Notes under the pieces: model-generated
What the model saw: the letters and a program-made list of their open reading frames with translations, nothing else
Database searches by the model: none
What the model was told of the DNA's origin: nothing
NCBI GenBank assembly: GCA_018822435.1
Contig: JAHJKD010000043.1
Span: forward strand, 1-41,058
DNA length: 41,058 nt
Direction of reading: 5' to 3'
From: Patescibacteria group bacterium
Lineage (GTDB): Bacteria > Patescibacteriota > Patescibacteriia > UBA9570 > JAHJKD01
Program-made: the position numbers and the translations under genes
Part shown: positions 1 through 41,058 of the stretch, in pieces
How positions within the stretch are numbered: the stretch's first letter is position 1
How the letters are laid out: every line of letters begins with the position of its first letter

Positions 1-1278
1 CCGATCTTTTATTTTTAATATTTTATTAAATTTCTTTTTGTCTTTAAAAGGTCCGATAATAGTCAGGTTGAATCTATTTGTCTGAAATAAATTCTTGGCC
101 ACTCTTTTAATATCAGCTTCTGTAACTTGCCGGTATTCTCTTAATTTCTCTTCCGGAGTTTCCAGCTTCTTCATGAGCAGCTCTTGTTTTCCGTACCAAG
201 ATGCCATTGAAGAAGAATCTTCCAGATCAAGTGCGACCCGGCCGGCTAAATAATCCTGCGCTTTTTTCAATTCCTTTTTAGACACGCCATTCTTAGCTAC
301 ATCACTAAGTTCTTCCATGATTGCCTCTAAAGCCTTATAAATTCTTTTTTTATCAATGCCGGCTTGTACGATAAATCCGCCTGTATCCTCATAAATGGCA
401 TCATCCGCCCGGATAAAATAAGCCAGGCCCTGGCGTTCTCTGATATTGATAAATAACCTGGAGCTCATATTTCCGCCCATAATTACAGAAAGAAGTATCT
501 GGGCATGCAAGTCTTTATGGTTATAAGAATAACCGTGTACGCCCATGGCCACATGGACCTGCTCTGTATCTTTATATTTAAGCAAAATTTTCTTGCTCTT
601 TTGTTTGTCTGTAAATTTCTTCATGGCGGGCAGGGTTTTTTTCTTAAACCCATTGGCAAAATATTTCCTGATTTTTTTATTCGTGTCTTTATCCAGTTTG
701 CCTGATACGACCACGATCATATTATTCGGCACATAAAAACTTTCCTTATATTCCACAATCTTTTCCCGGCTTACTTCTTTAATGACTTTTTTCGGGCCAA
801 TAGTCAGGCGGCCCAAAGGATGATTTTTTCCAAACATCTGTTCTTCCAGCAACTCACCCGCATACATCATGGGCGCATCTTCATACATATGCATTTCTTC
901 CAGTATGACTCCCCTTTCCCGGTCAATTTCAACCGGATCAAACTTGGAATTAAACAGCATGTCAGACAGCATGTCCAGGCAAAAATCTATTTTATTGGCT
1001 TTGGCTTTGATGTAATAGCCAGTCTGGTCCTTGCCTGTAAAAGCATTATAGTCTGCCCCGATCCGGTCCAGCTCCTGAGATATGACCTGAGTATTCGGTC
1101 GTCTTGGCGTGCCTTTGAACATTAAATGCTCGACAAAATGCGATACGCCATTTACATCCGGAGTTTCATTCCGTGACCCTACCTTTAACAAAACTAAAAC
1201 CGTGACCGCTTTCGTGTCTTTATAAGGTATCTTTAAAATTTTTAATCCATTCCGAAGTTTTTGTACTTTGGGTTTCAT
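1..1278 (-). CDS. M16 (insulinase/processing peptidase-like) zinc metallopeptidase, C-terminus cut by window edge
   Basis: Open from the ATG at 1278 to base 1 with no stop (426 codons), so the C-terminus lies outside the window. It was read directly from the sequence. The N-terminus is MKPKVQKLRNGLKI, followed by VSHFVEHLMFKGT, whose HFVEH is the inverted zinc motif HxxEH of family M16. Further on, ERGVILEEMHMYED carries the downstream glutamate ligand region. Near residue 290 the stretch NMSSRLFINIRERQGLAYF matches the Arg/Tyr region of the second M16 half-domain. There is no signal peptide, so it is probably a cytoplasmic oligopeptide or processing peptidase. It starts 4 nt after the stop of the 126-aa gene, so it is the third gene of the glyQS operon. 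Family assignment is strong; the substrate is unknown. Confidence 0.9.
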   Translation of the reverse strand, partial: MKPKVQKLRNGLKILKIPYKDTKAVTVLVLLKVGSRNETPDVNGVSHFVEHLMFKGTPRRPNTQVISQELDRIGADYNAFTGKDQTGYYIKAKANKIDFCLDMLSDMLFNSKFDPVEIDRERGVILEEMHMYEDAPMMYAGELLEEQMFGKNHPLGRLTIGPKKVIKEVSREKIVEYKESFYVPNNMIVVVSGKLDKDTNKKIRKYFANGFKKKTLPAMKKFTDKQKSKKILLKYKDTEQVHVAMGVHGYSYNHKDLHAQILLSVIMGGNMSSRLFINIRERQGLAYFIRADDAIYEDTGGFIVQAGIDKKRIYKALEAIMEELSDVAKNGVSKKELKKAQDYLAGRVALDLEDSSSMASWYGKQELLMKKLETPEEKLREYRQVTEADIKRVAKNLFQTNRFNLTIIGPFKDKKKFNKILKIKDR

Positions 1279-1282
1279 TTTA

Positions 1283-1663
1283 TTATTTCTTTTTCAAGTC
1301 TTCTCTTAATTTCATTAATGCTTCATACATTTTTGCACTTGCCATAATTTGTTTTTCTCCTTTGATTTCCGCCACGAAATCACTAATAATAAGCTGAACT
1401 TTACCAGCTAAAACATTGTCTCTGTCACGTAATTCCTCCATAATTTCATTTACATCCTTGCTTTTCTTTTTATCATCAATCATCCCATTTAACCCATCAA
1501 TTAAATCTACAATCAATGCTCTCTCACTTTTTTCTGTTATATCATCGATAACTAATTCATATGATGACTCTTCCTTTTTATCGTCAACAGGCTTTGACGG
1601 CTCCCCCTGAGGTAGCTTCCAAATCGGTATGTTTTCCCTTGGAGTGTCTATTCTTTCACCCAT
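1283..1663 (-). CDS. Small hypothetical cytoplasmic protein between glyQS and the M16 peptidase
   Basis: A 126-aa, highly charged, Lys/Glu-rich protein with no membrane segment and no cysteine. The first 30 residues are Pro-rich and probably disordered; the rest (about residues 35-126) looks helical, with heptad-like spacing around LIVDLIDGLNGMIDD and ending MYEALMKLREDLKKK. I do not recognise a family. It begins 4 nt after the glyQS stop and ends 4 nt before the M16 start, so it is co-transcribed with both. Its codon use and AT content match its neighbours. An apparent 64-aa ORF on the other strand is a shadow. Confidence 0.75.
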   Translation of the reverse strand: MGERIDTPRENIPIWKLPQGEPSKPVDDKKEESSYELVIDDITEKSERALIVDLIDGLNGMIDDKKKSKDVNEIMEELRDRDNVLAGKVQLIISDFVAEIKGEKQIMASAKMYEALMKLREDLKKK

Positions 1664-1667
1664 ATAT

Positions 1668-2990
1668 TTATGCTAATTTTTTAATCAAATAATCTTTTAG
1701 CTCATCCATCCTGATGCGCTCCTGTTTCATTGTATCGCGATCACGCACAGTCACAGATTTGTCTTCCAAAGATTCAAAATCCACGGTCACGCAATAAGGC
1801 GTGCCGACTTCGTCCTGCCGCCGGTAACGCTTGCCAATCGCCTGGGTTTCGTCATACCAGGTCATGAATTCATCTTTCAGGCCGTCATAAACTTCTCGGG
1901 CCACTTTAGAAAGCTCCTCTTTTTTAGAAAGCGGTAAAACTGCTACTTTTATCGGCGCTAATCGCTTATCAAATTTTAAAACGGTTCTTGTCTGCAATTT
2001 ACCATCGGCATCAGGCGCCTCGTCCTCCGTATAAGCATCGGCAATAAACATCAGAGTCGCCCGGTCCACGCCGCCGGATGTTTCAATCACGTGCGGAACA
2101 AATCTCCTATTATTTTCCTGGTCAAAATATTCCAGTTTTTGCCGGCTGTGTTTCTGATGGTTGGAAAGATCCCAGTCTCCCCGGTCATGGATACCTTCCA
2201 GCTCTGACCAGCCAAACGGAAACTTATAAATAACATCTTCGGCTGCCTTGGCATAGTGCGCTAAATCATCTTTTCCATGTTTTTCAAATTTCAAGCCGTC
2301 TTTACTGACGCCCAGGTCCTCATACCATTTCATTCTCATATTTTTCCATTCATCAAAATATTTCTTGCTGTCGTCCGGAGAAATAAAATATTGCATTTCC
2401 ATTTGCTCGAATTCACGGGTCCGGAAAGTGAAATTACCCGGGGTGATCTCATTTCTAAAAGATTTTCCGATCTGGGCAATGCCAAATGGTAATTTCATAT
2501 GCATAGAATCTAAGACATTCTTAAAATTACAATAAATGCCCTGGCATGTTTCTGCTCTTAAATAAGCAACTGAAGCTTCATCTTCAACTACGCCCAGATT
2601 TGTCTTCATCATCAAATTAAATTGACGTTCTTCAGTTAATTCTCCGCCACAATCCGGACATTTGTCGCCTTCTAAATTATCAGTCCTAAACCGATGATGG
2701 CATTTCTTGCATTCTCTTAGCGGATCAGCAAAACCAGCTGTCAGATGGCCAGACGCCTCCCAAACCTTTGGTGACATGATAATGGCAGCATCCAGCCCAA
2801 CAATGTTGTCCCGATCCTGAACCATAGTCTTCCACCAGGCTTTTTTAATATTGTTTTTCAATTCTACGCCTAAAGGTCCGTAATCATAAGAAGAAGATAA
2901 CCCTCCGTAAATTTCAGATGACTGAAAAATAAAACCTCGCCTCTTGGACAATGAGACGATTTTGTCCATTAAATCATTATTTTTCGGCAT
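1668..2990 (-). CDS. glyQS: Glycyl-tRNA synthetase, homodimeric (alpha2) type
   Basis: Charges tRNA-Gly with glycine in the cytoplasm. The 440-aa length and the N-terminus (KRRGFIFQSSEIYGGLSSS) are typical of the single-chain class II GlyRS, not the two-subunit glyQ/glyS form. Class II motif 1 is around YDYGPLGVELKNNIK, motif 2 around FRTREFEQMEMQYF, and motif 3 around ASGGVDRATL-like TSGGVDRATLMFI. A zinc knuckle insertion is visible as CKKCHH followed by CPDCGG (about residues 94-118). The C-terminal anticodon-binding domain starts near IKVAVLPLSKK. It heads the operon with the 126-aa protein and M16 peptidase. The 5' leader is short with no T-box and no Shine-Dalgarno. Confidence 0.97.
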   Translation of the reverse strand: MPKNNDLMDKIVSLSKRRGFIFQSSEIYGGLSSSYDYGPLGVELKNNIKKAWWKTMVQDRDNIVGLDAAIIMSPKVWEASGHLTAGFADPLRECKKCHHRFRTDNLEGDKCPDCGGELTEERQFNLMMKTNLGVVEDEASVAYLRAETCQGIYCNFKNVLDSMHMKLPFGIAQIGKSFRNEITPGNFTFRTREFEQMEMQYFISPDDSKKYFDEWKNMRMKWYEDLGVSKDGLKFEKHGKDDLAHYAKAAEDVIYKFPFGWSELEGIHDRGDWDLSNHQKHSRQKLEYFDQENNRRFVPHVIETSGGVDRATLMFIADAYTEDEAPDADGKLQTRTVLKFDKRLAPIKVAVLPLSKKEELSKVAREVYDGLKDEFMTWYDETQAIGKRYRRQDEVGTPYCVTVDFESLEDKSVTVRDRDTMKQERIRMDELKDYLIKKLA

Positions 2991-3026
2991 TTTTCAAAGT
3001 TTATAGAACTTATGAGTTCCTTAAAT

Positions 3027-3055
3027 ATTATACCGATATTATAACTATTTTTTAA
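3027..3055 (-). promoter_or_regulatory. Tandem -10 boxes upstream of glyQS
   Basis: On the minus strand two perfect TATAAT hexamers lie at 3043-3038 and 3032-3027, 11 bp apart, about 40-50 nt before the glyQS ATG. The -35 regions are AT-rich and poor. Two start sites are possible. The leader contains a small GAACT/AGTTC hairpin and no ribosome site. Confidence 0.5.
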
Positions 3056-3083
3056 ATTTTATGCAAACTTATTTCTTTTTAAA

Positions 3084-3134
3084 CCCTGAATAAATTCAGG
3101 GCTTAAAAAGGCCAAGCCCTGAATTTATTCGGGG
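3084..3134 (-). terminator. Long hairpin after the DUF4013 gene (AATAAATT palindrome type)
   Basis: Bases 3084-3104 pair with 3114-3134 over about 21 bp with one G-U, leaving a 9-nt loop. The left arm contains CCCTGAATAAATTCAGGG, which is close to a palindrome itself. On the minus strand the stem is followed by TTTAAAAAG. It sits 15 nt after the stop of the 3149-3802 gene and so probably ends the long minus-strand operon. Confidence 0.7.
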
Positions 3135-3148
3135 TATTGGCCGAAATC

Positions 3149-3802
3149 TTATTTACCCTTTGATTCAAGGTATAATTCGCCATACAAGTAAGACATGATC
3201 GTACCGACATAGAAAGCGGCTGGAAACAGGCCAATAAAGAAGACCAACATGCCTACATTCACAATTAGACCGGCGGCCCAGCCCAGAAGTAAAACAATAA
3301 TGATATTACCAATATTATTTTTAATAAATGCCCAAATTTCACCCAAATGATACAAATTTCTATAAGGTTCCTTGCTTGCCACCTTGATGTACAAAACCGG
3401 GGCCACAAAAGCAATGATAATACTATAAATCATGATAAAACCATTCATAATCAACATCATCAAAGTAAAGATAATGGCCACTTCTTCATTGGCATAAACT
3501 GCCAGCAATACTCCCATAACAATCATCAGAATTATCACAATCAATATCGGAGCTCCCCAACCAAGAGATGCACCAAAAAATTTCAAACCTTCCATGTACA
3601 TGGCGCCTAAATTCTTCCATTTCGGCATCAGTTCTTTGTTCTTTTCCATCACAGCCCGTGTATTCCAGATCATATAACCGATCAAAAATGGAATTGTGAC
3701 AACAAACATGCATAAAATCACAAATAATGATCCCAGTAAAAATGTTCCTACCCAACCTTGTTCTTTGAATTGATAGGAAAATGCTTCTCCAACGTTTTTC
3801 AT
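3149..3802 (-). CDS. DUF4013-like multi-pass membrane protein
   Basis: A 217-aa membrane protein of unknown function. The segment GYMIWNTRAVMEKNKELMP followed by a charged WKNLG and EGLKF is the typical DUF4013 signature: a hydrophobic helix, a short amphipathic stretch with an acidic-Pro-Trp core, then repeated helices. About four to five hydrophobic segments are visible (roughly residues 18-45, 80-100, 105-150 and 165-205). It follows the Clp-like ATPase by 81 nt, with a palindromic repeat in between. DUF4013 proteins are common in archaea and CPR bacteria; no function is established. The ATG at 3802 has no ribosome site. Confidence 0.8.
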   Translation of the reverse strand: MKNVGEAFSYQFKEQGWVGTFLLGSLFVILCMFVVTIPFLIGYMIWNTRAVMEKNKELMPKWKNLGAMYMEGLKFFGASLGWGAPILIVIILMIVMGVLLAVYANEEVAIIFTLMMLIMNGFIMIYSIIIAFVAPVLYIKVASKEPYRNLYHLGEIWAFIKNNIGNIIIVLLLGWAAGLIVNVGMLVFFIGLFPAAFYVGTIMSYLYGELYLESKGK

Positions 3803-3831
3803 TTTTTTATTTTAATTTATTTATTATTTTA

Positions 3832-3883
3832 TCCTGAGTGAGCAAGGCCCTGAGTAGCCCGGAGGGCGTATCGAAGGGAAGGA
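3832..3883. repeat. REP-like intergenic palindrome (CCTGAGT...ATCGAAGGG type)
   Basis: Between the Clp-like gene and the DUF4013 gene lies a nested inverted repeat with outer arms TCCT/AGGA and an inner GCCCGGAGGGC-like core, plus the words CCTGAGT and TCGAAGGG. This resembles the mobile palindromic repeats scattered in many bacterial and CPR intergenic regions. It is far more GC-rich than the surrounding AT-rich spacer. It may act as an mRNA processing or attenuation hairpin inside the operon. Confidence 0.6.
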
Positions 3884-6652
3884 TTAAAATCTTTCTGCTT
3901 GTCGAATATTCATCTGACCACCCTTATCAAGAATTACAACATCCCTGCGCCCAATCTTTTTTCCCAGTAATAATTTAGCTAAAGCGGCATCAACTGTATC
4001 TTGCATCACTCTCCTCAGCGGCCTGGCTCCAAATTTAGGATCATATCCTTTTAAGGCCAGTTCTTGTATGGCCTCGTCCGTGGCTTGGATAGTAATGCCT
4101 TTTGTAATCATTCTTTCGGCAATCCGGTTCATAATCAGGCGGCCAATTTCAAATAATTCTCCCTTAGTCAAAGGCGTGAACAAGACCACGTTATCAAACC
4201 GATTTAATAATTCCGGCCTGAACATCTGGGACAAACCGCCTTCCATTAATTCCATCTTGACCCGGTCTAAAGGCTCACCCGCCTGCAGTTTTTCCTGAAT
4301 AGTTTGCGTACCGGCATTTGAAGTGGCGATTATCATAGTTGAAGTAAAATCAACTGTCCGGCCTTGTCCGTCTGTCAGGCGGCCGTCTTCCATCACTTGT
4401 AGGAAAAGGTTTAATACATCCGGATGGGCTTTTTCAAATTCGTCTAGCAGTACAATAGCAAATGGCATCTGCCTGACTTTTTCTGTGAGAATGCCAGGTT
4501 GGCCCGGCTGGCCGATCAATTTATTGACCGCATCCCTTTCCATATATTCCGACATGTCCACCCGGATCATATTATTTTCATTGCCAAAATAAACTTCCGC
4601 AATAGTTTTGGCTGTTTCCGTCTTACCCACGCCAGTTGGGCCTAAGAATAAAAAACTGGCAATTGGCCTGTTTACATCGCGCAGCTCTTCTCTGGCTCGA
4701 CGCAGCGCATCAGCAATGGCATTAATAGCTTCGTCCTGTCCTATCACTCTCTTGTGCATCTCGCTTTCCAGGTTCAACAATTTAGCTGCTTCATCTTCGG
4801 TTACAGCTGAAACTTCTACATTAGTTTTTTCTGAAAGTACTTTACCGACATCATCCTTGGTCACTTGCGCCCCTTCTTTTTTAGTTTCACTTGCTAATAT
4901 TACAGCCTCTTCCAAAATATCCAGGGCCTTGGCTGGTAAATGCCGGTCTTGAATATATCGATCTGATAATTTAACAGCTGTGTCTATGGCATCATAAGTA
5001 ACAAACATTTTATATTTAGCCTCATAAGAAAAAGCCTTGGCTTCACAAACCTGAATGGCACTATCAATATCTAATTCATCTACTTTTACTACTTGAAATC
5101 TTCTTAAAAAGGTTTCCACATTTTGAATGTACTGCTGATACTCCTGTGTTGTGGTCGTACCGATCACGTTTATATAGCCCTGAGAAATATAATTCATTAA
5201 AATTCCGCCTAAATCAGCCGCCGCTCCAGTCGAGCCTGTGCCCAATAATTTATGTATATCTTCAATCGCCAAAACCACATTTCCGGCCATAACAACTTCT
5301 CCAATAATTTTGGTTAATCTGGCCTCTAAAGTACCAATGCCTTCTGCTCCCGCAATCAAACCACCTGGATCAATTACGACTAATCTTTTATCCTGTAATT
5401 TCTTAGGCACGTCTTCCGCTGTCATTAATTCCGCCACGCCTTGCAAAATAGTAGATTTACCCACACCAGCTGGTCCCACTAGCATAGGGCTGCCTTTTTC
5501 TTCTTTTAATATCCTAAAAGCCTGATCAACTTCTTGTTCCCGGCCAATTAAGGGAAAAAAAGCTCTAGCTCTGGCCATTTGCGTATAATCTTGGCCAATA
5601 CTGTCTAAGGCTGGGGTTGGCCTGGCTGTCATGGCCCGATTCATAAATGATTTCGGCTTGCTGCCCGCGGCCCGGCTCCAATCTTTGTATTGCATAGCCA
5701 TGTCCTCGCGCAGATTCAGCCATTTAGTCACATTCTTCAACTTCTCATCATCCACTTCCATGTCATAAAACATGTCCCTGGTTTCTTGGTTTAGACTTAA
5801 AACAGCTTTGAATATTTCTATTGGCGTAATTTGCCTGCGGTCATCTAGATAAGATTGCTCATATGAAAGCAAAATTGCTTTCAAGGCCCCCTCATTCATA
5901 GCTAGTTCTTTAAATAAACCTGGTTGCAGGCTTTGTAACATGCGCGCTAATGTCTGTTGGACCTTTTTAATATCAAGATTCAACCTTTGAAAAAACATGA
6001 ATACTTGCGGTGTATTTATATCACCGCCTAAAATATGCAAAGTCCCCACTTCTTTTTGATTTAAAGTCTCCGCAATTTTTAAACTGCCTTCCAAGGCTTG
6101 CATACTATCCGGATGTAAAAAATCTAAAATATCTATTTTTTCCTTTTTTGGCAAAGCATGAAACTTTTCCCAGGAAGGAATCTTGCCCACATGCGGGCCT
6201 TTGTCGCCTTTTTTTCGTTGGGTGATAAATTTTCTTGATTCTACTTCATACTGGATCCGAAAATAGATGTACATATCTATAAGAAGCGACAGCCAAAACA
6301 AAGCCATTTTCCAGCTGACCATGCCAAAAACCGAAAACGGCGACCGGCCCGCACTCAATACTTCCATTACTTGCCATCCTAATAGCAATATTCCCGCCAC
6401 TCCAAGGATAACCAGAAAAATATTATAAAAAGACTTGAATGTTTTCCGCGCTTTTTCTTGTTTAGCTGTTTTTGGCGATATTTTCTTGGCCAAATAAATT
6501 ACTTGCTTATCCATATAGCCATACAAGCTGTCTTCACCTTGGCATTGGGCACACGGCACATGTTTGCCCTGCTGATTAATAGAAAAACCAAATCCACTGC
6601 ATTTGGTACAGGGATAAAATTCCATTCGAATATCTTTTTTCGGTTCCTCCAT
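3884..6652 (-). CDS. Membrane-anchored ClpC/ClpB-like double AAA+ ATPase with DnaJ-like zinc motif
   Basis: A 922-aa protein. Residues 15-37 hold CTKCSGFG and CAQC, one pair of DnaJ-type CxxC knuckles. Hydrophobic segments at about 78-98 and 112-132 should anchor it in the membrane with the ATPase part in the cytoplasm. Residues 165-330 resemble a divergent Clp N-domain. The first AAA+ module has Walker A GPAGVGKST (393-401). Its Walker B reads VVLAIEDIH (459-467), with Asp and Glu swapped relative to the usual IDEIH. The second module has GPTGVGKTE (671-679), IVLLDEFEKAHPDV and the arginine-finger region FRPELLNRF. The product should remodel or unfold proteins at the membrane, perhaps for a protease. 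Its ATG overlaps the stop of the preceding gene (TAATG), so the two are translationally coupled. Confidence 0.93.
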   Translation of the reverse strand: MEEPKKDIRMEFYPCTKCSGFGFSINQQGKHVPCAQCQGEDSLYGYMDKQVIYLAKKISPKTAKQEKARKTFKSFYNIFLVILGVAGILLLGWQVMEVLSAGRSPFSVFGMVSWKMALFWLSLLIDMYIYFRIQYEVESRKFITQRKKGDKGPHVGKIPSWEKFHALPKKEKIDILDFLHPDSMQALEGSLKIAETLNQKEVGTLHILGGDINTPQVFMFFQRLNLDIKKVQQTLARMLQSLQPGLFKELAMNEGALKAILLSYEQSYLDDRRQITPIEIFKAVLSLNQETRDMFYDMEVDDEKLKNVTKWLNLREDMAMQYKDWSRAAGSKPKSFMNRAMTARPTPALDSIGQDYTQMARARAFFPLIGREQEVDQAFRILKEEKGSPMLVGPAGVGKSTILQGVAELMTAEDVPKKLQDKRLVVIDPGGLIAGAEGIGTLEARLTKIIGEVVMAGNVVLAIEDIHKLLGTGSTGAAADLGGILMNYISQGYINVIGTTTTQEYQQYIQNVETFLRRFQVVKVDELDIDSAIQVCEAKAFSYEAKYKMFVTYDAIDTAVKLSDRYIQDRHLPAKALDILEEAVILASETKKEGAQVTKDDVGKVLSEKTNVEVSAVTEDEAAKLLNLESEMHKRVIGQDEAINAIADALRRAREELRDVNRPIASFLFLGPTGVGKTETAKTIAEVYFGNENNMIRVDMSEYMERDAVNKLIGQPGQPGILTEKVRQMPFAIVLLDEFEKAHPDVLNLFLQVMEDGRLTDGQGRTVDFTSTMIIATSNAGTQTIQEKLQAGEPLDRVKMELMEGGLSQMFRPELLNRFDNVVLFTPLTKGELFEIGRLIMNRIAERMITKGITIQATDEAIQELALKGYDPKFGARPLRRVMQDTVDAALAKLLLGKKIGRRDVVILDKGGQMNIRQAERF

Positions 6653-7014
6653 TAGAGTTGGTAAATATTAATTGGCAGTCCTAAGGCCAGTAAAAAATTA
6701 TAAACAATAAATATTGGCAATAATAACCATAAAATAAGCACAATAAATAATATAATCGACCAGATTATCGTGATAATAAACAAAACAATGAATTGAACTA
6801 TGCGCACGAGAAAACTAATCACGCGTGACCAAAAGTCACTGTAGCCATACATCGGTTTCAGCAAGAATTTAAAAAGCACGCCAATATTCAAGCCTTTGGC
6901 AAAATCAGTGATCTCCCGAATAATATAATTAAAAAGCCTGGCTGTACCTTTGGTGTACCACCAGACTGGGAAATACAAGACATTAAAAACGACCTCTTTC
7001 AATACAAAGCTCAT
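6652..7014 (-). CDS. Small membrane protein coupled to the Clp-like ATPase
   Basis: A 120-aa protein of unknown family, starting MSFVLKEVVFNVLYF. The N-terminal half is amphipathic with aromatic residues; residues about 70-115 form one or two very hydrophobic helices (FIVLFIITIIWSIILFIVLI). An upstream ATG at 7032 would add MWYNIG, but that would place a perfect extended -10 box inside the gene, so I prefer the ATG at 7014. Its TAA overlaps the ATG of the Clp-like gene by one base, which suggests a paired membrane complex. Confidence 0.75.
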   Translation of the reverse strand: MSFVLKEVVFNVLYFPVWWYTKGTARLFNYIIREITDFAKGLNIGVLFKFLLKPMYGYSDFWSRVISFLVRIVQFIVLFIITIIWSIILFIVLILWLLLPIFIVYNFLLALGLPINIYQL

Positions 7015-7020
7015 GCCGAT

Positions 7021-7029
7021 ATTATACCA
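7021..7029 (-). promoter_or_regulatory. Extended -10 promoter (TGGTATAAT) 6 nt before an ATG
   Basis: Minus strand TATAAT at 7026-7021 is preceded by TGG, giving an extended -10. Exactly 6 nt (ATCGGC) separate it from the ATG at 7014, so transcription would begin at or next to the start codon. This predicts a leaderless mRNA for the small membrane protein and the Clp-like ATPase. Confidence 0.6.
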
Positions 7030-7041
7030 CAAACTAATAAA

Positions 7042-7569
7042 TTAGTAGAAATAGATATACTGGCCTAAAAAAGCCGCGGCAAAAACCGCCCGAAAAACCA
7101 TTTCTAAATATTGCCAAAAAGTATTTACCGTATAATTTTCCTTAAAGGTCTTGCGGGCAATAAATCTGATAAAGTCTGTTACAAACATGAATCCGATAAA
7201 CCAGGCGGCCCATTTCAGGCTCCAGGCCAGAGGATAAGCCGTGTAAGCGGCATAAACCAGCATCAGCAATACGAACCGATCAGAAAAAGCATCCAGAATG
7301 CTGCCGTACCATGTTTCTATTTTTCTGTAGCGGGCCAAGGTTCCGTCTAAAGAGTCGATAAATTTAGCCAACAGCCAACCTATAAAACAAATCAATAAAA
7401 AATGTCCTGCCCGATTATACACTAGTAAAAACATTATTAATCCTAGAGGAAACCTCATATAAGCCAAAAAATTTGGCGTCACCCAATGGGGCAGCCGTTT
7501 TACAACCGGCTCTAACATTTTATCCCGTTTTTCCCGGGAGCGATCAGGTAAATTAAGCTTTTTCGACAT
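7042..7569 (-). CDS. CDP-alcohol phosphatidyltransferase family protein
   Basis: A 175-aa integral membrane enzyme. The full family signature D-x2-DG-x2-AR-x8-G-x3-D-x3-D is present as DSLDGTLARYRKIETWYG followed by SILDAFSDR (about residues 72-100). It transfers a phospho-alcohol head group from, or phosphatidyl group of, a CDP-linked donor and acts in phospholipid synthesis; the exact acceptor cannot be told from sequence. About four to five membrane helices are visible. Its start lies 17 nt inside the end of the preceding 123-aa gene. A second family member lies at 12736. Confidence 0.92.
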   Translation of the reverse strand: MSKKLNLPDRSREKRDKMLEPVVKRLPHWVTPNFLAYMRFPLGLIMFLLVYNRAGHFLLICFIGWLLAKFIDSLDGTLARYRKIETWYGSILDAFSDRFVLLMLVYAAYTAYPLAWSLKWAAWFIGFMFVTDFIRFIARKTFKENYTVNTFWQYLEMVFRAVFAAAFLGQYIYFY

Positions 7570-7924
7570 CCGCTTTTTGTTTTGGTCTTATGATGAAAAA
7601 CAATATGATGGCTGCCAGGAAAAATAAGAAATAAAACCAATTCCAGCCCAAAAGAGGCAAAGCGACCAGTCCGCAAATATTTACGCCGGAGACAAGCATA
7701 ATCGCATAAACTTTAAGGTCATATTTTTTTGTAATGTGATATAAGGCCACTCCACCCGGGCCAACTATTATGGCTGCGATAATAATAATGACCAGGCTGC
7801 TCATCTTGAACTCCATATTTAGATTAAGCTCTAAAAATTTCAGGAGAATTCCTATGGCAATACATAAAAAACTGAAACTAAATTCAAAAAACCAAACTGG
7901 TTTTAATGCTCTTGCTTCTTCCAT
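7553..7924 (-). CDS. Four-helix membrane protein of unknown function
   Basis: A 123-aa protein with about four hydrophobic segments (roughly residues 11-30, 42-64, 72-90 and 92-112) and a lysine-rich C-terminus RPKQKADVEKA. No family recognised. It begins 5 nt after the spermidine-synthase-like gene ends and overlaps the start of the CDP-alcohol phosphatidyltransferase gene by 17 nt, so translation of the two is probably coupled. Confidence 0.75.
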   Translation of the reverse strand: MEEARALKPVWFFEFSFSFLCIAIGILLKFLELNLNMEFKMSSLVIIIIAAIIVGPGGVALYHITKKYDLKVYAIMLVSGVNICGLVALPLLGWNWFYFLFFLAAIILFFIIRPKQKADVEKA

Positions 7925-7929
7925 TTTTT

Positions 7930-10347
7930 TTATTTTATTTGTTTATTTATTCTATTTTGCACGACTATGATCGCGGCCAGGGCGATGATATAGCATAAGA
8001 TCCCGACCGCATAACTGACCAGAATATTGGAATTGATGGCGATCATGATGGCCAATACGGATCCGCACACGGAAAAAGTGCCGTTTATGCCCCAGAACCA
8101 GGGCATATTTTCCTGTTGTTGCACGGCCGCCATTTTCATGCCCATGGGGAAAGCCATTCCCAGTAAAAATCCGATCGGGAACATCAATATGACAGCCGCG
8201 AGTATCTTTAACGATTCTTCCCAATGTTCAAAATTTACAATGATAAAATTGGTCAGAACGCCGAATAGCGCCAAGACCATCAGCAGGAGGATGAACCGGA
8301 CGATGACATTTTTCTTAAAATTCTGCCGGGTTATCTTACTAGTAAAAAAACTGCCTGTGCCACTGGAAATCAGCAAAGTAAACAAGACCACGGACAAGCT
8401 GTATGTAGGATTGCCAAGAAACACGGTCATTTTTTGCATTAGGGCGATCTCGATCAGGATAAAGCCCAGACCGATGGCGCCGAAAAACACCAATAACCCG
8501 CCGTCCAATTTAGTTGTGTTGCCTATCTTCCTAGCTAAGATCAACGGCAGGATAATGCATAGGGCCGTCAGGACGATAACCAGGATGGTTATCACTCCTA
8601 ATACTTGGACAGCCCGGACATTGACTTCTTCACTGCCCACTTTCCAGATTTCCGGGTCAAAGAAATTTTTCAATTTCAGGACATAAAAGAAATAAGGGTC
8701 ATTATCGGTCGGCGGCGTTATGTCAAATTTATAATTTTCAATATAATCACGATTATCCGGGCTGATTATGCGGTCAAAATTGGGATCAGTAGACTGGCCG
8801 GGCATGAACACGATGTCAAAATTCATCTCTTCCGCCCGTTGCCTGGCCGTTTCCAGATCTTGTTCAGTAAACGGTTCCCGGCTCACCAAAATCGTGCCTA
8901 ATTTAGCGCCATTGCTTTCAAAACGATGTTTATTTTTCAGGAGAATGATGTGCTTGCCCGGATTTTCAGCGCCCTGATCGAGCAGGGCTTGCGTGGCCAG
9001 GGTGGTAAGACGATAGATCTCATGGGGATTATTCTCCACCATCCAGCGGGAAACGGTCAAGATGCCGTCTTCATTGAGATGGTCAAGGAACAGATCCCAG
9101 GCTTCGATCGTATATAAATTATTTTCCGATAAGACAAAAGCCCCGGCCGCCGTGGCTGCCCAGGTATCGATCAGAGCGATCTGGATGACGTCATACTTAT
9201 CTTCAATGCCGGCAATATGGCTCCGTGCTTCAGCATTTATGAACTCCACATTTTCATACTGGTCCAAATGGCCGGAATAGTCACCAAATTCCTCATTGAC
9301 CGCCTTGAGGACATTCTCATTCAATTCCAGGGCAGTGACTGATTTCTGGCCAAAAGCCAGCGCGGAAATTACATCCCGGCCTCCGCCTGATCCGACAACC
9401 AGCACGTCTGCGTCCAGACGGAGATAATGGACCATGTTAGTAAGGTCGAACTTCAGGAAATCCAGCCGGTTGAAATCGCCGTTGAACTTATAAATCGGGG
9501 ACGAGGCCGAACCGTCAATATTGAGTTTAAATTGTTCGATCTTTCTATCTGAAGGATAGATTGTGCTGATGCCGGCCTCAATCGGTCTGGTCAGGAATCC
9601 CTCTTCCCCGACGACCCGGATGCGGGAAAAGGAATTCCATTTTTCCCACAGCGGTTCTCTTTCGATCTTGCCCTTGATGTATTTCAGCCGGACCGGTTCA
9701 ACGCCCCGGTCCAATAAGGCAAGGTATCCGGCCATGGCCACTCCCCCAGTAACGATTATCAGGATGATAAATTTTACATAACCCTTGTTTTTCAGGGTCA
9801 GGGCAAAGAATAGAGCGCCTAATCCGGCCAATATGGCCACGATGATGGCCGCCCCCACGCCATTAAAAAAACGTAGGCAGAAAATCAGGGCGATTCCTCC
9901 CAGAGCCGCGCCAATCAGGTCAGTGGCGTATAATTGGCTGGTCCTTTTCGGGAATTTGGTCAGGGCCAAGGTCACGGTTATGCCGCTAAAAATGAAAGGC
10001 AGGCTGATCAGGACGATGGTCCAAAAAAAATAAAAAATCTTATCGCTGAGATTCTCGCCATAACCGGGCAAAAAGGTGTAGATCAAAAAAGAAAAAAAGA
10101 TGGAGAGAGAAAATAGAAGGGACGACAGGGTTATCTGCTTGGCCACTCTTTCTTCAGAAAATACTCTTGGGAATAAAAAAACGATCAAAGCGCCGATGGT
10201 CATGCCGAACATCACGATGGAAATCACAAAAAAGGAAAAATGATACCATAAAGTCACGCTGAATATCCGAGTCAGCAAGACCTCGAAAAAGAGTGTCGCT
10301 AAAGTTGTAAAAAATAATCCTAGATAAGTAAATTTACTCAAATTCAT
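7930..10347 (-). CDS. Large membrane protein with spermidine-synthase-like (SAM-binding fold) domain
   Basis: About 805 aa. The N-terminal 220 residues hold six or seven hydrophobic helices. The soluble centre (about 230-545) has the spermidine synthase/Rossmann signature DVLVVGSGGGRDVISALAF, an acidic ligand in TALELNENVLK and a later IQIALIDTWAATAAGAFV. The C-terminus has about seven more helices. Such fusions are annotated as spermine/spermidine synthase domain proteins. The usual catalytic Asp pattern of true aminopropyltransferases is not obvious, so the real reaction is uncertain. Start at 10347 (MNLSKFTYLG); an ATG at 10362 would add five residues. Either start lies inside the end of the upstream methyltransferase gene. 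Confidence 0.85.
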   Translation of the reverse strand: MNLSKFTYLGLFFTTLATLFFEVLLTRIFSVTLWYHFSFFVISIVMFGMTIGALIVFLFPRVFSEERVAKQITLSSLLFSLSIFFSFLIYTFLPGYGENLSDKIFYFFWTIVLISLPFIFSGITVTLALTKFPKRTSQLYATDLIGAALGGIALIFCLRFFNGVGAAIIVAILAGLGALFFALTLKNKGYVKFIILIIVTGGVAMAGYLALLDRGVEPVRLKYIKGKIEREPLWEKWNSFSRIRVVGEEGFLTRPIEAGISTIYPSDRKIEQFKLNIDGSASSPIYKFNGDFNRLDFLKFDLTNMVHYLRLDADVLVVGSGGGRDVISALAFGQKSVTALELNENVLKAVNEEFGDYSGHLDQYENVEFINAEARSHIAGIEDKYDVIQIALIDTWAATAAGAFVLSENNLYTIEAWDLFLDHLNEDGILTVSRWMVENNPHEIYRLTTLATQALLDQGAENPGKHIILLKNKHRFESNGAKLGTILVSREPFTEQDLETARQRAEEMNFDIVFMPGQSTDPNFDRIISPDNRDYIENYKFDITPPTDNDPYFFYVLKLKNFFDPEIWKVGSEEVNVRAVQVLGVITILVIVLTALCIILPLILARKIGNTTKLDGGLLVFFGAIGLGFILIEIALMQKMTVFLGNPTYSLSVVLFTLLISSGTGSFFTSKITRQNFKKNVIVRFILLLMVLALFGVLTNFIIVNFEHWEESLKILAAVILMFPIGFLLGMAFPMGMKMAAVQQQENMPWFWGINGTFSVCGSVLAIMIAINSNILVSYAVGILCYIIALAAIIVVQNRINKQIK

Positions 10348-10846
10348 ATAAATATATTGCATTTTTTCTGTCAGGCTTGTCTACTTTTATCGGTTCAATG
10401 CCTTCCAGGGGAAAAACATATGACATCACAAGTGTTCCTGGTTTCAATTCTTTTTTAAATTTACAAATCAATTTTGAACTCATCTTCCTCGAAGCAGCAA
10501 AAATAAAAATCATATCAGCGTCGCTTATATTCGCCCGAAAAAGATCCTTGAAGTATATTGTAGCATTTTTATAAAAAAGTGATCTCATCTTGGCTATCAC
10601 ATATAATGGAATCGCAATCTCTATGCCCTTGCCTACGCAATCAAATTTCTGTGAAAAATGGCAGACTACTCTTCCATCTCCGCAGCCCAAGTCATAAAAC
10701 ACGTCCCCTTTTTTCAAATCAACAATTTTTTCAGCCCGGTCAATATCTTTTTTCCAGGTCGGCACCCAGGGCGCGAATGACCAGCCCGCATATACGACTG
10801 TGGCGAATACAAAAAACAAGATCATGAATAATAAAGTGTCAATCAT
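10334..10846 (-). CDS. FAM173-like class I SAM-dependent methyltransferase with N-terminal membrane anchor
   Basis: A 170-aa protein with one N-terminal hydrophobic helix (residues 4-24) and then a short Rossmann methyltransferase: motif I is VFYDLGCGDGRVVCHFS (about 49-65), and the acidic residue after strand 2 is in GKGIEIAIP. The layout (anchor, then an early DLGCGDGRVV) matches the FAM173/ATPSC-KMT group of lysine methyltransferases, though the substrate here is unknown. It is the first gene of the minus-strand operon and is divergent from the SDR gene across a 37-bp gap. It overlaps the next gene at its 3' end. Confidence 0.82.
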   Translation of the reverse strand: MIDTLLFMILFFVFATVVYAGWSFAPWVPTWKKDIDRAEKIVDLKKGDVFYDLGCGDGRVVCHFSQKFDCVGKGIEIAIPLYVIAKMRSLFYKNATIYFKDLFRANISDADMIFIFAASRKMSSKLICKFKKELKPGTLVMSYVFPLEGIEPIKVDKPDRKNAIYLYEFE

Positions 10847-10871
10847 AGCTTTTATTTTACGTAAAATATGT

Positions 10872-10877
10872 TAAAAT
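10872..10877 (+). promoter_or_regulatory. -10 box (TAAAAT) 6 nt before the SDR start codon
   Basis: TAAAAT at 10872-10877 is followed by AGCAAT and then ATG at 10884. There is no ribosome site. This fits the leaderless arrangement of several other genes in the window. The 37-bp divergent gap also contains the palindrome TTTTACGTAAAA. Confidence 0.45.
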
Positions 10878-10883
10878 AGCAAT

Positions 10884-11609
10884 ATGAAATATATCATTAT
10901 TACCGGAGCCGCCCGGGGCCTGGGCCAGGCTATTGCCGCGGAATTAACAGAAAAAAACGCAAAGTTAATCCTTATTGATAAACGGAAGATAACTGCCACA
11001 GGAGAAAAGATTAAATTTGATTTGTCAGAGGTAAATAAATTCCCTGAATTAATGGATGAAATTTCAAAAAAAATTGATAAAAAAAATGCGGAAAAAATTT
11101 GCCTGGTCAATAATGCGGCCGAAGTAATACCCTTAGGAATTATGGGAAAATTAAAAAACGAAGAATTGATCTATCAAATCAACACTGATCTGCTCGCCTA
11201 CATCCTTCTTGCCAATTTGTTTATTAAAAAATTTGCCAACACAGACGTAAAAAAACGGATTCTAAATATTTCTTCAGGGGCAGCCAAATCCATCATCCAA
11301 GGTGCGGCCACATACTGCGGTTGCAAAGCCGGCATCGACCAATTCACGCGCGTGGCCAATGACGAACAAAAAAAACAAAAATTTCCCACCCGGGTAGCCG
11401 CAGTCACACCCGGCGTAGTCGACACTGGCATGCAGGAAGATCTTCGTTCCCCCCGCAAAGAAGTATTTCCTCATGTTAATCGCTTCAAGGCCATGAAATC
11501 ATCCGGCTTTTTGCAAACTCCGGAATCAACCGCCAAAAAAATCTGCAAACTTCTCAATAGCGAAAAATTTCCCGCTGGCAAGGTTATCAATTATTATAAA
11601 TTGAATTAA
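10884..11609 (+). CDS. Short-chain dehydrogenase/reductase (SDR)
   Basis: A 241-aa NAD(P)-dependent oxidoreductase of the classical SDR type. The cofactor loop is TGAARGLG (residues 7-14), the structural motif is VNNAAEV (about 74-80), and the catalytic set is NISSGAAKSII followed by YCGCK (YxxxK). The segment TPGVVDTGMQ after it matches the PG motif. LIDKRK after strand 2 lacks an obvious acidic NAD-specific residue pattern beyond the Asp, so cofactor preference is unclear. The length resembles sepiapterin reductase/benzil reductase-like SDRs. Single-gene unit ending at a bidirectional hairpin. Confidence 0.93.
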   Translation: MKYIIITGAARGLGQAIAAELTEKNAKLILIDKRKITATGEKIKFDLSEVNKFPELMDEISKKIDKKNAEKICLVNNAAEVIPLGIMGKLKNEELIYQINTDLLAYILLANLFIKKFANTDVKKRILNISSGAAKSIIQGAATYCGCKAGIDQFTRVANDEQKKQKFPTRVAAVTPGVVDTGMQEDLRSPRKEVFPHVNRFKAMKSSGFLQTPESTAKKICKLLNSEKFPAGKVINYYKLN

Positions 11610-11618
11610 TTTTCAATA

Positions 11619-11640
11619 CCCCCAATAAATTGGGGGGTTT
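11619..11640. terminator. Bidirectional terminator between SDR (+) and tgt (-)
   Basis: CCCCCAATAAATTGGGGG (11619-11636) is a hairpin of the same AATAAATT-cored type seen at 3084 and 31189. On the plus strand it is followed by GTTT; on the minus strand by TATTGAAAA. It lies between two convergent stop codons. Confidence 0.75.
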
Positions 11641-11644
11641 AAAA

Positions 11645-13338
<1,694 letters not shown>

Positions 13339-13343
13339 AAAAT

Positions 13344-15140
13344 TTATTCCTCTACAACTCCCTTACCCCTGGCTTCATCATCTTCAGTTAGGTCTGTAGT
13401 TATTTTTAATGATTCAATTGAAATAGTCTGGCCGGAATTTATATCTTTAGCTTCAAAGATGGCTTTTTCCTGTAAAATCAATAATTTATTTAAATCGGTT
13501 TGGGCCGGAGTAATTGAGACTTTAAATTCTATTTTTTGTAAGCCGTCATCTGGTGATAAGCTGCCTGTATCATAAGTCACTCTATTATTTGAAGTCGTAT
13601 AAGCCACGCCGGCTGATTCTCCGCCTTCAAACCTAACATGACCTGGTAAAGTAGCTGAAATCTTTAAATCTTCTAATTCAGACCCTAATGCCTGAAATTT
13701 CCAAATAATGACATAAGTAGTTTTCTTGCCCACTAATGGAGGCAAAGGCCCGTCTCCTATCTTTGTTAGATCAGGCGTGTAATAACGGCCCAACGCTTCA
13801 AAGTCAACCCCTCCTGATAGCGTTGTCTTAGCTTCAGCTTTAATATCCAGGTCAGCCACTTTATTCGCTACCTTGGCTGATATAACACTGGCCGTGGCTG
13901 TGATCTCGGTTGTGCCTTCAGGCAGGTCTGTTTTTATTGTTGTTTCGTAATCAAGCACAGCTGAATCCCCGGCCTTTAATTTATCTATTTTATCAAGCGT
14001 CGCTGATGATTGTTTAGTTGCTCCGCCGGAAAATTCCAGACCAATTTCCAAATCTTCAATATCTACTTCTGAAGTATTTTTCACATTTACCACATATTCA
14101 ATATCTTCTCCGGCTGAGGCAACTTCTGGCGCTTCTAGCTCTAGTGATATTTCCGGATTAATAACTAATACCAAATTAATTTTTTCCACTTGCGGATTAA
14201 ATTCGCCGTTTGGTTCAACTAAGCCGAACTGAAACTTGAACTCTTCGCTTTTTCCCGCTTCAGAATCAAGCACGCCCGTTATTTCTATTGTTTGCGTCTG
14301 GCCCGGTGCCAGATCATCAAACCGCCAATTATTGTTATTTGAAAATACTTCCGGATCGGTTGAACGCAAATCAAAAGCGTCAGGATATTCAATCATTACC
14401 CGGGCATTAGGCAAAACATATTCAGATGTATTGGTAAATTCCGCCTTATAAGCAAATGTTTCTCCATTACGGACCTGTTGCGGCACATCTATTTCAATAT
14501 CAATCACAGATGAGGTGATTACAGTTGAGGCATTGGCTGATGCCTGAAATTCAGAATCAAAATTTTCCGGAGAATAAATATAAATCGCGGAAAATGGTTT
14601 GGTTGCTCCGGTCTCACCCACGATCTGCCCTTTAATTTTTACAGAGTCCTGGCCACCGGCCGGAATGTCATTTATTGTCCAGGCATTATCAGTGCCCTCT
14701 TTCGGAGTTAGGTCTGATTCCTGAAAATAAAAGCCTTCCGGATACTGAACAGAAAGAGTGCTGTTTGCTATATCAACGGCTTCATTATTTTTATAAACAA
14801 TTTCTACCTCGATTATTTCTCCCGAAGCTACTTTTTCTGGTAACACAATCTCAATCTCCGCTTTAGAACCATCTTTTTTTGAAAGCTGCTCGCCAAATAA
14901 AAAATATCCGCTAATAGCTGCAATAGCGAGAATAACTAATATTCCAATTGAAGCCCAGATATAAAAGCCCTTTTTCTTTTGTCCCTTTTTGTCCAGCTTG
15001 GTCATGTCTACCTTCTGGCCTTTCTCGTTCTGATATATCCCGCGCAGTCCATGTTCGATCTTTTCCCCTTCTTTCGTATCCATTGCATATGACGGTCTTT
15101 TGACTTCTATGCCTTTTCTGGTTTTTTTATCATTTGGCAT
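13344..15140 (-). CDS. Membrane-anchored surface protein with repeated beta-sandwich (DUF11/CARDB-like) domains
   Basis: 598 aa from ATG 15140. Residues 1-57 are cytoplasmic and very basic, 58-83 form one membrane helix, and the rest is predicted outside. Four similar blocks of roughly 110 residues follow (starting near 92, 212, 327 and 445). Each has a VP/AP-x-V-x-x-G-E-x-I/F-x-Y opening, an N(T/N)SE-like turn and a closing L-x-x-G-(D/Q)-x-x-x-I stretch, as in DUF11/CARDB-type beta domains. It probably acts in adhesion or cell-surface structure. An upstream TTG-initiated version (15155) is rejected because it would contain the -10 box. Follows recO by 7 nt but has its own promoter. Confidence 0.8.
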   Translation of the reverse strand: MPNDKKTRKGIEVKRPSYAMDTKEGEKIEHGLRGIYQNEKGQKVDMTKLDKKGQKKKGFYIWASIGILVILAIAAISGYFLFGEQLSKKDGSKAEIEIVLPEKVASGEIIEVEIVYKNNEAVDIANSTLSVQYPEGFYFQESDLTPKEGTDNAWTINDIPAGGQDSVKIKGQIVGETGATKPFSAIYIYSPENFDSEFQASANASTVITSSVIDIEIDVPQQVRNGETFAYKAEFTNTSEYVLPNARVMIEYPDAFDLRSTDPEVFSNNNNWRFDDLAPGQTQTIEITGVLDSEAGKSEEFKFQFGLVEPNGEFNPQVEKINLVLVINPEISLELEAPEVASAGEDIEYVVNVKNTSEVDIEDLEIGLEFSGGATKQSSATLDKIDKLKAGDSAVLDYETTIKTDLPEGTTEITATASVISAKVANKVADLDIKAEAKTTLSGGVDFEALGRYYTPDLTKIGDGPLPPLVGKKTTYVIIWKFQALGSELEDLKISATLPGHVRFEGGESAGVAYTTSNNRVTYDTGSLSPDDGLQKIEFKVSITPAQTDLNKLLILQEKAIFEAKDINSGQTISIESLKITTDLTEDDEARGKGVVEE

Positions 15141-15146
15141 AAATAT

Positions 15147-15174
15147 ATTATACAATAAAACGCTCCGATTGCAA
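15147..15174 (-). promoter_or_regulatory. Promoter TTGCAA-16-TATAAT inside the recO 3' end, 6 nt before ATG
   Basis: Minus strand -35 TTGCAA at 15174-15169, a 16-bp spacer, TATAAT at 15152-15147 and then 6 nt to ATG 15140. The hexamers are embedded in the last codons of recO. This is a good case for a leaderless mRNA. Confidence 0.65.
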
Positions 15175-15774
15175 ATCCCAATCTAATTGCGCTCTTAACA
15201 TATTTACTATTGCTTTATTAATCTCCTGCCATTGCTCGTCTGTCAGCCGTAATTTTCTAATCTCTTTTAGATCAGCCCCGACTAAAAATCTTAGCACCTT
15301 ATTAATATCTGTTCGTTGCCTAAGGTCAGGCGTATATCCTAATTTGCTCAGTAATTTTAAAACAGATGCTTTTATCATAAGTTCGTTCACGCTATCGCCA
15401 TTCATCAATACCAAATTATTCTTAAGTAACTCAAATAACTCCGGGTCTGCCTCCCCTTCTTTGATTAGCTGATCATAAATTTCACACAAATAAGAGGCTA
15501 AATTAATTTTTTCATAATCTTTTTTCAGATTATAAAAACATTCTACTTGGGCTGCTCCAGCCAGCCGATCAAAGCCTTTGCCTTTAGCTATAAAAACCTC
15601 AGTTAAACAAAAAGGTTCCAGATGTCCCGCCAACTTTGAAGTAGATTTTTTAGCAGCCTGGGCCTGGCATCTTACTTTACCATAATCTTTTGTGTAAATC
15701 GTATATAGCCGATTCGCATCTTTAGCGTCCCGGCTCCGTAAAATTATTCCAATTGTTTTGATGGATTGAGCCAT
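15148..15774 (-). CDS. recO: DNA repair protein RecO
   Basis: A 208-aa protein that helps RecR load RecA on single-stranded DNA in RecF-pathway repair. The N-terminal OB fold is recognisable (GIILRSRDAKDANRLYTIY, then TKDYGKVRCQAQAAKKSTSKLAGHLEPF), followed by the helical domain around LASYLCEIYDQL. The C-terminal four-Cys zinc site of many RecO proteins is absent: only single cysteines occur, and the protein is shorter than the common 240-250 aa. The ATG overlaps the ileS stop (TAATG), so it is translated by coupling. Confidence 0.9.
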   Translation of the reverse strand: MAQSIKTIGIILRSRDAKDANRLYTIYTKDYGKVRCQAQAAKKSTSKLAGHLEPFCLTEVFIAKGKGFDRLAGAAQVECFYNLKKDYEKINLASYLCEIYDQLIKEGEADPELFELLKNNLVLMNGDSVNELMIKASVLKLLSKLGYTPDLRQRTDINKVLRFLVGADLKEIRKLRLTDEQWQEINKAIVNMLRAQLDWDLQSERFIV

Positions 15775-18635
15775 TATTTTTTTAAGGACAATTTTAGCAT
15801 TACATCATCAATCTTTACCTCATCTTCACCAACTCCGGCTTTCCAATCTTTACTCACAGTATTCTTCATTAATTCTTCTTTATTATTTTCAATCACTTTG
15901 CCTAGGCCACTTTCTGTTTCATATTCAACTTCAACTTCATCATGAATAGTCAGGCCTTTTTTCTTGCGCAGAGAATTAGTGCCTCTAATAATCTCTCTGA
16001 CCAAGCCTTCTTCTTTTAGCTCTTCAGTCAATTCAATGTCCAATTCATATTTCTTTCCAAACTCTACTTCTTTTATATTAACTTCATCTTTAATCAGATC
16101 AGCCAGATCATCTTCCAGCTCTTTACCTTCAATTACGAGCTTAGCCAAAGGCTGACGCACGCGAATACCAGCTTCCTCTCTTAAAGCCAGACCTTTTTCT
16201 ACATACTCCCGGATTTGGCTCATCTTCTCCATTAATTCCGGATTGATCATTTTCTCATCCGACTCTGGCCATTCCTCTAAATGAACTGACTCTGCAATCC
16301 CGCCTAGTTCTTTATAATTTTCCTCTGCTGTAAAAGGTGTAAAAGGAGCCATTAATAAAGCTAGCTTAGACAAGACATGCTTAAGAGTAGCTAGAGCTGC
16401 TTTTTTATCATTGGCATCATCTCCTTTAAACCTGGCTCTGGACCGACGAATATACCAAGTTGATAATTCATCAACAAAATCTATAATTGGTCTGGCCGCT
16501 AAAACTAAATCATAAGCTCGCATATTATCAGTCACATCTTTAGTCAGCTGTTCAAGCTTAGATAAAATCCATTTATCTAAAATATTATTGCTTTTTGTAT
16601 CAGCCTTAATCTTATCGTCAGCAAACATAATATAAAAAGACATGATATTGCCCAAAATCATGATCAATTTTTTAAAAACCTCATCGACTCCCTTTTCCGA
16701 GAACATTAAAGTCTCCGCTTTCATGACAGGTGAGGTCAGTAAATAATAGCGCATGGCATCTGCCCCGTATTTATCTATTACTTCCGTTGGATTAGGATAA
16801 TTTTTAAGCTTTTTAGACATTTTTTGGCCGTCTTCCGCCAAGACAATGCCGTTAGCAATCACGTTTTTAAAGCAAATACTGTCCATGATCCCGGTAGAGA
16901 GAACTAATAAATAATAAAACCAGGCTCGAGTCTGATCCACGCCTTCCGCAATAAATTCAGCCGGGAAATTTTCTTCAAACTTTTTCTTGTTTTCAAACGG
17001 ATAATGCATTTGGGCATATGGCATAGCCCCAGATTCAAACCAACAATCTAATACGTCAGGAATTCTTTTCATCGTGCCTTTACAATTATCACAGCCAAAT
17101 TCAATCTTATCCATAATATGCTTATGCAGATCGTCTACTTTTTCTCCGCTAGCTTTTTCTAATTCCTCCCGTGATCCAAACACTTTTAGCTCCTCACATT
17201 CATCGCATTTCCAGATCGGCAAGACCGAACCCCAGAATCGTTGCCTGGAAATCGACCAGTCTTGCGCGCCTTCCAGCCATTTTCCAAATCGGCCTTCTTT
17301 AATATGTTCGGGCACCCAATTTATTTCCCCAGCCAACTTCAGCATCTCGTCTTTCTTTTTAGTGACGGCCACAAACCAGCTAGAAGTCGCATAGTTCAGA
17401 AGTGGAGAATCACACCGCCAGCAATGCGGATAACTATGTTCGTATTTTTCTTTGCCAAACAGGCGACCCGATTTAGCCAGTAATTTTATAATTTCTATGT
17501 CAGTTTCTTGGGGGTCTTCTTTTGGCTTTACTTGTCTGCCTGCCAAATCTTTTACTTCTTCTGTAAAACGGCCAGACATATCTACGTGCTGTACCCAAGG
17601 CAGATCATTTTCCTTGCCCAGGTTCATATCATCAGTACCAAAAGCTGGCGCAATATGCACCACGCCTGTGCCTTCTTCTGTATCCACAAAATCAGCTGCA
17701 TAAACATGCCAGCCTTTTTCTTTATTTTCATCAGTGGCAAAATAATCAAATAATGGCTCGTACGCCTTTCCTACTAAATCTTTCCCTTTCATCTCCTCAA
17801 CTACATCATATTCAATGCCATCTAAAACCTTATCTACTACAGACTTTGCCAGAATTAACTTTTTTCCGTTCATGTCTTTATTAGAAGAATATTCCTTGAT
17901 TTTAACTTTCACGTATTCAATATCATCTCCGACTGCCAGGGCCACATTGCCGGGCAGGGTCCAAGGCGTGGTCGTCCATGCCAAAATGGCTGTATCTTTT
18001 TCATCAATTAATGGCAAAGTCACCACGACAGACAGGTCTTTAATATTTTTATATCCTTGTGTCACTTCAGATTGAGAAAGAGTCGTTTCACAGCGTGGAC
18101 AAATATGCATGGATTTATATGATTCATAAATCAAGTCTTTGTCCCAAAGCTGTTTAAAGACCCACCAGATAGATTCCATATAATTCGGTTCCATAGTCAG
18201 ATAAGCTCTTTCCATATCTACCCAGCGGCCCATGCGCGGAATAAATTTCTTCCATTCGTCTGCGTACATGAGCACCTTGGAATGGCAGGACTGGTTAAAT
18301 TTATCAATGCCTATTTTTTCTTCTATATCCTTTTTACTGTGAATATCCAGCTCTTGTTCCACAATATTTTCAATGGGCAGGCCGTGACAATCCCAACCCC
18401 ATTTTCTTTCTACGCGATAACCATTCATGGTCCAGAATCTGGGCACAGTGTCTTTCATTAAACTGGCTACAATATGACCATAATGAGGAGTACCTGTTGC
18501 AAAAGGAGGTCCGTCATAAAAAACATAATCTCCATTCGGGGCTTTTTTATCAACCGATTTTTCAAAAATCTTGTTCTCTTGCCAGAACTTTAATATTTCT
18601 TCTTCTTTTTGTACGTACTTGTTTTTCTTTGGCAT
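15774..18635 (-). CDS. ileS: Isoleucyl-tRNA synthetase, type 2 (eukaryote-like)
   Basis: A 953-aa class I synthetase. The HIGH box reads GTPHYGHI (about residues 48-55) and the second signature is GQKMSKKLKN. GWDCHGLPIE and ARAWF-like TRAWFYYLL are also present, as is an editing (CP1) domain with TTPWTLPGNVALAV. The HYGH form, the KSMHICPRCETTLSQSEV segment and the long C-terminal part are features of type-2 IleRS, the class that includes mupirocin-resistant bacterial and eukaryotic enzymes. It lies second in the operon controlled by the T-box at 19454-19654. The 67-nt gap to the preceding gene contains a GC-rich palindrome. Confidence 0.97.
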   Translation of the reverse strand: MPKKNKYVQKEEEILKFWQENKIFEKSVDKKAPNGDYVFYDGPPFATGTPHYGHIVASLMKDTVPRFWTMNGYRVERKWGWDCHGLPIENIVEQELDIHSKKDIEEKIGIDKFNQSCHSKVLMYADEWKKFIPRMGRWVDMERAYLTMEPNYMESIWWVFKQLWDKDLIYESYKSMHICPRCETTLSQSEVTQGYKNIKDLSVVVTLPLIDEKDTAILAWTTTPWTLPGNVALAVGDDIEYVKVKIKEYSSNKDMNGKKLILAKSVVDKVLDGIEYDVVEEMKGKDLVGKAYEPLFDYFATDENKEKGWHVYAADFVDTEEGTGVVHIAPAFGTDDMNLGKENDLPWVQHVDMSGRFTEEVKDLAGRQVKPKEDPQETDIEIIKLLAKSGRLFGKEKYEHSYPHCWRCDSPLLNYATSSWFVAVTKKKDEMLKLAGEINWVPEHIKEGRFGKWLEGAQDWSISRQRFWGSVLPIWKCDECEELKVFGSREELEKASGEKVDDLHKHIMDKIEFGCDNCKGTMKRIPDVLDCWFESGAMPYAQMHYPFENKKKFEENFPAEFIAEGVDQTRAWFYYLLVLSTGIMDSICFKNVIANGIVLAEDGQKMSKKLKNYPNPTEVIDKYGADAMRYYLLTSPVMKAETLMFSEKGVDEVFKKLIMILGNIMSFYIMFADDKIKADTKSNNILDKWILSKLEQLTKDVTDNMRAYDLVLAARPIIDFVDELSTWYIRRSRARFKGDDANDKKAALATLKHVLSKLALLMAPFTPFTAEENYKELGGIAESVHLEEWPESDEKMINPELMEKMSQIREYVEKGLALREEAGIRVRQPLAKLVIEGKELEDDLADLIKDEVNIKEVEFGKKYELDIELTEELKEEGLVREIIRGTNSLRKKKGLTIHDEVEVEYETESGLGKVIENNKEELMKNTVSKDWKAGVGEDEVKIDDVMLKLSLKK

Positions 18636-18667
18636 ATATATTCTTATTGATTATTTGTGGTATGCGC

Positions 18668-18689
18668 GCCCTCGTCGGGAGACTCGGGC
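18668..18689. repeat. GC-rich REP-like palindrome upstream of ileS
   Basis: An inverted repeat with GCCC/GGGC outer arms and CGGGAGACTCGGG wording sits in the AT-rich gap between the calcium-motif protein and ileS. It is likely a mobile palindromic repeat. Its stem lies about 30 nt before the ileS ATG and could influence read-through or mRNA processing. Confidence 0.5.
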
Positions 18690-18702
18690 TATTGAATATT
18701 TC

Positions 18703-19440
18703 TTAGGGCAGCTTCCAAAGCACAGTAGTTGTTTCCAGAACAGCCTGATGATCTTGCACCCATTCCAAAGTCGTCTTCGCATCATAAACCTCTCCCCCTT
18801 CTCCGTTTGGATTGAATCCCAGGATAATTTCCTCGCCGTCCAGATAGCCGTCTCCGTCCGTATCGGCATTGCCTTTATCCAGGCCGAACAGTTCCTCCCA
18901 TTCATCCCTTAAGCCGTCATAATCATGGTCAGACTGCTGGTATTCTTTGGGCAGTTCAGCAAAGCCCCAGACCTGCGTATTATTCGGATCAGTCGGACTG
19001 GTCCTTTGCGCCATTTCCAGGCCGTCCGGCGTGCCGTCCCCGTCCGTATCGCGATTATTCGGATCAGTTCCCAGCATTTTTTCATAGGCAACATTCAAAG
19101 CATCCTGATCAGCATCATATTCCTTAAGAAAGGTATAAGTCTTATATTCGCACACGGCGGCCGTTTCCGATAAAAAGAAACACTCATTATAGTCTTCCGG
19201 TTTTAATTCTTGTTGTTTGACTTTCTCTTCTTCCGTTAAATCGCTTGAATCAGCACTAATAAACTCAATCACTGTATCTTTCTTATCCTCTTCTTGTTGC
19301 TCGGTCGACTCATCAATTACTCCAATGAAACTCAGGGCTTGCTCACGCCAATCTGCCCGCACAAAAAGAACCAAGGCCACTGCTCCGGCTAAAAATAAGA
19401 GGCTGACAGTAATGATTAAAATAATTCTTCCTGGGCGCAT
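18703..19440 (-). CDS. Membrane-anchored protein with DxDxDG calcium-binding repeats (first gene behind the T-box)
   Basis: 245 aa. One N-terminal membrane helix (residues 6-27), an acidic linker, then an extracellular part. Calcium-type loops are visible at 131-140 (DTDGDGTPDG), 171-180 (DHDYDGLRDE) and 193-204 (DTDGDGYLDGEE), as in thrombospondin type-3/dockerin-like repeats. Two cysteines in NECFFLSETAAVC (87, 97) may form a disulfide. It ends in a GFNP segment and a Trp-containing tail. The protein at 26327 has the same order of parts and is a clear paralogue. The ATG directly follows an A/T run with no ribosome site. Confidence 0.85.
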   Translation of the reverse strand: MRPGRIILIITVSLLFLAGAVALVLFVRADWREQALSFIGVIDESTEQQEEDKKDTVIEFISADSSDLTEEEKVKQQELKPEDYNECFFLSETAAVCEYKTYTFLKEYDADQDALNVAYEKMLGTDPNNRDTDGDGTPDGLEMAQRTSPTDPNNTQVWGFAELPKEYQQSDHDYDGLRDEWEELFGLDKGNADTDGDGYLDGEEIILGFNPNGEGGEVYDAKTTLEWVQDHQAVLETTTVLWKLP

Positions 19441-19453
19441 TTTTTTTTAAAAT

Positions 19454-19654
19454 AAAAAAGTGATCTATATAGAGGGCTTCGGAAGCTTGCGCTGAGAGAG
19501 CGCAGCGAGCCGAAGCGGTACCACCTCGATTTATCACTTCATTTTCGGTTATTACGGCTACCGGGCCGTCCTGGTCTACTTCTCCCGCATCCTTGGGATT
19601 TTCTTCAGGCCACTTCCTTGGTGATTGCCAAGGTTAAATGTGTTTAAAATTTAC
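19454..19654 (-). ncRNA. T-box riboswitch leader (predicted tRNA-Ile sensing, ultrashort Stem I)
   Basis: All parts are on the minus strand. The T-box core AGGTGGTACCGC is at 19526-19515. Candidate antiterminator: GAGG/CCTC (19527-19524 with 19475-19472) and GCTTCGG/CCGAAGC (19516-19510 with 19482-19476) flank a 7-nt TGGTACC bulge that would pair with the tRNA NCCA end. Upstream, Stem I is CCTTGG/CCAAGG (19633-19628 / 19621-19616) with a 6-nt loop CAATCA that shows the Ile codon AUC. Stem II has CCTG/CAGG and CCC/GGG around a GAA/AGTA loop-E pair. A pseudoknot follows: ACGGC/GCCGT with loop CGGT pairing to ACCG at 19549-19546. AAGTGAT/ATCACTT plus a T run close the leader just before the first ATG. 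The operon contains ileS, which fits. Confidence 0.88.
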
Positions 19655-19660
19655 TAAGAT

Positions 19661-19689
19661 ATTATAAGCAAAAATTCTATTTTTTGCAA
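19661..19689 (-). promoter_or_regulatory. Consensus-like promoter of the T-box/ileS operon
   Basis: Minus strand TTGCAA at 19689-19684, 17-bp spacer, TATAAT at 19666-19661. Transcription should start near 19654, about 20 nt before Stem I of the T-box. Confidence 0.7.
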
Positions 19690-19727
19690 GGGTCTGCTCC
19701 GCTGGATAATATTTAATATTATGCAAT

Positions 19728-19783
19728 GGAACAGAACGGAGCGGAAGTCTCAACAAGTGCAAGAATTCATCCGTTCCGTTTCC
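19728..19783 (-). repeat. 56-nt hairpin repeat, copy 1 (after the 85-aa gene)
   Basis: This 56-nt element is repeated at 20136-20191 with only two mismatches. Its ends, GGAACAGAACGGA and TCCGTTCCGTTTCC, pair to form a long stem with a roughly 29-nt loop. It lies 29 nt after the stop of the 85-aa gene and so is probably a 3' hairpin/terminator or mRNA stabiliser. Confidence 0.7.
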
Positions 19784-19812
19784 TCCTGTTCTTCAGGACC
19801 TGAAGTCCCTGT

Positions 19813-20070
19813 TTAAACCTCCTTTCTGAAAAGAGCCGGCAAAAAACCGACGAATACAGCGAGCAGAACGACGCCACTGCGACCCGCATAGACCAACGGG
19901 CCATCTGCCACTCCAGCCAGCGCCAGAATCGCACCAGGGACGATTACCCCGCCAGCCAGCATGCTGCCGGAGTGGTGGAAAAAAGCCCTCCATTTGCCCG
20001 GAGCCGTGTGGTTCCCAGCCACAAAAAGGACGCCGCTCAAGACTATGCCAATACCAAAAAACAAGTACAT
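19813..20070 (-). CDS. Small three-helix membrane protein (island)
   Basis: 85 aa with three hydrophobic segments (about residues 2-19, 37-53 and 62-80), ending in Lys-Glu-Val. No family recognised. A strong ribosome site, GAGGAGGTC, lies just before ATG 20070, unlike the AT-rich genes around the island. Base composition is GC-rich. It is the last gene of the four-gene minus-strand set and is separated from the preceding gene by 137 nt that hold repeat copy 2. Confidence 0.75.
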   Translation of the reverse strand: MYLFFGIGIVLSGVLFVAGNHTAPGKWRAFFHHSGSMLAGGVIVPGAILALAGVADGPLVYAGRSGVVLLAVFVGFLPALFRKEV

Positions 20071-20135
20071 ACGACCTCCTCTTGTCTCTTTACTTACTTG
20101 CTCCTCTGAAAATCAACCGGATGTTGATCTCCAAG

Positions 20136-20191
20136 GGAACAGAACGGAGCGGAAGTCTCAACAAGTGCGACAATTCATCCGTTCCGTTTCC
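20136..20191 (-). repeat. 56-nt hairpin repeat, copy 2 (after the 102-aa gene)
   Basis: Second copy of the element at 19728-19783, 54 of 56 bases identical. It lies 16 nt after the stop of the 102-aa gene. A small GATGGG/CCCATC hairpin immediately precedes it in transcript order. Both copies occupy the same place relative to a small membrane protein gene. Confidence 0.7.
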
Positions 20192-20207
20192 GATGGGTCT
20201 TTGCCCA

Positions 20208-20516
20208 TCACTCCTCCTTTCCTCTCGTTAAGAACTTGAATTGTGGCCTTGTGTGGGCCACAACAATCGATGCAATGATAACAATCAGGCCGAGGATGCC
20301 TACGATTGTCATCCGAGTCATGTCTGGTCCCCATCCGTCAGAGGAGGCCGTCTTGACAACCTCCATCAACCCGGACAGGGGGCCAAATGCGGCCGGAACT
20401 ACGCTGGCCAAGACCATGCCGTAGCTGTATTTCGTCTTGGGATCCATGAACAGTCCCACGAACAACGGAACAAGGCTCACGATCAAGAGAAACAGATCAA
20501 GATCAACTACAAACAT
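20208..20516 (-). CDS. Small three-helix membrane protein (island)
   Basis: 102 aa with hydrophobic segments at about residues 6-24, 33-52 and 70-88, and a basic tail HTRPQFKFLTRGKEE. No family recognised. The ribosome site GAGGAGGTGA overlaps the stop codon of the upstream gene and lies 3 nt before ATG 20516, so the two are translationally coupled. GC-rich codons. Confidence 0.75.
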   Translation of the reverse strand: MFVVDLDLFLLIVSLVPLFVGLFMDPKTKYSYGMVLASVVPAAFGPLSGLMEVVKTASSDGWGPDMTRMTIVGILGLIVIIASIVVAHTRPQFKFLTRGKEE

Positions 20517-20519
20517 CAG

Positions 20520-20870
20520 TCACCTCCTCTCAAGGTCCGGGCACGATGCCCATGAAGCGTTTGCCTTCCCACTTGAACACGAACTTCGCTGTACGAACCG
20601 GTTGACGATGATCGGAATGAAGTACATGACACTCGCGAAAATCACGACGAGGTTGTAGGGTACAGAACCCCCGAAGCCGGACGGAGCGTTGATCCATTCG
20701 TCCGGATGCCATGTTGTCGGCTCAATGGCCATCACGATGATCATGATGGCCCCGATGCCCAGCGCGATCCAGCCACAGGCCTTCCGCACTACCTTCCGGT
20801 CTGCGATGACAGCCAAAAGGCCGAACGGAATTCCGAGCACCAACAGAACAGACGCAATCAATAAGGCCAT
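20520..20870 (-). CDS. Small three-helix membrane protein (island)
   Basis: 116 aa starting MALLIASVLLVLGIPFG. Hydrophobic segments at about residues 2-21, 32-50 and 74-96. The C-terminus is soluble and has three cysteines (two in RSSCSSGK and one in CPDLERR). The start is chosen at 20870 because AAGGGGGTG lies before it and the upstream stop TGA ends just one base away; the 11-residue longer form would begin inside that gene without a ribosome site. No family recognised. Confidence 0.75.
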   Translation of the reverse strand: MALLIASVLLVLGIPFGLLAVIADRKVVRKACGWIALGIGAIMIIVMAIEPTTWHPDEWINAPSGFGGSVPYNLVVIFASVMYFIPIIVNRFVQRSSCSSGKANASWASCPDLERR

Positions 20871-20871
20871 G

Positions 20872-21162
20872 TCACACCCCCTTTTCTTTTTCATGTTTTT
20901 CATACTGCCAACAAAGGTATGGAATCAACCCGCCTAACAACAAGGCAAATACAATTCCGAGCAGAGCAGTCTGCTGATATTTGGCCATTGATGTTGCCGC
21001 GATCTCGATGATGAAGAAAACGATAGCCGCAAGGCAAGCCAGTGTACCCAGCCCCATGACAAACCACCGAAATCTCGGCCACTTCTTCAAGAGGAAGAAA
21101 CCGATTGCTTCCAGGAGGAAGCTAAGCACAATAAGAATGAGCGCAACCAGGAACAACGACAT
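20872..21162 (-). CDS. Small three-helix membrane protein, first gene of the island's minus-strand operon
   Basis: 96 aa starting MSLFLVALILIVLSFLLEAIGF, with three hydrophobic segments (about 2-24, 31-55 and 63-82) and a charged tail EKHEKEKGV. The start at 21162 is set by the strong ribosome site AAGGAGGGAGCT; a longer start at 21201 has none. It overlaps nothing and is one base from the next gene. It is divergent from the first GAF-GGDEF gene across about 180 bp holding promoters for both directions. Confidence 0.78.
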   Translation of the reverse strand: MSLFLVALILIVLSFLLEAIGFFLLKKWPRFRWFVMGLGTLACLAAIVFFIIEIAATSMAKYQQTALLGIVFALLLGGLIPYLCWQYEKHEKEKGV

Positions 21163-21196
21163 AGCTCCCTCCTTTCTTCGTTTTTGGTTTGCATAC

Positions 21197-21224
21197 ATCA
21201 TGCCAATTTTTCGCTATTTGTCAA
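21197..21224 (-). promoter_or_regulatory. Promoter of the small membrane protein operon
   Basis: Minus strand TTGACA at 21224-21219, then a 16-bp spacer and the weak -10 CATGAT at 21202-21197. The word GCCTTGACAAA also starts the CadD gene promoter at 26108, and CTTGACAAA the promoter of the second GGDEF gene. Confidence 0.5.
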
Positions 21225-21235
21225 GGCCTAAATTC

Positions 21236-21263
21236 TTGCATAAATCCTGAATATCCTTATAAT
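21236..21263 (+). promoter_or_regulatory. Promoter of the first GAF-GGDEF gene
   Basis: TTGCAT at 21236-21241, 16-bp spacer, TATAAT at 21258-21263. It gives an approximately 75-nt leader containing a TTGCTT/AAGCAA hairpin and a GAAT/ATTC hairpin, ending in the ribosome site AGGAAGGAGACG before ATG 21345. Confidence 0.6.
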
Positions 21264-21344
21264 AGTGCTATTGCTTTATGGAGGGGATGAAGCAAATAGA
21301 ATCTTGAAAATTCAACCAACTCCCCAGAGGAAGGAGACGTAGAG

Positions 21345-22274
21345 ATGACAGATGAACTCAGATTGCGGAAGCTGAAGGACAAGTACATGACCATGCTGGG
21401 AGCAGCCCAGCTCATGCTCATGGGAGAGGGTCAGCTGTTCTTCAAGTATTTCATGACCATGGCCGCGTCAGACACCGGCGCCGACCGGATCGCCCTGCTC
21501 GAACGGGCCGGCCGGAACTGGCGCGTGGTCTATGCCTTCGGCAACCACGCCCCGGAGCTGGGCGAGGAGATCTCGCTCGATGGCAAGGTCACCATGAGTC
21601 CGCTCGACTCCTGGTGGTCCCGCCCCACTGCTGACATTGGTTGGGACGCCATCTTCCCAATCAATAGCGGCCTGCCCAACCGAACTGTTCTCGCCGTCGA
21701 TGATACTGATGCGGAACGAGACTTCACGGCCTTCAAGAACGTCTTCCAGTCCATTGCCGATACCCTCGGTACTCTGATCAGGGTCAGGAAGCTCATGACC
21801 AAGGACATCGTCACTGGTCTGCCCAACCAACTGGCCTGCGAAGCCCGGCTCGACGAAGAGCTCCTCCGCGTCATCCACCACGAGCCGCATCAGGCTGTGA
21901 TCGCGCTCGTGGCTCTGGACAAGTACGGCGAGTATGAGGTCGATTCCTCGGGCAAGGCCATGCGCTACCTCGGGCACCTGCTTCGTTCCCAACTACCGGA
22001 GACTGCCTTTGTCGGCCGGATCGGTGAGGATCGTTTCCTGGTCATCCAGATCGAACTCCTCACTGACGCCTCTGGCCGGCTCGACGCCATCCGCAAGAAA
22101 CTGGCCGCCACCCAGGAGATTATCGCCACCTGTTCGGTCGGCATCGCCCTGATGACGCCAGAACTGGTCATTGATCCTTCCTTGGGGCGCGCTCAGGCGG
22201 CCTTAGAGCGTGCGTTCAAGACTCACGATAAAGTCGAGGTCGATCCTCTCTCTCAGCCCACCCGCTCCGAGTGA
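21345..22274 (+). CDS. GAF-GGDEF protein 1, degenerate cyclase site
   Basis: 309 aa. Residues 1-145 form a GAF-like sensor (DTGADRIALLERAGRNW, closing with VLAVDDTDAERDF). After a short helix, a GGDEF-fold domain starts at DIVTGLPNQLACEARL. The signature is RIGEDRF where an active enzyme has R(F/Y)GG(D/E)EF, and the first metal-binding Asp motif is reduced to VALDKYGEYEV. It therefore should not make c-di-GMP; it may bind a nucleotide or pair with the active paralogue. It is cytoplasmic, GC-rich and has its own promoter, a strong ribosome site, a 13-bp hairpin and a terminator. Confidence 0.85.
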   Translation: MTDELRLRKLKDKYMTMLGAAQLMLMGEGQLFFKYFMTMAASDTGADRIALLERAGRNWRVVYAFGNHAPELGEEISLDGKVTMSPLDSWWSRPTADIGWDAIFPINSGLPNRTVLAVDDTDAERDFTAFKNVFQSIADTLGTLIRVRKLMTKDIVTGLPNQLACEARLDEELLRVIHHEPHQAVIALVALDKYGEYEVDSSGKAMRYLGHLLRSQLPETAFVGRIGEDRFLVIQIELLTDASGRLDAIRKKLAATQEIIATCSVGIALMTPELVIDPSLGRAQAALERAFKTHDKVEVDPLSQPTRSE

Positions 22275-22293
22275 GCGATCAGGATTCCTCCTC

Positions 22294-22332
22294 GGTCCTG
22301 GTATAGTAGATAACCAATGCTATACCAGGACC
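22294..22332 (+). terminator. Perfect 13-bp hairpin after GAF-GGDEF 1
   Basis: GGTCCTGGTATAG (22294-22306) pairs perfectly with CTATACCAGGACC (22320-22332), loop 13 nt. It is followed by AACCC, not a T run, so it is not a textbook intrinsic terminator by itself. Confidence 0.7.
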
Positions 22333-22337
22333 AACCC

Positions 22338-22362
22338 AAATCCCTTAAATATGGGATTTTTT
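22338..22362 (+). terminator. Intrinsic terminator after GAF-GGDEF 1
   Basis: AAATCCC (22338-22344) pairs with GGGATTT (22353-22359), 8-nt loop, followed by a run of T. It follows the 13-bp hairpin directly. Confidence 0.7.
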
Positions 22363-22378
22363 AGATAATTTTAATATC

Positions 22379-22407
22379 TTGACAAAATATATAAGATATG
22401 CTATTAT
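22379..22407 (+). promoter_or_regulatory. Consensus promoter TTGACA-17-TATTAT of GAF-GGDEF 2
   Basis: TTGACA at 22379-22384, 17-bp spacer, TATTAT at 22402-22407. It predicts a leader of about 120 nt with a GCTATTGCAGAA/TTCTGTAATGGC hairpin and a GTTTG/CAAAC hairpin, ending in AAAGGAGGT before ATG 22537. The leader matches no riboswitch class I know. Confidence 0.75.
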
Positions 22408-22536
22408 GTGGCGTCCTAAATTGGGCGTATTTTAATTAATTCAAGCTTAAAATGGCTATTGCAGAATCGAATGTTTCTGTAATGGCAAAATAGGTTTGAA
22501 CCGCAAACATCCGCATAAGAAAAGGAGGTATCTATA

Positions 22537-23637
22537 ATGACGGATGATATCAGAATGATCCCGGAGCCGGATGCCACGCAAGTGGCCTGGGATCTCGGGG
22601 CGGCGATCATGAAGGTCGTCAATGGCCCTGACCGGCACCCTTCCGAGCTGATCGACGTGCTTCTCAAGCGCATCCATCAGCACCTGAACGCCCACCGGAT
22701 CGTGGTCGTGCAGGATTTCGCGGGCCAATGGAAGGTCGTGTCCCATTCCGGGACCCGGCTCTCCTTCAGCTCTGACTTGGACGAAGTGCCTGTTCCTCGG
22801 AACGGCGAGATCGTCCCGAACGTGCCTGCGGAGGCTTTCGACCGGGGATTCGTGTCCACTCCTGAAGAGGGGGTGGGCTGGGATTGCTGGGTGGCCATTC
22901 GCAACGGTGACGGACAGAAACGGCTCCTGGCCGTGGACGACGTCACTGCCGCCCGCAACTACGAGACCTACCGGCCGTCACTTCAGCTGATGGCTGACAT
23001 GCTTGGTGAGGCCCTGTTGCTGCAGGAAACGGCCCGGCAGGATCCTCTCACTGACTTGCCCAACCGAGAGGCGTTCAGGCAGATTCTGGAACGGCAGGCT
23101 CACCTCGTCTACCGCAATACCGAGCCGGTCTGCGTCGTCCTGGCGCACATCCATCAGGCGAATCGGATCCGCGAGAACGAAGTGGTCAACTCGATCATGC
23201 TCTCACTGGCCCGGCATTTCACGGCCCATCTGGCCGAGCCCGGCGGTCTGGACGAGCCCTGCGGTCGTGACGAGCCCAGCGGTCTGGTCGCCCGCTTCGG
23301 CAGGAAGTCGCTTGTGGTCATGCTGGAAGGAGTTGACCTGGACTACGCCCAGATCTGGGCCAACAGAGTCCGGGGCACACTCTCTGGGCCGCGTCGCTTC
23401 GAGCTCAGCTCGAGCAACGTGTTCGAACTTGATTTCAACCTCGGCCTGGCCGTCATGGACTACATCATGGTCGCCCGGTTCGTGGACGAAGGCAAGCACG
23501 AGCCCTTCAAGCTGGCCGCTGACATCATCGTCGACCAGGTCAGGCAGGCGCTCGATCTGGCCATCACCGAAGACCGGCCCTCCACGGCATTCTTCACCCC
23601 CACGGGCATCATCCTTGGTTCAAACTTCTCCGACTAG
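22537..23637 (+). CDS. GAF-GGDEF protein 2, strongly degenerate cyclase site
   Basis: 366 aa. The N-terminal part (about 1-160) is GAF-like, with HRIVVVQDFAGQWKVV and a closing LLAVDDVTAARNY shared with its two paralogues. The GGDEF-fold part starts QDPLTDLPNREAF. No metal-binding Asp remains in VVLAHIHQANRI, and the signature is RFGRKSL in place of RFGGEEF. A short in-frame tandem repeat (GLDEP-CGRDEP) lies just before it, where an I-site would be. It is very probably catalytically dead. Ribosome site AAAGGAGGT; the stop codon lies inside the left arm of a 13-bp hairpin. Confidence 0.82.
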   Translation: MTDDIRMIPEPDATQVAWDLGAAIMKVVNGPDRHPSELIDVLLKRIHQHLNAHRIVVVQDFAGQWKVVSHSGTRLSFSSDLDEVPVPRNGEIVPNVPAEAFDRGFVSTPEEGVGWDCWVAIRNGDGQKRLLAVDDVTAARNYETYRPSLQLMADMLGEALLLQETARQDPLTDLPNREAFRQILERQAHLVYRNTEPVCVVLAHIHQANRIRENEVVNSIMLSLARHFTAHLAEPGGLDEPCGRDEPSGLVARFGRKSLVVMLEGVDLDYAQIWANRVRGTLSGPRRFELSSSNVFELDFNLGLAVMDYIMVARFVDEGKHEPFKLAADIIVDQVRQALDLAITEDRPSTAFFTPTGIILGSNFSD

Positions 23638-23665
23638 ACAGAGTCCGCCCGTACTCTGTCTAGTC
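23632..23665 (+). terminator. Perfect 13-bp hairpin overlapping the stop of GAF-GGDEF 2
   Basis: GACTAGACAGAGT (23632-23644) pairs perfectly with ACTCTGTCTAGTC (23653-23665), loop 8 nt; the TAG stop is in the left arm. It is followed by ACCC and no T run, like the hairpin after gene 1. Confidence 0.7.
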
Positions 23666-23752
23666 ACCCAATCCTTTTCAAGATTGAAATTGCTTCTCAA
23701 GATCTCCGGATTTTTAGAAGCGCTAGGCAGTCTTGGCAACCCCACCAACCAT

Positions 23753-23770
23753 CCCGCAAAACGGGTTTTT
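23753..23770 (+). terminator. Small hairpin with T run just before GAF-GGDEF 3 (terminator or attenuator)
   Basis: CCCG (23753-23756) pairs with CGGG (23762-23765), loop CAAAA, followed by TTTTT (23766-23770). It ends 17 nt before ATG 23788 and directly abuts the ribosome site AAAGGGAG. I see no convincing promoter after it, so transcription of gene 3 would have to pass through it. Confidence 0.5.
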
Positions 23771-23787
23771 AAAGGGAGCACATTGAC

Positions 23788-24762
23788 ATGGACAAGAAGA
23801 TCATCGAGTTCTACACTTTCCTTTTCGAACTGCTATCGCTAGCCATCGAGGGCGAGGGGAACGAATTCTTCGCCATGGTGGCCCGGCGCATCAACCGGGA
23901 CACCGGCGCGGACCGGCTCGCTATCCTGGAGCTCGATCCGGACAAGGGCTGGACCCACCGGGTCAAGTACCCGGAAGACACCCCGGAAGAGGAGTTCGAC
24001 CGGCGGACGATCGCCCTGCTCTCCACGCCGCGGGATTTCTACGACCGCGCCACCCCGGGGCTGGGCTTCGACGCTTTCTTCGAGATCAAGTGCCGGGAAG
24101 ACAAGATCCGTCGCCTGCTCGCTATCGACGACACCGGCGACAAGCGCAGCTTCTTCGAGCTGGTCAACCTGTTCCTGCCCGTGGCCCTGGCCATGGGCAA
24201 GCTGATCGACGCCAACATGTTGGCCAAGATCGACAAGCTGACCGGGCTCCTGGACGCGGGCGTCTGCCGCTCCAAGGTCGAGACCGAAATCGCGCGCATG
24301 CGCCGCAAACGCGATCGCCGGGTCTGCGTCTGCCTCCTCGACCTCGACCACTTCAAGTCGATCAACGACACATACGGGCATCCGGTCGGGGACGAGGTCC
24401 TCAGGTGCTTTGGCCGCTTCCTCCGCCTCAAGAATGGAGGCCAGGACGAGAACGAACTCCGTTTCCGACGGGAGGACTTCGTCGGCCGATTCGGCGGTGA
24501 AGAATTCCTTCTCATAATGGAGGAAGCCACACCTCGAGGCGCGAAGAACCGCTTGGAGGAGATGCTGGCCGAATGGTCGCGCATCACCTTCTCAGAGACC
24601 GGACAAGACTTCCGCGTCAGCTTCTCAGCCGGCGTGGCCCTGCTCTCTCCGGATCTGGTCGACCACCACTACGGCGTTCTCAAGCGGGCGGATGACGCGC
24701 TCTATGAGGCCAAAAAGGCTGGCCGCGCCTGCGTGATGATCGACCCGGACTCCCTCTCCTAG
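23788..24762 (+). CDS. GAF-GGDEF protein 3: intact diguanylate cyclase
   Basis: 324 aa. The GAF-like N-terminus (DTGADRLAILELDPDKGW, closing LLAIDDTGDKRSF) is followed by a complete GGDEF domain: IDKLTGLLDAG, LLDLDHFKSINDTYGHPVGD (metal-binding Asp) and RFGGEEFLLIMEEA. The inhibitory I-site RxxD is present as RRED, exactly five residues before GGEEF. SFSAGVALLS and ADDALYEAKKAGR complete the fold. It should make c-di-GMP from two GTP and be product-inhibited. It is cytoplasmic with no membrane helix. GC-rich. It may share its signal with the dead paralogues upstream. Confidence 0.93.
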   Translation: MDKKIIEFYTFLFELLSLAIEGEGNEFFAMVARRINRDTGADRLAILELDPDKGWTHRVKYPEDTPEEEFDRRTIALLSTPRDFYDRATPGLGFDAFFEIKCREDKIRRLLAIDDTGDKRSFFELVNLFLPVALAMGKLIDANMLAKIDKLTGLLDAGVCRSKVETEIARMRRKRDRRVCVCLLDLDHFKSINDTYGHPVGDEVLRCFGRFLRLKNGGQDENELRFRREDFVGRFGGEEFLLIMEEATPRGAKNRLEEMLAEWSRITFSETGQDFRVSFSAGVALLSPDLVDHHYGVLKRADDALYEAKKAGRACVMIDPDSLS

Positions 24763-24779
24763 TCAAGACCTGCCTACCC

Positions 24780-24815
24780 GGTCTCTGCATAGTTTACCCG
24801 TTCTATGCAGAGACC
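24780..24815 (+). terminator. Perfect 13-bp hairpin after GAF-GGDEF 3
   Basis: GGTCTCTGCATAG (24780-24792) pairs perfectly with CTATGCAGAGACC (24803-24815), loop 10 nt, followed by ACCCCCCC. Same architecture but unrelated sequence to the hairpins after genes 1 and 2. Confidence 0.7.
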
Positions 24816-24845
24816 ACCCCCCCATCTTTTAATTTCTTCAATAAA

Positions 24846-24871
24846 AAAATCCCCTATAATAAGGGGATTTT
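24846..24871. terminator. Bidirectional intrinsic terminator
   Basis: AAAATCCCC pairs with GGGGATTTT over 9 bp with an 8-nt loop TATAATAA. A/T runs flank both sides. It serves GAF-GGDEF 3 (+) and the convergent membrane protein gene at 24891 (-). Confidence 0.75.
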
Positions 24872-24890
24872 ATATTTGAAAAAATAAATA

Positions 24891-25325
24891 TTATGAAACC
24901 CAGGGTGGCAATAAATCGTATTTATAAATAGTATCTTCAAAAAAAGTAGACTCTACCAGTAAATAAATTACGACTGTATATAAAACGCTAATTAATACCT
25001 GATTAGCAATGCTCGGCTTTTTATCCGTCGTTTTAACAATACTAATATGCATGAGATAAAATCCAAGAAAATTAGAAATCCAATATCCAATCGCAATGGT
25101 CCAGAAAAAAGTTATTAAACTGATATCCATGAAATTCTTCAAGATCATTGTTGCTAAATATCCAAAAGCAAAAGCTAACGGAAAATTAACAAATACGTCA
25201 TTCCACCATGTTAAAGGCGATAAAATAAATCCTACAATTCCAATCAAAAGATACCAGAAGAATTTGACTGGATTATCTTTGTATTTTTCTTTTGTGGCGC
25301 GATAGAGTTCTTTGAATTTTCCCAT
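24891..25325 (-). CDS. AT-rich membrane protein inside the island
   Basis: 144 aa from ATG 25325 (MGKFKELYRATKEKYK). Four hydrophobic segments are visible (about residues 22-40, 48-63, 70-92 and 107-125), with a C-terminal DLLPPWVS. No family recognised. Its AT-rich codons and lack of a ribosome site match the native genes, not the GC-rich island genes on both sides. A TTG start at 25337 would add four residues but has no support. Confidence 0.75.
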   Translation of the reverse strand: MGKFKELYRATKEKYKDNPVKFFWYLLIGIVGFILSPLTWWNDVFVNFPLAFAFGYLATMILKNFMDISLITFFWTIAIGYWISNFLGFYLMHISIVKTTDKKPSIANQVLISVLYTVVIYLLVESTFFEDTIYKYDLLPPWVS

Positions 25326-25359
25326 AATATTTATCAATTATTGCACTTAAAAGGGGTAG

Positions 25360-25402
25360 CTGCTCTCCGGGTCAGGGTTAGAACCTGAGCACCGGAGAAC
25401 AG
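25360..25402 (-). terminator. Hairpin after the CadD-like gene
   Basis: On the minus strand CTGTTCTCCGG (25402-25392) pairs with CCGGAGAGCAG (25370-25360) with one mismatch, and an inner CAGG/CCTG pair closes the loop. The tail is CTACCCCTTTT. It resembles the GGDEF-gene hairpins in place and in the ACCC tail. Confidence 0.65.
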
Positions 25403-25406
25403 TGCG

Positions 25407-26000
25407 CTAGCCCGCGGAATGCATGACATCAGCCATGCACGCTCCTCCACCAAGAAGGATCACGACTCCGAAGCAGATGATGGCCGTGGCGCCGAAAATG
25501 GCCACGACCCGCAAATGCTTGCGAAGCAGGATGGTGAACCAGTGCATGCCGGCCAGAGCCAGGCTTGCACCGATGATGTTCCCCACTCCGAGAAGCAGAA
25601 TGCTCTTCGTGGAACCCGTCATGTGGATAAGCAGAGACGTATTGACCGAGACATCGTCCGTCATGTTCATGAGGTAGAACCCCAGGGACATGAGGAACAT
25701 CTTGACCGGTCCGTTCGTCTTCCGGCTCTCATCGTCGGGTGACGGCAGGTTCCGAAGAACCATGACGCCGACCACGATCGGGACGAGACCAACCGCATTG
25801 GTGCTCTCCCCGAAGATCGGTCCCACCAGGTGGGCGATCAACGTGGACAGACCGAACATCAGCATGGTCCCAACAAGTGTGCCGGCCACGATCGCAGCAC
25901 GCGAACGGGGCTGGCAGATCGACAAGAGCGTAAGGATCACCAGAAGGTCATCCACGCCCGTCGACATCCAAGTCGCAATTCCCAGCATAACTTCGAACAT
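25407..26000 (-). CDS. CadD-like cadmium-resistance family transporter
   Basis: 197 aa from ATG 26000, set by the strong ribosome site AGGAGGT. About six membrane helices form two halves, each opening with an acidic motif: STGVDDLLVILTLL near the N-terminus and NMTDDVSVNTSLL in the middle. This is the arrangement of the CadD/cadmium resistance transporter family (related to LysE exporters). The substrate could be a metal or another small cation. GC-rich like the GGDEF genes. A 27-residue longer reading frame upstream lies in the leader and is not used. Confidence 0.78.
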   Translation of the reverse strand: MFEVMLGIATWMSTGVDDLLVILTLLSICQPRSRAAIVAGTLVGTMLMFGLSTLIAHLVGPIFGESTNAVGLVPIVVGVMVLRNLPSPDDESRKTNGPVKMFLMSLGFYLMNMTDDVSVNTSLLIHMTGSTKSILLLGVGNIIGASLALAGMHWFTILLRKHLRVVAIFGATAIICFGVVILLGGGACMADVMHSAG

Positions 26001-26079
26001 GGTAACCTCCTGATATATTGAAATGGTGCTAGCGGTAAACAAAAAAAACAGCCATATATACAGGTCAACTAGACAGCAC

Positions 26080-26108
26080 ACAATAACAAATTGGCCTTAT
26101 TTTGTCAA
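26080..26108 (-). promoter_or_regulatory. Promoter of the CadD-like gene, overlapping the end of the DUF167 gene
   Basis: Minus strand TTGACA at 26108-26103, 17-bp spacer, TATTGT at 26085-26080. The -35 box lies inside the last codons of the DUF167 gene, which marks the right boundary of the island. The leader is about 75 nt. Confidence 0.6.
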
Positions 26109-26324
26109 GGCTACCTGCTTTTTTCGGCTATTTTTACCCCTCTTTATAGTAATATTCGATTTTGGCACATTATACTCCTCAGAAAGCACTTTTATCAATT
26201 CTTCATTAGCTTTCCCTTTTTCCCGCACAGCATTCAATTTTATCTTTAAAAAGCCCCCAGATTCTCCGACTATTTCGGATCTGGGGGCATTGGTAATAAC
26301 TTTAATATTCAGGATCTGTTCCAC
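26097..26324 (-). CDS. DUF167/YggU family protein
   Basis: 75 aa, a typical length for this family. Characteristic text: ITNAPRSEIVGESGGFLKIKL, then AVREKGKANEELIKVLSEEY and KRGKNSRKKQV. The fold is known for E. coli YggU, but the function is not. It lies 2 nt after the calcium-motif gene and ends the fum-argS operon. Confidence 0.9.
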   Translation of the reverse strand: MEQILNIKVITNAPRSEIVGESGGFLKIKLNAVREKGKANEELIKVLSEEYNVPKSNITIKRGKNSRKKQVALTK

Positions 26325-26326
26325 TA

Positions 26327-26956
26327 TTACGGTAAAATAATTCCTACTGATTCGATCTTATCCTTAAACATTTCCACCCATTGCTTTCCGTCCTTGGCCT
26401 CAAACACGATCTCTCCCGTGCCAGCCGGATTAAATCCGTTCAAGATCTCTTCCATGTCGCCGTAAGTGTCGTTGTCAGAATCGACCGCATTCACTTTCGT
26501 GCCAAAAAGTTCCTCTAAAATATCAGGAATGCCGTCTTTATCCGTATCTACTAATTGCTCTGTGCCCAGCTCTCTGACAAAGAAAATAGTCTTCGTGCCA
26601 CAAGTAGCCGATGATTCTGCTAAAAAGAAACAGTCATTATAAGTAACAGCCGTCAGTTCAACCACGCCGGCAGCTGGCTGATTCGTGTTCAGCGGTGCAT
26701 TTGTGTTAGCATTGGCATTCATGTTTTCATTCGTATTGCCGTTTGCATTGGCATTGGCATTGGCATTTGTATTCAGTGGTACAACTATTTCATCTGTTAC
26801 GGACACTTGTTCAACTACGACTGGTTCCGGCTCTGTCCTTCCCAGTAAGCCGTCCAAATATCCGGCATAATAAGCATAATAGCCCACGCCGCCCAATATC
26901 ACGAGCACCAGGACGACAATAAGTACGATTATTAATGTTTTTCCTTGTTGGTTCAT
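26327..26956 (-). CDS. Membrane-anchored protein with Asn-rich linker and DxDxDG calcium motifs
   Basis: 209 aa. Membrane helix at about 7-30, then an Asn/Ala/Thr-rich linker (62-93) encoded partly by a GCATTG hexanucleotide tandem repeat, then a domain with two cysteines (NDCFFLAESSATC, 109 and 119). Calcium-type loops are DTDKDGIPDILEE (137-149) and DSDNDTYGDMEE (159-170), and it ends with GFNPAGTGE. Order and sequence match the protein at 18703 (CFFL, paired Cys, GFNP), so the two are paralogues. Both sit in operons with an aminoacyl-tRNA synthetase gene. Probably a cell-surface protein; role unknown. Confidence 0.85.
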   Translation of the reverse strand: MNQQGKTLIIVLIVVLVLVILGGVGYYAYYAGYLDGLLGRTEPEPVVVEQVSVTDEIVVPLNTNANANANANGNTNENMNANANTNAPLNTNQPAAGVVELTAVTYNDCFFLAESSATCGTKTIFFVRELGTEQLVDTDKDGIPDILEELFGTKVNAVDSDNDTYGDMEEILNGFNPAGTGEIVFEAKDGKQWVEMFKDKIESVGIILP

Positions 26957-26962
26957 AATAAT

Positions 26963-28102
26963 TTATATTTTAATTTTTTTATATGTCTTTAGGGTCTCAC
27001 GGGCGGCTTTATTCCAGGAAAACTTCTTGGCCTGTTCCCCTCCCTTTTTGATCATGGTCTCCCTTTTTGTAAGAGAACCTAAAACCTGGTCCAAACCCTT
27101 CTCCATTGATTTTACACTTTTTGGATTCACCAGTAAAGCCGCGTCCCCGGCCACTTCCGGCAAAGATGAAACATCAGATGTTATCACAGGGGTATCCAGA
27201 TTCATGGCTTCAAGCACAGGCAAGCCAAAACCTTCCCACAAAGAAGGAAAAACAAACGCGGTGGCCGACGACATTAGGGCTATTTTTTCATCATGAGTAA
27301 CATAATCAATATAGCGAACACGTCCGCATTTAGATTTTTTTACAGCACTGAAAAAATCATCAAACTTCCACCCTTTCCCCCCGGCAATGATCAGCTTAAA
27401 ATCCTGGTACTTCTTATACTTGGTCATCATGAGCCGGTCAAAAGCTTTCACTAAATTATCCAAATTTTTTCTCGGTTCAATTGTCCCGACATAAAACACA
27501 AAATTATCTCCGGTATCAAATTTCTTTTTAATTTTTTCGATTTTATCCCGAGCTTGTCGAGGGACTTTTTCAAAACCCTCATAAATCACATCAATTTTTT
27601 CTGTATCTGTTTTAAACAACTTGATAATATTATTTTTTGTTGATTCAGAAACAGCAATAATCTTATCTGCTTTTTCGACTGACTTAGGTACAACATACTT
27701 TGTAGAAAATCCTTGTTTAGAAGGAAACCAGGAAGGATGATTATAAATTGCCAAATCATGAATTGTAATAACGCAAGGCGCTTTTACATTCATGGACACA
27801 GTATTAGCCGGACCATGGAATAAATCAATTTTTTCTCGATTAATAACAGCCGAAATAATTAAATGCGAATATCCATATGGCATGTATTTTTTATATTGGG
27901 AAAAAGGAAACTTAATAATTTTTACATTTTTCTTTTCAAATTCTTTTGTATCCGGCGCCCGGTGGTCAAAAAACAAAACATACTCATTGCTTTTATCAAT
28001 GGCAATCAGATTTTTAACCAAATAATAAGTATAATGGCCCACCCCGGCTTTTTCACCCAAGTTGGGTGATAATATTGTGCGGCAATCAATTCCTATTCGC
28101 AT
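26963..28102 (-). CDS. Family 4 glycosyltransferase (GT-B fold)
   Basis: 379 aa. N-terminal GIDCRTI and GVGHYTYYLVKNL resemble the acceptor-side loop; APCVITIHDLAIYNHP is typical of GT4. The donor half has VGTIEPRKNLDNLVKAF and SLWEGFGLPVLEAMNLDTPVITS, with the E-x7-E motif of GT4 retaining enzymes, then SLPEVAGDAALLVNP. It probably builds a cell-envelope glycan from a nucleotide-sugar. Its ATG overlaps the argS stop (TAATG). A palindromic repeat at 27546-27564 is inserted in frame and encodes PRQARDKI. Confidence 0.93.
   Translation of the reverse strand: MRIGIDCRTILSPNLGEKAGVGHYTYYLVKNLIAIDKSNEYVLFFDHRAPDTKEFEKKNVKIIKFPFSQYKKYMPYGYSHLIISAVINREKIDLFHGPANTVSMNVKAPCVITIHDLAIYNHPSWFPSKQGFSTKYVVPKSVEKADKIIAVSESTKNNIIKLFKTDTEKIDVIYEGFEKVPRQARDKIEKIKKKFDTGDNFVFYVGTIEPRKNLDNLVKAFDRLMMTKYKKYQDFKLIIAGGKGWKFDDFFSAVKKSKCGRVRYIDYVTHDEKIALMSSATAFVFPSLWEGFGLPVLEAMNLDTPVITSDVSSLPEVAGDAALLVNPKSVKSMEKGLDQVLGSLTKRETMIKKGGEQAKKFSWNKAARETLKTYKKIKI
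27546..27564. repeat. Palindromic repeat inserted in the glycosyltransferase coding sequence
   Basis: TCCCGAGCTTGTCGAGGGA is an imperfect palindrome of the widespread CTTGTCGA-cored repeat type. It is read in frame as part of VPRQARDKI, between the two GT-B halves (near residue 185), where an insertion is likely to be tolerated. Confidence 0.6.
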
Positions 28103-29739
28103 TACATTTTATTGGGCGCACTAACGCCCATTAAAGTTAATACATTAGCTAAAGTTTGCTTGGTGGCTTTTATTAAAAATAAACGTGAGGCATTTACTTC
28201 ACCATTATCAATCACGCGGCAATGGTTATAAAAATTATGGAACTTCCTGGCAATCCCAATCGCGTAAAACGGCAACTTATGCACTTCCCTGTTTCGGGCG
28301 GCTTCTTCTAAAATATCCGGCATTTTCACTAATTCTTTTATCAAAGCCTTTTCATGTTCGCTTGTAAATTCTAAGCGGCTCGGCATTTCTGTTTTCTTTG
28401 TCTTTTCAAGAATACTGCTTATGCGGGCATGCGCATATTGCACATAATAAACTGGATTCTTTTCTGATTTTTGTTTTGCTAAAGCCATATCAAAATCCAT
28501 GTGCTTATCCAGCGAATTCATTAAAAAGAAAAACCGCACGGCATCAATGCCGACTTCATCAACTAATTCATCCAAAGTCACGAACACGCCTTTGCGTTTG
28601 GACATTTTCAGCTCTTTGCCCTTGAACACTAATCGCACATTCTGGTAAATAATGACTTCCAGCTGGCCTTTATGATCAAGAATTTCCGAAGCAGCCTGCA
28701 ACCGGGCCACATCGCCATGATGGTCTGCTCCCAGGATCATAATTACCTTTTCATATTTTCTTTTATTAAAACGATTATCAGCATAAAGAATATCAGAGAA
28801 AAAATAAGTCGGCTTGCCATCTTGTTTGATCACTACCCTGTCCTTATCATCGCCAAATTTCGTGCTTTTAAACCAGATCGCGCCTTCTTTCAGATAAACC
28901 AAATCTTTCTCTTTTAAAAATGCCAACATCTTTTCTTTATTATCATTTTCATAGAGCTGTGATTCTCGGAACCATTGGTTGAATTTAATGCCGCACTTTA
29001 TTTCCAGAACTTCACGGACATTTACTATCATTTCTTCCAAGGCCCACTCTGTGACTCTCTTTTTCGTGCGGACCAAGGCTTTTTGGTCAGTCAGTTTTAC
29101 ATTCTTTAAATCAACTTTTTTTGCTAATTCTATAATATAATCGCCTTGATATAATTCTTCAGGATAATCCACATTCATGCCTTCTTGCTGCAAATATCTC
29201 CTGACCACAGATTCACCCAGTAAATCAATCTGTTTGCCGCTGTCATTGATGTAATATTCTTTATATGGCTTGTAGCCGACTTTCCTTAAAACATTCGCCA
29301 GCACATCTCCGGTAAAACCGCCCCGGCCATTTCCCATATGAAGAGGTCCGGTCGGATTCGCGGAAATGAACTCTATTTGGATCTTTTTGTCTTCACCAAA
29401 ATTTTGTTTGCCGTAATTTTGCTTTTCTTCATTTATTTTCTTAAGCTCTTTATTGTAAACCGATTGTCTTAAAAAAATATTTAAAAAACCCGGCCCGGCT
29501 ATTTCCACTTTTTCAAAACTGGTCCACTCTAAATATTCTTTTATCTTTTCCGCTACTTCACGCGGATTCTTCCTTAATTTGCTGGCAATAACCATAGCGA
29601 CATTACAGGAATAATCGCCGAATTTTTCCTGATCCGGATATTCTATCTGATATTCCGGCAAGGCAAAGCCTAACCAGACATTGTCTTTTTGATATCTTTC
29701 AATTGCTTTATCAACTTGTTTTTTAATTACTTCCTTCAT
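28102..29739 (-). CDS. argS: Arginyl-tRNA synthetase
   Basis: 545 aa class I synthetase. N-terminal Arg-specific domain (about 1-110), then the HIGH-type box ANPTGPLHMGNGRGG, YYINDSGKQIDLLGES, the substrate site ILGADHHGDVARL, KMSKRKG as the KMSKS box, and a DALR anticodon-binding domain with VQYAHARISSIL. It charges tRNA-Arg. The ATG overlaps the fumarase stop (ATGA) and its own stop overlaps the glycosyltransferase start, so three genes are translationally coupled. Confidence 0.97.
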   Translation of the reverse strand: MKEVIKKQVDKAIERYQKDNVWLGFALPEYQIEYPDQEKFGDYSCNVAMVIASKLRKNPREVAEKIKEYLEWTSFEKVEIAGPGFLNIFLRQSVYNKELKKINEEKQNYGKQNFGEDKKIQIEFISANPTGPLHMGNGRGGFTGDVLANVLRKVGYKPYKEYYINDSGKQIDLLGESVVRRYLQQEGMNVDYPEELYQGDYIIELAKKVDLKNVKLTDQKALVRTKKRVTEWALEEMIVNVREVLEIKCGIKFNQWFRESQLYENDNKEKMLAFLKEKDLVYLKEGAIWFKSTKFGDDKDRVVIKQDGKPTYFFSDILYADNRFNKRKYEKVIMILGADHHGDVARLQAASEILDHKGQLEVIIYQNVRLVFKGKELKMSKRKGVFVTLDELVDEVGIDAVRFFFLMNSLDKHMDFDMALAKQKSEKNPVYYVQYAHARISSILEKTKKTEMPSRLEFTSEHEKALIKELVKMPDILEEAARNREVHKLPFYAIGIARKFHNFYNHCRVIDNGEVNASRLFLIKATKQTLANVLTLMGVSAPNKM

Positions 29740-31172
29740 TTGCTATGTTCTTTCATTAATTTGTCATATATTTTCTCTGATTTTTTTTCTACCTTGTCAT
29801 ACAAGCTTTCGCCTTTCGCATCCATTGTAACGAGCAGAGGAATGCCCGGCTCCTTTACTTCAATATTCCAGATCGCTTCTGGCATGCCAAAATCTTTTTT
29901 ATATCCCTTATTTATCCTCATCAATTTAGCCGGCATAGCTCCGACGCCGCCAAAACCTTCAAAATATATGGCCCCTTTTTCCAATTTATTCATTCCGCCT
30001 TTGCCGATAATTGCCTTAATATCATATTTTTTAATAATCTGATTTTGATATTCATCCATGCGCGCGGAAGTAGTCGGCCCGGCCGCGGCAATGCATTGAT
30101 TGCAGTCAGCCAGTATCCCGCAATGATAAATAACATTACTGATATCTAATTTTTTATTTGTCTCCAATAAATATTTATGTGCCCTGTCCCTGGCCGTGGT
30201 AATTTCTCCTGTTAATAGCACCCGATCACCGACTTTTAATTGATAATTCTTATCAATCGGCGCAAGAACTCTATTATATCGTTTAAAGTCTTGAGTAAAT
30301 TTTGGATAATTAAAATTTCGAGATTTTCGTTCTATTCGTGCTTTCGTGTTCCTAATGATCAGCTTTCCCCGCCTGTCCGCATAGCACATATAGCTGATAG
30401 CCACAAAATAACTGGCCGGATGGCGATAGCTTTCATCTAGGTCTTTAATAAAAACATCTAGTATGGTTGTTTTGCCACCCAAGCCAAGCGGGCCAATGCC
30501 TAATTTATTTACCTGATTTTTTATTTTAGTTTCCAAACTTGTTGATTTTTCTCTGACTTTTCTTAGTAATTGCTTTTTCGCTTCCTCACAAGCTTTTACT
30601 TGCGTACCAGCCACGGCAATTCCGAGAATGCCTGGCGAACAGCCCTTGCCTTGCGCTTCAAATACCGTTTTTAAGGCCGCCCTTAAGATCCCTTCTTCAT
30701 TTCTTTCTGAACCAGTCAATTTATGAACCTGTGACACATTCTCCGAGCCTCCGCCTTTCAGCAATAAATTAATTTCTGTAGTCGGCTTATCCCAAAAATC
30801 AATATGAATTTCCGGAATATTTGTTCCCATATTTTTATTGTCAGACACACGGACCGCATTATGCCTGAGCGGCACTTGTTTCGTGGCTTCGTCAGTCGCC
30901 TCCTGTATCGCCTTAATAACTTTTAAATCAAAACCATCTTTTCCAAACTTGATATAAAAAGCCGGCGTGCCTGTGTCCTGGCACATTGGCCGGCCTGTAA
31001 TTTCCGCTTGTTTTAAATTTTCTAAAATAACAGAATAGACTTCAAAAGCAAGGGACCCTGGTTTTTCTCTTTTTCTGGCCGCTATCAATGCCTCAGCTAC
31101 ATCAGACGGTATCTGGCTGGCTGTTTGTTTATAAAGCTCTATTATTTGATTTTTTAAAGTTTTTTGATTCAT
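29736..31172 (-). CDS. Class I (iron-sulfur) fumarase / tartrate dehydratase, alpha-beta fused
   Basis: 478 aa single chain. The N-terminal (alpha) part carries the three cluster cysteines: MCQDTGTPAFY, GKGCSPGILG and the Cys in ISYMCYADRRGK. A beta part follows from LKVGDRVLLTGEITTARD, with YHCGILADCNQCIAAAGPTTSARMDEY and IGKGGM. The reaction is reversible hydration of fumarate to malate, or dehydration of tartrate in close relatives; sequence alone does not decide. No other TCA-cycle gene is visible here. It leads the operon with argS, GT4, the calcium-motif protein and DUF167. Confidence 0.9.
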   Translation of the reverse strand: MNQKTLKNQIIELYKQTASQIPSDVAEALIAARKREKPGSLAFEVYSVILENLKQAEITGRPMCQDTGTPAFYIKFGKDGFDLKVIKAIQEATDEATKQVPLRHNAVRVSDNKNMGTNIPEIHIDFWDKPTTEINLLLKGGGSENVSQVHKLTGSERNEEGILRAALKTVFEAQGKGCSPGILGIAVAGTQVKACEEAKKQLLRKVREKSTSLETKIKNQVNKLGIGPLGLGGKTTILDVFIKDLDESYRHPASYFVAISYMCYADRRGKLIIRNTKARIERKSRNFNYPKFTQDFKRYNRVLAPIDKNYQLKVGDRVLLTGEITTARDRAHKYLLETNKKLDISNVIYHCGILADCNQCIAAAGPTTSARMDEYQNQIIKKYDIKAIIGKGGMNKLEKGAIYFEGFGGVGAMPAKLMRINKGYKKDFGMPEAIWNIEVKEPGIPLLVTMDAKGESLYDKVEKKSEKIYDKLMKEHSK

Positions 31173-31188
31173 ATCGTTTCATTTTTCA

Positions 31189-31253
31189 CCCCGAATAAAT
31201 TCGGGGCTAAAAAATTTTTAGTACCCCCAATTTATTGGGGGTACTAAAAATTT
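31189..31253 (-). promoter_or_regulatory. Two tandem hairpins in the leader of the fumarase operon
   Basis: 31212-31253 is an inverted repeat with 17-bp perfect arms (AAATTTTTAGTACCCCC and its complement) around AATTTATT. 31189-31206 is a second one, CCCCGAATAAATTCGGGG. A minus-strand TATAAT at 31264-31259 would start transcription near 31252, so the mRNA would begin with both hairpins, about 80 nt before ATG 31172. They may stabilise the mRNA 5' end, attenuate transcription or terminate upstream read-through. Confidence 0.6.
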
Positions 31254-31278
31254 AAGTTATTATACTATACCAAAAACA

Positions 31279-31306
31279 TTGAAAAAAATAAACCATCATA
31301 TATACT
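31279..31306 (+). promoter_or_regulatory. smpB promoter TTGAAA-16-TATACT, 6 nt before ATG
   Basis: TTGAAA at 31279-31284, 16-bp spacer, TATACT at 31301-31306, then GTCTCT and ATG at 31313. The transcript should start at or beside the start codon, so smpB mRNA is probably leaderless. It would drive smpB, tmRNA and perhaps infC-rpmI-rplT. Confidence 0.65.
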
Positions 31307-31312
31307 GTCTCT

Positions 31313-31762
31313 ATGCCAACATTAGCCACCAACAAACAAGGTTTATACAATTACGAGGTCAAAGATAAATTTGAGGCCGGTATTGTGCTATCCGGATGTG
31401 AAGTAAAATCAACCAAAAAAGGCCATGTAAATTTAAAAGGTTCTTATGTATCTTATGAAAAAGGTGATCTTTGGCTAAAAAATGCTCACATCTCTGCTTA
31501 TCAGGCTAAAAACCAGCCTGGCTACGACCCGATCCACCCGCGCAAGCTTTTAATGAAAAGAACAGAAATCGACTCTTTAATGGGAAAATCCAAACAAAAG
31601 GGCTTGACAATACTGCCCATTTCCTTATATACTAAAGGCGGCCTAATTAAGGTCAAGGTAGGATTGGCGCGTGGTAAAAAAGCCCACGACAAGCGCGATC
31701 TTATTAAAAAACGTGATGCTGACCGTAGAATTGGACGGGCATTACGTAAAAAACTCCCTTAA
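31313..31762 (+). CDS. smpB: SsrA-binding protein SmpB
   Basis: 149 aa. It binds the tRNA-like end of tmRNA and places it in stalled ribosomes for trans-translation. Diagnostic text: ATNKQGLYNYEVKDKFEAG, LSGCEVKSTKKGHVNLKGSY, KNAHISAYQ, then HPRKLLMKRTEI and a basic tail GKKAHDKRDLIKKRDADR that enters the ribosome mRNA channel. Its TAA stop at 31760-31762 is immediately followed by the first base of tmRNA. Confidence 0.97.
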   Translation: MPTLATNKQGLYNYEVKDKFEAGIVLSGCEVKSTKKGHVNLKGSYVSYEKGDLWLKNAHISAYQAKNQPGYDPIHPRKLLMKRTEIDSLMGKSKQKGLTILPISLYTKGGLIKVKVGLARGKKAHDKRDLIKKRDADRRIGRALRKKLP

Positions 31763-32161
31763 GGGGATGATTTTAATCGATAGAACTTTTACATCAATCA
31801 TTGTTCTTAGCTAAGCGATCCAGTAGGCTTGTTCAAACCATCTGGAACTCTAAGTGCAAACAACTTAGTAGCAAAGGTTAAAGGAGCAGTAAAGCAATTT
31901 GCCAGCTCTTTCGCTTTTGCGCCAGCTGTCGCTTAATCCCGATAGCCATCCGACTTTCTGACGCCTCTAGGGAATAACCGGGTGCCATTTTTCGAGGCTT
32001 TACTTTCAGATGCTGTTTTCTGGAAGCGAATGTTTAAGCAGCTAGGAAATTTTCTATTTTGTCTGTTTAGAGGCTAATTTCCAAAATTTTAAAACAGTCT
32101 ATGCTAAGTAAACCGGTGATCGAGAAAGTCCTAGACGCGGGTGTGATCCCCGCCATCTCCA
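31763..32161 (+). ncRNA. ssrA: Transfer-messenger RNA (tmRNA)
   Basis: The acceptor stem pairs GGGGATG (31763-31769) with CATCTCC (32154-32160), with one G-U; the discriminator is A32161 and CCA is not encoded (CAA follows). The T arm GCGGG/CCCGC is intact, but its loop reads TGTGATC where TTC(A/G)A is normal. The tag frame from GCA at 31856 reads ANNLVAKVKGAVKQFASSFA then FAPAVA and stops at TAA 31934-31936: 26 residues, much longer than the usual 8-15, with the hydrophobic end expected for protease recognition. Pseudoknot-forming pairs flank the tag. Order smpB-ssrA-infC on one strand. Confidence 0.93.
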
Positions 32162-32184
32162 CAATTAATAAATAAATAAAAAAA

Positions 32185-32712
32185 ATTAGTAAACAAGAAT
32201 ACCGCAAGAACGAAGAGATCCGCGTACCGGAAATCAGGCTGATCGGCGAACAAAATGAACAATTTGGCGTCATGCCAACCCATGCCGCAATGACGCAGGC
32301 CCGAAATGAGGGTCTGGATTTAGTTGAAGTATCTCCTAAAGCCAATCCCCCGGTCTGCAAACTGGTCGATTTCGGCAAAATGAAATACGAACAGGAAAAA
32401 AAAGAACGCAAAGAAAAAGCCAAACATAAAAGAATGGAACTAAAAGGCGTCCGCCTTTCCGTCCATATTGGCGACCATGACCTTGAAACCCGAAAAAAGC
32501 AGGCCATGAAATTCATTGAAAAAGGCAACAAAGTAAAAATAGATCTGCTTCTCCGCGGCCGGCAAAAAGCCCATCCTGAACTAGGTGAGGAAATGATCAA
32601 AAAATTTGTTACTTTGATTGACGAAGAAGTCGGTGAAGATAAAAAGATCGTCTATGACCAACAAGTGAAAAGGCAGGGCGGAAGATTCACAGCTATTATA
32701 GGAATTAAATAA
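32185..32712 (+). CDS. infC: Translation initiation factor IF-3, probable AUU start
   Basis: 175 aa if started at ATT 32185. The conserved IF-3 N-terminus (EYRKNEEIRVPEIRLIGEQ) is in frame upstream of the first ATG (32272), so that ATG cannot be the start. An in-frame TAA at 32173 leaves only 32176-32271; this stretch has no ATG, GTG or TTG, only ATA, ATT and CTG. ATT gives the best length, and AUU is the known infC start in E. coli, where it permits self-repression by IF-3. GLDLVEVSPKANPPVCKLVDFGK and the C-terminal domain to GRFTAIIGIK are standard. There is no ribosome site. Confidence 0.93.
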   Translation: MSKQEYRKNEEIRVPEIRLIGEQNEQFGVMPTHAAMTQARNEGLDLVEVSPKANPPVCKLVDFGKMKYEQEKKERKEKAKHKRMELKGVRLSVHIGDHDLETRKKQAMKFIEKGNKVKIDLLLRGRQKAHPELGEEMIKKFVTLIDEEVGEDKKIVYDQQVKRQGGRFTAIIGIK

Positions 32713-32724
32713 GATTTAATATAT

Positions 32725-32919
32725 ATGCCAAAGTTAAAAACAAGAAAGACAATTTCTAAAAGAGTGCGCACTACCAAGAAAGGTAAGATCAAAACCAGGT
32801 CAGCTGGCCAGGATCATTTCAACGCCCGCGCTTCCGGAAAAAAGACGCGTAATAAAAGACGCGACAATACATTGGGTAAATCTAATACCTCCAATGTTAA
32901 GAATGCTATTATTAAATAA
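32725..32919 (+). CDS. rpmI: 50S ribosomal protein L35
   Basis: 64 aa, very basic. Starts MPKLKTRKTISKRVR and continues GKIKTRSAGQDHFNAR, the L35 pattern. It lies between infC and rplT, the conserved infC-rpmI-rplT order, 12 nt after infC. No ribosome site is visible. Confidence 0.96.
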   Translation: MPKLKTRKTISKRVRTTKKGKIKTRSAGQDHFNARASGKKTRNKRRDNTLGKSNTSNVKNAIIK

Positions 32920-32937
32920 TTTTCAGGTAATAATTAT

Positions 32938-33285
32938 ATGCCAAGAGTAAAACGAGGAACTTCCCATGTAAAAAAGAGAAAGAAAGTCCTAAAACGGGCC
33001 AAAGGCTTTAAATGGGGACGTAAGAAAAAAATCAAACTGGCCAAGACAGCTATTACAAAAGCTGGTGCCAAATCTTATATCGGCCGCAAACAAAAGAAAA
33101 GGAACCAGCGCCGTTTATGGCAAATTCGCTTAAACGCGGCTGTCCGCAAATACGGCCTCAATTACAGCCAGTTCATTGATCTTCTTAAGAAAAACAATAT
33201 CGAACTGGACCGTAAGATCCTTTCCGACATTGCTCAGAAAAATCCGGAAATTTTCGAACAAATTGTAAAATCTCTGAAGAAATAA
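32938..33285 (+). CDS. rplT: 50S ribosomal protein L20
   Basis: 115 aa, standard length. Text such as [38 protein letters not shown] and [19 protein letters not shown] is diagnostic. It binds 23S rRNA early in 50S assembly and in some bacteria represses this operon. Last gene of the operon, followed by a strong terminator. Confidence 0.97.
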
Positions 33286-33296
33286 ACTTTCTCAAA

Positions 33297-33342
33297 TAAA
33301 AAATAAATGTCCTATCCCTTAGGGGTGGGACATTTATTTTTT
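33297..33342. terminator. Bidirectional terminator after rplT
   Basis: AAATAAATGTCC (33301-33312) pairs with GGACATTTATTT (33328-33339), with an inner ATCCC/GGGGT extension, followed by TTT on the plus strand. The minus-strand gene at 33341 ends at its foot. Confidence 0.8.
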
Positions 33343-35008
33343 ATCTCTTATTATATGGATTTAATTTCCAAGAATCATTTACACTGATATATTCATCATC
33401 ACTCAAGGAACGAAAAGGCTTTTTGAGATTCTCCTCTTTCCAAACAAAATAATGACCTATTGCGCTAAGCACATAATATGCATCTATATTAATTTTTCCT
33501 CCCGGACTTGTAATTCTAAATTTATCTCCCGGCCGGGCTAATTCCTGTATATATTTTAATTGTTCTTCTTTGGATCCGAATTCATGTGGCGTTTCCATTT
33601 TCTTGACAGTAACTTTTTCCAGCTTATCGTCATCTTCTGATTCAACTACGGCTGTCACACTATCCCCTTCTTCACCTTCAACTTCAACTAATGAATTAAT
33701 GTCTACCGGATTGTCTTCTCTCTCCTTAAAATAACTTATATCATAATTTGATCCAGCCACAACTATTTTTTCCTTATCAATTTCTTGAGTTTGCTTTCCA
33801 ACATCTTCAAGCCGAGTTACAAAAATGTAATGTGGGCCGACATTATGATGATAATAGACATCTTCGTTAAAACCGCCAAATCCTACCCTAAACCTATCCC
33901 CTGGCTTAGCTTTAGCCATATAATTGTTCCTTTCAAACCCGGGCTTTAATAGTACAGGTTCACCTTCATCGCTAAAATCAGCTGGTTCTTTTTTCTCCCC
34001 TTTCTCTTTCCTTACTTTAGTTTTGAATTCATGCACATATTCCGAATGAAAACCTCTTTTTTTATAATCCCCATGGACGTCTGGTGGCACAATATACATT
34101 TTACTAACTCCTCTAAGTTGCTCCCACCTTTCAATAGGAGGTCGTATCGGACAATAATTCTTCTCTTCTTCTGTCCGGCCAGTTTCTGGCTTCCGTCTTT
34201 TTATTCCCTTAAACCAATCTTCTGGTTTAACCGCACCGCGATCAAGAAGCGCTTTAGCAACAACTTCCCTAGCAAAATTTGGATCTTGTTCGGCCATTTC
34301 ATAAACTTCTAAGGCAATTGATTTTGGAACAATTATTTCCACATTTAATTGTTGGCTAGTATTATTAACAGGATCTATCCATATTCTAGTTTTTTCCGCA
34401 TTCGGTTCGTTAGCTCTATAGAGGATAGAATAAGCTTCTTCATCGTCACCACCTTCATAAATATCATTCATTTTCAATGGTGGATCTGGTGGCTTTCCAA
34501 CCGGGCAAACAGTAAAAGCCTCAATAATATCATTTTTAAAAAATTCATCATCGCCTTTTAAAAACCTTATGTGAAAATCTGTTGTTGTTGGAAAAACTCT
34601 ATTAGATTGCCAGTTTTTTTGCTTTCTACTCTGTTCAATGACGTCTCTAAGAAAACCTAATCTATTTTTAGTATAATAAGCTACACTACCTTCACTTGCA
34701 ACCGCCTCTAAAAGGTGTTCTCTGGTCAGTTCTTTTTCAGGTTCTGGCTCGGCGATGGGTTCTGGTGTTGGTTCTGGCTCAATCGGTTTTATAGGTTCTG
34801 CTCCCATATTCCACAAAAAATTTCGTAAACCTCCTGGTGTACGAAATCTCCTCATGGATTCTTCCCCGCTCAGATCCTCAAGAAAAACCCCAGGTATGGC
34901 TTGTTTCACCACCTGGAATTCTTTATCTCCAATTAAAAATTTCTGGCCCAATAATTCTTGGTTAGGATCGCCTTTCTTTTGTTTGTCTGGTCTTTCCGGT
35001 GAAGCCAT
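33341..35008 (-). CDS. Large unknown protein with two copies of a domain shared with the upstream gene
   Basis: 555 aa, no membrane helix or signal peptide. An N-terminal block (GQKFLIGDKEFQVVKQ, ending near 70) is followed by a Pro/Glu linker (PIKPIEPEPTPEPIAEPEP), a middle region (100-340) of unknown type, and two related C-terminal blocks. One reads AKPGDRFRVGFGGFNEDVYY then GPHYIFVT; the other, GDKFRITSPGGKINIDAYY then GHYFVW, ending NDSWKLNPY. The second opens with PHEFGSKEEQ, which matches PHDFGANKSE in the 1226-aa protein. It starts 5 nt after that gene's stop, so the pair is co-expressed. Function unknown. Confidence 0.8.
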   Translation of the reverse strand: MASPERPDKQKKGDPNQELLGQKFLIGDKEFQVVKQAIPGVFLEDLSGEESMRRFRTPGGLRNFLWNMGAEPIKPIEPEPTPEPIAEPEPEKELTREHLLEAVASEGSVAYYTKNRLGFLRDVIEQSRKQKNWQSNRVFPTTTDFHIRFLKGDDEFFKNDIIEAFTVCPVGKPPDPPLKMNDIYEGGDDEEAYSILYRANEPNAEKTRIWIDPVNNTSQQLNVEIIVPKSIALEVYEMAEQDPNFAREVVAKALLDRGAVKPEDWFKGIKRRKPETGRTEEEKNYCPIRPPIERWEQLRGVSKMYIVPPDVHGDYKKRGFHSEYVHEFKTKVRKEKGEKKEPADFSDEGEPVLLKPGFERNNYMAKAKPGDRFRVGFGGFNEDVYYHHNVGPHYIFVTRLEDVGKQTQEIDKEKIVVAGSNYDISYFKEREDNPVDINSLVEVEGEEGDSVTAVVESEDDDKLEKVTVKKMETPHEFGSKEEQLKYIQELARPGDKFRITSPGGKINIDAYYVLSAIGHYFVWKEENLKKPFRSLSDDEYISVNDSWKLNPYNKR

Positions 35009-35013
35009 ATATT

Positions 35014-38000
35014 TTAACTTTTGATTTGAAAATCAATGTCTTCCACAGCCTCGGAAAATTTAACACCGCCAGCATCAATTTCCACCCAGACAGAACCGTC
35101 CGGATCCTGCCTGACTCCTTCAATCTTTGCCCCAGGCAAATAAGACAATTCTTTTCCAACAACTTCACTCCAATTCTCTTTATCAGCTAGAAAATTAGTT
35201 AACGTGCCATTTTCTATAGCGCGATCAGCTAAGTTTATTATTTCTTCGATCGATTCCGGCTCTTCTTCATCATCCAAACTATCTTCTACATCTTCCATCT
35301 GTCTTTCCAATTCTTCCTGAGTTAATTCAAAATAAGGCCGTAAATCCCATCTTTCATCTGCCTTTAAAAAATTACCAGAATTAATAAGGTCTTTTTTAGA
35401 TAAATCAGTATTTTCATGTTTGCTGGTAAGTAAAAAATCATGTCCGTCTTTTCCCCAGAAATAAACATCTCCAAAATCTAAACCATTCAGTCCAACGGCT
35501 CTTACCATATCCCCTTTCTTCGCCGTAATATTAAAATAATCCATCATTTCTGATTTATTAGCGCCGAAATCATGCGGTTCGATATCTATATCAAGCTCTT
35601 GTGTGGGCTCATCTTCTATGGTTCTGGCTTCTTCAACTGTATCTCTGTCATCCTCAATAGTTGCCCGCTCTTTTTCATCAATCAAAACTTGTACTTTATC
35701 TTCTAAATCCATGGTCATGGCCGCAAAATTAGCCAATACGTTTAGATATTCATCCATTTTTTCTTCAGTTGGCTTGCCTTTAGACAATTCATTAAAAATC
35801 GTACGCATCTCCGGTTTAAATCCAAATTTGTGGGCGCTGTCTAATCTAGCCTTCATCATGCCGCCTCCGGTTCCCGCAGCCATAATATCTGTAAAAGCTT
35901 TTGACCATTCAATTGCCATTTTCCTTACTTCTTCAATACTGGTCGGATTATTAAGAACCTCCATTAAATCCAACATTTCTTCCAACATGTCTCTTAATTT
36001 CTCGGCTCTTTCACCACTTGAAAATAAATTTTCTGTTGCTAATTTATTGGTATAATTAGTTAAAAATTTTACACCCTCATTGTCATTAAAAATTTCATTC
36101 CTATTTAATTTATCTATTTCAATCAACGTATTTTCTGTCAATTTCATAGACGTCATTTCCTCCTCAGGCTCCCTGTCCGCCGGAGCTTCAGCGGAGGCGG
36201 ATGGTTCAGGCTCTGGTTCTTCTTCAATTTCAACAGGAACCACAACTTCCAGAGCTGGTTCAGATGATAATGGAGGAATACTCAATCTTGGCGGAACAGA
36301 TTCTGCCTCTGGTTTGTCAGGCGACTCTATATCCGCTGTTTCAACATCATGAATATAACGCCTTTCTAGTATAATTAAATTAGCCACAAACCTGGGTAAA
36401 GCTTGTGAATACTTACCTTTATGCCTGTCCTTTAGATTATCATCTACCATTTCTTTCATCCTTTTCCTATCCTCTCCGGAATAACCGGACTCTGAGCGTG
36501 CTTCAATTTGATCCTCTCTTGAAACTGGACCATAATCCTCATGAAAGCTAGCATATCGCGCATACCATTCCCTCGCCTCCTCAATTAATTTTTCTTTTGT
36601 TGCCGCTTTAATCTTTTCTAAAAAATCCTGATAATAGACCAGCTTTTTCATATAGTCAGGCCTCTTATTTTCCGGTGCATAAAGAAAATCCTGCCGTAAT
36701 TTCTGTATTTCGTCTAAAATAACTGGTATGCCTTTATTATCTTTTAATTCTGGATTTTTTCTGAATTCCCTGATTATAATATCGACCTTTTCCAAACGCT
36801 TTAAATCTCCTTTTTTTAATCCCCGGTCTTTTGAACCAGCTTCGCTCATCCTGTTTAATAAACCCAGATATTCTTCCAAGAAATCTAACTTCTCTTTTAG
36901 CTCATTTCCTAATTTCCTAATCTCTTCTCCTCTTACGGCATCTAATAAATTAATGAAATCATTATCAATTTCTCCTGTTTTCCCTTTTACGTCATCACTC
37001 GCTTTGGCAAAGGGAATTTTTTCTATACGAGAAATTATAAGCTTTTTACGTTCTCCCAATAATTTTCTGAATTCCACTGGATCTTCGTCTAAATCTTGTT
37101 CCAGTCTTGTCCATCTGCCATCTTCTAATTCTTGGTCATTGAACGAAATTATCCGGAATTGATAATATTTTTTTATTATTCCCTCTCTTTTTGCTTCAGG
37201 CCTTATTCCTAAAAATTCGATCTGAACAGGCTTGTTACCTATCTGCCAATCAATCACGTCGCCTCTTTCAAAATCAGTTTCGCCGCTTTCCAGTCTTTGT
37301 TTTATTGCCTTCCCAGTTTCAGTCCGTGCCTCTTTTAGGAGCTTCAATCGCGGTTCGCGCTCTTTGAAAAATTTTTCTACAATTTCCCTATTTACTTTAT
37401 TAAGCATCTCTTCATAGGTTTGGAGCGCCTCCAAATATTGTTGGTGTCTTTCTGGCCGATAATTCTCCCCGATCTCTTCAACTATCGTATCAATATTATC
37501 ATGATAGCCTTCAAAAAAAGGTTCAACATATCTCTCCAAATAATTATCTAATTCCTCATCACCGGAAAAAGACGCCGCTAAGTCCTCGAATTCTAAAAAT
37601 TTTTCATTTAATTGGTCATGTATTTTCTTTAATCGTTTAAACTCATCTTTGATAGCCTGTTCCATTCTGATGCCTTCAAATACTTTTTCATCAATGGCCG
37701 CTAAATAATTTTCCAGTGCATCTAAAGCTTCTTCATATTCTTTCATTCTCTCGGGATTAAAACGGGAACGCAACCCACTTAAAGCACCGTATACTTTTGA
37801 TAAATATTCACTTTTTAAAGGCTTAATATTTTTTTCTTGATAGGCGATCCCTTCTGCCACGGGCAGATCTAAGGTGTATCTGGCAATTTTTTTATTATAA
37901 TCTTGTTCTTTAATAAATAACTTTTCCGCTCTTTCACCTAAAGCCATTCTTTCGGTGATAGCACTTTCAAGATCTTTAAATTTTTTACTATATCTTGAAT

Positions 38001-38694
38001 TACCCTCCATGATTTTAGCGATCTTGGCGCGATTTTCAGTATTAAAAAACCCTTCCTTAAAATAAGAAGTTGTGCCGGTTTCTACTGCCCTGTTTGCGAG
38101 CCGTTCAATTTCCGTAATTTGTTTCTCAATATATTTATCTTTCTCCTTTGGATTTTTAAATTTCTTTCCATGCAAAGCCTTATCAAGGCTATCGACTTGT
38201 TTAGGCATGATGTCATTCATAGCCGCATTTATAATTGCCCCATAAGCAATGTCAGCTTTTATCGGATCATGCTTCTTTTGAAAATCAGAAAAAGTTTTCA
38301 TTAAAGCAAACTTATCCTTAATGTCACCTTCTTTTATTCTTTTAATTTCTGCCACTTCTGATGTTCTTGCTCCTTTTAACAAATCTTTTCTCTCTTGAAG
38401 AAGATCTCTTTCTGTACTTAACATTAATTGAGCCTGAAAATTTATCATTGCCAATTCCGGCTTTGTTGATAAATTTGCTTTTGCCACTGTGGCATAACCG
38501 AACAACTCTTTTCTCTTTTTTCCCATTAAACTTAAAAAAACAGATGGTCTGTCTGCCGTTGCTAATCTAAATTCAGCCATTTCAACCAGCTCATCATTAA
38601 TATCTTGTATTTCTTGGGGATCATCTATCCATTCAGATGAAAAATCCCTTCGTGTTTCACGTTCTTGTGAAGTTGTAGAAGTGTGGGTATCCAT
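35014..38694 (-). CDS. Very large coiled-coil protein of unknown function
   Basis: 1226 aa, strongly charged, largely alpha-helical with long Glu/Lys-rich coiled-coil stretches and no membrane segment. Residues about 500-560 form a small beta-rich insert (DVIDWQIGNKPVQIEFLG). A Pro/Glu linker near 830-870 contains SASAEAPADREPEEE, encoded by an inserted palindromic repeat. Near the C-terminus lies the shared domain PHDFGANKSEMMDYFNIT, GDMVRAVG, DVYFWGKDGHDFLLT, RWDLRPY. It begins 7 nt after an extended -10 box. It resembles the giant helical proteins of CPR genomes; no enzyme motif seen. Confidence 0.8.
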   Translation of the reverse strand: MDTHTSTTSQERETRRDFSSEWIDDPQEIQDINDELVEMAEFRLATADRPSVFLSLMGKKRKELFGYATVAKANLSTKPELAMINFQAQLMLSTERDLLQERKDLLKGARTSEVAEIKRIKEGDIKDKFALMKTFSDFQKKHDPIKADIAYGAIINAAMNDIMPKQVDSLDKALHGKKFKNPKEKDKYIEKQITEIERLANRAVETGTTSYFKEGFFNTENRAKIAKIMEGNSRYSKKFKDLESAITERMALGERAEKLFIKEQDYNKKIARYTLDLPVAEGIAYQEKNIKPLKSEYLSKVYGALSGLRSRFNPERMKEYEEALDALENYLAAIDEKVFEGIRMEQAIKDEFKRLKKIHDQLNEKFLEFEDLAASFSGDEELDNYLERYVEPFFEGYHDNIDTIVEEIGENYRPERHQQYLEALQTYEEMLNKVNREIVEKFFKEREPRLKLLKEARTETGKAIKQRLESGETDFERGDVIDWQIGNKPVQIEFLGIRPEAKREGIIKKYYQFRIISFNDQELEDGRWTRLEQDLDEDPVEFRKLLGERKKLIISRIEKIPFAKASDDVKGKTGEIDNDFINLLDAVRGEEIRKLGNELKEKLDFLEEYLGLLNRMSEAGSKDRGLKKGDLKRLEKVDIIIREFRKNPELKDNKGIPVILDEIQKLRQDFLYAPENKRPDYMKKLVYYQDFLEKIKAATKEKLIEEAREWYARYASFHEDYGPVSREDQIEARSESGYSGEDRKRMKEMVDDNLKDRHKGKYSQALPRFVANLIILERRYIHDVETADIESPDKPEAESVPPRLSIPPLSSEPALEVVVPVEIEEEPEPEPSASAEAPADREPEEEMTSMKLTENTLIEIDKLNRNEIFNDNEGVKFLTNYTNKLATENLFSSGERAEKLRDMLEEMLDLMEVLNNPTSIEEVRKMAIEWSKAFTDIMAAGTGGGMMKARLDSAHKFGFKPEMRTIFNELSKGKPTEEKMDEYLNVLANFAAMTMDLEDKVQVLIDEKERATIEDDRDTVEEARTIEDEPTQELDIDIEPHDFGANKSEMMDYFNITAKKGDMVRAVGLNGLDFGDVYFWGKDGHDFLLTSKHENTDLSKKDLINSGNFLKADERWDLRPYFELTQEELERQMEDVEDSLDDEEEPESIEEIINLADRAIENGTLTNFLADKENWSEVVGKELSYLPGAKIEGVRQDPDGSVWVEIDAGGVKFSEAVEDIDFQIKS
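36176..36201. repeat. Palindromic repeat inserted in the 1226-aa protein gene
   Basis: The sequence has outer arms TCCGCC/GGCGGA around GGAGCTTCAGCGGA. It is GC-rich in an AT-rich gene and is read in frame as part of SASAEAPADRE in a disordered linker. It belongs to a different family from the repeat at 27546. Confidence 0.6.
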
Positions 38695-38701
38695 ATCATA
38701 T

Positions 38702-38710
38702 ATTATATCA
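38702..38710 (-). promoter_or_regulatory. Extended -10 (TGATATAAT) 7 nt before the 1226-aa gene
   Basis: Minus strand TATAAT at 38707-38702 with TGA directly before it, and 7 nt to ATG 38694. No ribosome site; another leaderless candidate. Confidence 0.55.
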
Positions 38711-38767
38711 TTTTTTTTCGTAAAAAACTAGGAAAAATGAAACATTTATTTATACCCTATTTTTCCA

Positions 38768-38796
38768 TTGCTGTCAATCCTATAATTTGGTATTAT
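38768..38796 (+). promoter_or_regulatory. Promoter of the DUF389 gene
   Basis: TTGCTG at 38768-38773, 17-bp spacer, TATTAT at 38791-38796, ATG at 38807. The leader would be only about 3-5 nt. A second TATAAT at 38781-38786 is an alternative. Confidence 0.45.
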
Positions 38797-38806
38797 AAAT
38801 ATCAGT

Positions 38807-39841
38807 ATGGAGAAAAAACAAAACAATCACAAATCAAAAACCCACCCAATCCGAAAAATAGTTCGTAAAATTTTTGACCCCGCTTCTTTAGAAGAACAAT
38901 CAGCCATTGATGCCCGGATAAGAGAACAGGCAAAAGACACGCCCAGTTTTTACATACTCACAATCGTTTCCATTGTCATTATCACTGTGGGCCTGATTAT
39001 TAATAACTCTGTCGTTGTCATCGGTGGCATGATTATTGCTCCGGTCATCTGGCCATTACTCTCCCTCTCCGTCAGCATCATTCATGGCCATAAAAAGATG
39101 TTGCGCGCTTCAATTTTTACTGTAATAAAAACATTTGCTGTAATTCTTCTTATTTCTTTCTTAATCGGATTAGTCACACCGCTATACGATCTATCTGATG
39201 AAATATTAGTCCGTACTGGACCGACTGTTTTTAATCTGATTATTGCTCTGGCGGCTGGTTTTGGCGCGGCTTTTGCCACTGTTTATGCCAGCCGTTCCGC
39301 CACAATTTTCGGAGTTGCTATCGCCGTTGCTTTAGTTCCTCCACTTTGCGTTTTAGGCATATTGCTCGCAGATGGCCGTTTTGATCTGGTTGGCGGCGCC
39401 TTATTGTTGTTCTTAACTAACTTTATCGCCATTATCATTGCTTCCATGTCAGTTTTTGCTTTGGCAAGATTTTCCGGCCCGCACACAAAACCTGGCGAAG
39501 AAAGAAAAACAAAAGCCATCATTTATACCATCTCTGCTTTTACGGTTATTTGTATTCTTCTTGGCTACCTGACTTATAATGCTATTGTCATTACCAAAGT
39601 CCAAAGCCTTACTTATGACACCTTTGAAGAAAATTTCACTGATGAACAGCTTGTGAATGTTGAAGTAAATCAGGGAAAATATTCCTATAATATCCGCGGC
39701 ACTATTTATGGGCCTGATGAAATCTTAGAAGACGAAATTGATAAATTTACTGCTAGCTTATCACAAAAAGTAGAGCGGCCTGTTAGTGTTGACCTTAATG
39801 TCGTTAAAATCGAAAAAGCCATTTCATTTTCTGATTATTAA
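38807..39841 (+). CDS. DUF389 family membrane protein
   Basis: 344 aa. The N-terminal 45 residues are soluble and basic. Five to six membrane helices follow, with the DUF389 core IINNSVVVIGGMIIAPVIWP, then a Gly/Ala-rich helix (ALAAGFGAAFATVYASRS) and AVALVPPLCVLGILLADG. A soluble C-terminal domain follows (about 265-344). Function is not established for the family; it is common in bacteria and archaea as TIGR00341-like proteins. The next gene starts 9 nt after it. Confidence 0.92.
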   Translation: MEKKQNNHKSKTHPIRKIVRKIFDPASLEEQSAIDARIREQAKDTPSFYILTIVSIVIITVGLIINNSVVVIGGMIIAPVIWPLLSLSVSIIHGHKKMLRASIFTVIKTFAVILLISFLIGLVTPLYDLSDEILVRTGPTVFNLIIALAAGFGAAFATVYASRSATIFGVAIAVALVPPLCVLGILLADGRFDLVGGALLLFLTNFIAIIIASMSVFALARFSGPHTKPGEERKTKAIIYTISAFTVICILLGYLTYNAIVITKVQSLTYDTFEENFTDEQLVNVEVNQGKYSYNIRGTIYGPDEILEDEIDKFTASLSQKVERPVSVDLNVVKIEKAISFSDY

Positions 39842-39850
39842 TTATTTTAT

Positions 39851-40540
39851 ATGAAAAAATTACTAGTTCTTTTTCTTGTTCTAGGACTTGGTTTCGGTTT
39901 TTTATTTTTATTAACCTCTCCAGCTGATGCAGCCAAGCCCGGGGCTAATAAAAAAATATATTTTATCCATCATTCTACCGGCGAGATCTATCTTGACGGC
40001 GGCATGCGCAGTATTCTAAAAGGTGCTGGTTATAAAGTAAAAGCTCCCTGGTGGGACGGCGGTACTGATCCCAATGATTTTCCCGGCCTTTTTAATGACT
40101 CGGCTTCTTGGGACCTGCTCGGCAGCCGCGATATAATCGTATTCAAATCCTGCTATCCGTCTTCAAATATCACCAGTAAAGCCATGTTGAACGAATATAA
40201 AGATTACTATCGTGAATTGTACGATGTTTATCGAGCTCATCCTAATGTCTTGTTTGTACCCATGTCCACTCCTCCTCTTCCAAAAAACATGACTTCATAT
40301 AAAAAAGCCCGTCGTGCAAAAAAATTCGACAAATGGCTGAAAAATAGATATGTCACAGATTATGAAGGCAACAATATACGGCCTTTTCGTTTGCATAGGC
40401 AGTTAAGCGGCACAAAAAACCATTATTATCTGGCAAAAAAATACGTGGCTGATCCATATGACGGCCATCCTTTGCCAAATTCCGGCATCAGAGTAGGAAA
40501 CAAATTAAAGAAGAGATTAAATAATTACTTCAACGAATAA
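39851..40540 (+). CDS. Secreted protein with HHSTG motif, possibly SGNH-hydrolase-like
   Basis: 229 aa. A clear signal peptide (MKKLLVLFLVLGLGFGFLFL, cleavage expected after SPADAA) is followed by KKIYFIHHSTGEIYLDGG. It continues with IIVFKSCYPSSNIT, VLFVPMSTPPLP and a C-terminal DPYDGHPLPNSG. The order strand-HHSTG, then a buried FKSCYP strand, a P-rich strand, then D..H near the end recalls SGNH-type hydrolases, but the first Ser block is not canonical. The family call is tentative. It is probably co-transcribed with the DUF389 gene. Its last 16 bp overlap the convergent next gene. Confidence 0.75.
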   Translation: MKKLLVLFLVLGLGFGFLFLLTSPADAAKPGANKKIYFIHHSTGEIYLDGGMRSILKGAGYKVKAPWWDGGTDPNDFPGLFNDSASWDLLGSRDIIVFKSCYPSSNITSKAMLNEYKDYYRELYDVYRAHPNVLFVPMSTPPLPKNMTSYKKARRAKKFDKWLKNRYVTDYEGNNIRPFRLHRQLSGTKNHYYLAKKYVADPYDGHPLPNSGIRVGNKLKKRLNNYFNE

Positions 40541-41043
40541 TCTACAAAAGGATATTCCCTGTCATCACGGAGATTACACAAAGCCAGTGTAATCTCTTTG
40601 TTTTCTAATTGGGCTTTTTTAATCTGGCAAACTGCAATTGCCCGATGGTTGCCTTCCAATAAAAATACTTCTTCATTTTTATACATGCCAATCAGTTGGG
40701 TCGGCGAAGGAAATTGTTTCTTGATTTCCTCCACTTTAGGATGTCCGGAAAAATGACTGGTTTTACAGATCTCACAAAATTTCCGGTCCCTGGCTTCATC
40801 AGCTACATCCAGCCAGCCTTCAAAAGCGCCACATTTGAATTCTGCTATTTCTACGGGATTAACTTTAAACAAACTCCACTGATATTCTTCCGGCCTTAAG
40901 GCATTAATATATTTGTCTCGAAAATCCTCCCAATTGGAAAAACCCTCGCGTTCATAATAATCACGCCAAAAATCGTCTTTGGTTTCCCCAAAGCGCCAAT
41001 TATCGTAAATTTCTGACCAATCAATGTCTTTAATAAATTGCAT
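40525..41043 (-). CDS. ParB/Srx-like fold protein (tentative)
   Basis: 172 aa, acidic, with no membrane helix. The stretch EEVFLLEGNHRAIAVCQI resembles the DGxHR core of ParB N-terminal-like domains, which bind or hydrolyse nucleotides in some relatives. Cysteines in KFCEICKTSHF form a CxxC pair that might bind metal. The ATG at 41043 follows a TATTATTATATATAT stretch with no ribosome site. Function not known. Convergent with, and overlapping, the secreted protein gene. Confidence 0.65.
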   Translation of the reverse strand: MQFIKDIDWSEIYDNWRFGETKDDFWRDYYEREGFSNWEDFRDKYINALRPEEYQWSLFKVNPVEIAEFKCGAFEGWLDVADEARDRKFCEICKTSHFSGHPKVEEIKKQFPSPTQLIGMYKNEEVFLLEGNHRAIAVCQIKKAQLENKEITLALCNLRDDREYPFVDYSLK

Positions 41044-41058
41044 ATATATATAATAATA

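Follow-up and report, generated by a model that had tools for sequence, protein, structure and literature searches.

Upstream of the isoleucyl-tRNA synthetase gene ileS of a Patescibacteria group bacterium is a leader of about 200 nt between promoter and U-run end (minus strand, 19654..19454 of a 41,058-nt stretch of contig JAHJKD010000043.1, assembly GCA_018822435.1, the whole of which is referred to here as the window). Its reading as an isoleucine T-box, a tRNA-Ile-sensing switch with an ultrashort (class III) Stem I, is confirmed at the level of sequence. This T-box probably controls transcription of a two-gene operon, encoding a TSP3-repeat protein and the synthetase, by conditional termination. 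Predicted ultrashort T-boxes are phylum-wide in Patescibacteria, the present leader not being a single oddity, and some of them end, as here, in a stem that encloses the antiterminator.

Table 1 Features of the ileS leader and operon in the window
Feature	Position	Strand	Basis
Candidate sigma-70-like promoter	19661..19689	-	TTGCAA, 17-nt spacer, TATAAT; 10/12 consensus matches
Stem I basal helix, 3 bp CAC/GUG	19640..19642 with 19611-19613	-	sequence
Stem I distal helix and loop, CCUUGG-CAAUCA-CCAAGG	19616..19633 (19633-19628 with 19621-19616)	-	sequence
Specifier codon AUC (Ile), then A	19623..19625	-	codon–gene match across leaders
Stem II with S-turn GAA (19606-19604) / AGUA (19580-19577)	19570..19609	-	sequence
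Stem IIA/B pseudoknot, ACGGC/GCCGU plus loop CGGU with ACCG	19546..19569	-	pair-type variation in relatives
AAGUG, RRRxG 'Stem III purine string' motif	19535..19539	-	motif from PMC7583486
Closing (predicted terminator) stem, 5′ arm AAGUGAU	19533..19539	-	arm-swap test, constrained fold
Antiterminator, A1 GAGG/CCUC and A2 GCUUCGG/CCGAAGC	19472..19527	-	A1/A2 covariation
T-box bulge UGGUACC, 7 nt, between A1 and A2	19523-19517	-	fits UGGNACC
REP-like palindromic insert, 27 nt, atop helix A2	19483..19509 (palindrome to 19515)	-	none in relatives
Closing (predicted terminator) stem, 3′ arm AUCACUU	19458..19464	-	arm-swap test, constrained fold
U-run U6, flush with closing stem	19454..19459	-	sequence
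First operon gene, 245-aa TSP3-repeat protein	18703..19440	-	Pfam PF18884; no Shine–Dalgarno (SD) sequence
ileS, isoleucine–tRNA ligase (regulated target)	15774..18635	-	TIGR00392, 919 bits against a cut-off of 621

Architecture of the leader

The first-pass annotation, made from the letters of the window, had named an isoleucine T-box with an ultrashort Stem I in a CPR-type genome, comprising a T-box core, a bulged antiterminator helix, a pseudoknot and a Stem II with a GAA/AGTA motif. The minus strand carries every one of them, and homologues of the leader stand before ileS in other genomes. Transcription is predicted to start at about 19654, just below the candidate promoter; promoter-like sites also arise by chance, at a mean of 2.1 per shuffled region.

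Stem I is built of two helices separated by an asymmetric internal loop, which by eye resembles a K-turn. The distal helix has the 6 bp first ascribed to it, with the AUC codon in its terminal loop as proposed; that these are the only base pairs of Stem I does not hold, a basal helix lying below the internal loop. Equivalents of the basal helix with changed pairs are found by eye in two related genera (UGCG/CGUA in G004, UACC/GGUA in G006), and the distal architecture recurs with changed pairs among leaders of the taxonomic class. Stem II is formed by helices CCUG/CAGG and UCCC/GGGA, and AGUAGA or a close variant is present in nearly all class leaders. The Stem IIA/B pseudoknot that follows, with its F-box, is of the kind expected of T-boxes. 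Linkers, in 5′ to 3′ order, are AAAAUG before AAGUGAU, AAAUC before A1 and UAUAUAG between A2 and AUCACUU. No Stem III hairpin is seen after AAGUG in this leader, although AA follows.

The palindrome first described as extending the upper helix does sit on A2, as an apical insert peculiar to this genome. The palindrome (CTGAGAGAGCGMAGCGARCCGAAG) occurs four times in the genome, twice exactly and twice in diverged form (window 19483-19515; L217, about 1511-1560; L220; L221), against none for a reversed control. One of these copies is the insert on A2 and a second falls within the RNase P RNA, close to the 3′ end; the element therefore seems able to enter RNA hairpins and leave them intact.

Folding of the window leader is better than that of its shuffles (z = −2.95). 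Plain folding of the G004 leader is no better than shuffles (z = 0.05), and single-sequence folding was therefore dropped in favour of covariation.

Genomic setting

Between the TSP3-repeat gene and ileS, the minus strand shows no terminator-like site. SD sequences precede 4 of the 29 genes in the window and are absent from both genes of the operon. The nearest named relatives of the ileS product are from Ca. Magasanikbacteria (57%) and Ca. Falkowbacteria (54%), with a further relative in a Patescibacteria bin (55%). They place the genome in Patescibacteria, probably in class ABY1.

Upstream of the leader, a small open reading frame (19813-20070) is flanked by the two copies of a 60-nt direct repeat (19724-19783 and 20132-20191, 95% identical) with inverted ends GGAACAGAACGGA and TCCGTTCCGTTTCC. 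Three neighbouring GGDEF (diguanylate cyclase-like) open reading frames at 21345-24762 on the plus strand form the one group of genes in the window whose SD sequences are clear, the other window genes lacking them, and were possibly acquired. A tmRNA gene lies at 31763-32164 on the plus strand (RF00023, 84.8 bits).

Among 43 tRNA matches in the assembly, which is 94% complete, tRNA-Ile(GAU) was not found; it was probably lost from the assembly together with the rRNA operon. A tRNA-Ile with anticodon UAU and discriminator A is annotated on another contig of the genome (L215, C18).

Distribution in Patescibacteria

In a DNA search of 57 relatives, two more genera (G004 and G006) proved to have a homologous leader ahead of ileS, and the second of them also has a valine version before an HD-domain gene and valS. 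A first covariance model, built from these two leaders and that of the window, matched 29 of 381 genomes of the class. A second, built from 24 of the first-round leaders, the models being refined by iteration, matched 64 of the 381 class genomes (58 of 291 genera) and 109 of 380 genomes of the phylum (93 of 314 genera), with E-values that are rough owing to a short calibration. Nearly all inspected leaders lie upstream of ileS, valS, aspS, thrS or serS, mostly of the first three, directly or with one short gene between.

Aligned end to end with Rfam model RF00230, the window leader scores 11.7 bits against a gathering cut-off of 93, and a search of its own genome with this model gives no match. 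Across the 380 phylum genomes RF00230 matches 127 at E ≤ 0.001 and passes its cut-off in 13. Because the model is built around a long Stem I, we take the low score as a limit of the model and not as non-membership. A covariance score below threshold had been named at the outset as refuting the T-box reading; such a score does occur with RF00230, but the related leaders keep the codon loop, the T-box bulge and the pseudoknot.

In four genera of the order (L065, L102, L103 and L105), an HD-domain phosphohydrolase-like gene separates a valine T-box from valS, as a further predicted member of the regulon. Other T-boxes precede an aminotransferase gene (L095) and an Asp/Glu racemase gene (L044, specifier AUC).

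Covariation and codon specificity

The covariation proposed as a check in related leaders is found in A1, A2 and the pseudoknot. Across 15 pairs of helix IIA, the pseudoknot, A1 and A2 in 24 relatives, 94.4% of cells are paired and 47 are double changes, where shuffles give 12.7 ± 4.0 and slid controls no more than 11; the covariation score is 0.398, and 0.198 for the shuffles. Pseudoknot pairs among these relatives are of the types AU, CG, GC and GU. The base of helix A2 is a G-C pair here and in 23 of the 24, in place of a G-U wobble. The terminal G-U wobble of A2 is described as the main 3′-aminoacyl sensor of T-boxes; with G-C in its position, charge sensing may therefore lean more on the purine string.

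The specifier follows the downstream gene. AUC precedes ileS in 20 leaders, GUC precedes valS in 16, and GAC and AAC precede aspS in 5 and 2, counted over loops that end in an expected codon plus A, a restriction that favours such codons and not their match to the gene. It was applied because the automatic search for Stem I settles on the wrong hairpin in many leaders; the few codon–gene disagreements are mispicked hairpins or contig ends. The fourth base of the T-box bulge, the partner of the tRNA discriminator, is U in almost every ileS and valS leader, C in 7 of 10 aspS leaders and A in both thrS leaders, a pattern (U for Ile and Val, C for Asp, A for Thr) that follows the usual tRNA discriminator bases.

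The aspS T-boxes with an AAC (Asn) specifier (L057/L132 and G279) suggest a non-discriminating AspRS that also charges tRNA-Asn and is under tRNA-Asn control. Some valine T-boxes have an unusually large Stem I specifier loop of 9–11 nt, for example AUUAAUGUCA (L048, L050, L054, L058, L065 and L081), and in the G006 valine leader (L065) the normal Stem II is seemingly missing.

The closing stem

Leaders of the class have at least two kinds of expression platform, an ordinary terminator hairpin or a closing stem. The ordinary hairpin lies at the same place and is either separate, or overlapping; valS leaders with AACGCA-GCAA-UGCGUUUU are examples of this type, and in three genomes (G003, G005 and G009) the 3′ strand of A1 pairs downstream, giving the canonical overlap. 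In the closing type, found in 23 leaders by an energy criterion, the linker 3′ of the pseudoknot pairs with a strand flush with the U-run.

The window leader is of the closing type. Its stem, AAGUGAU/AUCACUU, encloses the antiterminator and shares no nucleotides with A1 or A2, so that the 5′ strand of the predicted terminator is not the 3′ half of A1/A2 as in canonical T-boxes. The first-pass annotation was correct in describing this stem as enclosing the antiterminator and not competing with it, and the stem covaries in about 20 leaders. Its arms change together: AAGUGA/UCACUU in the group of the window leader, AAGCACCAA/UUGGUGUU in family f64, UUCACAG/CUGUGA in G344, CCACA/UGUGG in G276, AAGUGAAA/UUUCGCUU in G121 and AAGCGCC/GGCGUUU in G106. 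Paired with its own partner, an arm gives a mean of −7.7 kcal/mol, and with a swapped one −4.8 ± 0.53; none of 20,000 permutations is as good (2 of 20,000 when dereplicated by arm). In constrained folds of 18 leaders the closing stem contributes −5 to −14 kcal/mol, and −7.0 in the window leader. Pairing of the specifier loop AUCAC with the linker GUGAU was set aside, as the linker of the valine leader does not follow its GUC.

A U-run of 4–9 is present in the 62 class leaders measured, a count from which leaders with no U-run in range were set aside, and directly follows the stem in every closing-type leader. In keeping with a missing Stem III, the interval from AAG to A1 is at most 14 nt in 39 of the 62. 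The AAG that starts the purine-string motif is kept in nearly all leaders; the full RRRxG is exact in the group of the window leader and only partly kept elsewhere (AAGCA, AAGUU). In the window leader AAGUG coincides with the 5′ arm of the closing stem.

Because SD sequences are scarce and the closing stem runs into conserved U-runs, the output of the leader is most likely transcription attenuation. An SD sequestrator and anti-sequestrator are absent, the U-run being in their place, and the stem flush with U6 is a predicted terminator of the kind found in transcriptional T-boxes. A non-translational mechanism had been suspected when the leader was first described, and the SD counts and the passage of the closing stem into a U-run, here and in relatives, bear this out.

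Proposed mechanism and alternatives

In T-boxes of solved structure, an RRRxG string by Stem III docks on the helix formed by the tRNA 3′ end and the bulge, does so only with uncharged tRNA, and locks the ON state (PMC7583486). As AAGUG matches this motif and is also a closing arm, we propose that the string is shared between reading in the ON state and the terminator in the OFF state. When uncharged tRNA-Ile is lacking, linker AAGUGAU would pair with AUCACUU just before the U-run, making one long hairpin with the antiterminator inside it, and the polymerase would stop. Uncharged tRNA-Ile would pair its GAU anticodon with the AUC of the Stem I loop, the S-turn of Stem II holding it in place, and its ACCA end with UGGU of the bulge. 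The AAGUG string would then dock along the tRNA-end helix, becoming unavailable to the terminator strand, and transcription would reach ileS; a charged tRNA would block docking and leave the terminator free to form.

We infer from the sequence tRNA binding, termination, and docking against pairing as the switch. A platform with the purine string as 5′ arm of the terminator, in which charge sensing and the terminator compete for one strand, is a possibility that we hold tentatively. Since the closing stem leaves the antiterminator untouched, the switch would rest on steric or tertiary exclusion, which sequence alone cannot prove. Counting against the mechanism are the missing Stem III, which is described as necessary for binding of the tRNA end, the G-C base of A2, the inexact RRRxG of other groups and the failure to find tRNA-Ile(GAU) in the assembly.

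The tRNA could also act by geometry: bridging Stem I/II and the bulge, it would tighten the linker and prevent the closing stem, docking of the string not being decisive. In G106 the closing stem surrounds Stem III as well as the antiterminator, so its 5′ arm is there simply linker, and the inexact RRRxG of some closing-type leaders points the same way. A pure linker would, however, not need the AAG that nearly all leaders keep exactly within the arm, and we consider geometry the somewhat unlikely account. That the closing stem merely stabilises the bound state, the U-run being incidental, is very improbable: the stem does surround the site of tRNA-end binding, like the P1 stems of other riboswitches, but a U-run stands right behind it in every closing-type leader, and a working one would then terminate transcription under starvation, the opposite of what a synthetase operon requires.

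Ultrashort Stem I T-boxes have so far been mostly translational (PMC10482949), and a T-box of the actinobacterial class III type, in which binding of tRNA uncovers or masks the first gene's start region, would fit this precedent. Such an output is nevertheless unlikely, given a first gene with no SD in a window where SD sequences are rare, a conserved U-run that ends the closing stem ahead of the start codon, ordinary terminators in sister leaders, and synthetases that in many relatives lie hundreds of nucleotides downstream or behind another gene. Least credible is a degenerate T-box disabled by the REP-like insert. Both the restriction of the A2 insert to this genome and the low RF00230 score would agree with decay; against it, the contact elements and both closing arms are all intact, insert-free relatives also fall under the RF00230 cut-off, and T-boxes tolerate inserts in A2 (PMC7583486). 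The reading that we retain is transcription attenuation, with the shared string as its tentative switch.

Comparison with known T-boxes and significance

T-boxes have been described mostly from Gram-positive bacteria, and ultrashort ones mainly from Actinobacteria. Class III T-boxes have a short Stem I with no IDTM, the specifier in an apical loop of 5–6 nt and a required Stem II, and are mostly translational (PMC10482949). The window leader fits this description. With actinobacterial class III ileS T-boxes such as those of Nocardia farcinica and Mycobacterium tuberculosis it shares a short Stem I lacking the elbow-binding IDTM, the specifier AUC followed by a purine within an apical loop of 6 nt, the Stem II S-turn, the IIA/B pseudoknot, the UGGU bulge and the ileS target. 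Unlike them, it has a predicted U-run terminator in place of an SD sequestrator, no Stem III, and a base of A2 that is G-C, not G-U; its host lies outside Actinobacteria, and its relatives also read Val and Asp/Asn codons, with valine loops of 9–11 nt.

Antiterminator, Stem II, pseudoknot, U-run terminator and synthetase targets are common to this leader and class I transcriptional T-boxes (RF00230, Bacillus type), which differ in their long Stem I and IDTM (the leader scores 11.7 bits against the RF00230 cut-off of 93) and in a terminator that reuses the 3′ strand of A1/A2 where the present one encloses the antiterminator. Long-Stem-I T-boxes, found with RF00230, also occur in Patescibacteria (such as L109-L118), most of them under the Rfam cut-off; they share phylum and synthetase-type regulation with the window leader and differ from it in canonical overlapping terminators and a G-U base of A2. 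New here would be a class III architecture with transcriptional output and a partly new, enclosing platform.

For TBDB, the translational model was run on Actinobacteria and on truncated class I hits (PMC7778990). The Rfam model and this Actinobacteria-centred class II search would overlook many T-boxes. A literature search, mostly of non-subscription papers and so no proof of priority, found nothing on T-boxes in Patescibacteria, Parcubacteria or CPR, and they go unmentioned in a Parcubacteria genome paper for which Rfam was used.

The enclosing terminator raises the question of whether tRNA charge is read through competition for the purine string and not through dismantling of the antiterminator. 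If the shared-string platform is true, the antiterminator would never be dismantled, and in one branch of Patescibacteria the shared string would take the place of Stem III and of the canonical exchange between terminator and antiterminator. To our knowledge, almost nothing is known of regulation in Patescibacteria, because few are culturable; ultrashort T-boxes with terminators would offer a direct handle on how their reduced genomes sense amino-acid starvation.
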